Assembly (NCBI RefSeq): GCF_014196455.1
Contig: NZ_JACIDS010000001.1
Location: 620,001 to 684,000 of the forward strand
Source of the DNA: Kaistia hirudinis
GTDB taxonomy: Bacteria; Pseudomonadota; Alphaproteobacteria; Rhizobiales; Kaistiaceae
DNA length: 64,000 nucleotides
Reading direction: 5' to 3'
The first letter of the stretch is position 1, and the number at the start of each line of letters is the position of its first letter. Shown piece after piece: positions 1-64,000 of the stretch. Under the pieces are notes generated by a model that was not told the origin of the DNA, did no database searches, and saw nothing but the letters and a program-made list of their open reading frames with translations. Made by a program: the position numbers and the translations under genes.

Positions 1-1045
1 CGTCGGCCTCGTCATCTCGATGGCGTTCTCCGGCGTGGTCGTCGAGCGGTTCGGGCCGCGCAACGCGTTCCGCTATGGCTTCTGGTTCCTGGCCGCGGCG
101 CTGCTCCTGCCGGGCCTCGCCTCGCATGCGCTCTGGCTGTTCTTCGCGCTCGTCCTGCTCGGCCTGACCATGGGCCCGGTCGAGGTCGGCGTGAATGTCG
201 CGGCGGATCGCATCGGCGTCGCGCTGGGTCGGACGATCATGTCGCGCTGCCATGGCTTCTGGAGCCTCGGGCTGATGGCCGGCGGCGCGCTCGGTTCGCT
301 CGCCGCCGCCTATGGGCTGGAGCCGCACATCCATATGGCGCTGGTCGCGCTGTTCGTCCTGGTCTCCTCGCAGATCCTCGCCGCCCGTCTCCCCGATGCT
401 CTGTCCGATAACGGCGCCGAAGCGACGGCCGAGAAGGCGCCGGTCTTCGTGCTGCCGCCGCGCAACATCGTTCTGCTCTGCCTGTTCGGCTTCGGCATGC
501 TGATGGTCGAGGGCGCGATCACGGACTGGAGCGCGATCTATCTGCGCGACGTCTTCGGGGCCGTGCCGCCGGTTACCGGCTTCGCCTTTACGACGTTCGG
601 CCTCGTCATGGCAGCCGGCCGCCTCGGCGGCGATTATCTGTCGATGCGCTTCGGGCCGGTCACCATGGCGCGCGTGTGCTGCGCCTTCGGCCTTGCCGGC
701 CTCGCCATGATGATCTTCGCGACCAGCACCGCCATGGTCATCGCGGGTGCCGCCGCCGCCGGTTTCGGCGTTTCCATCATCTTCCCGCTGGCCGTGACGG
801 CTGCGGCGGGCCGCGGCGGTTCGGCTGCGGTCAATGTCGCGGCGCTGTCGCTGCTCTCCTTCACCGGCTTCCTGATCGGCCCGCCGATCATCGGCTTCGT
901 GACCGAGGTATTCGGCCTGCGCGTCGGCATGGGCTTCCTGCTGCTGCCGGCGCTGATGAGCCTGGTCCTCGCCGGCGAAGTGCGCGTGCGCGCCCGCCGG
1001 CTCGACGACGCAGCGCTGGGTGCCGTGGGGAGTGAGGCGGCGTAA
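1..1045 (+). CDS. MFS transporter, C-terminal part (5' end outside window)
   Basis: The frame is already open at base 2 and runs to a stop at 1045, so the gene starts before the window. An internal ATG at 20 is not a likely start. The visible 340-odd residues are almost entirely hydrophobic helices. A loop near the start (VVVERFGPRNAFR) fits the conserved MFS loop 2-3, and a charged loop near residue 130 (ALSDNGAEATAEKAP) fits the central cytoplasmic loop between the two six-helix halves. That makes it an inner-membrane secondary transporter. No substrate can be assigned. It points towards the purine cluster but is separated from it by a palindromic repeat and a gene on the other strand, so co-function is not supported. 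Confidence 0.8.
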   Translation, partial: VGLVISMAFSGVVVERFGPRNAFRYGFWFLAAALLLPGLASHALWLFFALVLLGLTMGPVEVGVNVAADRIGVALGRTIMSRCHGFWSLGLMAGGALGSLAAAYGLEPHIHMALVALFVLVSSQILAARLPDALSDNGAEATAEKAPVFVLPPRNIVLLCLFGFGMLMVEGAITDWSAIYLRDVFGAVPPVTGFAFTTFGLVMAAGRLGGDYLSMRFGPVTMARVCCAFGLAGLAMMIFATSTAMVIAGAAAAGFGVSIIFPLAVTAAAGRGGSAAVNVAALSLLSFTGFLIGPPIIGFVTEVFGLRVGMGFLLLPALMSLVLAGEVRVRARRLDDAALGAVGSEAA

Positions 1046-1077
1046 GGCTCTTCGTGCACGGGAACCCGACTTCCTTC

Positions 1078-1231
1078 ACCTCTCCCAGAGGGAGAGGTCG
1101 ACGGCCAAAGGCCGGCGGGTGAGGGGTTACGGACGTCTCAGGATAGGGCGCTGATCCATCCCGGCAGATTCTGATGGTTCCCTAACCCCTCACCCGGCCC
1201 TGCGGGCCGACCTCTCCCTCAGGGAGAGGTG
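1078..1231. repeat. REP-like long inverted repeat between convergent genes
   Basis: Two arms face each other: 1078-1129 (cacctctcccagagggagag and onward) and 1183-1231, which is nearly its reverse complement and ends in the same cctctccctcagggagaggt block. Each arm also contains its own small palindrome (ctctccc/gggagag). The spacer is about 53 bases. Intergenic palindromes with ctctccc and cccctcaccc blocks are common dispersed elements in rhizobial-type genomes. It lies between the MFS gene and the end of the LysR gene, where a bidirectional transcription stop would be useful. Confidence 0.7.
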
Positions 1232-1279
1232 AAAGGGGGGCGCAGTCCCTTAGCGGACAGAACGCCCCGCCAACCGACC

Positions 1280-2260
1280 CTAACCTCCATTCGCGGCGAA
1301 TTCGCTGAGCGTGCCCGCCCCGTCGAAATAGGTGCGGACATGGTCGAAGAAGGCTGCGGGGGCGAAGCGGAGGCCTGCGCCGCTGCGCACGATCACCGCG
1401 AAACGGTTGAGCGGCAGGGCGCGATCGGCGATCGGGCGGAAGATGACCTCGCCCGAGCCGATCTCGCGCTCAATGCCGAGCGGCGTCAGGAAGGCGGCAT
1501 AGCGTCCCGAGCGCGCGAGCTCGAACAGCATGCGCACCGAATTCGATTCGACGAGCGCATGCGGTGGCTCGGGGAGGCGTGCGAGGTACGGCTCGATCAC
1601 CTGGCGAATCGAGAGGCTCCGCGCCGGCATGGCGCAGGCATGCTGGAAGCAATCCGCGAAGTGCGGCTCGGCCAGCGCCGCCAGCGGATGGTCCGGCCGC
1701 ATCACGACGCCGATCGGCAGGTCACGCCGCACCGCGACGTCGATGTCGCGCAGTGGCCGCGTGACGAAGGTGAAGCCGATGTCGACGGCGGCATTGGCCA
1801 GCAGGTCGATCACATCGCCCGACGCGGCAATGCGCGATTCGACCTGAAGGCGCGGATAGCGCACGCCGAATTCGGCGATTAGGCGCGGCAGGATCGTCAG
1901 CCCGACGCTCTCCACCGTCGCGATGCGCACTGTTCCCGATCTGAGCCCCGCCAGGAGATCGAGTTCCGAAACGGCGGATTCGAGCGGGCGGACCAGATCG
2001 CGCGCATGGCGCAGCAACACCTCTCCGGCCGGCGTGAGCCGCAGCCGCTTCGATTCCCGCGAGAACAGGAGCATGCCGAGCGAATCTTCGAGATGCCCGA
2101 TCTGCCGTGCAACGGCGGAGGAGGCGACATTCAGCCGCCGCGCGGTCTCGCGCATGGAGAGTGTCTCGGCCACCGAGACGAAGTAGAGCAGCGAGGGGGT
2201 GTGAAACAGGCGGGCGAGTGAGGTGGCCGAAAGGGCGGACCGTGGGTGCGTACCCTCCAT
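1280..2260 (-). CDS. LysR-family transcriptional regulator of the purine cluster
   Basis: A 326-residue protein with an N-terminal LysR winged helix (LLYFVSVAETLSMRETARRL, then SSAVARQIGHLEDSLG) and a C-terminal periplasmic-binding-like effector domain. The frame is open upstream, but the ATG at 2260 is preferred: a ggagag ribosome site lies five bases before it and the HTH then sits at the usual distance from the N-terminus. The gene is transcribed away from uraH-xdhABC with about 220 bases between them, the classic arrangement for a LysR activator of the adjacent pathway. The inducer is inferred to be a purine intermediate such as urate or xanthine. Nothing in the sequence proves which. Confidence 0.85.
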   Translation of the reverse strand: MEGTHPRSALSATSLARLFHTPSLLYFVSVAETLSMRETARRLNVASSAVARQIGHLEDSLGMLLFSRESKRLRLTPAGEVLLRHARDLVRPLESAVSELDLLAGLRSGTVRIATVESVGLTILPRLIAEFGVRYPRLQVESRIAASGDVIDLLANAAVDIGFTFVTRPLRDIDVAVRRDLPIGVVMRPDHPLAALAEPHFADCFQHACAMPARSLSIRQVIEPYLARLPEPPHALVESNSVRMLFELARSGRYAAFLTPLGIEREIGSGEVIFRPIADRALPLNRFAVIVRSGAGLRFAPAAFFDHVRTYFDGAGTLSEFAANGG

Positions 2261-2479
2261 CGTCGCTCTCCATTGCTGCCGATCAGGCAGCGCGCTGCTC
2301 TTGAAACTGTGGTTTTCGACGCATCCTTGGCGTCCTAGCATGTTCTTCGCAGAGGAGGCGTGGCATTTTGCTGCCAATCCGTGCAGCAGGGCGCCGAAGT
2401 TTGAGTTTGATTAAGCCTTGGGCATTTTCTAGTTTTGAATTGGTCGAGCCGATGGGCCGGCTCCGCAAGCGAGTACGAT

Positions 2480-2830
2480 ATGGGCCGCCTCACCACACAT
2501 GTTCTGGATACCGCCGCCGGGCGTCCGGCGTCCGGCCTCGTCATCGAGCTGTACCGGCTCGACAAGGAGCCGGTCTATGTGCGCTCCGTGACGACCAATG
2601 ACGATGGCCGCGCCGATGGCCCGCTGCTCGAAGGCGATGCGTTCGCGCCCGGCGTTTATGAGCTGCGCTTCCATGCCGGCGCCTATCTGAAGCAGTCCTC
2701 GCTGGCACTGCCGGATCCGCCCTTCCTGGAGGTGGTGCCGGTTCGCTTCGGCATCGCGGATGCGTCGCAGCACTATCACGTCCCGTTGCTGCTCTCCCCC
2801 TATGGCTATTCAACCTATCGCGGCAGCTGA
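2480..2830 (+). CDS. uraH: 5-hydroxyisourate hydrolase (transthyretin-like)
   Basis: A 116-residue protein, typical length for bacterial HIU hydrolase. It opens with [19 protein letters not shown], the family signature containing the catalytic His, and ends with the diagnostic C-terminal YRGS tetrapeptide, which separates HIU hydrolases from true transthyretins. It hydrolyses 5-hydroxyisourate, the product of urate oxidation, to OHCU. The ATG at 2480 is chosen because the protein then begins directly at the conserved strand; the frame is open upstream to 2435 but the extra residues match nothing. It is first in a rightward operon, seven bases before xdhA. Confidence 0.93.
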
Positions 2831-2837
2831 GCACCCC

Positions 2838-4319
2838 ATGCGCGAAACCATACGCTTCGTCCGCCGCGGCCAGATCGTCGAGATCAGCAATTTCGATCCG
2901 ATGACGACCTTGCTCGATCATCTGCGTCTGGCGGAAGGTGCGACCGGCACCAAGGAGGGCTGCGGGGAGGGGGACTGCGGCGCCTGCACGGTCGCGATCG
3001 GCCGCACGGTGAAGGACCGCGTCGTCTACGAGCCGGTGAATGCCTGCATCCAGCTGCTCGGCATGGTCGACGGCGCGGAGATCGTCGCGGTGGAGGACCT
3101 CGCCGAGGGCAGCGCGCTGCATCCCGTGCAGTCCGCGATGGTCGAGAAGCATGGCTCGCAATGCGGCTTCTGCACGCCCGGCTTCGTGATGAGCCTGTTC
3201 ACGCTCTACCAGTCGACGGAGGGGCCGGTCACGCGCTCCACCATCAATGACTGGATCGCAGGAAACCTCTGCCGCTGCACGGGCTATCGCCCGATCGTCG
3301 AGGCGGCGGTGGCGGCCTGTTCGGGCGAGCGGGCCGACAGGTTCCGCACCGCCAATGCCGACACGGCCGGCATCCTTTCGTTCCTCAATGACGAGCGCGA
3401 CGTGTTCATCGGCGATGACCAGCGCTTCTTCGCGGCACCCGCCTCGATCGACGGCCTCGCCGCGCTCTATGAGCAGCATCCCTCGGCGGTCATCGTGTCG
3501 GGCGCGACGGATGTGGGCCTCTGGATCACCAAGCAGCTCCGCGACATTCCGAAGATCATCCATATCGGCCGCGTGCCGGGCCTCGACGGCATCGAGGATA
3601 CGGGCCGGGAACTGCTGATCGGCGCGGCGGCGACCTATGCCGATGTCGAGCCCTATGCCCGCGCGATCGATCCCGATCTTGGCGAACTCTTCCGCCGCAT
3701 CGGCTCGAAGCAGGTGCGTGCCTCCGGCACTGTCGGCGGCAACGTCGCCAATGGCTCGCCGATTGGCGACACGCCGCCGGCGCTGATCGCGCTCGGCGCG
3801 ACGCTGGAGCTGCGGCGCGGGACCCGCTCGCGCGTCATGCCGGTCGAGGAGTTCTATATCGACTATGGCAAGCAGAACCGCGCCAGCGGCGAGTTCGTCA
3901 CCGGGCTGATGATCCCGCACCTCAAGGAGGGGCAGGTCTTTCGCTGCTACAAGGTGACGAAGCGGTTCGACCAGGACATTTCCTCGGTCATGGGCGCCTT
4001 CTCCTTCACGCTCGCGGCCGACGGGACGGTGCGCGAGGCGCGCATCGCCTATGGCGGCATGGCCGGCATCCCGAAGCGCGCCAAGGGCGCGGAAAGCGCG
4101 CTGCTCGGCGCCTCGATCCGCGATTCCGCCGTCTGGTCGAAGGCGTTCGCGGCGCTGAAGGAGGATTTCACGCCGATGAGCGACCATCGCGCCAGCGCCG
4201 CCTATCGCGCCGAAACCGCGCATGCGCTGCTCGGCAAGGCGCTGCTCGAGGCAGCCGGCGCTCCGACCAGCCGCACCCGCCTCATCGGCCGTAGGGAGGC
4301 GCTCCATGCCGCCGAGTGA
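2838..4319 (+). CDS. xdhA: Xanthine dehydrogenase small subunit (2Fe-2S and FAD domains)
   Basis: A 493-residue small subunit that carries electrons from the molybdenum centre to FAD and NAD+. The N-terminal plant-type ferredoxin cysteines are in GCGEGDCGACTV (Cys42, 47, 50). The second 2Fe-2S domain has QCGFCTPG and CRCTGYRP. A CO-dehydrogenase-type FAD domain follows (VSGATDVGLWITKQ; GTVGGNVANGSPIGDTPP). The start at 2838 puts the ferredoxin domain at the N-terminus; the open frame back to 2760 would overlap uraH. It overlaps xdhB by 14 bases, consistent with translational coupling and formation of a heteromeric enzyme. Confidence 0.95.
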   Translation: MRETIRFVRRGQIVEISNFDPMTTLLDHLRLAEGATGTKEGCGEGDCGACTVAIGRTVKDRVVYEPVNACIQLLGMVDGAEIVAVEDLAEGSALHPVQSAMVEKHGSQCGFCTPGFVMSLFTLYQSTEGPVTRSTINDWIAGNLCRCTGYRPIVEAAVAACSGERADRFRTANADTAGILSFLNDERDVFIGDDQRFFAAPASIDGLAALYEQHPSAVIVSGATDVGLWITKQLRDIPKIIHIGRVPGLDGIEDTGRELLIGAAATYADVEPYARAIDPDLGELFRRIGSKQVRASGTVGGNVANGSPIGDTPPALIALGATLELRRGTRSRVMPVEEFYIDYGKQNRASGEFVTGLMIPHLKEGQVFRCYKVTKRFDQDISSVMGAFSFTLAADGTVREARIAYGGMAGIPKRAKGAESALLGASIRDSAVWSKAFAALKEDFTPMSDHRASAAYRAETAHALLGKALLEAAGAPTSRTRLIGRREALHAAE

Positions 4320-6621
4320 CACCATGATCCCCGAGGCCGAGCTCACGGTCGTCCGGAAGCCCCTGCCGCATGACAGCGCCCCGCGCCATGTCACCGGCAG
4401 CGCCGCCTATATCGACGATATCCGCGAGATGGCGGGCACGCTGCATCTGGCGCCCGGCTATGCGCCGATCGCCGCCGGCCGCATCATCGATCTCGACCTT
4501 GCCGCGGTCCGCGCCGCGCCGGGCGTCGTCGCCGTGCTCACGGCCGAGGACATTCCCGGCGCCAATGACATCTCGCCGAAGCTGATTGGCGACGATCCGG
4601 CGCTCGCCACCGGCGAGATCCGCTTCCACGGCCAGGTCGTGTTCGTCGTGGTCGCCGAGACGCGCGACCAGGCCCGACGCGCTGCGAAGAAGGCGAAGTT
4701 CAAGACCGAGGCGACGGCGCCCGTCATCGATGTCGACCAGGCCAGCGACACGGTGCTGCCGGATTATGCCTTCACGCGCGGCGATCCCGACGCGGCCGTC
4801 GCCGGCGCGCCGGTCAGCTTCAGCGATACGTTCCGCATCGGCGGGCAGGAGCATTTCTATCTCGAAGGCCAGATCTCCATGGCCATTCCGGGCGAGGCGG
4901 GCGAAATGCTCGTCTATGCCTCGACCCAGCATCCGAGCGAGGTGCAGCACCTCGTCTCGCACGCGCTGCATATCCCTTCGAGCGCGGTGACGGTCGAGAT
5001 CCGTCGGATGGGTGGCGGCTTCGGCGGCAAGGAGAGTCAGGCCTCGCAATGGGCCGTGCTCGCGGCGCTGGCGGCCTGGAAGACCGGCCAGCCCTGCAAG
5101 ATGCGGCTCGACCGCGAGGACGACATGATCATGACCGGCAAGCGGCATGATTTCCGCGTCGATTATTCCGTCGGCCATGACGAGAACGGCCTGCTCAAGG
5201 GCGTCGACGTCGCGCTGCACGCCCGCTGCGGCCATTCGGAAGACCTGTCCATGGGCGTCGTCGACCGGACGATGTTCCATGCCGACAATTCCTATTTCTA
5301 TCCCGAATGCCGCGTGCTGACGCGGCGCCACCGCACCAACACCGTCTCCAATACGGCGTTTCGCGGCTTCGGCGGCCCGCAGGGCATGGTGTTCGCCGAG
5401 CGGATGATGGACCAGATCGCCTATCGCCTCGGCAAGGATCCGCTCGATGTGCGCAAGGCGAATTTCTACGCGCCCGGCCGCGACCTGACGCCGTTCGGCC
5501 AGCAGGTCACCGACAATCTGCTGCATGAGCTGGTCGGCGAACTGGAGGTGAAGAGCGACTATCGCGCCCGCCGCGCCGAGATCAGCGCCTGGAACGCGGA
5601 GAGCCGCATCCTGAAGCGCGGCCTCGCGCTGACGCCGGTCAAGTTCGGCATCTCCTTCACGCTGATGCCGCTCAACCAGGCCGGCGCGCTGGTCCATCTC
5701 TATCGCGACGGCTCGCTGCATCTGAACCATGGCGGCACCGAGATGGGGCAGGGGCTCTTTCTCAAGGTGGCGCAGGTGGTCGCCGAGGAATTCGGCGTCG
5801 ATATCGGCAAGGTCGCGATCACGGCGACGCGCACCGACAAGGTGCCCAACACCTCGCCGACCGCCGCCTCGACCGGCACGGACCTGAACGCCATGGCGGC
5901 GCTCAATGCCTGCGGCCAGATCAAGGATCGGCTCTACGCCTTCATCGAGGAGAAGTGGCAGGTCCGCCGCAACCAGGTGAAGTTCCGCGAGGGCCAGGTC
6001 TTCCTCGGCAACCGCGCCATGCCGCTCGCCGAGCTGGTCAACGCCGCCTATATGGAGCGCGTGCAGCTTTCGGCCGCCGGCTTCTACAAGACGCCGAAGA
6101 TCGCCTGGAACCGCGACAAGGCGGAGGGGCGGCCCTTCTTCTATTTCGCCTATGGCGCCTCGTGCTCCGAGGTCACGATCGACACCATGACCGGCGAGAT
6201 GAAGGTCGACCGGGTCGACGTGCTGCATGATGTCGGCAAGTCGATCAATCCGGCGATCGATATCGGCCAGATCGAGGGCGGCTTCGTGCAGGGCATGGGC
6301 TGGCTGACGACAGAGGAGCTGGTCTGGGACGCGCAGGGGCGGCTCCGCACGCATGCGCCCTCGACCTACAAGATCCCCGCCGCCTCGGACATTCCCGAGC
6401 ATTTCCGCGTCGAGCTGTACGAATCCGATGGCGCGCGCGAGAAGACGATCTATCGTTCGAAGGCGGTCGGCGAGCCGCCGCTGATGCTGCCGATCTCGGT
6501 CTGGTGCGCGATCGCCAATGCGGTCGCGGCGGTGCGTCCCGGCGGCGTGCCGAAGCTCGATGCGCCGGCGACGCCGGAAGCGATCATGAAGGCGGTCCGA
6601 GCCATGCTGGCGGGAGACTAG
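4306..6621 (+). CDS. xdhB: Xanthine dehydrogenase large (molybdopterin) subunit
   Basis: A 771-residue molybdenum-cofactor subunit that hydroxylates hypoxanthine and xanthine to urate. Family motifs seen include GGGFGGKESQ (cofactor contact), AFRGFGGPQG, TEMGQGLFLKVAQV and VGEPPLML with the catalytic Glu in the C-terminal part. Length is normal for the two-subunit bacterial enzyme. ATG 4306 is chosen because AGGGAGG sits six bases upstream; ATG 4324 is an alternative. It lies between the FAD subunit and the cofactor-insertion factor XdhC, the standard bacterial order. Codon use matches its neighbours. Confidence 0.95.
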   Translation: MPPSDTMIPEAELTVVRKPLPHDSAPRHVTGSAAYIDDIREMAGTLHLAPGYAPIAAGRIIDLDLAAVRAAPGVVAVLTAEDIPGANDISPKLIGDDPALATGEIRFHGQVVFVVVAETRDQARRAAKKAKFKTEATAPVIDVDQASDTVLPDYAFTRGDPDAAVAGAPVSFSDTFRIGGQEHFYLEGQISMAIPGEAGEMLVYASTQHPSEVQHLVSHALHIPSSAVTVEIRRMGGGFGGKESQASQWAVLAALAAWKTGQPCKMRLDREDDMIMTGKRHDFRVDYSVGHDENGLLKGVDVALHARCGHSEDLSMGVVDRTMFHADNSYFYPECRVLTRRHRTNTVSNTAFRGFGGPQGMVFAERMMDQIAYRLGKDPLDVRKANFYAPGRDLTPFGQQVTDNLLHELVGELEVKSDYRARRAEISAWNAESRILKRGLALTPVKFGISFTLMPLNQAGALVHLYRDGSLHLNHGGTEMGQGLFLKVAQVVAEEFGVDIGKVAITATRTDKVPNTSPTAASTGTDLNAMAALNACGQIKDRLYAFIEEKWQVRRNQVKFREGQVFLGNRAMPLAELVNAAYMERVQLSAAGFYKTPKIAWNRDKAEGRPFFYFAYGASCSEVTIDTMTGEMKVDRVDVLHDVGKSINPAIDIGQIEGGFVQGMGWLTTEELVWDAQGRLRTHAPSTYKIPAASDIPEHFRVELYESDGAREKTIYRSKAVGEPPLMLPISVWCAIANAVAAVRPGGVPKLDAPATPEAIMKAVRAMLAGD

Positions 6622-6625
6622 GCAT

Positions 6626-7636
6626 ATGCGCCTCTGGCAGCGCCTGCTCGATGCCCTCGACGCCCATGGCAAGGTCGCCATGGCGAGCGTCGTCGGCATG
6701 CAGGGCTCGACGCCCCGCGAGACGGGCGCGCGGGTGGTGGCGCTGCCGGACGGTTCGTTCTTCGGCACGATCGGCGGCGGCACGCTCGAATGGCGCGCGC
6801 TGGCCGATCTGCAGGCGCTGCTCGCCCGCCCCGGCGGCAAGCCGTTCCAGACGCGCTCGGTCGCGCTCGGCCCGGATCTCGGCCAGTGCTGCGGCGGGCG
6901 CGTCGAACTCGCCTATGAGCTGTTCGACGCCGCGCAGCGCGAGACGATCGCCCGCCTCGCCGCGTTCGAGGCCGAAGGGCCGTTCCGCACCACGGCCGGC
7001 ATCGACGGCAGCGGACCGCTCGAGCGTGTCCGCGATGATTCGGGAAGCGTGGCGATCGGCGCTGTCCGGCTCCGCGCGGATCGGCTGGAGGAGGGCTTCG
7101 GCGAGGCGCCGCGGCGGCTGTTCCTGTTCGGCGCCGGCCATGTCGGCCGCGCGCTGGTGCTCGCCCTCGCGCCGCTGCCCTTCGCGGTCACCTGGGTCGA
7201 TCCGCGCCCCGACGCCTTCCCGGCGCGCGTGCCCGGCAATGTCACCTGCATCGAGACCGCCGATCCGCCTTCCGTGCTGGACGCGGCCGGGGCAGGGGAT
7301 TTCGTGCTCGTCATGACGCATCATCACGGCCTCGATCTTGCAATCACCGATGCCGCGCTCCGCCGTCCCGGCATTGCCTATCTCGGCGTGATCGGCAGCA
7401 CTTCGAAGCGCGCGCGCTTCCGCCGCCTGCTCGGCGAGGCGGGCCATGCGGCGGATGATGTCGCGCGCATGATCATGCCGATCGGCGTGGCCGGCATCCG
7501 CTCGAAACTCCCCGCGGCCATCGCGCTCGCCGTCGCAGCGGACTTGCTCATGCGCGACGAGGCTGCTCAGAGTGTCGAAGCCGACAACGCCGGGACGCTC
7601 GACACACGTTCCGCCCGGACTCGAAAGGCCGTCTGA
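6626..7636 (+). CDS. xdhC: Xanthine dehydrogenase accessory protein XdhC
   Basis: A 336-residue XdhC-type chaperone that binds molybdenum cofactor, promotes its sulfuration and inserts it into XdhB. The N-terminal XdhC/CoxI domain is shown by [25 protein letters not shown] and a [12 protein letters not shown] motif whose Cys pair is conserved in the family. The C-terminal Rossmann domain has [12 protein letters not shown]. The start is four bases after xdhB with a GGGAG site. Its distal end runs to the GTG start of the ABC transporter gene, so the dehydrogenase and importer genes are probably one transcript. Confidence 0.94.
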
Positions 7637-7637
7637 C

Positions 7638-9245
7638 GTGCAACAGAGCCAATCCGCAGGGCGTTCCAGGCCCGATACGGCACCCCTGCTGGAGGCGGTC
7701 GGCATCACCAAGCGCTTCGGCGCGTTTACCGCGAACGACCATGTCGATTTCGCCATCCGCAAGGGCGAGATCCATGCCCTGCTCGGCGAGAACGGTGCGG
7801 GTAAATCGACGCTGGTGAAGATCATCTATGGCTCGCTGCAGCCGACCGAAGGCGAACTGCGCTGGAAGGGCGAGCCGGTCGTCATCCCGAGCCCGTCCGC
7901 CGCACGGCGGCTCGGCATCGGCATGGTGTTCCAGCATTTCTCGCTGTTCGAGGCGCTGACCGTCACCGAGAACATCGCGCTCGCCCTGTCGGGCCGGCAC
8001 AACATGGTGGAGCTCGCCCGCGAGATCAGCAAGGTCTCGGCGGAGTATGGCCTGCCGCTCAATCCGTCCTCGCGCATCGTCGATCTCTCCGTCGGCGAGC
8101 GCCAGCGCGTCGAGATCGTGCGCTGCCTGCTGCAGAACCCCGAACTGCTGATCATGGACGAGCCGACCTCGGTGCTGACGCCGCAGGAGGCCGACGATCT
8201 GTTCGTCACGCTCGACAAGCTGATCGCCAAGGGCTGCGCGGTGCTCTACATCAGCCACCGCCTCGAAGAGGTGAAGCAGATCTGCCATCACGCGACGATC
8301 CTGCGGCTCGGCAAGGTCGTCGGCGAATGCGATCCGCAGAAGGAGACGGCCGCGCGGCTCGCCAGCCTGATGGTCGGAACCGAGGTGCATGCGCTCCAGA
8401 CCGATACGCCCGTGCCGGTCGCGTCCAAGTCGCGCTTTGTCGTGCGCGGCCTCTCCCTGCCTGAGCCGGGGCCGTTCGCGGTCGCGCTCAAGGATATCCA
8501 GCTGGATGTCCGCGCGGGCGAGATCGTCGGCATTGCCGGCATCGCCGGCAACGGCCAGGGCGAATTGTTCGAGGCGCTCTCCGGCGAGCGACTCGCGGGC
8601 AGCGCCGACACAGTCATCATCGACGGTCATCCGGCCGGCCGGCTCGGCATCACGGCACGGCGCCGGCTCGGCGCAGCCTTCGTGCCGGAGGAGCGCAACG
8701 GCCATGGCGCGGTGCCGCGCCTCGCGCTGTCCGAGAATGTGCTGCTGACGCGCCATGCCACGGGCGACCAGTTGCTGCGGGCCGGCGTGATCGATTTCGG
8801 CGGCATGCGCACGCTCGCCGAGCGGATCGGCCGCTCCTTCGATGTGCGCAAGTCCAAGACGGATCCCGATGCCGGCTCGCTCTCGGGCGGCAATCTGCAG
8901 AAATTCATCGTCGGGCGGGAGATCGACCGGCAGCCGGGCGTGCTGATCGTCAGCCAGCCGACCTGGGGCGTCGATGCCGGCGCCGCGGCGCTCATCCGCC
9001 AGGCGCTGGTCGATCTGGCGCGGTCGGGCTCGGCCGTGATCGTGATCAGCCAGGATCTCGACGAAATCTTCTCGATCGCCGACCGCATCGCAGTCATCTC
9101 GCGCGGCCATCTGAGCGAGCCGGTTCCGGCACGCCAGACGAGTCGCGAGGAGATCGGCCTGAAGATGGGCGGCCTCGGCGAGGGAATCCGCACGGCGGTC
9201 AACGCCGGCGGGAAGGGGGAGGGGCCGCATGCGCATCATTCTTGA
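7638..9245 (+). CDS. ABC transporter ATP-binding protein, BMP/nucleoside type (two ABC domains)
   Basis: A 535-residue protein with two fused ATPase domains, as in the sugar/nucleoside uptake class (YufO/NupA-like). Domain 1 has Walker [10 protein letters not shown] at about residues 50-58, signature [10 protein letters not shown] and Walker [10 protein letters not shown]. Domain 2 has a degenerate nucleotide site, signature [14 protein letters not shown] and SQPTWGVD in place of a full Walker B. Degeneracy of one site is normal for this class. GTG 7638, one base after the xdhC stop, is taken as start; a further GTG at 7572 inside xdhC would add 22 unconserved residues. The context suggests import of a purine or ureide. 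Confidence 0.9.
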
Positions 9246-10317
9246 GCGGAGGGCCGATCCGAGCAAGGCGATGCAGTTTGCTTCGCCAATCCTCGCGATC
9301 GTGCTGTCCGTCATCGCCTTTTTCGTGATCTTCGTCGTGTCGGGCATCGACCCGCTCAAGGCGCTGGAGGTCTATTTCATCGAGCCGCTGACGGCGATGT
9401 GGTCGATCGAGGACCTGATCGCCAAGGCGACGCCGATCATCCTCGTCGCGATCGGCCTCTGCTTCTGCTTCCGCGCGGGCGTCTGGAACATCGGTGCCGA
9501 GGGCCAGCTCGTGGCCGGCGCGATCGCCGGCTCCTTCGTGCCGATCTTCTTCCCCGATGCGAGCGGTCCTTTGGTCCTGCCGGCCATGCTGGTGCTCGGC
9601 ATGCTGGGCGGCATGGTCTATGCCGCCATCCCCGCCGTGCTGAAGACGCGCTTCGGCACCAATGAGATCCTGACCAGCCTGATGCTGGTCTATGTCGCGC
9701 AGCTCTTTCTCGACTGGCTGGCGCGCGGGCCCTGGCGCAATCCGGCCGGGCATAATTTCCCGGACAGCCGGACCTTCACCGACGGGCAGCTCATGCCCAC
9801 GCTTCCGGGAACCGAGATCTTCCTCTCCTTCCCGGCCGCGATCCTGATCGCGATCGCGGCGTGGTTCGTCATGCGCTACACGCGCTTCGGCTTCCAGATC
9901 CGCGTGCTCGGCCAGGCGCCGCGCGCCGGCCTCTTCGCCGGTTTCAGCCATCCGCGCATGGTGATGGCGAGCTTCCTGATCTCGGGCGCGCTCGCCGGCC
10001 TTGCCGGCATCTGCGAGGCGGCCGGCCCGATCGGGCAGCTGCGCACCTCGGTTTCGCCCGGCTATGGCTTCACGGCCATCATCGTGGCCTTTCTCGGTCG
10101 CCTGAACCCAGTCGGCGCGGTCTTCGCCGGCCTGCTGCTCGGCCTCTCCTACATGGGCGGGGAGGGCGCGCAGATCGCGCTCGGCGTCTCCAGCCAGACG
10201 ACGCGCGTGTTCCAGGGCATCCTGCTGTTCTTCGTTCTGGTCTGCGACACCTTCATCATCTACCGGCCGAGGCTGGCGCATGCGCCGGCCCGGGCGGCCC
10301 ATCCGGCAGCGAGGTGA
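9229..10317 (+). CDS. ABC transporter permease, BMP/nucleoside type (first)
   Basis: A 362-residue polytopic inner-membrane protein of the BPD_transp_2 family (YufP/RbsC class). It has the conserved segment [20 protein letters not shown] and a later [19 protein letters not shown] loop that contacts the ATPase. It overlaps the end of the ATPase gene by 17 bases, starting at an ATG in GGGGCCGCATGCGC. It forms the translocation pore with the next gene. The EGQLVAGA motif is typical of permeases working with BmpA-type binding proteins rather than of the ribose systems. Confidence 0.9.
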
Positions 10318-10324
10318 CGGCGCC

Positions 10325-11239
10325 ATGCTCGAGAGCATTCTCCTCACCGTCATCACCGCGGCGACGCCGCTGATCTTCGCGGCAATCGGCGAACTGGTCG
10401 CCGAACGCTCCGGCGTCCTCAATCTCGGCGTCGAGGGCATGATGGCGATGGGCGCCGTCGCCGGCTTTGCAGCCGCCCATGTCACCGGCAATCCGATGAT
10501 CGGCGTGCTCGCGGCGATCGTCGCGGGCGTGGTCATGGCCGCGCTGTTCGGCATCGTGACGCTGGTCTTCGTCGCCAACCAGGTTGCGTCCGGCCTCGCG
10601 TTGACGCTGTTCGGCCTCGGCCTTTCCGGCCTGATCGGCGATTCCTTCGTCGGAATTCCCGGCGTCAGCGTGCCGAGCCTCAACATTCCCGGCCTCACCG
10701 ACCTGCCGATTGTCGGCCGCGTGATCTTCGGGCTCGATCCGCTGACCTATCTCGCCATCGCGCTGACGATTGGCGTCTCCTGGTTCCTGTTCCGCACCCG
10801 CGGCGGCCTCGTGCTGCGCGCCGTCGGCGACAGCCATGGCTCGGCGCATACGCTCGGCTATGACGTGATCCGCGTCCGCTTTCTGGCCGTGCTGTTCGGC
10901 GGCGCCTGCGCCGGCGTCGGCGGCGCCTATCTCTCGCTGGTCTATACGCCGCAATGGACGGAGGCGATGACCGCCGGCCGCGGCTGGATCGCGCTGGCGC
11001 TGGTCGTGTTCGGCACCTGGCTGCCGCTCCGCGTCTTCATCGGCGCGATCGTGTTCGGCGGCGTCTCGATCCTGCAATTGCATGCCCAGGCCTTCGGCAT
11101 CGGCATTCCCTCGCAGTTCCTGTCGGCGCTGCCTTACCTCACGACCATCGTCGTCCTGGTGATCATTTCGCGCAATCGCGTCCTGGTCAGCACCAACACA
11201 CCGGCCGCGCTCGGCCAATCCTTCGTTCCCGACCGGTAA
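10325..11239 (+). CDS. ABC transporter permease, BMP/nucleoside type (second)
   Basis: A 304-residue second permease of the BPD_transp_2 family (YufQ-like). The conserved segment SGVLNLGVEGMMAMGAVAGF near residues 30-50 matches the usual partner permease. ATG 10325 is preferred to the open frame from 10280 because GAGGTGA precedes it and the first membrane helix then starts at once. It is eight bases after the first permease. With the ATPase and the lipophilic first permease it completes an importer whose binding protein follows. Confidence 0.9.
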   Translation: MLESILLTVITAATPLIFAAIGELVAERSGVLNLGVEGMMAMGAVAGFAAAHVTGNPMIGVLAAIVAGVVMAALFGIVTLVFVANQVASGLALTLFGLGLSGLIGDSFVGIPGVSVPSLNIPGLTDLPIVGRVIFGLDPLTYLAIALTIGVSWFLFRTRGGLVLRAVGDSHGSAHTLGYDVIRVRFLAVLFGGACAGVGGAYLSLVYTPQWTEAMTAGRGWIALALVVFGTWLPLRVFIGAIVFGGVSILQLHAQAFGIGIPSQFLSALPYLTTIVVLVIISRNRVLVSTNTPAALGQSFVPDR

Positions 11240-11292
11240 GCAGCAGCCGTCGGAACCCAAACGCAATCGATGATCCAAACGGGAGAACGCAC

Positions 11293-12363
11293 ATGAAGAA
11301 AGTCCTTTCGGCAGCGGTGGCGGTGATCGCGCTCGCCGCCGGCATGAGCGCGGCGGAAGCCGCCGACAAGCTCAAGGCGTGCTGGGTCTATGTCGGCCCG
11401 CACAATGACGGCGGCTACAGCGAAGGCCACGATAAGGGCCGCCTCTACGCGCAGGAGAAGCTCGGCGACAAGATCGAGACGACCTATGTCGAGAACGTCG
11501 CCGAGGGTCCGGACGCCGAGCGCGCGATCGAGCGTCTCGCCCGCTCGGGCTGCAAGATCATCTTCACCACCTCCTTCGGCTTCATGGACCCGACCATCAA
11601 GGTCGCCGCGAAGTTCCCGGACGTGAAGTTCGAGCACGCCACCGGCTTCAAGACCGCGCCGAATGTCGGCACCTATAATTCGCGGTTCTACGAAGGCCGC
11701 TACATCCAGGGCCAGATCGCGGCGAAGCAGTCCAAGGCCGGCGTCGCCGGCTACATCGTCTCCTTCCCGATCCCCGAGGTCGTGATGGGCATCGACGCCT
11801 TCATGCTCGGCGCGCAGTCCGTCAACCCGGACTTCAAGGTCAAGATCATCTGGGTGAACTCCTGGTTCGACCCCGCCAAGGAAGCCGACGCCGCCAAGGC
11901 GCTGTTCGACCAGGGCGTCGACATCATCACGCAGCACACCGACTCGCCGGCGCCGCTCCAGATCGCGCAGGAGCGCGGCCTGCATGGCTTCGGCCAGGCG
12001 CATGACATGATCCAGTTCGCGCCCAAGGCCCAGTACACGGCGATCGTCGACACCTGGGGTCCGTATTACGAGAAGCGCATCAACGCGGTCCTCGACGGCA
12101 CCTGGAAGCCGGAGCAGAGCTGGGACGGCCTCAAGGACGGCATCATGCAGATGGCGCCCTACACCAACCTTCCCGACGACGTCGTCGCCATGGCGAAGAA
12201 GACCCAGGCCGACATCGAGTCGGGCGCGCTGCATCCCTTCAAGGGCCCGATCGTCAAGCAGGACGGCACCGAGGTCATCCCGGCCGGCCAGAACCTCGAC
12301 GACGGCACCCTGCTCGGCCTGAACTGGTACGTGAAGGGCATCGACGACAAGCTGCCGCAGTAA
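11293..12363 (+). CDS. BMP-family periplasmic substrate-binding protein
   Basis: A 356-residue exported protein. A clear signal peptide (MKKVLSAAVAVIALAAG, cleavage after AEA) is followed by a PnrA/BmpA-type fold with GGYSEGHDKG, ITQHTDSPAPLQIAQ and a C-terminal GLNWYVKGI segment. ATG 11293 has a GGGAGAA site. BMP-family proteins bind purine nucleosides in Treponema and Borrelia, and relatives in proteobacterial purine clusters are candidates for nucleobase, urate or ureide capture. The position between xdhC and puuD favours such a ligand here. The specificity is inference. Confidence 0.9.
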   Translation: MKKVLSAAVAVIALAAGMSAAEAADKLKACWVYVGPHNDGGYSEGHDKGRLYAQEKLGDKIETTYVENVAEGPDAERAIERLARSGCKIIFTTSFGFMDPTIKVAAKFPDVKFEHATGFKTAPNVGTYNSRFYEGRYIQGQIAAKQSKAGVAGYIVSFPIPEVVMGIDAFMLGAQSVNPDFKVKIIWVNSWFDPAKEADAAKALFDQGVDIITQHTDSPAPLQIAQERGLHGFGQAHDMIQFAPKAQYTAIVDTWGPYYEKRINAVLDGTWKPEQSWDGLKDGIMQMAPYTNLPDDVVAMAKKTQADIESGALHPFKGPIVKQDGTEVIPAGQNLDDGTLLGLNWYVKGIDDKLPQ

Positions 12364-12384
12364 AGGCAGCGGCGTTTCGCCAAT

Positions 12385-12407
12385 GGCGGCGTCCGGGCGA
12401 CGCCGCC
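12385..12407 (+). terminator. GC-rich hairpin between binding protein and puuD
   Basis: GGCGGCGTC and GACGCCGCC form a perfect nine-pair stem with loop CGGGC. No T-run follows, so full termination is unlikely. A hairpin just after a binding-protein gene commonly stabilises the upstream message or attenuates transcription into the downstream genes. Confidence 0.5.
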
Positions 12408-12473
12408 GACACACTCTGACGGTCGGCGCCGCGGGGCGCCGGCTGCGACCAATTCCCGGGGGCTGCACCACAC

Positions 12474-13655
12474 ATGTCCGCATTCATCGTCGAATGGCTC
12501 AATCTCCTGATCCGTTGGGGCCATATGATCGCGGGCATTGGCTGGATCGGCACCTCGTTCTACTTCATCGCGCTGGATCTGAGCCTGAAGAAGCGCGAGA
12601 AGATGACGCCCGGCGTCTATGGGACGGCCTGGGAGGTCCATGGCGGCGGCTTCTATCACGTCGAGAAATACCTCGTCGCGCCGCCGGCGCTGCCCGATGA
12701 TCTGATCTGGTACAAATGGGAGGCCTATCTCACCTGGGTCTCCGGCTTCTTTCTGCTCTGCGTCCAGTATTACTGGAACGCCAACACGTTCCTGATCGAC
12801 AAATCGGTCCTCGAACTCGTCCCCTCGCAGGCGATCGTCATATCGGTCCTGTCGCTGATCGGCGGCTGGGTGATCTATGACCGGCTGTGCAAGTCGCCGA
12901 TTGGCAGGAATACGCCGCTGCTGGCGGTCTGCGTCTTCGCGCTCATCGTCGGCGCGGCCTATATGTTCACGCATGTCTTCTCGGGCCGCGGCGCGCTGAT
13001 CCATGTCGGCGCCTTTGTCGGCACGATCATGGCCGTCAATGTGTTCGGCGTGATCATTCCGAACCAGAAGAAGATCGTCGCCTCGCTCCTGAAACACGAG
13101 GCGCCGGATCCGCGCCTCGGCGCGATCGGTAAGCAACGCTCGGTTCACAACAACTATCTGACGCTGCCCGTCTTGCTGATGATGGTCAGCAATCACTATC
13201 CGTTTCTGTCGAGTCATCCGCAGAGCTGGCTGATCGTCGCCTTCATCCTGATTCTCGGCGGATCGATACGGCACTTCATCAACCGCCACGAGGCGCATGA
13301 CCCGATCTTCAACTATGTCTGGGCGGTCCCGATCGCACTCGTCGCCCTCGGCGCGTTGCTCTATCTGACCGCACCGAAAGAGCAGGAGATCGATCCGAGC
13401 CTCCAGGTCAGCGACGCGCAAGTCCTTGCTTTGACTGCGAAACATTGCGCCATGTGCCATTCGGCCAAGCCGACCCATGACGGTTTCGAAGCCCCGCCGA
13501 AGGGCGTGATCCTGACCTCGACCGACCAGCTGGCCGCCCACAAGGACCAGATCATCGCCCAGGCGGTCCAGGGCAATACCATGCCGCTCGGCAACGAGAC
13601 CCACATGACCGCCGATGAACGCAAGGAGCTTGGCGCCTGGCTGCAAAGCCATTAG
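12474..13655 (+). CDS. puuD: Membrane urate hydroxylase PuuD with C-terminal cytochrome c
   Basis: A 393-residue protein with about eight membrane helices in the first 300 residues, then a periplasmic c-type cytochrome domain. The N-terminus (LNLLIRWGHMIAGIGWIGTS) and AWEVHGGGFYHVEKY are hallmarks of the PuuD/urate oxidase N-terminal family. The haem site CAMCH is at about 325-329 and a likely axial Met is in NTMPLGN near 370. The family oxidises urate to 5-hydroxyisourate and passes electrons to cytochrome c rather than to oxygen, replacing soluble uricase. It lies between the importer and uraD and fills the urate step between XdhAB and UraH. Confidence 0.93.
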   Translation: MSAFIVEWLNLLIRWGHMIAGIGWIGTSFYFIALDLSLKKREKMTPGVYGTAWEVHGGGFYHVEKYLVAPPALPDDLIWYKWEAYLTWVSGFFLLCVQYYWNANTFLIDKSVLELVPSQAIVISVLSLIGGWVIYDRLCKSPIGRNTPLLAVCVFALIVGAAYMFTHVFSGRGALIHVGAFVGTIMAVNVFGVIIPNQKKIVASLLKHEAPDPRLGAIGKQRSVHNNYLTLPVLLMMVSNHYPFLSSHPQSWLIVAFILILGGSIRHFINRHEAHDPIFNYVWAVPIALVALGALLYLTAPKEQEIDPSLQVSDAQVLALTAKHCAMCHSAKPTHDGFEAPPKGVILTSTDQLAAHKDQIIAQAVQGNTMPLGNETHMTADERKELGAWLQSH

Positions 13656-13668
13656 AAGCTCTTGGAAC

Positions 13669-13709
13669 GCCGGAAGCCCTTGGACTCGCTTGAGTTCCGG
13701 GGCTTCGGC
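13669..13709 (+). repeat. Imperfect hairpin between puuD and uraD
   Basis: GCCGGAAGCCC at 13669-13679 pairs with GGGGCTTCGGC at 13699-13709 with one bulge, around a 19-base loop. It fills most of the 88-base gap between puuD and uraD. It may be an mRNA processing or attenuation structure. No T-run follows. Confidence 0.35.
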
Positions 13710-13743
13710 CAAACCACTTGGACCTCTGCGCCTTCGTGACAGC

Positions 13744-14265
13744 ATGCCGAACCCGCCGCTCACGCTCGACGATGTGAACCGTATGGACGAGGCGGGTTTC
13801 GTCGCGTCCTTCGGCGATATTGCCGAGCATTCTCCGTGGGTTGCGCGATCGGCCTTCGCCTTCGCGCCCTTCGCCGATCACGCCGCGCTGGTCGCTGCCT
13901 TCCACCGAGCGCTGCGGGAAATGGACCATGCCGGCCAGCTCGCTCTGCTGCGCGAGCACCCCGATCTCGCCGGCAAGGCCGCGATCGCGGGCGAACTCGC
14001 GCCCGAATCCTACAATGAGCAGTCCGGCGCCGGCCTCGACCGGATGACGGCCGAAGAATATGCGCTCTTCACCGATCTCAACACCCGCTACCGCGCCCGG
14101 CACGGCATCCCGTTCATCCGCGCGGTGAAGGGCTCGACCAAGGCGCAGATCATCGCCGCGTTCCAGGAGCGGCTTCCGAACGCGCCGGAGGTCGAGTTCC
14201 AGACCGCGCTCGGCCAGGTCGAGCGTATCCTGCGTTTCCGGCTCGAGGACCGTGTCGCGTCATGA
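13744..14265 (+). CDS. uraD: OHCU decarboxylase
   Basis: A 173-residue OHCU decarboxylase, which converts 2-oxo-4-hydroxy-4-carboxy-5-ureidoimidazoline to S-allantoin after UraH. Family signatures are HSPWVARSAF near the N-terminus, the LREHPDLAGKAAIAG block and the FIRAVKG segment near the C-terminus. ATG 13744 begins a protein of normal length; the open frame from 13615 overlaps puuD and adds nothing recognisable. Its stop overlaps the next start as ATGA. With uraH and puuD it completes urate-to-allantoin conversion within one cluster. Confidence 0.93.
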   Translation: MPNPPLTLDDVNRMDEAGFVASFGDIAEHSPWVARSAFAFAPFADHAALVAAFHRALREMDHAGQLALLREHPDLAGKAAIAGELAPESYNEQSGAGLDRMTAEEYALFTDLNTRYRARHGIPFIRAVKGSTKAQIIAAFQERLPNAPEVEFQTALGQVERILRFRLEDRVAS

Positions 14266-15548
14266 GCGCGGCAGCCACTATTCCGTCCACGAGAGAGCTC
14301 GGCGAGCGCGCGCAGCGCATGATCGACGCTCTGGCCGCCATCTCGGCCGACCCGGATCGGCTGACCCGTCTCTACCTGACCCCCGAACACCGCCGCGCCG
14401 CTGATCTGGTCGGCGAATGGATGACCGCCGCCGGGCTCGCCACCCGGCTCGATGCGGCCGGGACGATGCGCGGCGCGCTGCCGCCCGGGCGCTCGGGGAA
14501 GAGCGCCAACAAGGCGCTCCTGATCGGATCGCATATCGACACAGTGATCGATGCCGGCCGCTATGACGGCAATCTCGGCGTGGTCGCGGGCATTCTGGCG
14601 GTCGAAGTCCTCAAGGCGCGCGGGATCCAGCTTCCCTTCGGTCTCGAAATCCTCGCCTTCGGCGACGAGGAGGGCGTCCGCTTCCCTGTTACACTGACGT
14701 CTTCGGCCGTCGCGGCTGGCACGTTCGATCCCGCGACGCTCGATGCAGCCGACGAGGCCGGAACGACGCTCGGCGAGGCGCTGAAGGCCTTTGGAACCGA
14801 TCCGGCGCGCCTCTCGGGCGAGGCCTATGACCGGCCCGGCGTGCTCGGCTATCTCGAAGTCCATATCGAGCAGGGGCCGGTGCTGGAGGCGTCCAACGAG
14901 CCGCTCGGCGTCGTCAGCGCCATTGCCAGCCAGAGCCGGCATCGGGTGCGCATCCGCGGCGAAGCCGGCCATGCCGGCACCGTGCCGATGGCCATGCGCC
15001 ATGACGCGCTCACCGCGGCCGCCGAGATCATCCTCGAAATCGAGGCGACGGCGCGCAAGGGCAAGAAGCACTCGCTGGTGGCGACGGTCGGCCATGTCGA
15101 GGTGATGCCGGGCGCATCCAACGTCATTCCGGCCGATGTCCGTTTCTCCGTCGATGTCCGCGCCGCCGACGACGCCGCGCGCAAGGCCGCCGTCGAGACG
15201 ATCAGCAATTTCGCGCGCAAGATCGACCGCCGCCGCCATGTCGTCGTCGGTTTCGAAACGGTGATGGAGAAGCCGGTCGCGCGCTGCGCCCCGCGGCTGC
15301 AGAAGGCGATCGGCGCCGCCGTTTCCGCCGTCCAGGGCAAACCGGCGCGCAGCCTGATGTCCGGCGCCGGCCATGACGGCCAGTCCATGGTGCAACTGAC
15401 CGATTTCGGCATGATCTTCGTGCGCTGCCGGGCCGGGATCAGCCACAATCCGCTCGAATCGGTGACGATCGACGATATGGGCGCCGCCGTGGAGGCGCTC
15501 GTCGGCACGATCGTCGAGCTCGCGCGGCAGGAAAGCGGCCCGTCATGA
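14262..15548 (+). CDS. allC: Allantoate amidohydrolase (M20 hydantoinase/carbamoylase family)
   Basis: A 428-residue M20 amidohydrolase of the Zn/Mn-dependent hydantoinase/carbamoylase group. Metal-ligand motifs are intact: GSHIDTVIDAGRYDGNLGVVAG (His, Asp) and FGDEEGVRF (catalytic Glu pair). HIEQGPVLE and GEAGHAGTVPMAMRHD, for the dimerisation lid, are present. In a purine cluster the expected reaction is allantoate to ureidoglycine plus CO2 and ammonia; N-carbamoyl amino-acid or ureidoglycolate hydrolysis are alternatives within the family. It overlaps uraD by four bases and the next gene by four bases, so translation is coupled. Confidence 0.87.
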   Translation: MSAAATIPSTRELGERAQRMIDALAAISADPDRLTRLYLTPEHRRAADLVGEWMTAAGLATRLDAAGTMRGALPPGRSGKSANKALLIGSHIDTVIDAGRYDGNLGVVAGILAVEVLKARGIQLPFGLEILAFGDEEGVRFPVTLTSSAVAAGTFDPATLDAADEAGTTLGEALKAFGTDPARLSGEAYDRPGVLGYLEVHIEQGPVLEASNEPLGVVSAIASQSRHRVRIRGEAGHAGTVPMAMRHDALTAAAEIILEIEATARKGKKHSLVATVGHVEVMPGASNVIPADVRFSVDVRAADDAARKAAVETISNFARKIDRRRHVVVGFETVMEKPVARCAPRLQKAIGAAVSAVQGKPARSLMSGAGHDGQSMVQLTDFGMIFVRCRAGISHNPLESVTIDDMGAAVEALVGTIVELARQESGPS

Positions 15549-16762
15549 TCCATGCGGCGGTCGAGGCGAATTTCGAGCGCGAGGTGGCCTTCCTGAAGGC
15601 GCTGATCCGCCTGCCGGGCGATAATCCGCCCGGTGATTGCGCGCCGCTCGCCGAAGACGTCGCCGCGCTCCTGGAGCAACTCGGCCTCGCGCCTGAGATC
15701 GATCCGGTGCCCGAACCCTTTGCGCGCCAGCATGGCATGCGCAGCGTCGCCAATCTCGTGGTGCGGCGGCAGTTCGGCGAGGGCAGGGGGCCGGTGATCG
15801 TCCTGAACGCGCATGGCGATGCCGTGCCGCCGGGCGAAGGCTGGTCGACGGATCCCTATGGCGCCGAGGAGCGGCGCGGGGCGATCTATGGCCGTGGCGC
15901 GGCCGTGTCGAAGTCCGACTTCGCGACCTATGCCTTTGCGCTCCTCGTGCTCGAATCGGCGGACAGGCCGCTCGACGGCGCCGTGGAGCTGCATTTCACC
16001 TTCGACGAGGAGGCGGGCGGCTTCGTCGGGCCGAAATGGCTGCTGTCGCATCGCGACCAGCGCATCGACTACGCGATCACGGCCGGCTTCTCCTATGCGA
16101 TCGCGACGGCGCATAGCGGCGTCCTGCATCTCGAAGTCATTGTTCGCGGCCGCCAGGCCCATGCGACGGCGGTGGATTCGGGCGCCGATGCACTCGAGGC
16201 GACGGTTCCGATCCTGGCGGCGATCTATGCCGAGCGCCGCCGGCTCGCCGGCATCGTCTCGGCGGAACCCGGCATCGGTTCGCCGCAGATCACGGTTGGC
16301 CTGATCTCGGGCGGAACCAACGCCAATGTCGTGCCGGAGCGCATCGCAATCCGGATCGACCGCCGTATCCTTCCCGAAGAGGATGGCGAGGCGGTCGAGG
16401 CGGAGCTGGTTCGTCTGATCGAGGCGGCCGGCGTCACGCTGCCCGGCATCGAGATCGAATGCCGGCGCATTCTGCTCGCCGAACCGCTGCGGCCCTTGCC
16501 AGGCGTCGAACGGCTGGTCGAGGCCATCCGGGGGTCCGCCGAGGCGGTTCTGGGAACGCCGGTCGCAGTGACGGGCGTGCCGCTCTATACCGACGCCCGG
16601 CACTATGCAGCCGCTGGCGTGCCGACCGTCCTCTATGGCGCGGGGCCGCGCTCGATCGCCGAATCCAACGCCTATTCTGCTGATGAGCACATCCGCCTTG
16701 CCGATTTGAAGGCGGCGACGGAGATCGTCGCCTCTGCGCTGGTGGATCTACTGTCAGTCTGA
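15545..16762 (+). CDS. M20-family hydrolase (ArgE/DapE-like) with altered metal site
   Basis: A 405-residue M20 peptidase-family protein. The HxD motif (LNAHGDAVPPGEGW) and the Glu-Glu base (FTFDEEAGGFVG) are kept. Where the family has GRGxxDMKGG the sequence reads YGRGAAVSKSDFATY, so the metal-bridging Asp is Val, with an Asp three residues after the Lys. The usual Glu-Pro-Thr ligand region reads ITAGFSYAIATAHSG. Such substitutions may define a subfamily rather than a dead enzyme. It starts by ATGA overlap with the allantoate amidohydrolase gene, which suggests a ureide-related substrate. Its end overlaps the convergent methyltransferase gene by nine bases. Confidence 0.8.
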   Translation: MIHAAVEANFEREVAFLKALIRLPGDNPPGDCAPLAEDVAALLEQLGLAPEIDPVPEPFARQHGMRSVANLVVRRQFGEGRGPVIVLNAHGDAVPPGEGWSTDPYGAEERRGAIYGRGAAVSKSDFATYAFALLVLESADRPLDGAVELHFTFDEEAGGFVGPKWLLSHRDQRIDYAITAGFSYAIATAHSGVLHLEVIVRGRQAHATAVDSGADALEATVPILAAIYAERRRLAGIVSAEPGIGSPQITVGLISGGTNANVVPERIAIRIDRRILPEEDGEAVEAELVRLIEAAGVTLPGIEIECRRILLAEPLRPLPGVERLVEAIRGSAEAVLGTPVAVTGVPLYTDARHYAAAGVPTVLYGAGPRSIAESNAYSADEHIRLADLKAATEIVASALVDLLSV

Positions 16763-17272
16763 CGCGGCGAGAGCACGGCGCGGCGCGAGGGCCTGCCCCT
16801 CGACATGGATGCGCCAGGTGAGCAGCGCGGCATTCAGCAGGCCGAAGACGATCGCGACCACCGGCAGATCGAGCAGCAGCGGCACCAGAACGATCTCCGC
16901 TTCGACCACCAGATAGTTCGGGTGCTCCACCCAGCGATAGGGGCCGCGGCGTCGGAGGGGCGTTCCCGGCGTCGTGATGATGCGCGTCGTCCAGTACGGG
17001 CCGAGGCTGCGGATCACCCAGAACCGCGCCATCTGCAGCAGCAACAGGACGCCGAGCCCGATCCAGGGCACCGAGGATGTGGGTGCGGCGAGGACAGCGA
17101 TCGCCACGAACCAGGCGCTGTGCAGCAGAATGAAGAGCGGATAGTGCCTGCGCCCGATTTCGGTGCCGCCGGCGGCGAGCAGGCGGGCGGTGTTGCGGCG
17201 TGCATAGACGAGCTCGGCAAGGCGCTGAACCGCGAGAATGCCGATCAGCGCATAGACCCGGCCGAGCGTCAT
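16754..17272 (-). CDS. Isoprenylcysteine carboxyl methyltransferase-like enzyme
   Basis: A 172-residue ICMT-family membrane methyltransferase with about four helices and the SAM-binding C-terminal signature RRGPYRWVEHPNYLVV. ATG 17272 overlaps the stop of the type III PKS gene as ATGA and has AGGGGGCGAG upstream, so the two are translationally coupled. In Bacillus (BpsA/BpsB) and Streptomyces (SrsA/SrsB), a methyltransferase next to a type III PKS O-methylates the alkylpyrone or alkylresorcinol product. The same role is inferred here. A much longer frame continues upstream but is only the PKS gene read out of frame. Confidence 0.88.
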   Translation of the reverse strand: MTLGRVYALIGILAVQRLAELVYARRNTARLLAAGGTEIGRRHYPLFILLHSAWFVAIAVLAAPTSSVPWIGLGVLLLLQMARFWVIRSLGPYWTTRIITTPGTPLRRRGPYRWVEHPNYLVVEAEIVLVPLLLDLPVVAIVFGLLNAALLTWRIHVEGQALAPRRALAASD

Positions 17273-18402
17273 GGTCTCGCCCCCTGCGCCGCCACGTCGA
17301 TGCACTGGAACGCGGCCGTGAAGCCGGGGCCGAGCGCCGTCAGGAGCAGCGGGCCGCTCGCTCCGGACCGTAGCAGATCGTCGAGGACGAAGAGGACCGT
17401 CGGCGCCGACATGTTCCCGAAATCGCGCAGCACGCGCCGTTCGGATGTCAGGCCCGCGGCGGGAAGACCGAAGACGCTCTCCAGCTCGGTGATCACCTTG
17501 GCGCCGCCCGGATGGCAGCAAGGCCGGCCCACGGTTGCGCGAGTCAGGCCGCAATCCGCGAGAAAGCGATCGAGCACGACCGGATAGTCGCGCGCGACGA
17601 TATCGGGAATGCTCTGGTGGAAGATCACGTCGAGGCCGCCAGCGTCGACATCCCAGCCCATCACGTTGAGCGTGTCCGGCCAGCAATGCTCGCCGCTCGA
17701 GCCAATGGTACAGCCCGCCCCGCCGGCATCCAGCCCGCTGGAGATCACCGCTGCGGCGGCGCCATCGCCGAACAGCGCGCAGGCGACGAGGTTGCTCTTG
17801 GTCAGGCGATCGAGACGGAAGGCGAGCGAGCACAATTCCACGACGATGAGCAGCACATTGAGGCCGGGACTCGTGCGGGCCATCTGGGCCGCGCGCGAAA
17901 GGCCGAGCACGCCGCCGGCGCAGCCATAGCCGAAGACCGGCAGGCGCATCACATTCGAGCGGAACGGAATGCGGTTGAGGAGCCGGGCATCGATGCTCGG
18001 CGTCGCAATGCCGGTGGAGCTGACGAACAGGATCAGGTCGATCTCGTCTGCCTCCATGGCCGCCGCATCGAGGGCGCGGCGCGCGGCATCTTCGGCGAGC
18101 GCGGTCGCGTGCTCGACATAGAGGCGGGATTTCTCCTTGAAATCGGCCGGCTGCATGAACCATTCGAGCGGCTGGCAGGAATAGCGATGCTCGATCTCCG
18201 CATTGTCGAAGACCGGCTCGAGCCGGGAGAAGAAGGGCATGCGATCCGCGAACAGCGCGCGTGACGCATCGCGAACCTCCGATTGCACGAGACGATGTGG
18301 CGGCGTCGCGGTCGCGAGCGAGCGGAGCGTGACGACGGGCTGGGTCTGGCGCGAGGCGGCGCCGAGGGGCGCCGCCGATACAATGTCGATCCGATCAAGC
18401 AT
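17269..18402 (-). CDS. Type III polyketide synthase (chalcone/alkylpyrone synthase family)
   Basis: A 377-residue thiolase-fold synthase. The catalytic triad is readable: Cys161 in VFGYGCAGGVLGLSRA, His297 in CCHPGGAKV, Asn330 in RDFGNMSAP. The GFGPG-type loop near the C-terminus appears as LGPGFTAAF. Such enzymes condense a fatty acyl-CoA starter with malonyl-CoA into alkylpyrones or alkylresorcinols, membrane-associated lipids in other bacteria. The substrate is inferred from the adjacent ICMT-like gene and not seen directly. The gene lies 21 bases after the TPR gene on the same strand and is probably co-transcribed with it. Confidence 0.92.
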   Translation of the reverse strand: MLDRIDIVSAAPLGAASRQTQPVVTLRSLATATPPHRLVQSEVRDASRALFADRMPFFSRLEPVFDNAEIEHRYSCQPLEWFMQPADFKEKSRLYVEHATALAEDAARRALDAAAMEADEIDLILFVSSTGIATPSIDARLLNRIPFRSNVMRLPVFGYGCAGGVLGLSRAAQMARTSPGLNVLLIVVELCSLAFRLDRLTKSNLVACALFGDGAAAAVISSGLDAGGAGCTIGSSGEHCWPDTLNVMGWDVDAGGLDVIFHQSIPDIVARDYPVVLDRFLADCGLTRATVGRPCCHPGGAKVITELESVFGLPAAGLTSERRVLRDFGNMSAPTVLFVLDDLLRSGASGPLLLTALGPGFTAAFQCIDVAAQGARP

Positions 18403-18423
18403 CTGACTTGCTGGGCTCCGGCG

Positions 18424-18990
18424 CTATTCCGGCTTGCCGGCGAGTGCATTCGCCAGATCGCCATACTGCTCGCAGCTGCGATTGCCGCAGAGCTTCTCGA
18501 TGGTCGACAGCTCGAGCTTGGCCTCCTCGACACGGCCAGCCGAAACATAGCCCTCGCCGAGATATTCGCGCGTGTTGAGATTGTTCGGGTCGATCGCGAG
18601 AGCCTGCTTGTAGTAGCCGATGCCGACATCGACATCGCCCATCTTGCGATGACTGTAGCCGATATAGGTCAGCACGATCGCGTCATTCTTGTTCTGCACG
18701 GCGTCGAGGACGGCGAGCGCATTCTCGTAGTAGCCGGCGAGAGCGAGGGCGCGGCCCTGTTCGAGGAGTTGCTTGTCATCGAGGCTGCCGGAATTGGCCT
18801 TCACGCAGCGTTGCAGCGGCTTGCTCCAGACCCAGCCCTTGTTGCAGACCTGCTGCGGCGGCATCGAGCTGCCACCGGAGCCGCCGCCGCTTCCGCCGCC
18901 GCTGCCGCTGGCCGCCCAGGCCGGTGCCATGGCACCGAGGCAGATCAGGGCGAGGGCGGTTCGCTTCACCCAGGATGTCGTGATAGTCAT
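18424..18990 (-). CDS. Exported TPR-repeat protein with Gly/Ser linker
   Basis: A 188-residue protein. A signal peptide (AALICLGAMAPAWA-like, cleavage near residue 26) is followed by a Gly/Ser-rich stretch, a Cys-containing segment (VCNKGWVWSKPLQRCVK, probably one disulfide) and at least two TPR units (NAIVLTYIGYSHRKMGD region; YYKQALAIDPNNLNTREYLG). AGGAG lies eight bases before the ATG. It is likely periplasmic and protein-binding. It is the first gene of a minus-strand unit with the type III PKS and methyltransferase, and is divergent from an ECF sigma gene. No specific function is recognised. Confidence 0.8.
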   Translation of the reverse strand: MTITTSWVKRTALALICLGAMAPAWAASGSGGGSGGGSGGSSMPPQQVCNKGWVWSKPLQRCVKANSGSLDDKQLLEQGRALALAGYYENALAVLDAVQNKNDAIVLTYIGYSHRKMGDVDVGIGYYKQALAIDPNNLNTREYLGEGYVSAGRVEEAKLELSTIEKLCGNRSCEQYGDLANALAGKPE

Positions 18991-19010
18991 GGTGTTCTCT
19001 CCTGATACGC

Positions 19011-19028
19011 CTTCGCGACGATGCGAAG
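19011..19028. promoter_or_regulatory. Inverted repeat in the TPR/ECF-sigma divergent promoter region
   Basis: CTTCGC-gacgat-GCGAAG forms a six-plus-six palindrome midway between the two divergent start codons (18990 and 19073). It may be an operator or a leader hairpin. No clean ECF-type -35 GGAAC / -10 CGTT pair could be placed. Confidence 0.35.
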
Positions 19029-19072
19029 TCGCAGGATGAACAGCGTTCGGGGCCGACCTATTCGCTCGTCAG

Positions 19073-19579
19073 ATGATCACGTCGGGTAACGAAGAGGTGA
19101 GAAGCGGCCTGCGGGTGCACCTGCCTGCACTCTGGCGCTTCGGGCTCGTCCTTTCGAGGAGGCGCGAAACCGCCGAAGAGCTCGTGCAGGCAACCTGTCT
19201 GCGCGCGCTTGAGCGCGCGGACCAGTACCAGCCGGGCACGCGGCTCGACCGCTGGCTGTTCTCCATCCTGCACTCCATCTGGATCAACGAGCTGCGCGCG
19301 CGGCGCATCCGGCTCGGGGAAGGGGAGGTCGATGCGGAGACCGCGCTCGTCTTCGACGGCGCGCATGCGATCGAAACGAATATTCTCGCTAGCCAGGTGT
19401 TAGCGCGGATCGGACGGCTGCCGGATGCGCAGCGCGAGACGGTGCTGCTGGTCTATGGCGAAGGCTATTCCTATCGCGAGGCGGCGGACCTGCTCGGCGT
19501 GCCGATCGGAACGATCATGAGCCGGCTCGCCAGTGCGCGGGAGCGGCTCGCCGAAGAGGGCGCGAGGCCTGGAGCGTGA
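19073..19579 (+). CDS. ECF-family RNA polymerase sigma factor
   Basis: A 168-residue group 4 sigma factor. Region 2 reads RRETAEELVQATCLRALERA and RLDRWLFSILHSIWINELRA. Region 4 reads LPDAQRETVLLVYGEGYSYR and DLLGVPIGTIMSRLASARER, a complete HTH for -35 recognition. It is short and has no C-terminal extension. The next gene, one base past the stop, looks like its anti-sigma factor. It is divergent from the TPR-PKS-methyltransferase unit, which is the obvious candidate regulon along with its own operon. Confidence 0.92.
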   Translation: MITSGNEEVRSGLRVHLPALWRFGLVLSRRRETAEELVQATCLRALERADQYQPGTRLDRWLFSILHSIWINELRARRIRLGEGEVDAETALVFDGAHAIETNILASQVLARIGRLPDAQRETVLLVYGEGYSYREAADLLGVPIGTIMSRLASARERLAEEGARPGA

Positions 19580-19580
19580 G

Positions 19581-20396
19581 ATGAGCGAGCGGCATCCATC
19601 CGAAGACGCGGAGCAATTGGTCGCGCTGCTTGATGGCGAGCTGGAGGCCGGTTCTGCCGCCATCCTAGCCGAGCGCCTCCCTGACGATGCGGATCTGCGC
19701 GCGCGCCTCGCGACGCTGGACAGAGGCGGGGAGGGCGTGCGGCCCGCCTTCGACCTGCTGCTGGACGACGCGCCGATCGCCCGCCTCGACGCGATGCTCG
19801 ACGGGGCAATCGCCGCGACGCAGAAGCCCTCGCCCGCCGCCCCGGCGCGGAGCCGACCCGCCTGGGGCTGGCTGAGCGGCCTTCTGGCGCCGGCGGCTGC
19901 CGCGCTGGCGGCTGGTCTGGTGGGGCTGTGGCTCGGCGTCGCCGTCCTGGGTGGTCCCGCGCACGAGGAGGAGGGGGGCTGGCTCGCGGCCGTGGCGAGC
20001 TATTGGGCGCTCACCACGCCCGACACGCTGGCGATCGCCCCCACGCCTGACCATCTCGCCAAGGGCCTCGCGCTGGCCTCGGACCGCCTTGGCATAACGC
20101 TCTCGCCCGCCGCGATCGCCCTGCCCGATGCCGATTTTCGCGGCGCGACGGTATTCGATTATGATGGCAAGCCTCTGGTTCAACTTGCCTATTTGGACGC
20201 TGACGGCACGCCCTTCGCCTATTGCGTGATCCGCGCCGCGGAGAGCGGGGCGGTCCAGCCGACGGCCGGCACCATGGGCGGCTTCAATGTCGTGCATTGG
20301 TCGGCCGGCGACGGCGTGGAGCGCATGCTGATCGGGCGCGTTCCGGGCGCGGTGCTGGAGCGCTACGCCGCGCTCCTGTCCGAACGCGCCGGCTGA
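19581..20396 (+). CDS. Probable membrane anti-sigma factor for the adjacent ECF sigma
   Basis: A 271-residue protein. An N-terminal helical segment (DAEQLVALLDGELEAGSAAI) resembles the start of anti-sigma domains but lacks the zinc HxxxCxxC motif. One membrane helix lies at about residues 98-123 (LLAPAAAALAAGLVGLWLGV) and a periplasmic domain of about 145 residues follows. The ATG lies one base after the sigma stop with GGAGCGTGAG upstream. The topology and operon position are those of transmembrane anti-sigma regulators such as the ChrR-unlike, RskA-like class. Its last 34 bases overlap the convergent acyltransferase gene. Confidence 0.8.
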   Translation: MSERHPSEDAEQLVALLDGELEAGSAAILAERLPDDADLRARLATLDRGGEGVRPAFDLLLDDAPIARLDAMLDGAIAATQKPSPAAPARSRPAWGWLSGLLAPAAAALAAGLVGLWLGVAVLGGPAHEEEGGWLAAVASYWALTTPDTLAIAPTPDHLAKGLALASDRLGITLSPAAIALPDADFRGATVFDYDGKPLVQLAYLDADGTPFAYCVIRAAESGAVQPTAGTMGGFNVVHWSAGDGVERMLIGRVPGAVLERYAALLSERAG

Positions 20397-21661
20397 GGCT
20401 CCGGAAGGGCCGGGTCGCGCGCTTCGAAGCGGGCCTTCATCCGGACCGGCAGATGGCGCTCGACGAGGCCGCGCGACCAGCGCCGCGCCGGGGTTTCCAC
20501 GAAGGTGTAGGTGAAGGACGCGATGGCGACGACCGCCGCGAGGAAGCCGATCGTGACGAGATCGCCCTGCCAGTGCGCCTGTCCGATCAGCGTGGCCCTC
20601 TGACCGTCGACAATCTGGGACGTCGTCAGCGTGACGCCCAGGGTCCGCTCGAGCGTATGGATCGTCATCATCAGCACGCGCAGCACCGGCACATGCACCA
20701 TGTAGATCGAATAGGACAGCACGCCGAGCCGCAGCGCCGGGCGTGAGCGGAGGAGGGCGCTGACCGCCCCGCCCTCAGCCGAGAAGATCAGCACGGCCAG
20801 CAGAAACACCGCCGGCCCGAGCAGCGAAAGCGTGCTCGTCCCCACGACCGAGACGAAGACCGCAACGAGGATGACGCAGCCTATCTCCACGCCCGTCCAG
20901 GAGGTCCGCGACACAGGCGGGCCGCCGTCGACGCCTATGAAACGCTGGTAAAGCGCATAGCCGATCACGCCGGCGCTGAAGCCGCCGATTGCGCGGATCA
21001 GCCCGAAATCATAGGTCGCGTCCATGTTGCGCGGGCTGACGAAGCCGAGAATGATTGGCGCCGCCAGCGCCACCAGCGCGAGGAGCCTGACGAGACGGCT
21101 AGCGGGCAGGGCGCTCGCCACCAGCGCAAACAGGAGATAGGTCCACAGCTCGGCGCTGACGCTCCAGCTCGGGAAATTCCACGTCAGCGACCGATCGATG
21201 CCCGTCGCCTGCAGCATCAGCAGATTGACGACGAGCGAGCCGATGCCGCGATCCTGCGTCGAGAACGGCACGGAGCCCGGCGCCAGACGGTGCAGGACGA
21301 AGGGCAGGCATTCGAGGGCCACGAGGAAGGCGAGCGTCGCGAGGTGCAGCGGATAGAGCCGACCGAGGCGCAGCAGCATGAAGCGCCCTGTTCCGAACCC
21401 CTCCCGAAGATCGCGCGCATAGTTCGCGGCGATCACGAAGCCGCTGAGAACGAAGAAGAAATCGACGAAGAGATAGGCGTTTCGCACGATGCCGAGCATG
21501 CGAAAATGGCTGTAGGCTTCGAGGTGGAACAGCGCGACCATGGTCGCGCAAAATCCACGCCAGCCGTCAAGCGCGGCGAAATGCCGATTGCAGGAGGCGA
21601 ATGCGCGCACGGCCTTCGTCTCTCGGAGCGATCGCAGCCGCAGATGGCGAGCCCCCGCCAC
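20363..21661 (-). CDS. Acyltransferase 3 family membrane protein (OafA/YrhL-like)
   Basis: A 432-residue integral membrane acyltransferase with about ten helices. The N-terminal catalytic His region appears as FAALDGWRGFCATMVALFHL, and LFVDFFFVLSGFVIAANYA follows, both signatures of acyltransferase family 3. These enzymes O-acylate polysaccharides, lipopolysaccharide or small molecules. There are no neighbouring surface-polysaccharide genes, so no substrate can be named. The 3' end overlaps the anti-sigma gene on the other strand by 34 bases; the shared stretch encodes low-complexity C-termini in both. Confidence 0.88.
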   Translation of the reverse strand: MAGARHLRLRSLRETKAVRAFASCNRHFAALDGWRGFCATMVALFHLEAYSHFRMLGIVRNAYLFVDFFFVLSGFVIAANYARDLREGFGTGRFMLLRLGRLYPLHLATLAFLVALECLPFVLHRLAPGSVPFSTQDRGIGSLVVNLLMLQATGIDRSLTWNFPSWSVSAELWTYLLFALVASALPASRLVRLLALVALAAPIILGFVSPRNMDATYDFGLIRAIGGFSAGVIGYALYQRFIGVDGGPPVSRTSWTGVEIGCVILVAVFVSVVGTSTLSLLGPAVFLLAVLIFSAEGGAVSALLRSRPALRLGVLSYSIYMVHVPVLRVLMMTIHTLERTLGVTLTTSQIVDGQRATLIGQAHWQGDLVTIGFLAAVVAIASFTYTFVETPARRWSRGLVERHLPVRMKARFEARDPALPEPQPARSDRSAA

Positions 21662-21731
21662 CCGTTGGGCCGATCCCGGAACGGTGGCGGCAGACTAGGC
21701 GCGAGGCATTAAGGAAGCCTCGCCGTGATCT

Positions 21732-23072
21732 TCACACGACAGTGCCGTGGAGATCATAGGCATCGGCGCTTTCGATGCGCGCGGTGACGAACTCGCCGGC
21801 GCGGATCGGCCGGCGGCTGGTCAGATGGATGCTGCCGTCGATCTCCGGCGCATCCCAGGCAGCGCGACCCTTGGCCCTGAGACCGCTCGTCTCGTCGACG
21901 AGGACCTGGACACGGCGGCCGACGCGCCTTGCCAGCTGCTTCGCGCTGATCGCCTGCTGGCGCTGCATGAAGCGATGCCAGCGCTGTTCCTTGACCTCGT
22001 CCGGCACGATTCCCGCCAGCTCATTCGCCGGCGCGCCGTCGACGGGCTCGAACTTGAAGCAGCCGACGCGGTCGAGCTTCACCTCGTCCAGCCAATCCAG
22101 GAGGAACTCGAAATCCTCGTCGGTCTCGCCGGGGAAGCCGACGATGAAGGTCGAGCGGATGGCGAGGTCGGGGCAGATCTCGCGCCAGCGGCGGATGCGC
22201 TCCGCGGTCTTCTCCTGATGCGCCGGGCGGCGCATGGCCTTCAGAACAGACGGGCTCGCATGCTGGAACGGGATATCGATATAGGGCAGCACCTTGCCCT
22301 CGGCCATCAGCTCGACCACGGCATCGACGTGAGGGTAGGGGTAGACATAGTGCAGGCGGACCCAGACGCCGAGTTCGCCGAGCGCGGCGGAGAGATCGAG
22401 GAACTTCGCCTTGACCTCGCGGTCACGCCACGGGCTCGCGGCATATTTGATATCGACGCCATAGGCGCTCGTATCCTGCGAGATGACGAGCAGTTCCTTG
22501 ACGCCGGCCTTCACCAGCCGCTCGGCCTCCCGAAGCACGTCGCCGGCCGGCCGGCTGACGAGATCGCCGCGCAGCTTCGGGATGATGCAGAAGGAGCAGC
22601 GGTTGTTGCAGCCTTCGGAAATCTTCAGATAGGCGTAGTGGCGCGGCGTCAGCTTGATGCCCTGCGGCGGCACCAGGTCGACGAAGGGATCGTGCGCCGG
22701 CGGAACCGCCTGATGCACGGCGCCGAGCACGCTCTCATATTGCTGCGGACCGGTGATCGCGAGAACGTTCGGGAAGATGTCGCGGATCTGGTCGGGCTCG
22801 GCGCCCATGCAGCCGGTCACGATGACCTTGCCGTTCTCCTTCATCGCCGTGCCGATCGCTTCGAGCGACTCCGCCTTGGCGCTGTCCAGGAAGCCGCAAG
22901 TGTTGACGATGACGACGTCGGCACCGTCGTGATGGCGCGACAGCTCATAGCCCTCGGCGCGCAGATGCGTGAGGATCCGCTCGGAATCGACGAGCGCCTT
23001 GGGGCAGCCGAGGCTGACGAAGGAAATGCGCGGGGCTTCGCCGGCAGGCGCGTCACGGTTCATGCGGGACAT
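21732..23072 (-). CDS. rimO: Ribosomal protein S12 methylthiotransferase RimO
   Basis: A 446-residue radical-SAM methylthiotransferase that modifies the conserved Asp of ribosomal protein S12. N-terminal UPF0004 domain: [20 protein letters not shown] and [10 protein letters not shown] supply the three cysteines of the auxiliary cluster. The radical-SAM cluster motif is [10 protein letters not shown]-terminal TRAM domain ends the protein. [17 protein letters not shown] and the downstream DTSAYGVD are specific to RimO within the MiaB family. It is monocistronic here, with about 690 bases of apparently gene-free DNA upstream. Confidence 0.96.
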
Positions 23073-23759
23073 CCGAGGACAGAGGGCGCGGCAAACCAGC
23101 GGGTCGCCGTCTGATCGTCCGGCATGCCGGACGGACGCGGCTTATCTGTAGGAGCACTTGCCGGCTGTCAATGGATAAGCACACCGGACGAGGGCAGGGC
23201 GCTCGCCCCACCCTGCTCCCGGAGCGACCTGGACACCGCCCGGCCCTCGCCGCCTGTTGCGGCCGAGCCGCGAGCCGGATGCGCCCGCCGACCAGAGTCG
23301 CGCCCCAAGTCCCGGCCGACAGCAGCGATACGCCGCGCGACGTCTGGGCTTCATTCGGCAGACCAAGCGTTCAGCCGAGACCACGACGCATGACCGCCAA
23401 AGGCGATCCACCGGGCAGCCGGTCGAGATGTGCCGCGATCGTCGACCCGAGTGGAATCGACGGCGAGGCGTCAGACCGGGATGAGACGCGCGGCTGGCGT
23501 CAGGCCATGCCGGCGATGGAACGCGCGATGTCAGATCGTGATGGCGGTGACCGGAGGCCAGCAATCGCATCTGTATTCAACGATGACTGCGGCATCGACC
23601 ACTTCATCGGTCGTCGACATAACCGGGCCGGGGAGAGGCGGCCCGCCACGTTGACCGGACGCCGACAGTGACAGCGTCCCACATCAGCATATCCGTGATT
23701 CGCATAAGATAGATTATGGAACCTAATCGCATGGGTGCGAGGCCGGCTGGCCTCGCGGT
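23073..23759. other. 687-base stretch without a convincing gene
   Basis: Open frames exist on both strands (for example 23142-23570 minus and 23171-23671 plus), but their products are Arg/Pro/Gly-rich with no recognisable domain and no good ribosome site. The third-position pattern also does not favour either. The segment from about 23640 to 23740 is relatively AT-rich. The rimO promoter should lie near 23073-23160. No tRNA, terminator or long repeat was seen. Confidence 0.5.
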
Positions 23760-24506
23760 TCAGAAACCCTGCTGGACCGTACGGACGGTGTTGCCAACGG
23801 CTCCCGTCGTCCAGTTCCACACCGTGCCGGCAGCGCGCTCCGTCGCACCAAGAAGGCCCTGGTGATGCACCGGCTCGTTGGCCGGCGGTGCCTGCACGTT
23901 GGCGACGTCGTCGACCGGCATCGGCGGCACCGGACCGTTCGGCGCGGCGCTCTGGATCGCCGGCGCGGCCGGCACCGGGTTTGCAGCCGGAACGACATAG
24001 GACGGCGCTGCCGGTTCGCGCAGGACGCCGAGATCGGCCGGCGGTGCGCCGGTCTGTACGATGGCCGGCTCCGCGGCGCGAACCGCCGGCTCGGCGGCGC
24101 GGACGACGGGCCGAGGCTGGACCGGCGCACTCTGCGCGGCGACACTCGGACGGACCGGACGCGGCTGCGGCTTCGGCGGAATAGGCTGCTCGGACGTGTC
24201 GAGCGCGGCTTCGCTGCGCGGCGCGCTGGCCGGTGCGGCAGCCGGCGCGACCGGCGCCTCGGGCGTCGACCTCTGCGACATGTCGATCTGCCGGACGTTG
24301 TCGGCCACAGGCATGGGGGCCGTGCGGGCGGTCATGGGCGCCGACACATTGGTCGCCGGGGCGCTCGTCAAGGCAGGCCCGGCGATCAGCCAGGCACCCA
24401 CGAGCGCAGCGGCCGCCGCAGCAGCATAAAGGGCGTAGCGGGCAGGGCCCCCTGCCCCTTCGGTGGGCTCATCGACAAGACGTTCTGCGATCAGGGCGCC
24501 AGCCAT
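23760..24506 (-). CDS. Pro/Ala-rich single-pass membrane protein, unknown function
   Basis: A 248-residue protein not recognised as a named family. After a short cytoplasmic segment it has one membrane helix at about residues 23-45 (ALYAAAAAAALVGAWLIAGP), then a long Pro/Ala/Val-rich, probably periplasmic, disordered tail with repeated RAAEPAV-like units and a short hydrophobic C-terminal segment (AAGTVWNWTTGAVGNTV). ATG 24506 is chosen because GAGGA precedes it by seven bases; the frame is open to 24554. The low-complexity composition prevents functional assignment. Confidence 0.6.
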   Translation of the reverse strand: MAGALIAERLVDEPTEGAGGPARYALYAAAAAAALVGAWLIAGPALTSAPATNVSAPMTARTAPMPVADNVRQIDMSQRSTPEAPVAPAAAPASAPRSEAALDTSEQPIPPKPQPRPVRPSVAAQSAPVQPRPVVRAAEPAVRAAEPAIVQTGAPPADLGVLREPAAPSYVVPAANPVPAAPAIQSAAPNGPVPPMPVDDVANVQAPPANEPVHHQGLLGATERAAGTVWNWTTGAVGNTVRTVQQGF

Positions 24507-24624
24507 TGTCCGGTCCTCGGATTCGTTGCGTCGGATACCAAGATGACGCGCCAATCCGGCTCAACTTCGACGTGACTAAGGCAATTCGGCGCAGTTTGTG
24601 GCCGAATATTGCGCGTCCTGTGCT

Positions 24625-25557
24625 TCAGATATCCTTGCGCGCCAGTTGCGTGCGCTCGAACAGCAGCACGATGACCAGCGAGATGGCGAAGGGCACGAGC
24701 AGGTAGAGCAGACGGAATACGATCAGCGCCGCGAGGACGTCGTTCGGGTTGAGCTCGGGCATGGCGGCCAGGAACGTCACCTCGAGCACGCCGAGCCCGC
24801 CCGGCGCATGCGACAGCAGCGCCAGCGTGAAGGACGCCAGGAAGACGCCGAGAACGATCAGGTAGCCGGGATTATGCTCGACCGGCAGCGCGAAATAGAT
24901 GATCGCGGCGGCGCTGCACAGCTCCAGCGGGCCAGCGAGCAACTGACGGGCGACGATCGGCAGCCGGGGGTACTGGACGTGGAACTTGCGCCAATGGAAC
25001 GGCGGAAAGTGGCGCCAGGAGCCGAGGACATAGAGGGCGACCAGCCCCAGCAACACGAGCCCGATGGCGACGCTCAGCCACGCCGGCATGTCGATCAGGC
25101 GCGAGATGATACGGGGGCCCACCACCATGACGACGGCCGATGTCAGCACCGTGCCGAGCGCGAAGGTGAACGAGCAGAAGACGATCAGCAGCCCGATCTG
25201 CTGAGGCGTCAGGCCCTTCGTCGTATAGGCGCGGTAGCGCACGACGGCGCCCGACAGGACCGAGGCGCCGATATTGTGCGAAAGCGCATAGGTCGTGAAC
25301 GAGCAGACCGAAATGAACAGCCAGGAGATCTTCTTGCCGCCGATATGGGCGAGGGCGATTCGGTCGTACCAAGCCAGCGCGCCATAGGCGCACAGCGTCG
25401 CCACGATCGACAGGATCCAGTTGTGCAGGCTGATCGCCGCGAGGCTGTCAGCCACTTCCGCGAAGGAAATGCGTCTGAATTCGCGGTAGAGGATGAACCC
25501 CGACACGACAACCGCAACGATGCCGAAAATCGACCAGGCGGCATTGCGGATCTTCAT
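24625..25557 (-). CDS. YbhN/UPF0104-type membrane protein (LPG synthase membrane-domain family)
   Basis: A 310-residue polytopic membrane protein with eight or so helices and the family's C-terminal block HAPGGLGVLEVTFLA plus ALIVFRLLYLLVPF. This resembles the flippase-like membrane domain of lysyl-phosphatidylglycerol synthases but lacks the C-terminal aminoacyl-transfer domain, so it cannot be called MprF. ATG 25557 has AAGGAGG ten bases upstream; the frame extends to 25644 without recognisable sequence. Possible roles are lipid or lipid-intermediate transport. This is known only from family relatives. Confidence 0.83.
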   Translation of the reverse strand: MKIRNAAWSIFGIVAVVVSGFILYREFRRISFAEVADSLAAISLHNWILSIVATLCAYGALAWYDRIALAHIGGKKISWLFISVCSFTTYALSHNIGASVLSGAVVRYRAYTTKGLTPQQIGLLIVFCSFTFALGTVLTSAVVMVVGPRIISRLIDMPAWLSVAIGLVLLGLVALYVLGSWRHFPPFHWRKFHVQYPRLPIVARQLLAGPLELCSAAAIIYFALPVEHNPGYLIVLGVFLASFTLALLSHAPGGLGVLEVTFLAAMPELNPNDVLAALIVFRLLYLLVPFAISLVIVLLFERTQLARKDI

Positions 25558-25689
25558 CGGGTGGCGTCCTCCTTTGCTGGTCCGCGGCGCGGGTGCCGCG
25601 CGACTGGAGGCGCGAGAGTGGCACGGCGCGAACGACGATGCCAAGGTAACAATCGCGTCAAATTGACGAAATTCATGCTTCGTGATCGC

Positions 25690-26529
25690 TCAGAGCGTCA
25701 CGTCGATCGTCATGCCGTCATAGGCCGGAGCCACATCGGCGCCGAGCCGCTCGACAAGGGTGCGATAGTCGAGGTCGCCATGCATATGGGTGAGCACGGT
25801 ACGGCGCGGCGCGAGACGTTCCCTCCAGGCGAGGGTTTCGTCGAGGCTGAAATGGCTTGGATGCGGCCGGTAGCGGAGCGCGTCGACGATCCACAGATCG
25901 AGCCCGCTCACCGCGGCCAGCGATTCCGGCGGGATGTCGCTGACATCGCTCGAATAGGCGAAGTCGCCGATGCGGAAGCCGAGGCTGTCGATATCGCCAT
26001 GGATCTGGCGGAACGGCAGGATATCGATCCGCCCGCCCGGACCGCCGATCGAGAAGCCCTGCCCCGCCTCGATCCGCTGCCGGCCGACGATCGGCGGATA
26101 ATTGCCGCCCGGCGGCGTGCGGAAGCAATAGGCGAACGCTTCTTCCAGCCGCTCCTGCGTGAAGTCGTCGGAATAGACCGGCACGAGGCGGCGGCTCTCG
26201 AGCCAGAAGGCGCGGAGATCATCGATCCCATGCGTGTGATCGGCATGGGCGTGCGTGTAGAGCACGGCATCCACCCGGTCGACGCGGGCGTCGAGCAACT
26301 GGTTGCGGAGGTCCGGCCCGGTGTCGACCAGGATCCGCGTCGGGTAGGGCGCATCGTTGCGGAAACCGTCGATCAGGATCGACGAGCGGGTGCGGCGGTT
26401 CTTCGGCTCGGAAGGGTCACAGGCGCCCCAGTCATTGCCGATGCGCGGGACGCCCGGGGAGGCGCCGCAGCCGAGGATCGTGATGCGCAGCCGCTCCGCC
26501 GCGCCATCCCTGCCCTGCCCGTCAGCCAT
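25690..26529 (-). CDS. MBL-fold metallo-hydrolase (PhnP-like)
   Basis: A 279-residue metallo-beta-lactamase-fold hydrolase with LGCGASPGVPRIGNDWGACD at the N-terminus, the metal motif THAHADHTHGIDDLR, a third ligand region (YSSDVSDI) and a terminal HMHGDLDY. The pattern matches the PhnP/phosphodiesterase branch. A phosphonate role is not implied, because no phn genes are near and this gene normally follows tatD in alphaproteobacteria. ATG 26529, overlapping the tatD stop by eight bases and preceded by GAGGGGGC, is preferred to 26550. Confidence 0.88.
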   Translation of the reverse strand: MADGQGRDGAAERLRITILGCGASPGVPRIGNDWGACDPSEPKNRRTRSSILIDGFRNDAPYPTRILVDTGPDLRNQLLDARVDRVDAVLYTHAHADHTHGIDDLRAFWLESRRLVPVYSDDFTQERLEEAFAYCFRTPPGGNYPPIVGRQRIEAGQGFSIGGPGGRIDILPFRQIHGDIDSLGFRIGDFAYSSDVSDIPPESLAAVSGLDLWIVDALRYRPHPSHFSLDETLAWRERLAPRRTVLTHMHGDLDYRTLVERLGADVAPAYDGMTIDVTL

Positions 26530-27328
26530 GGAGAGCCCCCTCGCCCGCAAAGGCCGCGGCAGGCACCTTGGTAAAGAGGCGGCGGAAGTTCGCCGTGGTG
26601 ACCTCGCCGATTCGCTCGCCGAGGCCCGTCACTTCGCCGAGCACGCGGGCCGTGTCCGCCACGAAGGCCGGCTCGTTGCGCCCGCCGCGATGCGGGATCG
26701 GCGCGAGATAGGGCGCGTCGGTCTCGACCAGAAGGCGATCTGCCGGCACCGCCTTGGCGATCTCGCGGATCTGCTCGGCATTGCGGAAGGTCAGGATTCC
26801 GGAGAACGAGACGTAGCAGCCGAGCGCCGCGCCGGCGCGGGCAAGCTCCGGACCGGATGAGAAGCAGTGCAGGATGGCCGGGAAGGCCCCCTGCCCCATC
26901 TCGTCCTCAAGGAGGGCGATCATGTCGTCATCGGCATTGCGAGCGTGGATGACGAGCGGAAGACCGGTGATCCGGGCCGCTGCGATATGCTGGCGGAGGC
27001 CGATCGCCTGCACGGCCTTGTGCTCGGCGCCGTAAAAATAGTCGAGCCCGGCCTCGCCGATCGCGACCACCTTGGGGTGGCACGCGAGTTCGACGAGCTG
27101 CTCGCTCGTCACGTCCGGCTCTTCATGGGCGCTGTTGGGATGGACGCCGACCGAGCAATAGATGCTGGCGTGCGACTCCGCGATCGCCAGGACACGCGGA
27201 AACGTGGCAAGGCGCGTCGAGATGGTGACCATCAGGCCGACGCCTGCCAGCCGCGCGCGCTCGAGCAGCGCTTCGCGATCGACGTCGAAATCGGCAAAAT
27301 CGAGATGACAGTGGCTGTCTACAAGCAT
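26522..27328 (-). CDS. tatD: TatD-family metal-dependent deoxyribonuclease
   Basis: A 268-residue TIM-barrel metal hydrolase. DSHCHLDFADFD at the N-terminus supplies two metal His residues, GVHPNSAHEEP and AIGEAGLDYFYG are family signatures, and LLVETDAPYLAP carries the C-terminal metal-binding Asp. TatD proteins are 3'-5' DNases/RNases with roles in DNA repair. It precedes and overlaps the MBL hydrolase gene. In most related genomes metG is directly upstream; here a GT90 gene on the opposite strand separates them. Confidence 0.93.
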   Translation of the reverse strand: MLVDSHCHLDFADFDVDREALLERARLAGVGLMVTISTRLATFPRVLAIAESHASIYCSVGVHPNSAHEEPDVTSEQLVELACHPKVVAIGEAGLDYFYGAEHKAVQAIGLRQHIAAARITGLPLVIHARNADDDMIALLEDEMGQGAFPAILHCFSSGPELARAGAALGCYVSFSGILTFRNAEQIREIAKAVPADRLLVETDAPYLAPIPHRGGRNEPAFVADTARVLGEVTGLGERIGEVTTANFRRLFTKVPAAAFAGEGALHG

Positions 27329-27486
27329 CGCAGGACAAGGAGCTAATACGGCCGCCTTATCAATTCTGCGGCACGCTTCAGCGCCAGTGAGTAGCCGCTT
27401 CCGCTCCTCCTGTCGACCTTTCTGGACAGGTCGGAGCGCCGCACCGTAAACTTCAGCGGCCTTGCTGCGCGCGACTCGGAACGGCC

Positions 27487-28530
27487 TTGCACTCCATCGA
27501 AAAATCCCTGTTCAAGCTGGTGCCGAAGCGTATCTCGGAAGCCATCATGCTGCGGCGGCTCGGAACCGCGCTGCCGACCATGGCGACGTCGACGCCTTCG
27601 CTCGTTTTCGAGCATGGCGGACAGCGCAGCCGTCATCGCCATCAGGTCGATTTCGCCCGCGACGGCGACCGGCTCCTGATCGTGCTGGATCGCGATCGGC
27701 TGGCCTCGGATTGGGAACTCTACTACATGACGTGGCGTCGGCTGCCGACGCTCGTCCGCATCCTGTCCCGCGCCTCCCGCGAGTTGACGCCCGTCAGCGG
27801 CAATATTTCCGACGGCGGCGGCAACCTGCCCGACGAGCTCGCCTTCTGCTCCGATGAACCGCTGGCCTTCCTCGTCCCCGATCCCGCTTTCATGACCGAG
27901 CACTTCTACCAACCCTTCCGAGAGCTGGCGGACAGCCAGCCGGCGCGCTGGCATCAGCGCCGGGACACGCTGCTCTGGCGCGGCTCGATCTCCGGCGAGG
28001 GGCTGACGATCACGCATGCCATGGACGTCGATGATCCCGCTCTGAAGCAGCGCGTGCGGCTCTGCCTGGCGCTGCGGGGCCTCGCCGATGTCGATGTGAA
28101 GCTCTTGGCCTCGGCGCGCGACAAGGCGGAACAGCAGGCGACGGCGGCGGTGGAAGCGCACGGGCTTCTCGGCGCGCCGATCGCTCCGTCGCGCTGGATC
28201 GACGTCAAATTCGCGCTCGATATCGACGGGCCGACCAACAGCTGGGCCAATTTCTATACGCGCATGCTGCTCGGCTGCTGCGTGCTCAAGGTCGCGTCAC
28301 CAAGCGGCTTCCGGCAGTGGTATTACGACGATCTCGTCGCCTGGACGCATTACGTGCCGGTGGCGGCCGATCTTTCCGACCTGATCGAGAAGGTCGAGTG
28401 GTGCCGCACCCATGATCTCGCCTGCCGCGACATCGCGAGCGCCGGCCAGGAATTTGCCCTGCGCCGGACGCCCGAATCGGAAACAGTCGCGACCGTCGAA
28501 CGCCTCAACGAGCGTTTCGGAGCGCGGTAG
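27487..28530 (+). CDS. GT90-family glycosyltransferase (CAP10/LPS-modifying type)
   Basis: A 347-residue protein of the glycosyltransferase 90 group, with the typical DTLLWRGSISG donor-site segment at mid-protein and the C-terminal block DIDGPTNSWANFYTRMLLGC followed by QWYYDDLVAWTHYVPV. Members transfer xylose or related sugars onto LPS or capsule. There is no signal peptide, so it is probably cytoplasmic or membrane-associated at the inner face. It stands alone on the plus strand between metG and tatD, with only eight bases to the metG end. ATG 27487 has no strong Shine-Dalgarno site. Confidence 0.8.
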   Translation: MHSIEKSLFKLVPKRISEAIMLRRLGTALPTMATSTPSLVFEHGGQRSRHRHQVDFARDGDRLLIVLDRDRLASDWELYYMTWRRLPTLVRILSRASRELTPVSGNISDGGGNLPDELAFCSDEPLAFLVPDPAFMTEHFYQPFRELADSQPARWHQRRDTLLWRGSISGEGLTITHAMDVDDPALKQRVRLCLALRGLADVDVKLLASARDKAEQQATAAVEAHGLLGAPIAPSRWIDVKFALDIDGPTNSWANFYTRMLLGCCVLKVASPSGFRQWYYDDLVAWTHYVPVAADLSDLIEKVEWCRTHDLACRDIASAGQEFALRRTPESETVATVERLNERFGAR

Positions 28531-28538
28531 ACGCGGCC

Positions 28539-30095
28539 TCAGCTGGTCGCGGCTTCCGGTTCCTGATAGCGCGGGAAGACGCCGGTCGGCGTCGGCAGCA
28601 CCGTACCGCCGACGAGCCGGCCGGATGGACCGAGCGCGTCGAAGGCACGCCGATCGGCCGGAACGGCGAGCAGGTCGAGCAGCTTCGCCGCGGAGCCGGG
28701 CATGGCCGGCTGCGACAGGATCGCCACCTGCCGGATCAGTTCCGCCGTCACGTAGAGCACCGTCGCCATGCGGACCGGATCGGTCTTGCGCAGGCGCCAG
28801 GGCTCCTCCTTCGCGAAGTAGCGGTTCGCCTCCGCAACGAGGTTCCAGACGGCATTGAGCGCGAGGTGGATCTGCTGCGCGTCGAAGGCCTGCCGGCAGA
28901 GCGGCAGCAGCCCGTCGGCGGCAGCGAGGATCGCCTCGTCGTCGGCCGAGAGCGCGCCCGGCTCCGGCAGGATCCCGTCGAGGTTCTTCCCGATCATCGA
29001 CAGCGAGCGCTGCGCCAGATTGCCGAGATCGTTGGCGAGATCGGCATTGATGCGGTTGACGATCGCCTCGTGGCTGTAATTGCCGTCCTGACCGAACGGC
29101 ACCTCGCGCAGGAAGAAGAAGCGCACCGGATCGACGCCATAGGCCTCGACGATCGAGAACGGATCGACGACGTTGCCGACCGATTTCGACATCTTCTCGC
29201 CGCGGTTGAACAGAAATCCGTGGGCGAAAACGCGCTTCGGCGGCTCGAGCCCCGCGGAGAACAGGAAGGCCGGCCAATAGACCGCGTGGAAGCGGACGAT
29301 GTCCTTGCCGATCACATGCAGATCCGCAGGCCAATAGCGACGGAAGCTCTCGCTTTCGACATCCGGATAGCCGACGCCCGTGATGTAGTTGGTCAGCGCG
29401 TCGACCCAGACATACATGACGTGCTTGGGGTCGCCGGGCACCGGAATGCCCCAGTCGAAGGTCGTGCGCGAGATCGAGAGATCCTTGAGGCCGCCCTTGA
29501 CGAAGCTCACCACCTCATTGCGGCGCTCGTCCGGACCGATGAACTCGGGATGCGCCTCGTAGTGAGCGAGCAGGCGGTCCTGATAGGCGGAGAGGCGGAA
29601 GAAATAGCTCTCCTCCTCCACCCATTCGACCGGGGTGCCCTGCGCGCCATAGCGCACGCCATCGGCGCGCAGCTCGGTCTCGCTCTCCGCGTAATAGGCC
29701 TCGTCGCGAACCGAATACCAGCCGGCATAGCTGCCCTTGTAGATATCGCCGGCCGCCAGCATGCGCTCCCAGATCGCCTGGGAGGCGCGATAATGGCGTG
29801 GCTCGCTGGTGCGGATGAAGTCGTCGTTGGAGCAATCGAGCAGCCCGGCCATCGCCTGGAAGCGTGGGACGTTCCGATCCGCGAGCTCGCGCGCCGTGAT
29901 CCCGGCGCGCGCCGCCGTCTGCACCATCTTGATGCCGTGCTCGTCCGTTCCCGTGAGGAAATGGACGTCATAGCCGTCGAGGCGCTTGAAGCGCGCGAGC
30001 GCGTCGGTCGCCAGCACCTCATAGGCGTGGCCGATATGGGGTTCGCCGTTCGGATAGGCGATCGCCGTCGTGATGTAGAATTTCCGTGCCGTCAT
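28539..30095 (-). CDS. metG: Methionyl-tRNA synthetase
   Basis: A 518-residue class I synthetase that charges tRNA-Met. The HIGH motif is in [13 protein letters not shown], the KMSKS motif in [15 protein letters not shown], and FLTGTDEHG is the amino-acid site. It lacks the C-terminal tRNA-binding EMAP-type domain, which is normal for this alphaproteobacterial form. ATG 30095 is chosen because the conserved [17 protein letters not shown] sequence begins there; the 60 residues of open frame upstream are unconserved. It is downstream of holB by 71 bases in the tmk-holB-metG run. Confidence 0.96.
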
Positions 30096-30166
30096 AGGCC
30101 GCTCGTCTTTCTTGAAGTCCGCACCATGCCGAAGCCGGACCGGCAGAGCCGATCCCTCTCGAGACG

Positions 30167-31243
30167 TCACATTCGGGTTGCGCGGGCGAGCATGGTCAGT
30201 GTCGATAGCACGAATTGTTTGCGGTCGAGGTTGAGCGCTTCGACCTCGGCCGAAGCGACGCGGACCTTTTCCCACACCTCCGCCCAGCTCGCAAGCGGGA
30301 CGGCCGCCGCCGCGGGGGGCAGAATCCCGAGTTCCGGCGGCTCGGCCTCTCCCCTCGCCCGCCGCGCCAGCCAGTCGAAAACCAGGTCCTGGAAACCCTC
30401 GAACGCCTCGTCGGCGCCGCGCTGGCCCACGAGGTCGCCGAGCGCATGCGCGGCCGCGGCATTGAGCGTCGGCACGCTGGCGATCGCGCTCGAAAAGGCG
30501 CGGCCTATGGCGGCCATGTCCTCGTCCAGGAAGCGGATCGCACGGCGGAGGCTTCCCCGCCCCGCTTCCGCCGCGAAACGGCGCAGCTCGGCCGAGGCAT
30601 CCGCATGTTCAGTCAATGCCGTCTCGATCGCGTCCACCGAAAGTGGCGCGAGGTCGAGCCGGCGGCAGCGCGAGCGGATGGTGGGCAGCAATCGCCCCGG
30701 AGAATGGGAGAGGACGAGGAACAGCGAGCGCTTCGGCGGTTCTTCAAGAATCTTCAGCAACGCATTGGCAGCGTTGACATTCATGTCATCGGCCGAATCG
30801 ACGATGGCGATACGCCAGCCGGCCTCGCCCGCCGTCGAACCGAAGAAGGGGATCGTACGCCGCACCTCGTCGATCGAGAGCGAAGCGAGGAAGCGCTTGT
30901 TCTTCTCGTCATAGGGACGCGACAGCGTGAGGATGTTGGGATGCGAGCCGGCGGCGATCTTCCGCGCTACGGCCGTCTCCGGCGACACCGCCAGCGTCGC
31001 GGCATCGGGTGCGCGCGCGGGATCGGGATGCGTCAGCGCGAAGCGGGCGAAGCGATAGGCGAGCGTCGCCTTGCCTATGCCCTTGGGCCCGCCGATCAGC
31101 CAGGCATGGTGCATGCGGCCGCCGCGATAGGCCTCGACGAGCAGGCGTTCAACATCGCTGCCGCCATACCAGTCGTTCTGCGCCTCCGGCAGCGCCCAGC
31201 CGTCGATCGCGTCCGGCGCGAGAGCTTCGGGTGCTTCCGCCAT
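30167..31243 (-). CDS. holB: DNA polymerase III subunit delta'
   Basis: A 358-residue AAA+ clamp-loader subunit. [20 protein letters not shown] contains the P-loop (GPKGIGKAT). The sensor/Walker B area reads [13 protein letters not shown] and [20 protein letters not shown], the hallmark of delta'. The C-terminal part forms the collar. Its start overlaps the tmk stop by one base (TGATG), the standard alphaproteobacterial coupling. The AAA+ zinc-module cysteines are not obvious, which is common in delta' of this group. Confidence 0.93.
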
Positions 31244-31890
31244 CAGACCGTCTCCGCCGTTGGCAGCAGCCGAACCTCGACCGCCTTCCAGATGTCGGCC
31301 GCGACGTCGTCCTCCGGCCGGGAGGCGTCGATCACGACGCAGCGGCCGGGATCGCGACGCGCGATCTCGAGGAAGGCCTGACGCCGCTTTTCGTGACGGT
31401 CGAGCGTCTCGCGCTCAAACCGGTCGGCGACATCCCCCTCCCCGCGCCGCCGCGTGGCGCGCCCGAGCCCGATCTCGACCGGCAGGTCCAGGATGATCGT
31501 GAGGTTCGGGCGAACCGCGCCCACGGCCAGATGCTCAAGCGCCGCAAGCAGCTTCTCGTCGACGCCATCGCTGCCCTGATAGGCGCGGGTTGAATCGAAG
31601 AAGCGATCCGACAGCACCCACTCCCCGCGCTCCAGCGCCGGGCGGATAACGCGATCGACATGATCCGCCCGCGCCGCCGCGAAGAGGATGCTCTCGCCCT
31701 CGACGCCGAGGCCGATCGCCTTGCCCGAGAGGAGAAAATCGCGGATGCGCTCGGCCGTCTCCGTCCCGCCCGGCTCGCGCGTCACCACCACGTTCGCGCC
31801 GCGCTTGCGCAGCGCCTCGGCGAGCCGGCGGATCTGCGTCGACTTGCCGGCGCCCTCGCCGCCTTCGAATGTCACGAACTGTGCCTTCAC
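31243..31890 (-). CDS. tmk: Thymidylate kinase
   Basis: A 215-residue dTMP kinase. The P-loop is FEGGEGAGKSTQ, the DRX motif appears as VLSDRFFDSTRAYQG, and the lid segment is ATRRRGEGDVADRFE. GTG 31890 is chosen: the TGAGG of the upstream stop region is eight bases before it and the protein then starts just ahead of the P-loop strand. The ATG at 31935 would overlap the carboxypeptidase gene by 35 bases. It is ten bases downstream of the D,D-carboxypeptidase homologue and coupled to holB. Confidence 0.94.
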   Translation of the reverse strand: MKAQFVTFEGGEGAGKSTQIRRLAEALRKRGANVVVTREPGGTETAERIRDFLLSGKAIGLGVEGESILFAAARADHVDRVIRPALERGEWVLSDRFFDSTRAYQGSDGVDEKLLAALEHLAVGAVRPNLTIILDLPVEIGLGRATRRRGEGDVADRFERETLDRHEKRRQAFLEIARRDPGRCVVIDASRPEDDVAADIWKAVEVRLLPTAETV

Positions 31891-31900
31891 AACCGGTGCC

Positions 31901-33064
31901 TCACAGCCAGCCGATGAGCAACTGGCCCACCGCATCGATGGCCCGCTGGCTCATGCTGCCGACGCCGACCGCTTCGGTCGTGAACACCGGCTTTTCGAAC
32001 ACCTTGTCGTCGTCGGTCCAGACGCGGATCACGCCGACCTGCTGATCCTTTTTCACGGGCGCGACCAGCGGCCCCGTATAGATCGCGCGGGCCCGAATGG
32101 GCGCGCGCACGCCCTTTTCGATCAGCACATCAAACGGCTCATGCGTGGCGAGCGGCACGGTGCCCTTGATGCCGCCGAAGACGCGGGCGTTCGCGACCGG
32201 ATCGCCGGCGGCGAAGAAGCGCACGCGCTCGAAGCCGCTGCCGGCGTAGCCGAGCAGCCGCTTCGCCTCATCCGTCCGGTCCTTCTCACTCGGCAGGCCC
32301 GCCACCACCAGCGTCGTTCGATGGCCGTCCTGGACCGCGGATAGCGTCATGCCGAAGCCCGCTTCCGGCGTCGAGCCCGTCGAGAGGCCATCGACGCCGA
32401 GCCCTGCCCCGAGCAGTGGATTGCGGTTGCGCTGATAGATCTTGTTCCAGGTGAAATCCGGTTCGGCGTAGATCTTGTAGAGTTCGGGATGGTGGGTGAT
32501 CAGATAGTCGGCGATCGTCGCGAGATCCCGCGCCGTCGCCTTCTGTGCCGGATCGCCGAGGCCGGTCACATTGGCGAAGGTGCTGCCCGCCAGACGCAGC
32601 GCGCTCGCCTTGTCGTTCATCCGCCGTACGAAAGCCGCTTCGGAGCCGGCAATGCCCTCGGCGAGGATGAGGCAGGCGTCATTGCCGGCCTGGACGATGG
32701 CGCCGCGCAGAAGGTCCGAGACGGGAACGGAGGATTTCAACGCCGCGAACATCGTCGCGCTGCCGGAAGGCGCCCCGCCCGTCCGCCAGGCGTTCTCGCT
32801 CACCGGAAAGGTCTGATCGAGCGAGATCTCGCCGGCCGCGATCGCATCGAAGACCACCGCCATCGTCATCATCTTGACCATGGCCGCCGGATCGAACGGG
32901 ATGTCGTCGCCCTTGCGATAAAGCACCGCGCCGGAATCCTCGTCGATCAGGATGGCGTAAGGCGCCTTGCTGTCATAGCCCGCGGCGAGCGCCGGCAGCG
33001 CGCTCGCCGTCAAGACGGCGAGAGACACAGCGAGGCGGCGAAAGGCAGGACCGATCGAAGGCAT
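31901..33064 (-). CDS. PBP5/DacF-family D,D-carboxypeptidase homologue lacking catalytic residues
   Basis: A 387-residue exported protein. Signal peptide ends near ALPALAA; the S11 peptidase domain spans about 30-280; a PBP5 C-terminal beta domain and an amphipathic C-terminal helix (RAIDAVGQLLIGWL) follow. All three active-site motifs are recognisable but altered. SxxK reads A61-M-V-K64 (DPAAMVKMMT), SxN reads A126-G-N128 (VQAGNDA), and KTG reads S228-T-G230 (DGLSTGST). The nucleophilic Ser, the second catalytic Ser and the Lys of KTG are therefore all missing, while the fold-defining residues remain. The frame is intact, so a non-catalytic peptidoglycan-binding or regulatory role is likely. 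An ATG at 33085 is an alternative start. Confidence 0.88.
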   Translation of the reverse strand: MPSIGPAFRRLAVSLAVLTASALPALAAGYDSKAPYAILIDEDSGAVLYRKGDDIPFDPAAMVKMMTMAVVFDAIAAGEISLDQTFPVSENAWRTGGAPSGSATMFAALKSSVPVSDLLRGAIVQAGNDACLILAEGIAGSEAAFVRRMNDKASALRLAGSTFANVTGLGDPAQKATARDLATIADYLITHHPELYKIYAEPDFTWNKIYQRNRNPLLGAGLGVDGLSTGSTPEAGFGMTLSAVQDGHRTTLVVAGLPSEKDRTDEAKRLLGYAGSGFERVRFFAAGDPVANARVFGGIKGTVPLATHEPFDVLIEKGVRAPIRARAIYTGPLVAPVKKDQQVGVIRVWTDDDKVFEKPVFTTEAVGVGSMSQRAIDAVGQLLIGWL

Positions 33065-33162
33065 TGTGCGACCCGGGCACCGCATCGGCGGCGGAGCGAC
33101 TATAGCTACCAGTTCGCCCGCAAGCGGATCAATGGCGGGCCGGGACACCGGCCCGCTTCCCG

Positions 33163-34629
33163 TCAGCGCGTCATCACGAAAGCGCCGCGTGCACCCGCAT
33201 CGGCGACGGCCTTGAGGGCCTCGTCGCTCTGGGTCGTCGGCGGCAGGACGAGACGCACGGCCTGCATGCTGCGGCCGTTGATCGAAATCGGCAGCACGCG
33301 CACATGACCGAGCGATGCGAGCTTCGTGCCCATCGCGGCCGCATTGTCGGCGCTGGCGAAGACGCCGACCTGAATCTCGACGAGATCGGCGCTGCGTTCG
33401 GCGGCGCGCCGGGCGATCGCCTCGTTGAGCGCGAGCTGCAGCTTGTCGCGGCGCGGAGCGGCCATGGTCTCGGCGGCGATCTGGGCCGGCGAGAGCAGCG
33501 CGTCCTCGGCATAGGAGGAACGCGCCGACCGCGGCGTCTGGCTCGAATACCCGTCGCCGGTCGCAGCGTTCGCTTCCGGCGCGTAGCCCACGGGCTCGGA
33601 CAGCGTGTAAGTGCCGAGGAGCCGCTCGCCATAGTTCGAGCCATTGGCCGGAGCCGCATCGCCGGCCGCGGAGGCCTGAACGACCGTCGGCTGGGCAATG
33701 GCGGCGGGCGCGACATCGTTGCGCGCCACGGCAATGGCCGCAGGCGCGGCCTGGCGGGCGGGCGCGACGTCGAGCGACGCCGCCTGGATCTCGTAATTGT
33801 AAGGGTCGATGGCCAGACCGCCATCGACGCCGGGGCGCGAGCGCGGGATCGGCACCATCGCGAGGACGACGGAGGGCTGCGAAGTCGGCGCTTGCAGCTT
33901 CGGCCGCGCCGACGGCGACTGCAGCGCGATCATGGTGTCGGCAGCCGGCATGCGGCGGAGCGCCGGCGTCGGGACGCCCGTGCGCGGCGGCACATAGCTC
34001 GCCAGCAGCATCTGTCGGTCATGGCCTTCCATCCGGGCCGGGCCGACATATTCGACCTTCACCTTGGCCGAGCCGTGATGCCGGACGTCGAGCAGTTCGG
34101 CGGCGGTGGCCGAGAGGTCGATGATGCGGTCGCGCTCATACGGTCCGCGATCATTGACGCGGACGATGATCGAGCTGCCATTCTTGACGTTGGTGACGCG
34201 CGCATAGCTCGGCAGCGGCATGGTCGGATGCGCAGCCGAGAGCGTGTCCATGTCATAGACTTCGCCATTGGCGGTGTACCGGCCATGGAAGGCCATGCCG
34301 TACCACGAGGCGTAGCCGACCGCCGTGTAGCGCTTGTCTTCCTTCGGCGTATAGACGCGGCCCTTCACGGTATAGGACTTGCCGACCATGTAGCGGCCGC
34401 CGCCCTGCGGAACCGGCTGGCCATATTCGACCACGCGCGGGCTGGCCTTCACGCCATACTTGCTCTCGGGAAAATATTCCGAAGACCGCTTGGTCGGGGC
34501 CGGCGGCTTGTTCGCGCAGGACGCGAGAAGCACCGCTGCGGAAAGCAAAAGAGCCGATTGGACCGCCCGCTTGCGGGCAGACGATCCGACGCGCTTGGTA
34601 CGCATGACTGAAATTGCGCTCGTCCCCAT
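33163..34629 (-). CDS. rlpA: RlpA-family septal lipoprotein with SPOR domain
   Basis: A 488-residue protein. A lipobox (LLASCANK, acylated Cys at about residue 38) follows a basic N-terminus and hydrophobic stretch. A double-psi beta-barrel domain reads ASWYGMAFHGRYTANGEVYD, RVTNVKNGSSIIVRVNDRG and DRIIDLSATAAELL. A long Pro/Ala-rich linker leads to a C-terminal SPOR domain (VEIQVGVFASADNAAAMGTK) that binds denuded septal glycan. RlpA proteins are lytic transglycosylases or septal structural proteins. ATG 34629 has GAGGA six bases upstream. Its neighbour is the inactive carboxypeptidase homologue. Confidence 0.9.
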   Translation of the reverse strand: MGTSAISVMRTKRVGSSARKRAVQSALLLSAAVLLASCANKPPAPTKRSSEYFPESKYGVKASPRVVEYGQPVPQGGGRYMVGKSYTVKGRVYTPKEDKRYTAVGYASWYGMAFHGRYTANGEVYDMDTLSAAHPTMPLPSYARVTNVKNGSSIIVRVNDRGPYERDRIIDLSATAAELLDVRHHGSAKVKVEYVGPARMEGHDRQMLLASYVPPRTGVPTPALRRMPAADTMIALQSPSARPKLQAPTSQPSVVLAMVPIPRSRPGVDGGLAIDPYNYEIQAASLDVAPARQAAPAAIAVARNDVAPAAIAQPTVVQASAAGDAAPANGSNYGERLLGTYTLSEPVGYAPEANAATGDGYSSQTPRSARSSYAEDALLSPAQIAAETMAAPRRDKLQLALNEAIARRAAERSADLVEIQVGVFASADNAAAMGTKLASLGHVRVLPISINGRSMQAVRLVLPPTTQSDEALKAVADAGARGAFVMTR

Positions 34630-34923
34630 CTTGCATCCTCGATAGCAGCAAGCGGCCAACCTGTCGACCGATCGCCGCTTCTGCGGCCAGAGCGTCCGGT
34701 CTGCGCAACACTCCGCTGCTGGCGGATCGCGAGGCCCGATACCCCAGAACCATAGACGTCCCCGGCACTTGAAGAAGCGTTAATGCGCCCTTGCCCGAAC
34801 CCATCAATTCCCGACAATCCCGTCGACCAATCATTATTGGTTAGCGCTTCGTCACCACGAGGCCGCGCCTTGTCGTGCGACCCGGTGCGACCCGGTCGGC
34901 GCCGATCGGACGGGATGCCATCA

Positions 34924-36159
34924 TCATGACCGCTCGATTTCGATGCGCCGACCGACCGCGAGGACGATTGCTAAGAGCATCATGCCGCCGGCGAGCAGGA
35001 AGGTCAGCCGCATCCCTGCGGCGATGGCCGAAGCGCTCGCGCTGGTGATGTCTCCGGTCCCGACGCCGAAGGCGAAGACAGCGCACATCAGCGAAGCGCC
35101 TGCAATCAGGCCGACATTGCGCGACAGGTTCAGCGCTCCCGAAACCGTGCCGCGCCGCTCCTTCGGGATATCGGTGAGCGCCGCCGTATTGTTGGCAGCC
35201 TGGAACAGCTGATAGCCCGGCGTGAGCACGATGATGGCCAGCACATAGCCGGCGACGCCGATCAGGTTCGGCAGAAACGCCAGCAGGAAGGCGCCCACGG
35301 CCAGCAGGACGAGGCCGAGGGCGAGCACGCGGCTCGTGCCTCCCGCATCGACCAGCCGGCCGGACGGAACGCCGCTGACGATCGAGATCACGGGGCCGAC
35401 CGCCATCACGAAGCCGACCTCCGTCGCCGTCAGGCCGAGGGCGATGCCGAGATAGAACGGCCCAACGACGAGCGTCGTCATCATGACCGCCGCGACCAGC
35501 AGGTTGACGCCGAGATTGGTCGCAAGCGCCCGGTTCATCGTGGACCACGGATTTGCACGCGACGTCGCTCTCGCGGCAGGGGCGCCCGGCAGCAGCGCTA
35601 CCGCCAGGACGAGGGCCAGAACCGCCAGCGGCACCTGCACCCAGAAGACGCCGCGCCAGCCCGTCATTGGGATCAGCAGTCCGCCCAGCGACGGGCCGAG
35701 TGCCGTCCCCAGCGCCGAGACGGTCCCGAGCAGGCCCATCGCCCGACCGACACGCGCCTCGCTCGCCGTCTGCCGCATCAGCGCCATGGCGAGCGTCATC
35801 AGGAACGCAGCGCCGATGCCCTGCAGCGCCCGCGCTCCGATCAGCAGCCACAGGCTCGGCGCGACGGCGCAGAGCAGCGAGGCGACGGTGAACAGGGCGA
35901 GGCCAGCCACGAGCATGGGCTTCAATCCGTGACGGTCGCCGAGCCGGCCGGCGACCAGGACCGAGACCGTCAGCGCGGCGAGATAGGCGACGACGACCGT
36001 CTCCACCTCATGAAACGGCGCCGAAAACGCCTCGGCCAGCGCCGGGAGCGCGATATTGGCGATGCTCGTGCCGAGCGATGCCAGCCCCATCGACAGAGCC
36101 AGCGCGATCGTGATTGCTATTCGTGTCCTCGCGGATGCAAGCGCTTCCGTCTGTTCCAT
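34924..36159 (-). CDS. MFS efflux transporter (DHA2/EmrB-like)
   Basis: A 411-residue major-facilitator protein with about twelve to fourteen helices and the loop 2-3 signature AGRLGDRHGLKPML, plus GARALQGIGAAFLM (motif C-like antiporter segment). This supports drug or metabolite efflux driven by protons. ATG 36159 is used because AGGGCAAGG precedes it and it begins just before the first helix; the frame extends to 36264 across the intergenic operator. It is divergent from a MerR regulator 68 bases away, and a MerR-type dyad lies between them. A tandem ten-base repeat (gtgcgacccg) sits just past its stop at 34875-34894. Confidence 0.85.
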   Translation of the reverse strand: MEQTEALASARTRIAITIALALSMGLASLGTSIANIALPALAEAFSAPFHEVETVVVAYLAALTVSVLVAGRLGDRHGLKPMLVAGLALFTVASLLCAVAPSLWLLIGARALQGIGAAFLMTLAMALMRQTASEARVGRAMGLLGTVSALGTALGPSLGGLLIPMTGWRGVFWVQVPLAVLALVLAVALLPGAPAARATSRANPWSTMNRALATNLGVNLLVAAVMMTTLVVGPFYLGIALGLTATEVGFVMAVGPVISIVSGVPSGRLVDAGGTSRVLALGLVLLAVGAFLLAFLPNLIGVAGYVLAIIVLTPGYQLFQAANNTAALTDIPKERRGTVSGALNLSRNVGLIAGASLMCAVFAFGVGTGDITSASASAIAAGMRLTFLLAGGMMLLAIVLAVGRRIEIERS

Positions 36160-36202
36160 GCCTTGCCCTCTTGTCGAAATGTCCATTTGCGCGCAGGCTG
36201 CC

Positions 36203-36222
36203 ACTTCAAGCCAACTTGAGGT
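36203..36222. promoter_or_regulatory. MerR-type operator upstream of the MFS gene
   Basis: ACTTCAAG-ccaa-CTTGAGGT is an eight-plus-eight dyad with one mismatch. Positions 36204-36221 match 15 of 18 bases of the classical SoxR box CCTCAAGTTAACTTGAGG. On the minus strand TTGACC (36225-36220) can serve as a -35, and the dyad then occupies the long 19-base spacer typical of MerR-controlled promoters. The -10 (CAGCCT at 36200-36195) is weak. This fits activation of the MFS gene. Confidence 0.6.
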
Positions 36223-36227
36223 CAAGC

Positions 36228-36653
36228 ATGAAATTTCTGGACATCGGCGAGGTCGCGGCAGCAAGCGGGATCAAGCCGTCGGCGCTGCGCTACTACGAGG
36301 AAGCAGGGCTGATCGCGTCGGTCTCCCGGCATGGACTGCGCCGGCAATTTCCGCCCGAGGTGCTGTTGCAGCTCAAGCTGATCGCGATGGGCAAGTCGGC
36401 GGGCTTCTCGCTCGACGAGATCGGCGGGATGTTCGCCAGCAACGGGTTGCCGGACCTACCGCGCGAGGCGATTCACGCCAAGGCCGATGAGATCGATCGG
36501 AAGATCCGCGAGTTGACGGCGCTCCGCGACACGCTGCGCCACGTCGCCGACTGCCCTGCCCCCTCGCACATGGAATGCCCGACCTTCCGGCGCCTTGTCG
36601 ACGTTGCCGGCAAGCGCGGCGGACGGCGCAGGAAGGCTCAAACGCCGACATGA
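36228..36653 (+). CDS. MerR-family transcriptional regulator
   Basis: A 141-residue MerR protein. The N-terminal winged HTH reads LDIGEVAAASGIKPSALRYY and EEAGLIASVSRHGLRRQFPP, followed by a dimerisation helix and a short tail with two Cys (DCPAPSHMECP). It lacks the four-cysteine CX2CXCX5C cluster of SoxR, so it is not a [2Fe-2S] SoxR although the nearby operator resembles a SoxR box. ATG 36228 lies just past that operator, so its own message has little or no leader. It probably controls the divergent MFS gene. Confidence 0.88.
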   Translation: MKFLDIGEVAAASGIKPSALRYYEEAGLIASVSRHGLRRQFPPEVLLQLKLIAMGKSAGFSLDEIGGMFASNGLPDLPREAIHAKADEIDRKIRELTALRDTLRHVADCPAPSHMECPTFRRLVDVAGKRGGRRRKAQTPT

Positions 36654-36734
36654 ATGGGCCGCGATACGTAAAGCAGCCGCCTTTGGTCACCCCCAGCCGG
36701 ATGACAGAATGAGAGCCGCTCTCCCCCCGGCGAT

Positions 36735-36762
36735 TTGACATTCAAAACCTCGTCGCCATAAT
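36735..36762 (+). promoter_or_regulatory. Sigma-70-type promoter of the TetR-CPBP operon
   Basis: TTGACA at 36735-36740 and CATAAT at 36757-36762 are separated by 16 bases, an almost consensus pair that is unusually good for this GC-rich genome. The -10 lies within the left edge of the palindromic operator, so regulator binding would block it. Confidence 0.7.
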
Positions 36763-36782
36763 GACTGACGGTCAGTCATTAT
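36758..36782. promoter_or_regulatory. Perfect TetR-type palindrome overlapping promoter and start codon
   Basis: ATAATGACTGAC-G-GTCAGTCATTAT is a perfect 12+1+12 palindrome. The TGACTGAC/GTCAGTCA core is typical of TetR-family operators. It covers the -10 box on one side and the first two bases of the ATG at 36781 on the other, which implies tight autorepression. Confidence 0.85.
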
Positions 36783-37416
36783 GGGATTTGAAATGCCGCC
36801 GCGTCGTGCAAGCCACCCGGATCGAGCCGGCGAGATCATCGCCAGTGCGGCCCGGCTGTTTCGGGAAAAAGGGGTGAGAGCGGTCTCGATCGACGAGATC
36901 GTCCAGGGTGCCGGCATCGCCAAAGGCACCTTCTACCTCTACTTCAAGACCAAGGATGAGCTGCTGGCGAAGCTGGCAGGGGCCGTGGTGCTGCAGATCG
37001 CCCAGGCAGCGGAGCTAGCTGGACGAGGCCAGGGGACCGCGCTCGATCGGTTCGCTGCGGCGGTCGTCGCGATGCAGCACGTCGATCGGGCCGAGCAATA
37101 TCTCGTGGATGCGCTCAATCATCCTGAGAACAGCGCGCTACACGATCTCGCCAACATCGCGCTCGTCCGTCAGGTCGCGCCCGTCCTTGCCGCGATCGTC
37201 GAGCAAGGCAAGATCGAGGGTGTCTTCGATGTCGAGGACGAGCTGGCCACCCTCGAATTCCTGCTGGCCGGTCAGGCTGCGCTCCTCGGCGGCGGACGAT
37301 TCAACTGGTCGCCCGAAGAGCATGCAGTGCGGCTGCGTGCCACGATGATCATCGTCGAGCGCGCTCTAGGCGCGCCGAAGGGCGCCCTTCTGCAACGCCT
37401 TGCGAGCCTCGGATGA
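36781..37416 (+). CDS. TetR-family transcriptional repressor
   Basis: A 211-residue TetR protein. The N-terminal HTH is complete: ASHPDRAGEIIASAARLFRE, then VSIDEIVQGAGIAKGTFYLYFKTKDEL shown here as its key blocks IVQGAGIAKGTFYLYF and KTKDEL. The C-terminal ligand domain is variable. The first ATG (36781) lies inside the operator; ATG 36793 would give a protein beginning at MPPRRA and is a possible true start. It overlaps the CPBP protease gene by four bases, so the repressor, protease homologue and an 80-residue protein are probably one autoregulated operon. Confidence 0.88.
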   Translation: MGFEMPPRRASHPDRAGEIIASAARLFREKGVRAVSIDEIVQGAGIAKGTFYLYFKTKDELLAKLAGAVVLQIAQAAELAGRGQGTALDRFAAAVVAMQHVDRAEQYLVDALNHPENSALHDLANIALVRQVAPVLAAIVEQGKIEGVFDVEDELATLEFLLAGQAALLGGGRFNWSPEEHAVRLRATMIIVERALGAPKGALLQRLASLG

Positions 37417-38291
37417 GCACGATCCATCGCAATGAACGGGCGATCATCGCCCGCTTCGATCGACCTTGGACCTTCTTCATTGTTTCGGCCATCGGTCCAT
37501 GGACGGCCTGGCTGATCGCGGCGTGGTACAGTCGGCAACCCCTCCCCGACAGGACGAGCCTGTTGCTCGTCAGCCTTTTCGCCGGGATCGGATTGGCGCT
37601 GCCCATGCTGGTCGCCTGGATGCTGATCCGACGCGACGACGTGCTGCGGCAGGACCTGCGCCGTCGCCTTTCGCTCCAGGGGCTGGCATGGCCAAACATC
37701 CTCCTGGGCGCGGGGATCATGCTGGGCAGCATCTGGCTCGCGCAGCTCATCTCGCTGGCGTTGGGCTACAGCGCGGATCAGTTTCGTCTCGCCCGTTCGG
37801 CCTCGTTCAGCGCCGGCATTCTCATTGGCTGGGTGCCGCTGCTATTGGCGCCGGTGGTCGAGGAAATCAGTTGGCACGGCTATGGCACCGATTCCCTGCG
37901 CCGCGGCCTGAACCTGCTCTGGACCTCGATCGTCTTCAGCATCTATTGGGCGCTGTGGCATGTCCCGCTCGCTTTCATCGAGGGGTATTATCAGGCTAAT
38001 CTGGTCGAGACCGGCTCGCTGCACACGATCAACTTCATCGTCAGCCTCATTCCCTTCGTGCTGCTGATGAACTGGCTCTATTACCGCTCGGGCCGCAGCA
38101 TCTGGGTTGCCGTAGCCTTTCACCTCGCCGCCAACGTCTCCAACGAGGCGTTTCAGACCCATCCCGACAGCAAGATCATCCAGACCGCATTGCTGGTGGC
38201 GCTCAGCCTGGCGCTGATCCTGCGCGATCCGGCTTTCTTTTTCGGCCGGGATCCGGACATCCACCACCAACCCAGAAAGGTCCTCCGATGA
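37413..38291 (+). CDS. CPBP-family intramembrane protease homologue
   Basis: A 292-residue membrane protein with about seven helices and the CPBP (Rce1-like/bacteriocin-immunity) motifs. Motif 1 reads VEEISWHGYGTDSLRR, where the usual EExxxR has His in place of Arg. Motif 2 is ALWHVPLAF (FxxxH-like) and motif 3 is FHLAANVSN (HxxxN). The Glu pair and both His residues are therefore present. Family members are intramembrane endopeptidases or immunity proteins. It starts by ATGA overlap with the TetR gene and ends by ATGA overlap with the following small gene. Confidence 0.85.
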   Translation: MSTIHRNERAIIARFDRPWTFFIVSAIGPWTAWLIAAWYSRQPLPDRTSLLLVSLFAGIGLALPMLVAWMLIRRDDVLRQDLRRRLSLQGLAWPNILLGAGIMLGSIWLAQLISLALGYSADQFRLARSASFSAGILIGWVPLLLAPVVEEISWHGYGTDSLRRGLNLLWTSIVFSIYWALWHVPLAFIEGYYQANLVETGSLHTINFIVSLIPFVLLMNWLYYRSGRSIWVAVAFHLAANVSNEAFQTHPDSKIIQTALLVALSLALILRDPAFFFGRDPDIHHQPRKVLR

Positions 38292-38530
38292 GCACCATCG
38301 TGATCGAAAAATACGTCGACGAGATCTGCGTCGAACAGCTGGACCTCCCGGTTCGGCCGCTGCAACTCCTGGCCAGGCTGTTGCCGAAGCAGGCGTGGCG
38401 CCAGCTGGAGCGCCGTGGCCTCGACGTCGAAGCGCTCTTGAATGACGCCGTCCCCCATTCGGGCAACCAGTGGCTCGAGGTGAAGGAAAAGGACGCGCGC
38501 AAACGCGTCCGTATCCTGCGCCGAGACTGA
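38288..38530 (+). CDS. Small protein of unknown function (80 aa)
   Basis: An 80-residue charged protein with no membrane segment and no recognised domain. It starts IVIEKYVDEICVEQLDLPVR and ends with a basic tail (KDARKRVRILRRD). The four-base ATGA overlap with the CPBP gene strongly supports that it is translated. A strong hairpin lies about 120 bases downstream. Being co-expressed with a membrane protease homologue under TetR control, it may be a partner or substrate. That is inference from position only. Confidence 0.7.
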   Translation: MSTIVIEKYVDEICVEQLDLPVRPLQLLARLLPKQAWRQLERRGLDVEALLNDAVPHSGNQWLEVKEKDARKRVRILRRD

Positions 38531-38652
38531 GCGATCCATGGTTTGGCGATCGGTTGGGCCCGAGACTCCAGATGGCGGGAAATTGCCACCTTCCCACGCC
38601 CGACTTCGTGCCGAAAGGCACGCGGCGATGATGGGCCGCTCTGTCACGGCTC

Positions 38653-38694
38653 ACTCAGGGCGGCGGTCGCTTTCGGACGACCGCGGCCCTGAGT
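38653..38694. terminator. Long GC-rich hairpin between convergent genes
   Basis: ACTCAGGGCGGCGGTCG (38653-38669) pairs with CGACCGCGGCCCTGAGT (38678-38694): 17 pairs with one mismatch around an eight-base loop. It lies between the 80-residue gene and the convergent Rap1a-like gene. There is no T-run, so it may act as a stability element or a bidirectional terminator. Confidence 0.6.
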
Positions 38695-38702
38695 CCGGCC
38701 GA

Positions 38703-39074
38703 CTAGCGGCAGCCTGCGCGGCTCAGCATGTCGTCGACGAGGATGGGTGTGGCGGCGGTCTTGCCCCATCTCCCCTTCTCCGCACGCGACAGCGCGGCAA
38801 GCGCCGCCGTGCTGGAAATGCCGAGTGGCCGGGCGCAGGTGACGCCCGGCAGCCCACGCCGTTGGGCCTCGGTCACGAGCAGGCCGGCGGTTTCCCCGAC
38901 GCCCGCCAGATAAGCCGTTGCCGCGTTGCGGGCGGCATTGTCCTTGGGCGAGCGTTGGATCAGGTCCACCACCTGCGCGACCGAGATCGCGCCGTTTGGG
39001 GTCGAGGGGACGGCTTGGGCCGGCAAGGCGAGGCCGAGGGAGAGTGCAAGGAGCGCATTGCGCATGGCGTTCAT
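38703..39074 (-). CDS. Small exported protein, possibly Rap1a/Tai immunity-like
   Basis: A 123-residue protein with a clear signal peptide (LLALSLGLALPAQA) and a compact helical domain. The pattern YLAGVGETAGLL, then Cys in VTCARPLG, then TAATPILVDDMLSRAGCR with a terminal Cys resembles the Rap1a/Tai fold of type VI effector-immunity proteins, with two Cys able to form a disulfide. No type VI genes are nearby, so the immunity function is doubtful. It is divergent from the DUF2975/XRE genes and shares their operator region: one 19-base operator copy begins 12 bases upstream of its start codon. Confidence 0.6.
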   Translation of the reverse strand: MNAMRNALLALSLGLALPAQAVPSTPNGAISVAQVVDLIQRSPKDNAARNAATAYLAGVGETAGLLVTEAQRRGLPGVTCARPLGISSTAALAALSRAEKGRWGKTAATPILVDDMLSRAGCR

Positions 39075-39085
39075 CGGGGAGCTCC

Positions 39086-39104
39086 ATTATCGTAAAACAA
39101 CAAT
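39086..39104. promoter_or_regulatory. Operator copy 1 of the DUF2975/XRE intergenic region
   Basis: ATTATCGTAAAACAACAAT, an imperfect palindrome. It matches the reverse complement of copy 2 at 15 of 19 positions. Read on the minus strand it contains GATAAT, a -10-like hexamer facing the Rap1a-like gene. Confidence 0.55.
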
Positions 39105-39127
39105 TCAAGCTTATCTGGTGGCCAAAA

Positions 39128-39146
39128 ATTATTGTCAAACGATAAT
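39128..39146. promoter_or_regulatory. Operator copy 2 of the DUF2975/XRE intergenic region
   Basis: ATTATTGTCAAACGATAAT, a palindrome with arms ATTATtGT/ACgATAAT. It lies 42 bases (centre to centre, about four helical turns) from copy 1 and in inverted orientation. Its GATAAT end is a -10-like hexamer facing the DUF2975 gene. Confidence 0.6.
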
Positions 39147-39188
39147 TTTCGGAGCATAACTCCGGGCGAGATGGCAGGAGAAAGACAC

Positions 39189-39731
39189 ATGCAGACCCAA
39201 GGCAGCTTCGCCCTTGCCGGTGAAGCGGGTTCGGAAGCGGCCATGGCGTTGTCGCCGCAGACGCGCCTGGCGTTCCGCGCGCTGGGCGTTCTGGCGACGG
39301 CGCTGGCGGCGCTCCTGCCGGCACTGGCGATCGGCTACTGGCTGTTCGGTTCGCAGACCCTGGCCTACGATGCAGGTCTCCGGATCGTGGCGATCGCCAC
39401 GGCGCTGCTGCATCTCCTGCCCTTGAGCTGGGGCCTGTTGCGGCTGCGCGTCTGTCTCGCCCAGTTCGCGGCGGGCCGACCGTTCGGCGCCGAGGGCATA
39501 GCCGGGCTGCGCGATTTCGCCATCGGCACCGGGCTGAGCGCATTGGCGAAACCGTTGGCCGGCATGCTGTTCGTGCTGGCGCTCAGTTGGAATCCCGGCC
39601 CGAAGCGGATCGCCATCGAGATCAGCTCGGACGTGATGATCCTGGCGCTGTTTGCGGGCGTCGTGGCGGCATTGGCCTGGGCCATGCGGCGCGCTGCCCT
39701 GATCGCCGAAGAAAACAGCCAGTTCGTCTGA
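39189..39731 (+). CDS. DUF2975 membrane protein
   Basis: A 180-residue protein with four predicted helices (centres near residues 38, 70, 120 and 155), fitting the DUF2975 family. An AGGAGA site precedes ATG 39189. In many bacteria DUF2975 genes are followed at once by a short XRE regulator, as here five bases later. The function of the family is not established. The AT-rich paired operators upstream suggest tight regulation by the XRE partner. Confidence 0.78.
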   Translation: MQTQGSFALAGEAGSEAAMALSPQTRLAFRALGVLATALAALLPALAIGYWLFGSQTLAYDAGLRIVAIATALLHLLPLSWGLLRLRVCLAQFAAGRPFGAEGIAGLRDFAIGTGLSALAKPLAGMLFVLALSWNPGPKRIAIEISSDVMILALFAGVVAALAWAMRRAALIAEENSQFV

Positions 39732-39736
39732 TCGCC

Positions 39737-39970
39737 ATGCCCATCAAAGTGAACCTTGCGGTGATGCTGGCGCGACGCAATGTGAAATCCAAAGAGCTGG
39801 CCGAATATATCGGGATCACCGAGGCCAATCTCAGCCTGCTCAGGCAGAGCAAGGTCAAAGGCATTCGCTTCGACACATTGGAGGCCATCTGCCGTTATCT
39901 CGACTGTCAGCCGGGCGATCTTCTCGAGTATGAGCGGGATAGCGAAGCAACCGGATCACCGAACGAGTAG
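39737..39970 (+). CDS. XRE-family HTH regulator (short, YozG-like)
   Basis: A 77-residue single-domain HTH protein: MLARRNVKSKELAEYIGITE, NLSLLRQSKVKGIRFDTLEA and CRYLDCQPGDLLEY form a complete Cro/CI-type domain with no sensor domain. It belongs to the YozG/YdaS-like group usually found next to DUF2975. It probably binds the paired palindromes in front of the operon. ATG 39737 is used; the open frame upstream is DUF2975 read in another frame. Confidence 0.87.
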   Translation: MPIKVNLAVMLARRNVKSKELAEYIGITEANLSLLRQSKVKGIRFDTLEAICRYLDCQPGDLLEYERDSEATGSPNE

Positions 39971-40057
39971 AGCGCAGCCTGCGGGTGGGATATCGATGGC
40001 AGCCGACAGCATCCGGCCCGGCGCGCGGTCGGCCGACGCTCTGCGACGCGAACGACC

Positions 40058-40765
40058 TCAGCGCCCCCTCTCCCGCTCCGCCAACTCTGCCGACCGCCAG
40101 GCCTCCCAACGCCGAAGGAGCGGGCCGCGTGCTTCGCCGATCGGCTCCTCCAGAAGCTCGGCAGCGTCCATTCGGTCGGTGCGGAAATGGCGGAAGGCCT
40201 GGCGCTGCTCGCACCAGGCAATCAGGACGCGTTTCGTATCCGAATAGCCGAGCACGACCGGCCACACGGTACGCTCCGTCCGGGTGCCGTTCTCGGCGCG
40301 GTACAGAAGGCGCAGCTTCAGTCTCCTGCGGATGGCGTCGCGCAGGCTCGCGGTCGTGACCGCCTCCTTGATCGCATCGAGGGGCGGCTCGACGGCTGTG
40401 CTCGGGTCCGCGATGAACGGCCTCAACTGGGCGGGCACGGCCGCCGTCACCTTGGCGAGAACGTCCCGGGCAGCAGGAGACAGCAGCGGATCACCGCGTC
40501 CGGCGACCCACTGTGCGCCGAGGACGATGGCCTCCAATTCCGTCGGTGTCAGCATCAGCGGCGGCATGTCGTAATCGGCGGCCAGCAGGTAGCCGAGGCC
40601 GGCCTCGCCCGTGATCGGCACCCGCTGCGCCATCAGGTCCGCGACATCGCGGTAGACGGTCCGCGTCGAGACCTCGAGTTCGGCGGCCAGCGCGGCGCCT
40701 GTCACGGGCCGCGTCGATCGGCGCAGGATCTGGATGATCTGGAAGAGGCGGTCGGCGCGACGCAT
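40058..40765 (-). CDS. YafY-type transcriptional regulator (HTH plus WYL domain)
   Basis: A 235-residue regulator. The N-terminal HTH_11 reads RADRLFQIIQILRRSTRPVT and AELEVSTRTVYRDVADLMAQ. The middle segment GYLLAADYDMPPLMLTPTEL is a marker of the YafY group. The C-terminal WYL domain reads VLGYSDTKRVLIAWCEQRQA and FRHFRTDRM. Such proteins often respond to nucleotides or small ligands. It is divergent from a VOC-family gene, and a perfect palindrome lies 20 bases upstream of its start codon. Confidence 0.88.
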   Translation of the reverse strand: MRRADRLFQIIQILRRSTRPVTGAALAAELEVSTRTVYRDVADLMAQRVPITGEAGLGYLLAADYDMPPLMLTPTELEAIVLGAQWVAGRGDPLLSPAARDVLAKVTAAVPAQLRPFIADPSTAVEPPLDAIKEAVTTASLRDAIRRRLKLRLLYRAENGTRTERTVWPVVLGYSDTKRVLIAWCEQRQAFRHFRTDRMDAAELLEEPIGEARGPLLRRWEAWRSAELAERERGR

Positions 40766-40784
40766 CGGCTCCTGACTCCTGCTG

Positions 40785-40800
40785 ACAGAACGCTGTCAAC
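40785..40800. promoter_or_regulatory. Palindromic operator in the WYL/VOC divergent region
   Basis: TGACAG-aacg-CTGTCA is a perfect six-plus-six palindrome 20 bases upstream of the regulator start and 63 bases upstream of the VOC gene. It is the best candidate site for the adjacent YafY-type regulator. Confidence 0.65.
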
Positions 40801-40862
40801 AGCGATGTGCGACAAGCCTTGCCGACACAAGCCCAAACCCATCGCGCACAGGACCCCGATCG

Positions 40863-41261
40863 ATGAAGTTCGCTTCCACACGCCTGATCGCCGCCGACAT
40901 CAAGGCGATGGTCGCCTTCTACGAGATGGTGACAGGCCAAGCCGCCGATTGGCTCGCGCCGCAGTTCGCCGAGATCGTGACACCTGCCGCGACACTGGCC
41001 ATCGGCAGCGCCGAGACGGCCGCGATCTTCAGTCCGGGAAGCGCGGAGCCGGGCGCGAACCGTACGGCGATCCTCGAATTCATGGTCCCCGACGTGGATG
41101 CCGTGTTTGACCGTCTGAAGGACAAGGTCGAGCTGGTGCATGAGCCCAAGCTGCTGCCCTGGGGCAACCGCTCCTTCCAGTGTCGCGACCCCGAAGGAAC
41201 CATCGTCAGCCTGTTCATGCCCGCCACCGAGGCAGCAAAGGCGCGCTTCGGATCGCGATAG
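40863..41261 (+). CDS. VOC-family protein (glyoxalase/bleomycin-resistance fold)
   Basis: A 132-residue single-module VOC protein with FASTRLIAADIKAMVAFYEM at the start of the first beta-alpha-beta-beta-beta unit and NRSFQCRDPEGTIVSLFMP in the second. The metal-binding pattern is incomplete, so its activity (glyoxalase, dioxygenase or resistance by binding) cannot be stated. It is divergently transcribed from the YafY-type regulator, a pairing common in proteobacteria. Confidence 0.82.
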   Translation: MKFASTRLIAADIKAMVAFYEMVTGQAADWLAPQFAEIVTPAATLAIGSAETAAIFSPGSAEPGANRTAILEFMVPDVDAVFDRLKDKVELVHEPKLLPWGNRSFQCRDPEGTIVSLFMPATEAAKARFGSR

Positions 41262-41436
41262 GATCGTTGCCAGCGGGGAATGTCCCAAGGTGATGGGACA
41301 GATCGAGCCCCCAGAGAACATCACGGCACGGATCGAATAGCCGTGAGCCGCGTCCGTCTGATCCTGGCCCTCGCGCGCAGTCCGTCAACGTTTCTTGAAT
41401 TGCATGCGAGAGCAGGAACAGCGCGATCCGGTAAGA

Positions 41437-42213
41437 TCAAAACTCCAGCACGACGGGCACGCCGCGCATGAACGTCGTCAGGCGGTGTGCGATGCTCAGC
41501 GCGGCGAAGCTGTTCTGGAGATCGGACGCGGTTTCTTTGAAATGAACCCAGCCTTCATTGTGGATCGGCAGGATGGCCGCCGACGGAAAGGCTGCCGCGA
41601 CCTCGAGAACATCATTGCTGTTCATGGTCATATGGAACGAGCCGCGCGGCTCCGCGGAACCGGCAAAGGGCACGACGATCCGGGGCGAATAGCGCCGTGC
41701 GACGTCGCGCGTGCCTTCATACCAAACGGTATCGCCCGAGACGTAGAGCGTGTCACCCGGCTCGTCCGTTCCGATCAGAAAGCCGATCACATCGCCTGAA
41801 ATCGGTTCGATGCCGACCGGCCCGTGACGTGCGGGCGTTGCCGTGACGAACAGCCGCCCGCCATCCGGACGCTCCAGAACATGCGTTTGGAAAGGCGCCA
41901 GCCCCATCGCATTGCCCTTCAGCCGCTCGGCTCCGACCGAGGTCGTATAGGTGACGGGAACCTTGGGGAGCAGGGTCCGGCCCGTGCGATCCAGATTGTC
42001 GAGATGCTGGTCATGGCTCAACAGGACCGCATCGAGCCGGCCGATGTCATCGATCGAAAGAGCCGGACCGGTGAGCTTCTCGAAGTGAACCGGCGCCTTC
42101 TGATAGAGGCCGGGCGGGTCGAAGGTCGGATCGGTCAGAAGCCGAAAGCCGTTGATTTCGATCAACAGCGTGGGACCGCCAATCAGCGTGAGGGTCGCCA
42201 TTCTCTTTGCCAT
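41437..42213 (-). CDS. MBL-fold hydrolase (UlaG/COG2220-like)
   Basis: A 258-residue metallo-beta-lactamase-fold protein: LTLIGGPTLLIEINGFRLLT opens the fold, and the metal loop reads LLSHDQHLDNLD in place of canonical HxHxDH. The later ligand regions TPARHGPVG and PIHNEGWVHF are present. The second His of the first motif is Gln here. ATG 42213 has a GGGAGAAG site. It is divergent from a LysR gene that probably regulates it. The substrate is unknown. Confidence 0.82.
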   Translation of the reverse strand: MAKRMATLTLIGGPTLLIEINGFRLLTDPTFDPPGLYQKAPVHFEKLTGPALSIDDIGRLDAVLLSHDQHLDNLDRTGRTLLPKVPVTYTTSVGAERLKGNAMGLAPFQTHVLERPDGGRLFVTATPARHGPVGIEPISGDVIGFLIGTDEPGDTLYVSGDTVWYEGTRDVARRYSPRIVVPFAGSAEPRGSFHMTMNSNDVLEVAAAFPSAAILPIHNEGWVHFKETASDLQNSFAALSIAHRLTTFMRGVPVVLEF

Positions 42214-42272
42214 CGCAGAGCTTCTCCCATGCATCGAAGACCAGGACCCCTGGATAGCGGATGGTCGGCTAT

Positions 42273-42284
42273 GCGAAAATTCGC
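42273..42284. promoter_or_regulatory. Probable LysR-binding dyad (MBL/LysR region)
   Basis: GCGAA-aa-TTCGC with AT-rich flanks (tat/tat) lies between the divergent starts, immediately before the LysR ATG at 42288. Its length and position fit a LysR autoregulatory site, although the T-N11-A consensus is only approximate. Confidence 0.45.
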
Positions 42285-42287
42285 TAT

Positions 42288-43187
42288 ATGATCTCAATGG
42301 CTGATCGTTTTCGCACAGATCCGGATTGGGATGACCTGCGCGTCTTCTGCGCGCTCGCCCGCCATGGCAGCTTGTCGGCAACGGCGCGGGCGCTGTCGGT
42401 CAATCACGCCACGATCGCCCGGCGCGTCGCCGCGCTTGAAAAGACCATGGGCGAGAAGCTCGTGGAGCGACGGGCCGACGGCTATGTCCTGACGGACAAT
42501 GGCCGGCGCGTGCTCGAGATTGCGACGACGATGGAGACCGCAGCGTCGGCGCTGGCAGGCGGTCTGGAGGGGAATGCGCCGGCGGGGCTTGTCCGGGTTG
42601 CTGCGACGCCCAGTCTGGCCCAGTGCTTTCTCATCCGACGGCTTGGCGGCTTCGCTGCCGCCCATCCCCGCATCGACATCGAAATCTCGACAGCCATGCG
42701 ATCGGTCAGCCTGGATCGGCACGAAGCCGATATCGCCTTGCGCCTCGCCCAGCCGCTCGATGGCGATTTGCTGGCAAGAACGCTGTTCGCCATCGGCTCC
42801 GCGTTCTATGGGACAGCGAACTGGGCGCGACGTATCGCTGGCGGCGAACCTCCGGTCTTTGTCGGCTTTGACGAGGCCAATGCCCATCTGCCGGAAGCCG
42901 TTTGGCTGGGCCGCCAGTTCCCCCGCGCGCGCCTTTCGATGCGAACCGGCAGTCAGATCTCCCAAGCTGAAGCCGCATGCTCCGGTTGCGGCATAGCACT
43001 TCTGCCGCATTTCCTAGGCCGCACCGCGACGGGTCTGGTGCGGTGTGACCTGGGTTTGACACCTCCGTCGCGGACCCTGTGCCTGGTGGTGAGACGCAGC
43101 GATAGACGTACCCCGGCAATTCAACTGGTCGCGGACTTTCTGTCAGCCTGTTTCTCAGAAGAGCGGTCCTTGTTCGAAGGCGCATGA
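42288..43187 (+). CDS. LysR-family transcriptional regulator
   Basis: A 299-residue LysR protein with HTH DWDDLRVFCALARHGSLSAT and ARALSVNHATIARRVAALEK, and an effector domain of the MetR/BenM-like fold that includes RVAATPSLAQCFLIRRLGGF. It resembles the group that regulates neighbouring divergent enzymes. Start 42288 or 42297 (nine bases on) cannot be separated, as neither has a Shine-Dalgarno site. The candidate target is the divergent MBL-fold hydrolase gene. Confidence 0.86.
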   Translation: MISMADRFRTDPDWDDLRVFCALARHGSLSATARALSVNHATIARRVAALEKTMGEKLVERRADGYVLTDNGRRVLEIATTMETAASALAGGLEGNAPAGLVRVAATPSLAQCFLIRRLGGFAAAHPRIDIEISTAMRSVSLDRHEADIALRLAQPLDGDLLARTLFAIGSAFYGTANWARRIAGGEPPVFVGFDEANAHLPEAVWLGRQFPRARLSMRTGSQISQAEAACSGCGIALLPHFLGRTATGLVRCDLGLTPPSRTLCLVVRRSDRRTPAIQLVADFLSACFSEERSLFEGA

Positions 43188-43414
43188 CAAGGATCGCCGG
43201 AGCGATCGAAAGCGCATTCTTGCGCCTGACGTGCCGAGACAACGCTATGCGGTAGTCGCTGGCTTTCGGCGGCGTTTGCGTATCTGACGGCGGCCCTATC
43301 GGATCCAGCCCGTGAGTTGCCGTTGCCACCGAGCGTTCGCGCTGCCAAAACCGCAAGATCGGTCGAGCCAGTCATATCCGGGGGCGCCTAGATGGCACTG
43401 CCACGGAGGACGGG

Positions 43415-44299
43415 ATGATAAAGACGGCGCTTCAAAACTACCATGCCCGGATGCAAAGGGTGCTGGATCACATCGACCGGCATCTGGACGACAATCTGGA
43501 TCTGGATACGTTGAGCGGCGTCGCGGCCTTATCAAAATTCCACTTTCACCGGCAGTTTACGGCAACCTTCGGGGTGTCCTTGCATCGCTATGTCCAGCTC
43601 GCCCGCATGAAGCGCGCGTCATACCGGCTGGCTTACAGGGACGCGCAGAGCGTCACCGAGATAGCGATGGAGGCCGGTTATGACGCACCGGATGCCTTTG
43701 CCCGCGCCTTTCGGCAACGGTTCGGGAATTTGCCTTCGTCATTCAGGAAAGCGCCCGATTGGGAACCGTGGCTTGCGGCCTTCGGGCCTCTCAACAACGC
43801 GAGAAGCAAGCTCATGCAGACTATCTTTAACACCGACGACGTGACGATCCGTGACGTGCCTTCGATTCCGGTGGCGATCATGGAACATCACGGCGATCCG
43901 GCGACGATCGGCACGACAATTCAGCGGTTTATCGCCTGGCGGAAGGCCAATGGACTGTCACCGAAGACCAACCCGACCTTCAATGTCTTCCATTCCGACC
44001 CCCGCACCAAGTGGCCGACCGAATACCGCATGGACCTTTGCGTAGGCATGGATCGGCCCATCGAGGCGAAGGGCGAGCGGATCGAAACCGGCATTATCCC
44101 CGGCGGACGCTGTGCGGTGCTGCGCGTCGGCGGCAACACCGACAATCTGGAAGCTGCTGCTCTGTATCTCTATCGCGATTGGCTGCCCGCCAGCGGCGAG
44201 GAAACGCGCGACTTCCCACTCTATTGCCAGCGGCTCGTTCTCTTTCCAGAGGTGCCGGAGCATGAGGCGGTCGCGGAGTTGTTTCTACCGCTGAAATAG
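43415..44299 (+). CDS. AraC-family regulator with GyrI-like effector domain
   Basis: A 294-residue regulator of the Rob/SoxS-like architecture with domains reversed to classical AraC. The N-terminal double HTH reads RVLDHIDRHLDDNLDLDTLS, SKFHFHRQFTATFG and VTEIAMEAGYDAPDAFARAF. The C-terminal AraC-effector-binding (GyrI-like) domain includes RDVPSIPVAIMEHHGDPATI and FPLYCQRLVLFPEVPEHEAV. GGAGG sits five bases before the ATG. Such proteins bind small hydrophobic drugs or lipids. Its targets are not evident; no efflux gene is adjacent. Confidence 0.88.
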   Translation: MIKTALQNYHARMQRVLDHIDRHLDDNLDLDTLSGVAALSKFHFHRQFTATFGVSLHRYVQLARMKRASYRLAYRDAQSVTEIAMEAGYDAPDAFARAFRQRFGNLPSSFRKAPDWEPWLAAFGPLNNARSKLMQTIFNTDDVTIRDVPSIPVAIMEHHGDPATIGTTIQRFIAWRKANGLSPKTNPTFNVFHSDPRTKWPTEYRMDLCVGMDRPIEAKGERIETGIIPGGRCAVLRVGGNTDNLEAAALYLYRDWLPASGEETRDFPLYCQRLVLFPEVPEHEAVAELFLPLK

Positions 44300-44843
44300 A
44301 CGGGTTCAACGGCGGCTCGTTCAGTACGCCATTCGCCGGAATCGGACGGGCCGCCGTCCACCCACCTCCGGTCGTCCGTTGCCTGCAAAGCGAACGCCCG
44401 AAACGGTCGAGTCGCAATCGGCGCCCTTTCAGACATACAAGTAAGCGGGCGATCGCGTGGACTCGGCGGCCTGCTAGGCCGCACGGTGTCATGCGGCGAT
44501 CGGGGGGAATATTGGCCTATCGGCGAGAAATTATTCGCCCCAAAGGCGATTCTGGGAAATATGGCGGGCCACGCCCGACGAAGTTGAGCACTACGTCTAC
44601 GCTATAGCCCTCTAACGCCGCATTTCCTTTTTCGCCTTCGATCAGTCCATTGTGCGGCCATAGCCTCCCTCAGGCGCCCGCCGTGATGTCGCGACGCATA
44701 GCGAGAGGTCAAATGTTTGGCGACCGGCAGTATCTGGTCGTGGGAAATACGCGGCATCCGACCGCCGGCGACGACGCCGCGCCCGACGATATGGCTGGTC
44801 TGGCGCATGTCACGGTCTTGGCCGCCCCTAAGGAGAGGGCTGC
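44300..44843. other. 544-base stretch without a convincing gene
   Basis: It lies between the convergent AraC and GST genes. Only short frames exist, on both strands, with no domain, codon bias or ribosome site that supports them. The segment 44500-44600 is more AT-rich and contains aatatt and ataatt-like words, but no palindrome or T-run terminator was found. It may be a decayed accessory remnant; nothing identifies it. Confidence 0.45.
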
Positions 44844-45461
44844 TCATACGACTGACGGAACGACTGCTTCCCGCTCCAGCGCCGCCGCGACCGAGGGGCG
44901 AACATCGATCCGCCGCATGTAGGCTGCAACGCTCGGCCAGCGCTTTAAGTCGATCCCGAAGCCTTTCATCCAACCGAGGACCGTGTAGAGGTAAGCGTCC
45001 GCCACAGTGAAGCGGTCGCCGATTAGGTAACTGTGCGTCGTGAGATGGATTTCGATGAGGTCGAGGCGCCGTGACAACTTCGTCTTCAAGAGGGCTTGCA
45101 TGGCTTCCGGCAGATCTTTGTTGAAGAGCGGGCTCGATCCGGCGTGAATCTCGCTGGTGGTGAAGTTGAGCCACTCCTGAAGCCGCACACGCTCCAATGT
45201 GCCATTCGCCGGGGCAAGACCCGAATCCGGATAGAGGTCCGCCAAATACTGAACGATCGCCGGCCCCTCCGTCAGTACGTCCCCGGCGTCGAGCACGAGC
45301 GCTGCCACATAGCCTTTCGGGTTGATCGTCAGGAAATCGCCACCCTCCGACGTGCGCTTCGTCCGGTTGTCGACCCGGACAAGATCGTAAGGCAGCCCCA
45401 GTTCCTGAAGTACGATATGCGGCGAGAGCGAACATGTGGCGGGGGCGAAATAGAGTTTCAT
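44844..45461 (-). CDS. Glutathione S-transferase family protein
   Basis: A 205-residue GST. The N-terminal thioredoxin-like domain reads MKLYFAPATCSLSPHIVLQE, with the Ser/Cys pair CSLSPH of beta-class bacterial GSTs, and glutathione-binding INPKGYVAALVLD and LTEGPAIVQYL. The all-helical C-terminal domain ends with FTVADAYLYTVLGWMK. The activity would be glutathione conjugation or peroxidase-type detoxification. It is divergent from a LysR gene that is the likely regulator; the 101 bases between are AT-rich for this genome. Confidence 0.9.
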   Translation of the reverse strand: MKLYFAPATCSLSPHIVLQELGLPYDLVRVDNRTKRTSEGGDFLTINPKGYVAALVLDAGDVLTEGPAIVQYLADLYPDSGLAPANGTLERVRLQEWLNFTTSEIHAGSSPLFNKDLPEAMQALLKTKLSRRLDLIEIHLTTHSYLIGDRFTVADAYLYTVLGWMKGFGIDLKRWPSVAAYMRRIDVRPSVAAALEREAVVPSVV

Positions 45462-45562
45462 GGGAAGGGTTCCGCGATTGATGGATGTTACGGCGGATAT
45501 TGACGCACGTTCAGGAATAAGGAAAATTACTGCAAAAGAACTATGATATAAGAACAGCTACT

Positions 45563-46456
45563 ATGAACTTCACTCAGCTCCGCAGTCTGATCTCCGTTGC
45601 CGAAACGGGCAGCTTCACCGCCGCCGCGACGCGCGTCGGCGTCACGCAATCCGGCATGAGCCAGGCGCTGGCGGCGTTGGAGGAAAGCCTGGGCGTGAAG
45701 CTGCTGACACGCCAGCGGCATGGCGTCGAACTCACCGCGTTCGGAGAGCGGGCGCTGCACCATGCCCGTGCCGCATTCGCGCATCTGGAGGCGATCCGAA
45801 AAGAAGCGGCGGAGGCGACGGGCGAGGAAGCCGGATCGGTGCGGATCGCGGCTTTTCCCGGCGTCTTCGCCACAGTGTTGCCACCACTTTTGCGGCGTTT
45901 CCGCACTCTCCATCCGGACATTGAGCTGGTTGCGCTCGAAACGGACGATCGGGAGGTCGAGGCTTGGCTAGAGGCCGGGTCCATCGATCTCGGCGTCGTC
46001 CTCAACCCGTCGCCAGACAGCGATGCCGTTCCGATCGGGGAGGACGCATGGGTCGCCGTGCTGCCGGTGGCGCACCGTCTTGCACGGCGTGGTAAATTGT
46101 CCTTTGCGGACCTAGCGGCCGAACCCTTTGTGCTCGCGACCGGCGGGTGTCATGTCCATGCGCGAACGCTTGCCGAAGCAGCAGGTCTGTCACTTGCGGA
46201 CGTGCGGATGGAAGTACGGGATTGGACCAGCGCGATTGCGCTGGTGAGAGAAGGTGTCGGCGTCAGTCTCGTCCCAGAATCGACCCTGGCTGAGAAATCG
46301 AAAGGCTTACGGACAGCGCAACTTGATCCGTCGCTGTGTCGACGTTTTGGCTTGATGGCCTCGCCGGCACGGATGCGCTCGCGAGCGGCAAACCTCTTGA
46401 TCGAACTGGCGCGGAAACAAGATAACGATCTATCGGGACGAATGCGCAGCCCTTAG
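45563..46456 (+). CDS. LysR-family transcriptional regulator
   Basis: A 297-residue LysR protein: HTH LRSLISVAETGSFTAAATRV and TQSGMSQALAALEESLGVKL, followed by a two-lobe effector domain beginning near residue 90 (GSVRIAAFPGVFATVLPPLL). It is very similar in layout to CysB/CynR-type regulators. It is transcribed away from the GST gene across an AT-rich promoter region that contains tatgatataag, a plausible -10 area. The ligand is not known. Confidence 0.88.
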   Translation: MNFTQLRSLISVAETGSFTAAATRVGVTQSGMSQALAALEESLGVKLLTRQRHGVELTAFGERALHHARAAFAHLEAIRKEAAEATGEEAGSVRIAAFPGVFATVLPPLLRRFRTLHPDIELVALETDDREVEAWLEAGSIDLGVVLNPSPDSDAVPIGEDAWVAVLPVAHRLARRGKLSFADLAAEPFVLATGGCHVHARTLAEAAGLSLADVRMEVRDWTSAIALVREGVGVSLVPESTLAEKSKGLRTAQLDPSLCRRFGLMASPARMRSRAANLLIELARKQDNDLSGRMRSP

Positions 46457-46519
46457 GCGCTCGGGGCGTTTGCGTAGCCATCGCGCAGGATATCGCACCA
46501 TTGCGTAGAATCGGCGGCG

Positions 46520-46609
46520 TGGCGGAAGGGGTGGGATTCGAACCCACGGTGGGCTTGCACCCACGGCGGTTTTCAAGACCGCTGCCTTAAACCACTCGGC
46601 CACCCTTCC
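46520..46609 (-). tRNA. tRNA-Ser (anticodon UGA)
   Basis: The minus strand folds as a class II tRNA: acceptor GGAAGGG/CCCTTCC, discriminator G and an encoded CCA; D-arm GCCGAGTGGTTTAAGGC; anticodon loop CTTGAAA giving UGA; a long variable arm (CCGTGGGTGCAAGCCCACCG region) characteristic of tRNA-Ser; and T-loop GTTCGAATC. It reads UCA, UCG and related serine codons. It stands alone, with 60 bases to the LysR end on one side. Confidence 0.97.
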
Positions 46610-47098
46610 GTGCCTTGATTTCGTTGGAGTTTCAGGTCCGGCCCGCGCCTGTCGAACAGGGCTCGCTGCCGGATTGCCAACGAACGGCGCTCAGCCTTCG
46701 GGCTTTACCGCGCGGCGGATCGCGGCGTCAACACGGGTTGGCGGGAACAACGCCGATCGACGCAGATTGTGGATTGAATGGCCGGCATGCTGGCTGCGCC
46801 TGCATCGCCGCTGAACGTCGGAACAATGACGGCAGCATCGATGAGCGCTGTCCGATGACCGTTGATGCATCGGCTCAGAGGGAGCCGGGCGCAGCGCACC
46901 TGGCGCCAAGGAGGGCTCGAGATCTTCTCGCGGATCGCCGGAAAGTGGTTCGGGAATGGAGTTCGCGCGAGCCACGGAACGGCATCCGCGTCGGCGCCGC
47001 AGATCTCACGGGAGATCCAACGCGGCCCTCGCGCGGCCACGCAAGCCAATGCCGGCAATCGCTGCCGGTTCTTCAACGCGCGCCAGAGGCGTCGGGTG
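46610..47098. other. 489-base stretch without a convincing gene
   Basis: Frames longer than 90 codons exist on both strands but give Arg/Pro/Ala-rich products without domains. A short segment near 47180 (ggttcgattccat) looks like a tRNA T-arm, but no matching acceptor or anticodon arms are present and the bases are inside the following small gene. No integrase or flanking repeat next to the tRNA was seen. Confidence 0.45.
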
Positions 47099-47335
47099 TC
47101 AGTTCGAACGGGCGCGCCGCGGACCGGCGGCCTTCCGCGCCTTGGGCTTTGCGGCCGGCAAGGGCTCCTGGTTCGATTCCATCTCAAGCCGCGCTGCGCG
47201 AAGCCGCTCGGTCTTGGAGACGCGTTCCGCGACTTCCTTGTCGATGATCTCGCGCGCCGCCCGCGACGTCTGATCGTCCTTGGCATCGCGCCGCCCCGAG
47301 GTGGCCTTGGGCAGGCCGGCAACCGTCGGCTTCAT
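47099..47335 (-). CDS. Small basic protein of unknown function (78 aa)
   Basis: A 78-residue, lysine- and arginine-rich, probably helical protein (EIIDKEVAERVSKTERLRAA core, basic tail PKARKAAGPRRARSN). AGGGAGA lies six bases before its ATG, supporting translation. It is 109 bases downstream of cspA on the same strand and may share its transcript. No domain is recognised. Its charge would suit nucleic-acid or ribosome association, which is inference. Confidence 0.6.
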   Translation of the reverse strand: MKPTVAGLPKATSGRRDAKDDQTSRAAREIIDKEVAERVSKTERLRAARLEMESNQEPLPAAKPKARKAAGPRRARSN

Positions 47336-47444
47336 TGCGATCTCCCTTTGATAACGAAAAGGCCGGGAACTGGCCCGGCCTTCGTAAGCGCATCAGCAGT
47401 CAGTGCCAGTACATCCGTGGTCAAAAACCAGATGCGCTGTGGCG

Positions 47445-47654
47445 TCAGGCCGCCTGCAGGTTCTCAGCGGACGACTTGCCGCTCTTCCTGTCGGCCACGA
47501 CGTCGAAGCTCAGCTTCTGGCCTTCGACGATGGTGTGCATTCCGGCGCGTTCCACGGCCGAGATATGGACGAAGACATCCGTCGCACCATTCTCGGGCTG
47601 GATGAATCCGTAGCCCTTGGCCGCGTTAAAGAACTTCACGGTTCCGATGGTCAT
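47445..47654 (-). CDS. cspA: Cold-shock protein CspA family
   Basis: A 69-residue single cold-shock domain: IGTVKFFNAAKGYGFIQPEN carries the RNP1-type motif (KGYGFI) and DVFVHISAVERAG the RNP2-type motif (VFVHI). It is an OB-fold single-stranded nucleic-acid chaperone. ATG 47654 is chosen because AAAGGA precedes it and the protein then has standard length; the frame is open to 47702. The roughly 150-base AT-richer segment upstream (47655-47800) is a plausible long cold-shock leader. Confidence 0.95.
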   Translation of the reverse strand: MTIGTVKFFNAAKGYGFIQPENGATDVFVHISAVERAGMHTIVEGQKLSFDVVADRKSGKSSAENLQAA

Positions 47655-48027
47655 GACGATTTTCCTTTCAAATCGACACAGTTGTTCGCCGATCAGCCGC
47701 ATGCCGATCGCTTGAACTTCGAAATTGAATTGAAGATCGTCTGGGCGCTAGGCGCGAAAACAATGTTCGTCCACAAGATCGATTTAGAGACACTATCCGA
47801 AAATTGTGTTCAACACAAGGCCAGTTCGTGTCAGGCGTCTTGTTCTGCTTGCGCGCGAGAGGCCGCGCGCCAAATCGTCGGCCGCGAACAGCGCATGGGA
47901 CTGGCTTGGATCCTCGCGCGCAGGACGGAGCACGAGCGGTGAACGGTGCGTCGCCGACGACAACAGATAGGCATTGGGCGGCAGGTGTCCTATCTCAGAG
48001 CCACCTATCGGAACACAGTGATCGGCC
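47655..48027. other. Divergent cspA / LLM-oxidoreductase intergenic region (373 bases)
   Basis: It holds the presumed 5' leader and promoter of cspA (minus strand) in the AT-richer half 47655-47810, and the promoter of the LLM oxidoreductase gene on the other side. No additional gene is supported. A short frame from 47804 is the LLM gene read out of frame. Confidence 0.55.
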
Positions 48028-49056
48028 ATGGCAAAGAAGCACATCGGTTTCCTCTCGTTCGGGCATTGGTCGCCCTCCCCCAATTCCGGCACGCGCTCGG
48101 CGGCGGATGCGCTGCTGCAGTCGATCGATCTCGCGGTCGCGGCCGAGGAGCTCGGGGCGGATGGCGCTTATTTCCGCGTCCATCATTTCGCGCGTCAGCT
48201 CGCCTCACCCTTCCCGCTTCTGGCCGCCGTCGGCGCGAAGACCAGCCGGATCGAGATCGGCACGGCGGTCATCGACATGCGCTACGAAAACCCGCTCTAC
48301 ATGGCCGAGGATGCCGGTTCGGCCGACCTCATTGCCGGCGGACGGCTTCAGCTCGGCATCAGCCGCGGTTCGCCGGAACAGGTCATCGATGGCTGGCGCT
48401 ATTTCGGCTACCAGCCGCCGGAGGGCGAGACCGATTCCGACATGGCGCGGCGGCATGCGGAGGTCTTCCTCGACGTGCTCAAGGGCAATGGCTTCGCCCA
48501 GCCCAATCCGCGGCCGATGTTCCCCAATCCGCCGGGCCTGCTGCGCCTCGAGCCGCATTCGGCAGGGCTTCGCGAGCGCATCTGGTGGGGCGCCGGCTCC
48601 AACGCCACCGCCGCCTGGGCCGCCAAGATCGGCATGAACCTGCAGAGCTCGACGCTGAAGGACGACGAGAGCGGCCTGCCGTTCCACATCCAGCAGGCCG
48701 ACCAGATCCGCGCTTTCCGGGCGGCCTGGAAGGAGGCGGGGCACGAGCGTGAGCCGCGCGTCTCGGTGAGCCGTAGCATCTTCGCGCTCGTCGACGATCG
48801 CGACCGCGCCTATTTCGGCCGCGGCGGCAAGGAAGAGGACCAGATCGGCTATATCGACGAGAACACGCGCGCCATCTTCGGCCGCAGCTATGCCGCCGAG
48901 CTGGATGCGCTGGTCGAGGAACTCGCCAAGGACGAGGCGATCGCCGAGGCCGATACGCTGCTGCTGACCGTGCCGAACCAGCTCGGCGTCGAATACAACG
49001 CCCATGTGATCGAAGCGATCCTGAAGCACGTCGCGCCGGCGCTCGGCTGGCGCTGA
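48028..49056 (+). CDS. LLM-class flavin-dependent oxidoreductase
   Basis: A 342-residue bacterial-luciferase-like TIM barrel: KHIGFLSFGHWSPSPNSGTR at strand 1, DGAYFRVHHFARQLASPFPL, GTAVIDMRYENPLYMAEDAG and GGRLQLGISRGSPEQ form the FMN site seen in LLM monooxygenases and reductases. The cofactor would be FMN (or F420 in actinobacteria). The substrate is not predictable. A strong Rho-independent terminator follows 18 bases after the stop. Confidence 0.9.
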   Translation: MAKKHIGFLSFGHWSPSPNSGTRSAADALLQSIDLAVAAEELGADGAYFRVHHFARQLASPFPLLAAVGAKTSRIEIGTAVIDMRYENPLYMAEDAGSADLIAGGRLQLGISRGSPEQVIDGWRYFGYQPPEGETDSDMARRHAEVFLDVLKGNGFAQPNPRPMFPNPPGLLRLEPHSAGLRERIWWGAGSNATAAWAAKIGMNLQSSTLKDDESGLPFHIQQADQIRAFRAAWKEAGHEREPRVSVSRSIFALVDDRDRAYFGRGGKEEDQIGYIDENTRAIFGRSYAAELDALVEELAKDEAIAEADTLLLTVPNQLGVEYNAHVIEAILKHVAPALGWR

Positions 49057-49074
49057 ACGGCCCTCGGCTCAAGC

Positions 49075-49112
49075 AAAAGCCGCGAAGCGCAGGCAGCGCT
49101 TCGCGGCTTTTT
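49075..49112. terminator. Bidirectional Rho-independent terminator
   Basis: AAAAGCCGCGAAGCGC-aggca-GCGCTTCGCGGCTTTT forms a near-perfect stem followed by T residues on the plus strand and preceded by A residues, so it works in both directions. It serves the LLM gene and the convergent MFS gene. Confidence 0.9.
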
Positions 49113-49136
49113 CATTTGTAATTCAAAAGACTTGGC

Positions 49137-50450
49137 TCAGGCCTTGCCGCGGTCCGACACATTGGTCAGCCAGAGCACGAGCATGGTCACGAGCGCGCCG
49201 GAAAGCAGATAGGCGCCGGACGCGATCAGGCCGAACTGGCTCGAGAGGATCAGCGCGACGAGCGGCGCGAAGCCTGCGCCGAACAGCCAGGCGAGGTCCG
49301 TCGTGATTGCGGAGCCGGTGTAGCGGTAGGCACGCGAGAAGCGTGAGGCGACGGAGCCGGAGGACTGGCCGAAGGCGAGCCCGAGCAGGATGAAGCCGAG
49401 GATCATGAAGGTGAGCTCGCCGGCGAAGCCGGCATCGAGCAGCTGCGGCGCGAAGCCCGAGAAGGCCGCGATGGCGATGGCCGATCCGCCGAGCAGGCGC
49501 CGACGGCCGATGCGGTCGGCGAGAATGCCGGACGCCACGATGGCGAAGAGACCGAACACCGCCGAGATCGCCTCGATGACGAGGAAGCGCGCGGGTCCCT
49601 CCCGCGTGAACAGAAAGACCCAGGAGAGCGGGAACACCGTCACCATGTGGAACATGGCGAAGCTGACCAGCGGCACGAACGCGCCGATCACGACATTCTT
49701 GCCTTCGGCCCTGAGCGTGGGCAGCACGCGGCTCGGCTGCAGTTCCTGCTGCTCGTAGATCTGGCGATAGCTCGGCGTCTGCACCATGCGCAGGCGCGAG
49801 AACAACGCCACGACATTGATCGCGAAGGCGACGAAGAACGGGTAACGCCAGCCCCAGTCGAAGAAATCCTCCGCCGAGAGATTGCCGACGAAGAAGGCGA
49901 AGAGCGCGCTGGCGACGATGAGCCCGACCGGCGCGCCGAGCTGCGGCAGCATGGCGTACCAGCCGCGGCGGCCTTCCGGCGCGTTGAGCGCGAGCAGGGA
50001 GGCGAGGCCGTCCCAAGTGCCGCCGAGGGCCAGGCCCTGCCCGATGCGGGCGAGCGCCAGCAGCCAGATCGCCGCGACGCCGATATCGTCATAGCCCGGC
50101 AGGAAGGCGATCGCGACGGTCGAGGTTCCGAGCAGCACCAGCGCCGAGGTCATCTTGGCGCCGCGGCCATGGGTGCGGTCGACCGCCATGAACAGGGCGG
50201 TGCCGAAGGGACGCGCGACAAAAGCCAGCGCGAAGATCGCGAAAGATAAAAGCGTTCCGGTCAGCGGATCGTGATGGGTGAAGACAAGTCTTGGGAAGAC
50301 GATCACCGAGGCGATCGCGTAGACGAAGAAGTCGAAGAATTCCGATGCGCGCCCGATAATCACGCCAACGACGATTTCGCCCGGGCTGACCTCGCCATGT
50401 CCCGCGGAACTCGTGCGCCCATTGTCAAATGTTGCCGTCACGTGCGCCAT
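49137..50450 (-). CDS. MFS metabolite:proton symporter (ProP/KgtP-like)
   Basis: A 437-residue MFS protein of the metabolite:H+ symporter family: GRASEFFDFFVYAIASVIVF at the first helix, ALAFVARPFGTALFMAVDRT in the loop 2-3 region, RIGQGLALGGTWDGLASLLA and the R-rich mid-loop. Such transporters import dicarboxylates, proline/betaine or related metabolites. ATG 50450 is chosen by family alignment; the reading frame continues open for hundreds of codons antisense to cyoA, but that part is coincidental. It is divergent from cyoA. Confidence 0.86.
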   Translation of the reverse strand: MAHVTATFDNGRTSSAGHGEVSPGEIVVGVIIGRASEFFDFFVYAIASVIVFPRLVFTHHDPLTGTLLSFAIFALAFVARPFGTALFMAVDRTHGRGAKMTSALVLLGTSTVAIAFLPGYDDIGVAAIWLLALARIGQGLALGGTWDGLASLLALNAPEGRRGWYAMLPQLGAPVGLIVASALFAFFVGNLSAEDFFDWGWRYPFFVAFAINVVALFSRLRMVQTPSYRQIYEQQELQPSRVLPTLRAEGKNVVIGAFVPLVSFAMFHMVTVFPLSWVFLFTREGPARFLVIEAISAVFGLFAIVASGILADRIGRRRLLGGSAIAIAAFSGFAPQLLDAGFAGELTFMILGFILLGLAFGQSSGSVASRFSRAYRYTGSAITTDLAWLFGAGFAPLVALILSSQFGLIASGAYLLSGALVTMLVLWLTNVSDRGKA

Positions 50451-50551
50451 CGCTCTTTTGTACCGACGTCCTATTGTGATCCAAAAACAGCGTCGCCGCC
50501 ACGCGGACGGACAACCCGCGTCTTTTGCCCCGGGATTGTGCGCTGCGGCAT

Positions 50552-50566
50552 TGGACAAATTGTCCA
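50552..50566. promoter_or_regulatory. Palindrome in the cyo promoter region
   Basis: TGGACAA-a-TTGTCCA is a perfect seven-plus-one-plus-seven palindrome 65 bases before the cyoA start and 102 bases before the divergent MFS start. It is a candidate binding site for a dimeric regulator of the quinol oxidase operon. The regulator cannot be named from the motif. Confidence 0.55.
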
Positions 50567-50630
50567 CTACCGTTCCTGCTGCGGCGCAGCTAGCTGCATC
50601 GTCACAGGATGAGATCGGAGAGCCCCCACC

Positions 50631-51806
50631 TTGCGACGATTCCGTATTTTCGCCCTTTTGCCTGTGCTTTTCGCGCTGGGCGGGTGCAATTTCGTGGTCC
50701 TGAGGCCGTCGGGCGATATCGCGCTGCAGCAACGCGATCTGCTTGTCGTGTCGACGCTGCTGATGCTCCTGATCATCATTCCGGTGATGGCGCTGACCGC
50801 GTTCTTCGCGTGGAAGTATCGTCAGTCCAACAAGGCGGCGGATTACCGGCCCGATTGGGATCACTCGACGCAGCTCGAGCTGGTGATCTGGGCGGCGCCG
50901 CTGCTGATCATCATCTGCCTCGGCGCGCTCACCTGGATGGGCACGCATCTGCTCGACCCCTATCGCCCGCTCGACCGTCTCGCCCGCGAGCAGCCATTGA
51001 CGAAATCGGAGCCGCCGCTCGAGGTCGAGGTCGTGGCGCTCGATTGGAAGTGGCTGTTCATCTACCCGCAATACGGCGTCGCCACGGTCAACGAGCTCGC
51101 CGCGCCGCTCGATCGGGCCATCGACTTCCGCATCACCTCCTCCGCGGTGATGAACTCGTTCTACATCCCCGCGCTCGCCGGTCAGATCTATGCCATGCCC
51201 GGCATGCAGACGAAGCTGCACGCCGTCATCAACAAGCCGGGCACCTTCGAGGGCTTCTCCGCCAACTATTCCGGCGCCGGCTTCTCGGGCATGCGCTTTG
51301 CCTTCCTCGGCCTTTCCAATGCCGATTTCGACAAGTGGATCGGCGAGGCCAAGGCGAGCGGCGGCAATCTGCAGCGTGCCGATTATCTGGAGCTGGAGCG
51401 GCCGAGCGAGAACGTTCCGGTGCAGCGCTTCGGCAGCGTGGAACCGGCGCTGTTCAGCGCGATCCTCAACATGTGTGTCGAGCCGGGCAAGATGTGCATG
51501 GCGGAGATGGCCTCGATCGACGCCCAGGGCGGGCTCGGCCTCGAGGGCGTCAACAATGTGCTGCCGCGCGCCCTCGCCTATGACAAGTACACGCGGCGCG
51601 GTGCCGTCTTCGGACCCGAGCCGACCTTTGTCGCCGGCATCTGCACGATCGAGGAGCTCGAGGCGGCCAAGGCGCCGAGCCTCGCGAGGATCGGGGTGCC
51701 CGACCTGTCGCCGCTGACCGGCGCCGGGCTGACGCCGCCTGCCTATACGACCATACGCGCGCCCTCGATGTCGTTGATCGACGCGCTGCGCCCCACGAAC
51801 TCCTGA
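50631..51806 (+). CDS. cyoA: Cytochrome o ubiquinol oxidase subunit II
   Basis: A 391-residue CyoA. It is a lipoprotein (FALGGCN, acylated Cys at about residue 19) with two membrane helices, then the periplasmic cupredoxin-like domain including [20 protein letters not shown] and [20 protein letters not shown]. The CuA ligands are absent, as expected for a quinol oxidase. The start codon is TTG at 50631, supported by GGAGAG eight bases upstream; the first codons read [18 protein letters not shown]. It has a C-terminal extension relative to E. coli CyoA. Confidence 0.95.
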
Positions 51807-51822
51807 ACCGGGCAGAACCGAT

Positions 51823-53826
51823 ATGTTCGACAACCCTGCCGTCCTGAAGGCGATCTTCGGCCGCCTGACGCTCGACCAGCTGCCGCTGCATGAGCCGATC
51901 GTCGTCGCCACCTTCCTCGTGGTCGCGCTCGGCGGCATCGCCGTCGTGGGTGCGATCACCTATTTCCGGCTCTGGGGCTATCTGTGGCGCGAGTGGTTCA
52001 CCTCGGTCGACCACAAGAAGATCGGCATCATGTACATGGCGCTGGCCACCATCATGCTGCTGCGCGGCTTCGCCGACGCCATCATGATGCGCCTGCAGCA
52101 GTCCCTCGCCTTCAACGGCTCCGAGGGCTATCTGAACGCGCACCACTACGACCAGATCTTCACGGCGCATGGCGTGATCATGATCTTCTTCGTGGCGATG
52201 CCCTTCGTCACGGGCCTCATGAACTATGTCGTCCCGCTGCAGATCGGCGCGCGCGACGTCTCGTTCCCGTTCCTGAACAATTTCAGCTTCTGGATGACGG
52301 CCGGCGGCGTCGTGCTCGTCATGATGTCGCTGTTCATCGGCGAGTTCGCCCAGACCGGCTGGCTCGCCTACCCGCCCCTCTCCGGCATTGCCTACAGTCC
52401 GAACAGCGGCGTCGACTATTACATCTGGGCGCTGCAGATAGCGGGCGTCGGGACGACCCTATCCGGCATCAATCTGATCGCGACCATCGTGAAGATGCGC
52501 GCGCCCGGCATGACGCTGATGCGGATGCCCGTGTTCACCTGGACGTCGCTCTGCACCAATGTGCTGATCGTCGCCGCCTTCCCCGTGCTCACCGCCGTCC
52601 TCGTGCTGCTTTCGCTCGACCGCTATGTCGGGACGAACTTCTTCACGAACGATTTCGGCGGCAGCCCGATGATGTATGTGAACTTCATCTGGATCTGGGG
52701 CCACCCCGAAGTCTACATCCTCATCCTGCCAGTGTTCGGCGTCTTCTCCGAGGTCACCTCGACCTTCGCGGGCAAGCGGCTGTTCGGTTATACGTCGATG
52801 GTCTACGCCACCGTCGTCATCACGGTGCTGTCCTATCTCGTCTGGCTGCACCACTTCTTCACGATGGGGTCCGGCGCCAGCGTGAACTCGTTCTTCGGCA
52901 TCACCACCATGATCATCTCGATCCCGACGGGCGCGAAGATGTTCAACTGGCTGTTCACGATGTATCGGGGCCGCATCCGCTTCGAGCTGCCGATGATGTG
53001 GACGATCGCCTTCATGCTGACCTTCGTCATCGGCGGCATGACCGGCGTGCTGCTGGCGGTGCCGCCGGCCGATTTCATCCTGCACAACTCGCTGTTCCTG
53101 ATCGCCCATTTCCATAATGTGATCATCGGCGGCGTCGTGTTCGGCATCTTCGCGGGCATCAACTTCTGGTTCCCGAAGGCGTTCGGCTTCAAGCTCGACG
53201 ACTTCTGGGGGAAGGTGTCGTTCTGGTTCTGGGTGATCGGCTTCTACGTCGCCTTCATGCCGCTCTATGCCCTCGGGCTGATGGGCGTCACGCGGCGCCT
53301 GCGCGTGTTCGAGGATCCCTCGCTGCAGATCTGGTTCGTCATCGCCGCCTTCGGCGCGTTCCTGATCCTGCTCGGCATCGTCGCCTTCCTGGTGCAGATC
53401 GCCGTCTCGATCCGCAACCGCGAGAAGCTGCGCGATACGACGGGCGACCCCTGGAACGCCCGCACGCTCGAATGGGCGACGTCGTCGCCGCCGCCGGCCT
53501 ATAATTTCGCCTTCACGCCGGTCGTGCACGATCTCGACGCCTGGTGGGACATGAAGGAGAACGGCTACAAGCGGCCGCTCGAAGGCTTCAAGCCGATCCA
53601 CATGCCGAGCAACACCGGGACCGGCGTCATCATCGCCGTGCTCAGCGTCGCCACCGGCTTCGGCCTCGTCTGGTACATGTGGTGGCTCGCGGCGCTCGGC
53701 TTCGTCGGCATCCTCGCCGTGGCGATCGCCCACACCTTCAACTACCACCGCTCGTTCAACATCCCCGCGGAGGAAGTCGCCCGGACCGAAGCGGCCCGCA
53801 CGCGTCTTCTGGCTGGCCAGGCATGA
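51823..53826 (+). CDS. cyoB: Cytochrome o ubiquinol oxidase subunit I
   Basis: A 667-residue haem-copper oxidase catalytic subunit with about fifteen helices. The haem b ligand region is [20 protein letters not shown]; CuB ligand and cross-linked Tyr region [15 protein letters not shown]; the HH pair LHHFFTMG; the second haem region [13 protein letters not shown]. The 16-base gap after cyoA and ATGA overlap with cyoC make an operon. It reduces oxygen with ubiquinol and pumps protons. Confidence 0.97.
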
Positions 53827-54455
53827 CCATGACGACGACACTCGACACGCCCGGGACGGCCCGCGTCTACCACCTGCCGGAAGAGCACGAGCACGCCGAG
53901 GGCAGCAGCACCTCGCTCGGCTTCTGGCTCTATCTGATGAGCGATTGCCTCATCTTCGCGATGCTGTTCGGCGCCTATGGCGTGCTCGGCGGCAATTATG
54001 CCGCCGGCCCGTCGCCGAAGGACCTGTTCGACCTGCCGCTGGTGGCGGTCAATACGTCCATGCTGCTCCTCTCCTCGATCACCTATGGCTTCGCCATGCT
54101 GGCGATGCAGAAGAAGCTGAAGGGCGCGACGCTCGCCTGGCTGGCGATCACCGGCCTCTTCGGCCTCGCCTTCCTCTCGATCGAGATCTACGAATTCTCG
54201 CACATGATCCATGAGGGGGCGACGCCGCAGCGCTCGGCCTTCCTGTCGGCGTTCTTCACGCTCGTCGGCACGCACGGCCTGCATGTGACCTTCGGCACGC
54301 TCTGGCTGGTGACGCTGATGGTTCAGGTCGGCCGCTTCGGCCTGATCGCGGCTAATCGCCGGCGGCTCATGTGCCTCTCCATGTTCTGGCACTTCCTGGA
54401 CGTCATCTGGATCGGCGTCTTCACGATCGTCTATCTGATGGGGATGCTGCGATGA
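53823..54455 (+). CDS. cyoC: Cytochrome o ubiquinol oxidase subunit III
   Basis: A 210-residue subunit III with five helices: [20 protein letters not shown] and [20 protein letters not shown] plus [20 protein letters not shown] are family signatures. The ATG at 53823 overlaps the cyoB stop (ATGA), and its stop overlaps cyoD the same way. It supports assembly and stability of the oxidase. Confidence 0.96.
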
Positions 54456-54841
54456 GCTCCGAATCCCACGCCCTGCACGGCCATGACGCGCATGACGACC
54501 ATGATGGCGCCGCAGAGCACGGCTCGCTAAAGAGCTACATGATCGGCTTCGTGCTGTCGGTCATCCTGACGGCGATCCCGTTCTGGCTGGTGATGTCCGG
54601 CGCGATCGCCGACCGGCAGGTTACCGCGATCGTCATCATGATCTTCGCGGTGGTGCAGATCGTCGTACACATGGTGTACTTCCTGCACATGAACGCCAAG
54701 TCGGAGGGCGGCTGGACCATGATGGCGCTGATCTTCACGATCATCCTCGTCGCGATCGCGCTGACCGGCTCGCTCTGGGTCATGTATCATCTGAACGCGA
54801 ACATGATGCCGAGCCACGAGATGTTGAACCAGCTGCCATGA
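54452..54841 (+). CDS. cyoD: Cytochrome o ubiquinol oxidase subunit IV
   Basis: A 129-residue subunit IV with a His-rich N-terminal segment (SHALHGHDAHDDHDG) and three membrane helices (MIGFVLSVILTAIPFWLVMS; IFAVVQIVVHMVYFLHM; TIILVAIALTGSLWVMY). The His/Asp-rich N-terminus is longer than in E. coli and could bind metal. It overlaps cyoC and the SURF1 gene by four bases each. Confidence 0.95.
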   Translation: MSSESHALHGHDAHDDHDGAAEHGSLKSYMIGFVLSVILTAIPFWLVMSGAIADRQVTAIVIMIFAVVQIVVHMVYFLHMNAKSEGGWTMMALIFTIILVAIALTGSLWVMYHLNANMMPSHEMLNQLP

Positions 54842-55662
54842 CGGGCGCTGCCGCCGGGGCAGGGCCTGCGCGGCGTGAGGGGACGGGGACGACATCCCCC
54901 CTCCCCGCGCCAGACGCGCCTGCGCGGCGTTCGCTGCGCACGCTGGTCGTTCTCGGCCTCCTCGCGACACTCGGCATCGTCGTCCTCACGTCTCTCGGTA
55001 TCTGGCAAGTCGAGCGGCGCGCCTGGAAGCTCGACCTGATCGCGCGGATCGATAGCCGCATCCATGCCGAGCCCGTTCCGGCGCCCGGCCCTGCCGATTG
55101 GCCGGCCGTCACGCGCGAGCGGGACGAATATCGCCGAGTCCGCCTTGCCGGCCATTTCCTCGACGGCCGACAAACGCTGGTTCAGGCGGTGACGGAGCGC
55201 GGCGGCGGATATTGGGTGCTGACGCCGCTCGCGACGGATGACGGCTTCACGGTGCTCGTCAATCGCGGCTTCGTGCCCGAGGGGGAGCGCCAGGCCGCGA
55301 GCGCTCCCGGCACCCAGCCTGATGGCCGCGTGCAGGTGACGGGCCTGCTGCGGATGACCGAACCGAAAGGCGGCTTCCTGCGCTCCAACGATCCCGCAGC
55401 CGGCCGCTGGTATTCGCGCGACGTTGCGGCGATCGCGGCCACCAGGGACCTCGCGGACACCGCGCCCTATTTCGTCGATGCGGATGCCGTCAGCTCGCCT
55501 GGAGGTGACGCGGGTCCGGTGGGCGGGCTGACGGTCGTCACGCTGCCCAACAACCACCTCGTCTATGCGCTGACCTGGTTCGCCCTCGCGATCATGCTGG
55601 CAGGGGCAGCCGTCTGGGTCGCGCGCGACGAGTGGCGAAGCCGGCGCGGCGGCGGGCGCTGA
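54838..55662 (+). CDS. surf1: SURF1-family oxidase assembly protein
   Basis: A 274-residue SURF1 protein with one helix near each end (VVLGLLATLGIVVLTSLGIW; LVYALTWFALAIMLAGAAVW) and a large periplasmic domain containing GIWQVERRAWKLDLI, HFLDGRQTLV and GYWVLTPL. SURF1 inserts haem into haem-copper oxidases. Its ATGA overlap with cyoD puts it in the cyo operon, as in several alphaproteobacteria, so it serves the quinol oxidase here. The GC-rich first 35 residues are unconserved. Confidence 0.93.
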   Translation: MTGAAAGAGPARREGTGTTSPLPAPDAPARRSLRTLVVLGLLATLGIVVLTSLGIWQVERRAWKLDLIARIDSRIHAEPVPAPGPADWPAVTRERDEYRRVRLAGHFLDGRQTLVQAVTERGGGYWVLTPLATDDGFTVLVNRGFVPEGERQAASAPGTQPDGRVQVTGLLRMTEPKGGFLRSNDPAAGRWYSRDVAAIAATRDLADTAPYFVDADAVSSPGGDAGPVGGLTVVTLPNNHLVYALTWFALAIMLAGAAVWVARDEWRSRRGGGR

Positions 55663-55909
55663 GGCGGGCGACAGATCGTCGCGAGACGGTGGCGATGATC
55701 ATGCGCGCCCTATATCCAGCCCTGTGTCGGTGGATCGCGCCGTCTTGAATCAGTGCCCTGCCCCTCTGCTTGACGCCTGCCGTCGGCTCGACATGCATCA
55801 TTTGCGCGCCGCGGCGATCGTACCGCCGGCCAAGGCGTGGTGAAGTGAGACACCACGGCTCCCTCGTCCGGGCACGGTCCGTGCCCCGGTGGGCGAAAGA
55901 GAGAATTTC

Positions 55910-57205
55910 GTGAGCACCCGGATTCAGGAACCCGATTCGACCAACAAGAAGAACCTGATGCTGCTGATCCAGCTTCGCTGGCTCGCAGTCTTCGGGCAGG
56001 TCGCGACGATCCTGTTCGTGCATCTGTGGTTTGACATCGAGCTTCCCCTCTTCCCGATGGGCGTCGTGCTCGCCTTTCTCGTCGCGCTGAACATGGTCAG
56101 CCTTCTGCGACATCGCTCATCGGAGGACGTGACCAATTCCGAGCTGCTGCTCGAATTGCTGCTCGACGTGGGCGCGCTGACCGTCCAGCTCTATCTCTCC
56201 GGCGGTGCGACCAACCCGTTCATTTCGCTCTATCTCCTGCAGGTGACGCTCGGCGCCGTGCTGCTCGACGCCTGGTCGGTCTGGGCGCTTGTCGTCGTGG
56301 CGAGCGGCGCCTTCGTCTGGCTCACCATGAGCTATCGCCCGCTCGGGCTGCCTCCGGCCTCCGTCGAGGCGGGTCTGTTCAGCCTGCATATCCAGGGCAT
56401 GTTCGTCTGCTTCGTGCTGTCGGCGGCCCTGCTCGTCGTCTTCGTGACGCGGGTCCAGCGCAATCTGAAGGCGCGCGACACGCATCTCGCGGAGCTGCGC
56501 CAGCGCTCGGCCGAGGAAGACCATGTCGTGCGCCTCGGCCTCCTCGCCTCCGGCGCGGCGCATGAGCTCGGGACGCCGCTCTCGACGCTCTCGGTCATCT
56601 TGAGCGACTGGCAGCGCATGCCCGCCTTCGAGCGCGATCCCGAGATCGCCGGCGAACTCGCCGAGATGCAGGGCCAGCTCGAGCGCTGCAAGGCGATCGT
56701 CTCCGGCATCCTCATGTCGTCCGGCGACGCGCGCGGCGAAGGCACGATGCTGACGACGATGGCGACCTTTCTCGAGGATGTCGTCGAGGAATGGCGCGAA
56801 AGCCGCTCGCCGGCCGTGCTCGACTTCATCAATCTCGTCACGCCGGACGAGCCGATCGTCTCGGACACCGCGCTGAAGCAGGTGATCTTCAACGTGCTCG
56901 ACAATGCGCTGGAGGCCTCGCCCCGTTGGGTCGGCGTGGCCGCCAGCCGTCACGACGGCGAGATCACCATCGCCGTGACCGATGCGGGCCCGGGCTTCGC
57001 GCCCGGCATGCTGGACGAATTCGGCAAGCCTTACCGATCGACCAAGCAACGCCCCGGAGGCGGCCTCGGCCTGTTCCTGGTGGTCAATGTCATCCGCAAG
57101 CTCGGCGGCCGTGTCGGCGCCGAGAACCGGACCGATGGCGGCGCCTCCGTGACGCTGTCGCTGCCGGTCGCCGCCCTCGCCCTTGGAGAGCAAGATGGAC
57201 GCTGA
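55910..57205 (+). CDS. regB: Redox-responsive sensor histidine kinase RegB/ActS
   Basis: A 431-residue membrane kinase with six helices in residues 20-190, then DHp and HATPase domains. Signatures are the quinone-site motif GGATNPF in helix 3-4, the H-box ASGAAHELGTPLSTL specific to RegB, and the ATP-lid PGGGLGLFLV. A Cys in QLERCKAIVSG sits where the family has its redox-box Cys. GTG 55910 is preferred for its AGAGAG site; GTG 55889 adds seven residues. It senses the quinone/redox state and phosphorylates RegA. It overlaps regA by 11 bases and follows the cyo operon. Confidence 0.94.
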   Translation: MSTRIQEPDSTNKKNLMLLIQLRWLAVFGQVATILFVHLWFDIELPLFPMGVVLAFLVALNMVSLLRHRSSEDVTNSELLLELLLDVGALTVQLYLSGGATNPFISLYLLQVTLGAVLLDAWSVWALVVVASGAFVWLTMSYRPLGLPPASVEAGLFSLHIQGMFVCFVLSAALLVVFVTRVQRNLKARDTHLAELRQRSAEEDHVVRLGLLASGAAHELGTPLSTLSVILSDWQRMPAFERDPEIAGELAEMQGQLERCKAIVSGILMSSGDARGEGTMLTTMATFLEDVVEEWRESRSPAVLDFINLVTPDEPIVSDTALKQVIFNVLDNALEASPRWVGVAASRHDGEITIAVTDAGPGFAPGMLDEFGKPYRSTKQRPGGGLGLFLVVNVIRKLGGRVGAENRTDGGASVTLSLPVAALALGEQDGR

Positions 57206-57728
57206 AAAGAGCCTCATCATCGTCGAGGACGATGCCACCTTCGCGCGTGCGCTGAGCCGCTCCTTCGAGCGCCGCGGCTTCGCCGTGCAGCAGAGCGACA
57301 GCGTCGAAGGCGTTCGCGCTGCGCTGGCGCGGGCCACGCCCGAATATGCGGTGGTCGACCTCAAGCTCAGCACCGGCTCGGGGCTCGAATGCGTGCGGCT
57401 GCTGCACGAGCACGCGCCCGACATGCGCATCGTCGTGCTGACCGGCTTCGCCAGCATCGCGACCGCCGTGGAGGCGATCAAGCTCGGCGCATGTCACTAT
57501 CTGCCGAAGCCGTCCAACACCAACGACATCCTCGCCGCCTTCGAGCGCGCGGATGGCGACGCCTCGGTGCCGCTCTCGCAGCGCCCGACCTCGCTCAAGA
57601 ATCTCGAATGGGAACGCATCCACGAGACGCTGGTCGAGACCGACTTCAACATCTCCGAATCGGCCCGCCGCCTCGGCATGCACCGCCGCACGCTGGCGCG
57701 GAAGCTGGAGAAGCGCCGGGTGAATTGA
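57195..57728 (+). CDS. regA: Response regulator RegA/ActR
   Basis: A 177-residue two-domain regulator. The receiver domain has SLIIVEDDATFARALSR, phosphoacceptor region VVDLKLSTGSGLECV and the switch Lys in CHYLPKPS. The C-terminal Fis-type HTH reads NISESARRLGMHRRTLARKL. In this group RegA/ActR controls respiration, carbon and nitrogen fixation and quinol oxidases. ATG 57195 has GGAGAGCA upstream. The typical four-residue proline linker of RegA is replaced by QRPTSLKNLEWERI. Downstream is tRNA-Pro on the other strand. Confidence 0.95.
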   Translation: MDAEKSLIIVEDDATFARALSRSFERRGFAVQQSDSVEGVRAALARATPEYAVVDLKLSTGSGLECVRLLHEHAPDMRIVVLTGFASIATAVEAIKLGACHYLPKPSNTNDILAAFERADGDASVPLSQRPTSLKNLEWERIHETLVETDFNISESARRLGMHRRTLARKLEKRRVN

Positions 57729-57791
57729 GGGCTCCGGCGGACGCAGAGAACCGTCTGCCGCAGGCGCCGTCACATCGATGATTTGGAAAAA

Positions 57792-57869
57792 TGGTCGGAG
57801 TGGCGGGATTTGAACCCACGACCCCCTGTCCCCCAGACAGGTGCGCTAACCAGGCTGCGCTACACTCCG
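57792..57869 (-). tRNA. tRNA-Pro (anticodon GGG)
   Basis: The minus strand folds as a standard class I tRNA: acceptor CGGAGTG/CACTCCG, discriminator A and an encoded CCA; D-arm AGCGCAGCCTGGTTAGCGC; anticodon stem CCTGT/ACAGG with loop CTGGGGG giving anticodon GGG; T-arm GTGGGTTCAAATCCCGC. It reads the proline codons CCC and CCU. It lies between regA and the MerR-like gene. Confidence 0.97.
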
Positions 57870-57978
57870 GACCGTTGCGACCCGCCTTGGGCGGGGCTTG
57901 TCGAACCGGGAACCGAAGCCCCCGCGACGCGCCGTCGTTAGCATGATCGACGCGTCCTTGTCACCGCCAAATCGTGCG

Positions 57979-58824
57979 TCAGCGCGACTGGTCCAGAAGA
58001 CGTTTGCACTCCAGAAGCTCGATCAGCACGGCTTCCAGCGTCTGAACGTCCTCCCGGCTCGGCCCGCTCGCGGCGGCGGACGGCGTCGCGCGGGACGGCA
58101 TGGCGGGCTGATGCGGCTCGGGTTCGTCGGCGAGCATGCCGAATCGCGGATTGCGCCGCTCCTCGAGCGCGGGCGGCTGATGGGCCTCGGCCCGGGCAAC
58201 CGGCGGCGCGGCGCGCTCGACCGGCTGCGGCGTGACGGGCGCATGCGGCGGCGGCAGATAGGTCTCGAAGCTGTCCGGCTCGTCGGGCGGCGCCGCGGGG
58301 AAATTCGACACGTTGGGCACGGCAGGCTCGGGCGCGCTGCGGCGGCCGGGGCTTGCCGGGCGCTCCACGGGCATCTCGACCCGCGGCTCACGCCGCGCTT
58401 CGAACACCGGCTCGCGCCGTGCGCCGCGGAGCGGCGGCGGCTCGGCGACGGGCGGAAGTGCCTCATCCTCCTCGTCGCCCTCGAAGGCGAAATCCGGATC
58501 GGAGGGCTCATCGACCGGCGCGGGATCGAGCGGCCCGTCGCGGCCGAAGGACGCGACGTGGCGCAGGCCCTGCTCCTTGAGGATCCGCTGCACGCCCTTG
58601 ATCGTGTAGCCCTCGCCATAGAGCAGGCGGCGGATGCCCCGCAGAAGCTCGACATCCTCGGGGCGGTAATAGCGCCGCCCGCCGCCGCGCTTCATTGGCC
58701 GGATCTGCTGGAAGCGAGTCTCCCAGAAGCGCAGCACGTGTTGCGGCAGGTCGAGTTCCTCGGCCACCTCGCTGATCGTGCGGAACGCATCGGGCCCCTT
58801 GGACACGGGAGATCCCTCCGACAT
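57979..58824 (-). CDS. MerR-like HTH protein with long disordered tail
   Basis: A 281-residue protein. Residues 15-85 form a MerR-type HTH ([20 protein letters not shown] and [20 protein letters not shown]). [17 protein letters not shown] segment follows, then a long Pro/Ala/Glu-rich linker, and a short C-terminal helix ([20 protein letters not shown]). It follows ihfA in most Hyphomicrobiales and is well conserved there, but its regulon is not known. It lacks a MerR ligand domain and so may act as a chromatin-type protein. Confidence 0.83.
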
Positions 58825-58871
58825 TCAGTGGTTGCCCGGATGCGCGGGGCCGCGCTCGCCGGGCACCGTCT

Positions 58872-59198
58872 TCAATCGTCGGCCTCGTCGGAGCCATTCG
58901 GCACGCTGGTGCCGTTGATGCGCTGCTTGAGGACGTTGCTGGGCTTGAAGACCATGACACGACGCGGCGAGATCGGCACCTCTTCACCCGTCTTCGGGTT
59001 ACGGCCGATGCGCTCGCCCTTGGAGCGAACCAGGAACGAACCGAATGAGGAGAGCTTGACCGCCTCTCCGCGGACTATGCAATCGCTGATTTCATCGAGA
59101 ACGAGTTCTACCAGGTCTGCGGACTCCGTCCGCGACAGGCCGACTTTCTGGTAGACCGCCTCGCAAAGGTCGGCACGCGTAACCGTCTTGCCTGCCAT
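58872..59198 (-). CDS. ihfA: Integration host factor subunit alpha
   Basis: A 108-residue HU/IHF-family protein: [20 protein letters not shown] opens the dimer helices, [22 protein letters not shown] is the DNA-bending arm region with the RNPKTGE signature, and [13 protein letters not shown] closes the fold. IHF bends DNA at specific sites. The C-terminal acidic tail (GSDEADD) is common in this group. It lies downstream of fabH and is followed by the MerR-like gene. Confidence 0.96.
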
Positions 59199-59322
59199 GG
59201 TGTTGTTTTCCAGTCTGTTTCCTTCGGCAAAGCGAACCCTGCTCCCCGCAAACGAACCTATTGCGGGTCCCGTCAGCGGTCAACGACCTTCATCGTAAGG
59301 CACGGTTTTGCTTGGCGATTCC

Positions 59323-60300
59323 CTACCAGCGCAGCAGCGCCGAGCCCCAGGTGAAGCCGCCGCCCATGGCTTCGAGCATCACGAGATCGCCGCGCTTCAG
59401 CCTTCCGTCCTCGTTTGCCACCGAAAGAGCGAGCGGGATCGAGGCGGCCGAGGTGTTGCCGTGATCGGCCACGGTGCGCACGACCTTCTCGCTCGCGATG
59501 CCGAGCTTCCTGGCGCTGCCGTCGATAATGCGGATATTCGCCTGATGCGGCACGAACCAGTCGAGGTCCTCGGCGCCATAGCCGGTGGCGCGGAACGCGT
59601 CCTCGATGACGTCGGTGATCATGCCGACCGCATATTTGAAGACCTCGCGGCCCTCCATGCGCAGATGGCCCACCGTCCCCGTCGAGGACGGGCCGCCATC
59701 GACATAGAGCTTCTCGCGATGTCGCCCGTCCGAGCGCAGATGCGTCGTCAGGATGCCCCTGTCCTCGCGCGTGCCGCTTTCCACCGCGGCGCCGAGGATC
59801 ACGGCGCCGGCGCCGTCGCCGAACAGCACGCAGGTCGTGCGGTCGGTCCAGTCGAGGATGCGCGAGAACGTCTCGGCCCCGATCACCAGGATCCGCTTCG
59901 CCTGGCTGGCGCGGATATAGGCGTCCGCCGTCGACAGCGCGAAGACGAAGCCCGAGCAGACCGCGTGCAGATCGAAGGCGGCGCCATGCTCCATGCCGAG
60001 CTTCTTCTGCACGGTGACGGCGGTCGAGGGAAAGGTGTCGTCCGGCGTCGCCGTGGCGACGAGGATCAGGTCGATATCGCCGATGGTGAGACCGGCATCC
60101 TTCAGCGCGGCGGTCGCCGCCGCCGTCGCGAGGTCCGAGGTGAGCTCGCCTTCGGCGGCGATGTGCCGGGCATGGATGCCAGTACGCTGAACGATCCACT
60201 CGTCGGAGGTATCAACCAACCCGCAAAGCTCGTGATTCGTCAGGCGGCGCTCCGGCAAATAGCTGCCACAGCCCAGGACGACCGATCTTATGAAGCTCAC
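59323..60300 (-). CDS. fabH: Beta-ketoacyl-ACP synthase III
   Basis: A 325-residue KAS III that starts fatty-acid synthesis by condensing acetyl-CoA with malonyl-ACP. The triad is visible: Cys in [14 protein letters not shown], His in [11 protein letters not shown] and Asn in [28 protein letters not shown] near the N-terminus and VGADTSDEWI-like [13 protein letters not shown] follow the family. Its start overlaps the plsX stop by four bases, the conserved plsX-fabH coupling. Confidence 0.97.
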
Positions 60301-61358
60301 AATGCACCTTCGTCCGTGACCTCTGCGATCTCACGCGCAAATCCAGCGCGATGATAATCGGTCAGGTCCTGTTCAATCTTACCGAGCAGACCGTTGCGGG
60401 CCATGCTGTAGCCCACTTCGACGGCATTGGCGAAGCCGACGGCATCGGTTCCGCCATGGCTCTTGATCACAATGCCGTTCAGCCCGAGCAGAACCGCGCC
60501 GTTCGAAGCGCGCGGGTCGAGCTTCTGCCGCAGTTCCTGGAACGCGCCGCGCGCGAAGAAATAGCCGATCCGGCCAAGCAGGGTGCGCCCGAGCGCATCG
60601 CGCAAATATGAGCCGATCTGCCGCGCCGTGCCTTCGGCGGTCTTGAGCGCGATATTGCCGGCGAAGGCCTCGGTCACGACGACGTCGACCGTGCCGCGCC
60701 CGATATCGTCGCCCTCGACGAAGCCGACATAGTCGAGCTGCTTGAGGTTCGCCTCCTTGAGGAGTTGGCCGGCGACGCGCACCTCCTCGAGGCCCTTCAT
60801 CTCCTCGACGCCGATATTGAGCAGGCCGACGGTCGGCCGCTCGACATCGAGCAGAGCGCGCGCCATGGCGCCGCCCATCATGGCGAAATCGATCAGTTGC
60901 TGGGCATCGGCATTGATGGTCGCCCCGACATCCAGCACGACGCTCTCGCCGCGCAGCGTCGGCCAGAGCGCGGCGAGCGCGGGCCGCTCGATGCCGGCCA
61001 TGGTGCGCAGGCAGAACTTGGACATCGCCATCAGCGCGCCGGTATTGCCGGCCGAGATCGCGACGTCGGCCTCGTCCTTCTTGACCGCCTCGAGGGCGCG
61101 CCACATGGACGACTTCCAGCGCCCCTTGCGGAGCGCCTGGCTCGGCTTGTCGTCCATCTGGACCGTGACGTCGCAATGGCTGAAGCTGGAGCTGGCCTTG
61201 AGGCGCGGGTACCCGTCCAGCAACGGCACCACCTTCGACTCCTCGCCGAAGAGATGGAAGCGGACATCCGGTCGCCGCACGAGGGCGATGTCGGCACCGG
61301 CCAGGACCGTGGACGGCCCGTGGTCGCCGCCCATCGCGTCGATCGCAATTCTAACCAT
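60297..61358 (-). CDS. plsX: Phosphate acyltransferase PlsX
   Basis: A 353-residue PlsX, which makes acyl-phosphate from acyl-ACP for phospholipid synthesis. Signatures are [18 protein letters not shown] at the N-terminus, [20 protein letters not shown] and [19 protein letters not shown]. It has the standard length. It is 118 bases downstream of DUF177 and coupled to fabH. A separate lipid-polyketide gene set lies elsewhere in the window (17-19 kb). Confidence 0.96.
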
Positions 61359-61476
61359 TCGATCCCTTCGACATCGCCCAATGCCGCCTGGCCTTCCGCC
61401 GTCGGCCCGGCCGTCACGGCCGCAAAATAGCGGCTTCGAACCACTCTAGAAACGGCTTTCGCCGCTTCCGGTCAGC

Positions 61477-62016
61477 TTATTTGTCCTTGAGGCGGGCAAG
61501 ATTGGCGAAAGGAGAATCCTTTCGGGCCTCTCCTGCTGCAAATTCATCACTCAGTGCGGCTCCTTTGGCGCGCGGATAGGGATCCAGCGCCAGCGCCAGC
61601 TGTTCCACAATCAGCGGCCCCAGATCAAGCACCGGCCCTTCCAGGTCGTCCGGCGGATCTTCCTCGTCGAACTGAACGATCACCTCCGCCTCGGCAACCG
61701 TGCGCGGCTCGACCTTGCGCGCATGGGGCGGCAGAAATGTGAGGTGAAACGGCTCGTCGATCGACTGGGCGACGGGTTCGAGCGTGACGACGCAGGCCTG
61801 CACGACCTCGGCGCGGAGCTGCGCCTTCACCTCGATGCCGGCGTTGGACCAGCGCGAAACCGCGACGCTCACCGAAAGCGCGTTGACGGCGACGATATCG
61901 AGAAACGCCGCGATGGCCAGGCGCTCGCCTTCGCTGGTCGCAATCTCCTCGCGAACCGGGTCGTGACCGAGCCGGCGCGTGTCGAACGGGCGGTGGAAAT
62001 CTGGAAAATCACTCAT
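61477..62016 (-). CDS. DUF177/YceD-family protein
   Basis: A 179-residue DUF177 (YceD-like) protein. The family signature EVVQACVVTLEPVAQSIDEP carries the conserved Cys near the middle, and the C-terminal DEFAAGEARKDSPFANLARL block (DSPFA-L) is diagnostic. In plants the family acts in 23S rRNA maturation; bacterial YceD is linked to rRNA or ribosomal protein L32, whose gene often follows it. Here plsX follows. It overlaps the CBP3 chaperone gene by four bases. Confidence 0.88.
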   Translation of the reverse strand: MSDFPDFHRPFDTRRLGHDPVREEIATSEGERLAIAAFLDIVAVNALSVSVAVSRWSNAGIEVKAQLRAEVVQACVVTLEPVAQSIDEPFHLTFLPPHARKVEPRTVAEAEVIVQFDEEDPPDDLEGPVLDLGPLIVEQLALALDPYPRAKGAALSDEFAAGEARKDSPFANLARLKDK

Positions 62017-62570
62017 GCGGCCACCTGCCTACCACTCCGATCGGGTGGAGGAAACTCCAACCGGCCGGCGAAGAACTGCTCGACCGGCTGATTCGCGAGG
62101 GCCGCCGCCGCGGTGCGGGCATAGGACGCAAGGGCTGCGCCGGCCTCGTCCGCCTCCGCGCCGGGAAAGACATTGCGGGCGATCGCGTCGGCGAGCTCGC
62201 CGGGATGGGGATCCGCCAGCGCCGAATCATAGGCGCCGACGCGGCCATAAAAGGCCTGCGCCATCTTCTTCAGCCGCTTCGGCACGCCGATATCGCTGAC
62301 GCCCATCTCTCGCAGATTGCGGTCCATATCCTTGAGAAAGGCGTCAAATACGTCCTGGCCGAGCTGGCGCTGCTCCTCTGTGGCCGTCTTCATGCGGTTC
62401 AGGAACAGGAAGGCGTGCAGCACGATCATGTCGAAGCGCCCATCCAGCGTGTCGGGCACGCCAAAATCGCGATAGAGCGCAGGCTCTCGCGCCTGCGCCA
62501 CGATCGCGCCGTAAAGCGTATATGCAATGCTGGCATTGTTGCGGCGACGTGCGAACAGGCGCTGGAACAT
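62013..62570 (-). CDS. Ubiquinol-cytochrome c reductase chaperone (CBP3 family)
   Basis: A 185-residue helical protein of the CBP3/UbiC-chaperone family that helps cytochrome bc1 assembly. YRDFGVPDTLDGRFDMIVLH and FDAFLKDMDRNLREMGVSDI plus VPKRLKKMAQAFYGRV are hallmark sequences. ATG 62570 is chosen because AGGAGG precedes it closely; the frame runs to 62657 in DNA of the bamE promoter. It is coupled to DUF177 and divergent from the BamE-like gene. Confidence 0.9.
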   Translation of the reverse strand: MFQRLFARRRNNASIAYTLYGAIVAQAREPALYRDFGVPDTLDGRFDMIVLHAFLFLNRMKTATEEQRQLGQDVFDAFLKDMDRNLREMGVSDIGVPKRLKKMAQAFYGRVGAYDSALADPHPGELADAIARNVFPGAEADEAGAALASYARTAAAALANQPVEQFFAGRLEFPPPDRSGRQVAA

Positions 62571-62713
62571 TCGGCCTCCTATCCGGGCGGACATCGAAAG
62601 CGGGGACACCGCGATTCCGACGGGTGGTTCCTTCAACGGGACGAGGAACGTTGCCACGAGCCCTAGCGCACGCTAGGGAGATTGCCAACCCGGGAGTGGT
62701 TCAGGAGAATGCA

Positions 62714-63259
62714 ATGCGATTTGGCGTGACCGCCCCCCCTTCGGTCAATGTCGGAGCCAGGCGCCCTGCCGGCGTCGCCATGCTCGTCCTTGCCGCCGTC
62801 GCTTCGATTTCCGGCTGCGGTTCCAGCGGCGTCATGGGCACCAACGGCATCGTGAAGACCAATGTCGTCGGTGGCCTCAACGAGACCTATCATTCCGGCT
62901 TCGTCATGCCGGAGAACGGCCTCGACCAGGTTCCGATCGGCGCGAGCCGCGACCAGGTCCAGATCGTGCTCGGATCGCCGTCCACGACGGCCGATTTCGG
63001 CGGCGAGGTCTGGTACTACATCAGCCAGACGCGCCAGCGCACGGCGCTGTTCACGAAGCAGAAGATCGTCCAGCAGCAGGTGCTCGCCATCTATTTCGAC
63101 AAGAAGGGCACCGTCGAGCGCATCGCCAATTACGGCCTGAAGGACGGCAAGGTCTTCGACTTCATCGCGCAGACGACACCGACAGGCGGCAAGGACCAGG
63201 GCTTCCTGGAGCAGGTGCTCACCGGCGCGCTCAATGTCGGCAGCCCGCTCGGCGGCTGA
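62714..63259 (+). CDS. bamE: BamE/SmpA-like outer-membrane lipoprotein
   Basis: A 181-residue protein with a signal peptide and lipobox (ASISGCGSS; acylated Cys35). The SmpA/OmlA domain follows: QVPIGASRDQVQIVLGSPST, VWYYISQTRQRTALFTKQKI and QVLAIYFDKKGTVERIANYG. The long C-terminal tail (FDFIAQTTPTGGKDQGFLEQ) is typical of alphaproteobacteria. It belongs to the outer-membrane beta-barrel assembly machine. CAGGAG lies eight bases before the ATG. A strong terminator follows. Confidence 0.92.
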   Translation: MRFGVTAPPSVNVGARRPAGVAMLVLAAVASISGCGSSGVMGTNGIVKTNVVGGLNETYHSGFVMPENGLDQVPIGASRDQVQIVLGSPSTTADFGGEVWYYISQTRQRTALFTKQKIVQQQVLAIYFDKKGTVERIANYGLKDGKVFDFIAQTTPTGGKDQGFLEQVLTGALNVGSPLGG

Positions 63260-63285
63260 CGCGAGGCTCCTATCGCTTCCATGAA

Positions 63286-63317
63286 AAAGGGCCGCCGGAT
63301 CACTCCGGCGGCCCTTT
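63286..63317. terminator. Bidirectional Rho-independent terminator
   Basis: AAAGGGCCGCCGGA-tcac-TCCGGCGGCCCTTT is a perfect 14-pair stem with A-rich and T-rich ends. It lies between the convergent bamE-like and hppA genes. Confidence 0.92.
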
Positions 63318-63341
63318 CCGCTTCGGGGCGGCGTTCTCGCC

Positions 63342-64000
63342 TCAGTGATGCGCGAGCACCGCGAGCAGCAGCAGCGCGACGATATTGGTGATCTTGATCG
63401 CCGGGTTGACCGCCGGACCGGCGGTGTCCTTGTAGGGATCGCCGACCGTATCACCGGTCACCGAAGCCTTGTGCGCGTCCGAGCCCTTGTAATGGGTCTG
63501 GCCGTTGGCGTCGGTGAAGCCGTCCTCGAACGACTTCTTGGCATTGTCCCATGCGCCGCCGCCCGAGGTCATCGAGATCGCGACGAAGAGGCCGGTGACG
63601 ATGACGCCGAGCAGCATGGCGCCGACGGCCGAGAACGCCTCGCTCTTGCCCGCGATCCAGTAGATCACGAAATAGACGACGATCGGCGCCAGCACCGGCA
63701 GCAGCGACGGGACGATCATTTCGCGGATCGCCGCCTTGGTCAGCAGGTCGACGGCCTTGCCGTAATCCGGCTTCTCCGTGCCCTGCATGATGCCCGGCTT
63801 CTCGCGAAACTGCCGGCGCACTTCCTCCACGATCGCGCCCGCGGCGCGGCCGACGGCGGTCATGGTGATGCCGCCGAAGATGTAGGGGATGAGGCCGCCG
63901 AGCAGCAGCCCGACCACCACATAGGGGTTGGACAGCGTGAAGTCCGGCACGATGCCCTTGAAGTACTGGAACGCCGTCGCCCCTTCCTTGTTTGCCTCAG
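63342..64000 (-). CDS. hppA: Membrane-bound proton-translocating pyrophosphatase, C-terminal part
   Basis: The last 219 codons or so of a minus-strand gene whose start lies beyond 64000; the frame is open to the window edge. Signatures of H+-pumping pyrophosphatases are present: [80 protein letters not shown] and [13 protein letters not shown]. The pyrophosphate-binding Asp and Lys residues of these last motifs are intact. It hydrolyses pyrophosphate and pumps protons. The AVNPAIK motif near the C-terminus carries the conserved lysine. Confidence 0.96.

Follow-up and report, generated by a model that had tools for sequence, protein, structure and literature searches.

A putative PBP5-type pseudoenzyme of Kaistia hirudinis and the recurrent loss of catalytic residues at its locus across Hyphomicrobiales

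The window analyzed here, 64,000 nucleotides of Kaistia hirudinis contig NZ_JACIDS010000001.1, carries a dac gene for a degenerate homologue of the PBP5-type proteins, which are textbook D,D-carboxypeptidases (Table 1). Homology places the product in the Peptidase S11/PBP5-type family: an S11 domain is followed by a PBP5_C domain, the sole PBP5_C match in the K. hirudinis genome (PF07943 genome search). The frame reads through from 33064 to 31901, as a preliminary description of this DNA had stated; its further claim that signal peptide, both domains, and C-terminal anchor are kept agrees with the Pfam matches, the model helix, and the signal recognized by eye. By analogy with PBP5, the helix at residues 371–384 would be a membrane anchor.

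The predicted structure is that of a PBP5-type protein. The AlphaFold2 model, computed with a 30-sequence alignment, has a mean pLDDT of 87.2 and a pTM of 0.78, with the signal-peptide region falling within its low-confidence N-terminus. Foldseek against the PDB ranked E. coli PBP6 (3it9) first and E. coli PBP5 (1nzo) second, with TM scores by query length of 0.78 and 0.77. Scores fell short of the NCBIfam cut-offs for the DacA equivalog (212.0 bits vs. 694), the DacD equivalog (232.9 vs. 610), and PRK10001 (217.1 vs. 765), the last of which we take to be DacC.

Table 1. Features of the dac gene, its product, and its neighbors, in window coordinates
Feature	Position	Strand	Evidence
dac, degenerate PBP5-type D,D-carboxypeptidase homologue, 387 aa	31901..33064	-	Open frame; Pfam; AlphaFold2; Foldseek
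Signal peptide, about residues 1–28; hydrophobic core, then ALA-A	32981..33064	-	By eye
Peptidase_S11 domain, residues 31–256	32297..32974	-	Pfam 6.8e-63, 212.8 bits, above cut-off
PBP5_C domain, residues 278–366	31967..32233	-	Pfam 7.2e-18, 65.0 bits, above cut-off
C-terminal helix, residues 371–384	31913..31954	-	Model secondary structure; conserved in alignment
Ala61, replacing the nucleophile Ser of SxxK	32882..32884	-	Codon GCC
Lys64 of SxxK, kept	32873..32875	-	K in 284/287 copies
Ala103, fourth wholly replaced conserved position	32756..32758	-	Ser in 150/155 intact orthologues
Ala126, replacing Ser of SxN	32687..32689	-	Codon GCC; A in 14/14 of Kaistia clade
Asn128 of SxN, kept	32681..32683	-	N in 284/287 copies
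Ser228, replacing Lys of KTG	32381..32383	-	Codon TCG
Thr229-Gly230 of KTG, kept	32375..32380	-	Sequence alignment
rlpA, septal ring lytic transglycosylase family, upstream neighbor	33163..34659	-	TIGR00413 above cut-off
tmk, thymidylate kinase (name from the preliminary description), downstream neighbor; listed ORF overlaps the end of dac	31243..31935	-	Conserved downstream of dac

Each of the three catalytic motifs has lost one key residue. Ala61, Ala126, and Ser228, whose codons read on the minus strand exactly as first reported, align to the Ser, Ser, and Lys of PASxxK, SGND, and KTG (HMMER; P. aeruginosa PBP5, 4k91, and E. coli PBP6, 3it9); we take Ser44, Ser110, and Lys213 to be their equivalents in E. 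coli PBP5. Among the residues expected of an active enzyme, the SxxK Ser, the SxN Ser, and the KTG Lys are thus all missing, whereas the SxxK Lys, the SxN Asn, and the KTG Thr-Gly are present (K64, N128, T229, and G230). The earlier wording that the protein is stripped of all three motifs accordingly holds for one residue in each of them and goes too far in implying that any motif has been removed. Sequencing error as the source of the triplet is ruled out by identical residues in 13 further genomes.

The triplet Ala/Ala/Ser at positions 61, 126, and 228 is a fixed trait of the genus. It was found in 13/13 Kaistia genomes with an open copy (K. hirudinis included) and in Prosthecomicrobium pneumaticum, each time beside rlpA and/or tmk, which is the conservation that the preliminary description had proposed looking for. 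The Kaistia clade comprises 14 members and is supported at 100 and 99 in two FastTrees. All 14 have Ala at position 61 and Ser at position 228, vs. Ser and Lys, respectively, in 155/155 intact tmk-linked orthologues; K64, N128, T229, G230, S242, and R249 are likewise kept in 14/14. Residues conserved specifically in this clade are A61, A103, A126, V146, K152, V166, S228, H248, R282, F283, T307, K358, and M371; a relocated nucleophile has no clear new candidate among them. Throughout the Kaistia clade (14/14), Ser103→Ala goes with the catalytic losses, and other non-canonical lineages show partial relaxation at this position.

The frame is open in 13 of the 14 Kaistia genomes. The remaining one, a MAG of about 720 contigs (G006; locus L203, contig C105), has a frameshifted copy with three in-frame TGA codons; its pieces, read separately, likewise show A, A, and S, and the break is either real decay or an assembly error. 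In the wider family, 3/28 genomes (G019, G021, and G025) had no dac match at E 1e-60, and their near relatives have one. Given these three genomes and the frameshifted copy, the gene is dispensable in places. Two genomes of another family (f50) resemble the Kaistia triplet: L125 reads A/A/A and L179 A/A/S. FastTree separates both from the Kaistia clade and IQ-TREE joins them to it (SH-aLRT 91), so that A/A/S may have had one origin or two.

We compared the locus across the order using 315 gathered loci: three from an S11 family search of the K. hirudinis genome, 30 from relatives, the best 80 of 560 confirmed matches, 12 further loci, 80 picked regions, 30 loci, and 80 further picked regions. 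For the last 30 loci and 80 regions, 144 of 151 genomes had a match, and second copies from five genomes were included. Five loci were dropped, namely L001–L003 (a repeat of the K. hirudinis gene, plus two paralogues) and two records of the broken G006 copy, L114 and L203; the other 310 were merged into 287 distinct sequences. Locus sampling among the matches listed favors similarity to the K. hirudinis stretch.

Recurrent loss of the catalytic residues across the order is the main result, and it lies beyond what a first reading of one sequence could see. The 287 distinct Hyphomicrobiales copies (each >330 residues) divide into 162 canonical and 125 non-canonical, a biased sample that gives no estimate of frequency, and show 55 motif states, the canonical one counted. 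Loss affects the KTG Lys most often (121 copies), followed by the SxN Ser (93), the KTG Thr (52), and the SxxK Ser (30); 284/287 copies keep the SxxK Lys, and the same count holds for the SxN Asn and for the KTG Gly. Lineages differ in what they lost at positions 61/126/228: most Phyllobacterium copies are A/S/G, most Mesorhizobium S/A/A or S/A/V, Sinorhizobium sp. 6-70 (L109) S/L/A, and Shinella S/F/V, with Breoghania reading S/N/K and KDG instead of KTG. The Bradyrhizobium, Methylobacterium, Bosea, and Rhodoplanes copies read are canonical. Among the 111 non-canonical copies outside the Kaistia clade, Ser61 is kept in 95, and position 228 is mostly G, A, V, or E. Another route of loss is seen in L032 and L153, which keep Ser61, Ser126, and KTG and have the SxxK Lys changed to Thr and the SxN Asn to Gly or Thr. 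A few odd states (e.g., L167, L185, and L192) may be misalignments.

Outside Hyphomicrobiales, all 20 sampled alphaproteobacterial orthologues, picked from the matches listed, are canonical and stand in the same rlpA–dac–tmk order. The ancestor therefore probably had canonical motifs and this synteny. With the motif columns left out of tree building, parsimony required 13 changes between intact and lost (FastTree), 12 (FastTree with outgroup), or 11 (90-row IQ-TREE), and the number of maximal all-lost clades, with no regain allowed, was 17, or 16 with outgroup. We put the separate losses across the order at about 11–17, a count that is approximate because 42 of the 87 inner IQ-TREE branches have support below 80.

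The gene order itself is widely shared. With rlpA upstream and tmk downstream on the same strand, it was found in 259/287 copies; all 125 non-canonical copies adjoin one or both of these genes (both in 117). The six copies with neither neighbor are all canonical, one of them (L186) near a contig end. The preliminary description had taken the rlpA neighbor as pointing to septal peptidoglycan remodeling. The adjacency stands; the same arrangement, however, also flanks catalytically intact orthologues, including 20/20 outside the order. Since the linkage is probably ancestral and predates the loss, it argues, taken alone, only weakly for a scaffold role.

The other S11 proteins read in these genomes retain their motifs. 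Counting further DacA-type genes, as had been suggested, yielded two more S11 proteins in K. hirudinis, both canonical, and no second PBP5_C protein; the two paralogues rule out a genome-wide loss of S11 function. S11 paralogue copies read from 13 other Kaistia genomes were canonical in 20/20 cases. One of the two K. hirudinis paralogues, L002, has a C-terminal end that by eye resembles a SPOR domain. The L002-type paralogue, the only one whose motifs were read among the S11 matches listed, was canonical in 30/30 genomes selected because their linked copy is non-canonical. General compensation by a second PBP5_C protein is excluded, with a single match in 28 of 30 genomes and two in G360 and G442. 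The five Kaistia genomes tested (G000, G001, G004, G005, and G012) each have a single PBP5_C match, inside dac, and so by that search contain no motif-intact protein of PBP5 architecture.

A natural control comes from genomes with two copies. Some genomes of family f23 have unlinked canonical second copies in addition to a non-canonical one linked to rlpA and/or tmk (pairs L176/L294, L276/L277, L283/L284, L290/L291, and L243/L295). Two matches were found in 12 genomes among the matches listed; in the five for which both the linked and the unlinked copy were read, the linked copy was non-canonical and the unlinked one canonical (5/5).

Substitution patterns indicate purifying selection on the Kaistia protein. 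In the eight Kaistia-clade pairs with the lowest synonymous distance, dN/dS was 0.09–0.21; the clade median over 91 pairs was 0.27, and values among the 14 pairs printed reached 0.49 where synonymous distance was high and uncertain. The S11 domain is more constrained than PBP5_C (0.19 vs. 0.34). Seven intact relatives (21 pairs; dN 0.25–0.42, dS 0.57–1.24) gave ratios no lower than those of the Kaistia clade. Scaled to tmk, divergence was 1.01 in the Kaistia clade (14 rows), 1.05 in intact orthologues (40 rows), and 1.37 in the other non-canonical lineages (40 rows); the last value fits partial, or some wider, relaxation there.

Loss is concentrated at the catalytic residues. Among 85 columns conserved in the 155 intact linked orthologues, the Kaistia clade shows complete replacement at four (61, 103, 126, and 228), and that three of the four are catalytic puts the loss beyond chance. 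The clade has also mostly replaced Leu184 (retained in 14%) and Tyr237 (29%). Eight of the 85 columns are relaxed across the other 111 non-canonical copies (103, 126, 218, 228, 229, 242, 249, and 274), three of them being motif residues, and 49% of these copies retain Tyr237. Retention over the 78 non-catalytic conserved columns is 94% in the Kaistia clade and 93% in these 111 copies. Column entropies of intact and other non-canonical copies have means of 1.48 vs. 1.47 and a correlation of 0.85. Together, these patterns suggest that constraint was lifted mainly from the chemistry.

These observations bear first on whether the gene is simply decaying, with catalysis redundant and the gene on its way out. 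Recurrent loss speaks for such decay, as do the family genomes without a match, the broken copy in one Kaistia MAG, dN/dS values as high as 0.49 among the Kaistia-clade pairs printed, and, in the other non-canonical lineages, the faster tmk-scaled rate together with the eight relaxed columns. Yet among 312 collected loci of dac type only two records, both of the one broken MAG copy, fall below 331 residues; no pair shown reaches a dN/dS of 1, the genus is fixed for a single state, and most non-catalytic conserved columns are kept. The dN/dS values and the tmk yardstick, on which the Kaistia copies evolve at the rate of intact orthologues, reject simple decay for Kaistia, where the free variation with frameshifts named beforehand as its signature was not found; at a scaled rate of 1.37 it may apply to other non-canonical lineages. 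Taken overall, we regard decay as improbable. The original proposal of selection for a non-catalytic purpose is, by contrast, well supported by the fixed triplet, the 13 of 14 open frames, the low dN/dS, and a tmk-scaled rate equal to that of intact orthologues.

What the retained protein does can be approached through its lost chemistry. E. coli PBP7 is also an S11 protein. According to the available text on its variants, S67A, S124A, and K231A each abolish Bocillin binding (PMC11586513). With its nucleophile lost, and in light of these mutants, the Kaistia protein should not acylate, a prediction that we consider well supported. It may nevertheless be a non-hydrolyzing receptor whose cleft binds a D-Ala-D-Ala pentapeptide or lipid II without cutting, thereby reporting new peptidoglycan or masking it. 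Hydrolases whose nucleophile Ser is changed to Ala often retain substrate binding, and the six residues from K64 to R249 that persist throughout the Kaistia clade would suit such binding; however, the KTG Lys, which contacts the substrate carboxylate, is gone. Other non-canonical lineages moreover show relaxation at T229, S242, and R249, so that no constraint from ligand binding is common to all, and the three PBP7 variants failed to bind Bocillin in the text available (PMC11586513). A receptor is on balance unlikely, if worth keeping in view.

Two further readings fare less well. The fold could have been repurposed for a different hydrolase reaction, in which the nucleophile would be Ser228 or some other residue in Kaistia and Ser61 elsewhere. 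Such altered chemistry would account for the many other non-canonical copies that keep Ser61, for the near-universal Lys64, and for the constancy of Ser228 across the Kaistia clade, as against the G, A, V, or E that mostly occupies this site in other non-canonical copies. But Kaistia itself lacks Ser61, the two f50 genomes are split between Ala and Ser at position 228, which implies that Ser228 is not needed there, and the clade-specific conserved residues offer no obvious new catalytic residue; we hold this reading to be quite improbable. Scarcely credible is a β-lactam-insensitive decoy or resistance-related protein: without acylation machinery the protein would indeed be insensitive to penicillin, yet a protein unable to bind β-lactams would titrate none, and canonical S11 paralogues remain in the same genomes.

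Our preferred reading is that the dac product is a recurrently evolved pseudoenzyme under purifying selection, as judged from sequence comparison: catalytic residues are lost, frame and predicted fold are kept, and dN/dS is below 1. The ancestor at the rlpA–dac–tmk locus would have been an active D,D-carboxypeptidase with an additional, non-catalytic role. In Hyphomicrobiales, other S11 enzymes may have covered the chemistry, allowing catalysis of the linked copy to be lost repeatedly, and the second role would maintain purifying selection on the remainder of the protein. The Kaistia protein would have lost all three residues on or before the stem branch of the clade; its folding, export, and anchoring should still resemble those of PBP5, without formation of an acyl-enzyme.

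Most likely, the protein is retained as a periplasmic, membrane-anchored scaffold or regulator of wall remodeling, which would position or restrain active wall enzymes. The kept helix and fold and the place beside rlpA suggest this by analogy with degenerate LytM factors. The nearest candidate partners would be RlpA and the two active S11 paralogues, and the site may be the septum or the new pole. Taken as a whole—an ancestral second role kept, catalysis lost repeatedly, and a scaffold or regulator now—we give this explanation roughly even chances. Against it, the Ser61 kept in 95 of 111 copies means that some of them may be altered rather than dead enzymes. A broader proposition is put forward tentatively, at somewhat less than even chances: in Hyphomicrobiales, the PBP5 homologue linked to rlpA would be selected for morphogenesis and not for catalysis, as a structural or regulatory component of the wall machinery at the septum or new pole, and the independent natural mutants across the order would show that it can do without its chemistry but not without its scaffold. 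The accessible text of one study describes Hyphomicrobiales walls as unusually rich in L,D-crosslinks (PMC11527210); we conjecture that this richness may explain why one D,D-carboxypeptidase could lose its activity.

New here is a degenerate form of a known family that evolved repeatedly. If many members of the order carry a selected non-catalytic version, annotations and wall-trimming models of unipolar-growing bacteria need correcting. Recurrent natural dead mutants, with intact relatives as controls, also allow the structural role of a low-molecular-mass PBP to be told apart directly from its catalytic one.

Within the literature searched, whose coverage omits most subscription papers, no title or abstract describes the motif loss. 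The closest annotated set is that of S. meliloti, for which the available text lists four putative D,D-carboxypeptidases (dac, SMc00996, SMc00683, and SMc00068), all with serine peptidase catalytic domains, and makes no mention of motif loss (PMC7327166). This set shares its order and annotation with the relatives studied here, among them Sinorhizobium sp. 6-70. Rhizobial annotated copies are counted there as putative enzymes, as far as that text goes (PMC7327166).

E. coli PBP5 and PBP6 (DacA and DacC) are like the Kaistia protein in their two-domain fold, motif positions, signal peptide, and C-terminal helix; they differ in having Ser, Ser, and Lys where it has Ala, Ala, and Ser, for which acylation is not expected. 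The PBP7 variants are changed at the same three motif positions as Kaistia, and in the portion of the report available their midcell localization survives the loss of penicillin binding, with the C-terminal helix needed for placement (PMC11586513). By the same partial account, cells of an envC mutant were shortened by overproduced wild-type PBP7 only and S67A was without effect, so the PBP7 function tested did need catalysis, which counts against a non-catalytic role (PMC11586513). These are, however, engineered single mutants of an endopeptidase, whereas in Kaistia a PBP5-type protein has changed naturally at all three positions.

Degenerate LytM factors, built on the M23 fold, differ from the Kaistia protein in that this fold is unrelated and in that they regulate amidases. 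As far as the available texts describe them, EnvC, NlpD, and likely AmcA of S. meliloti are such regulators of amidases (PMC8416486, PMC7822825). The parallel lies in the way of working: in these sources, a wall-enzyme fold without catalysis is kept as a regulator, an arrangement already known in Hyphomicrobiales.
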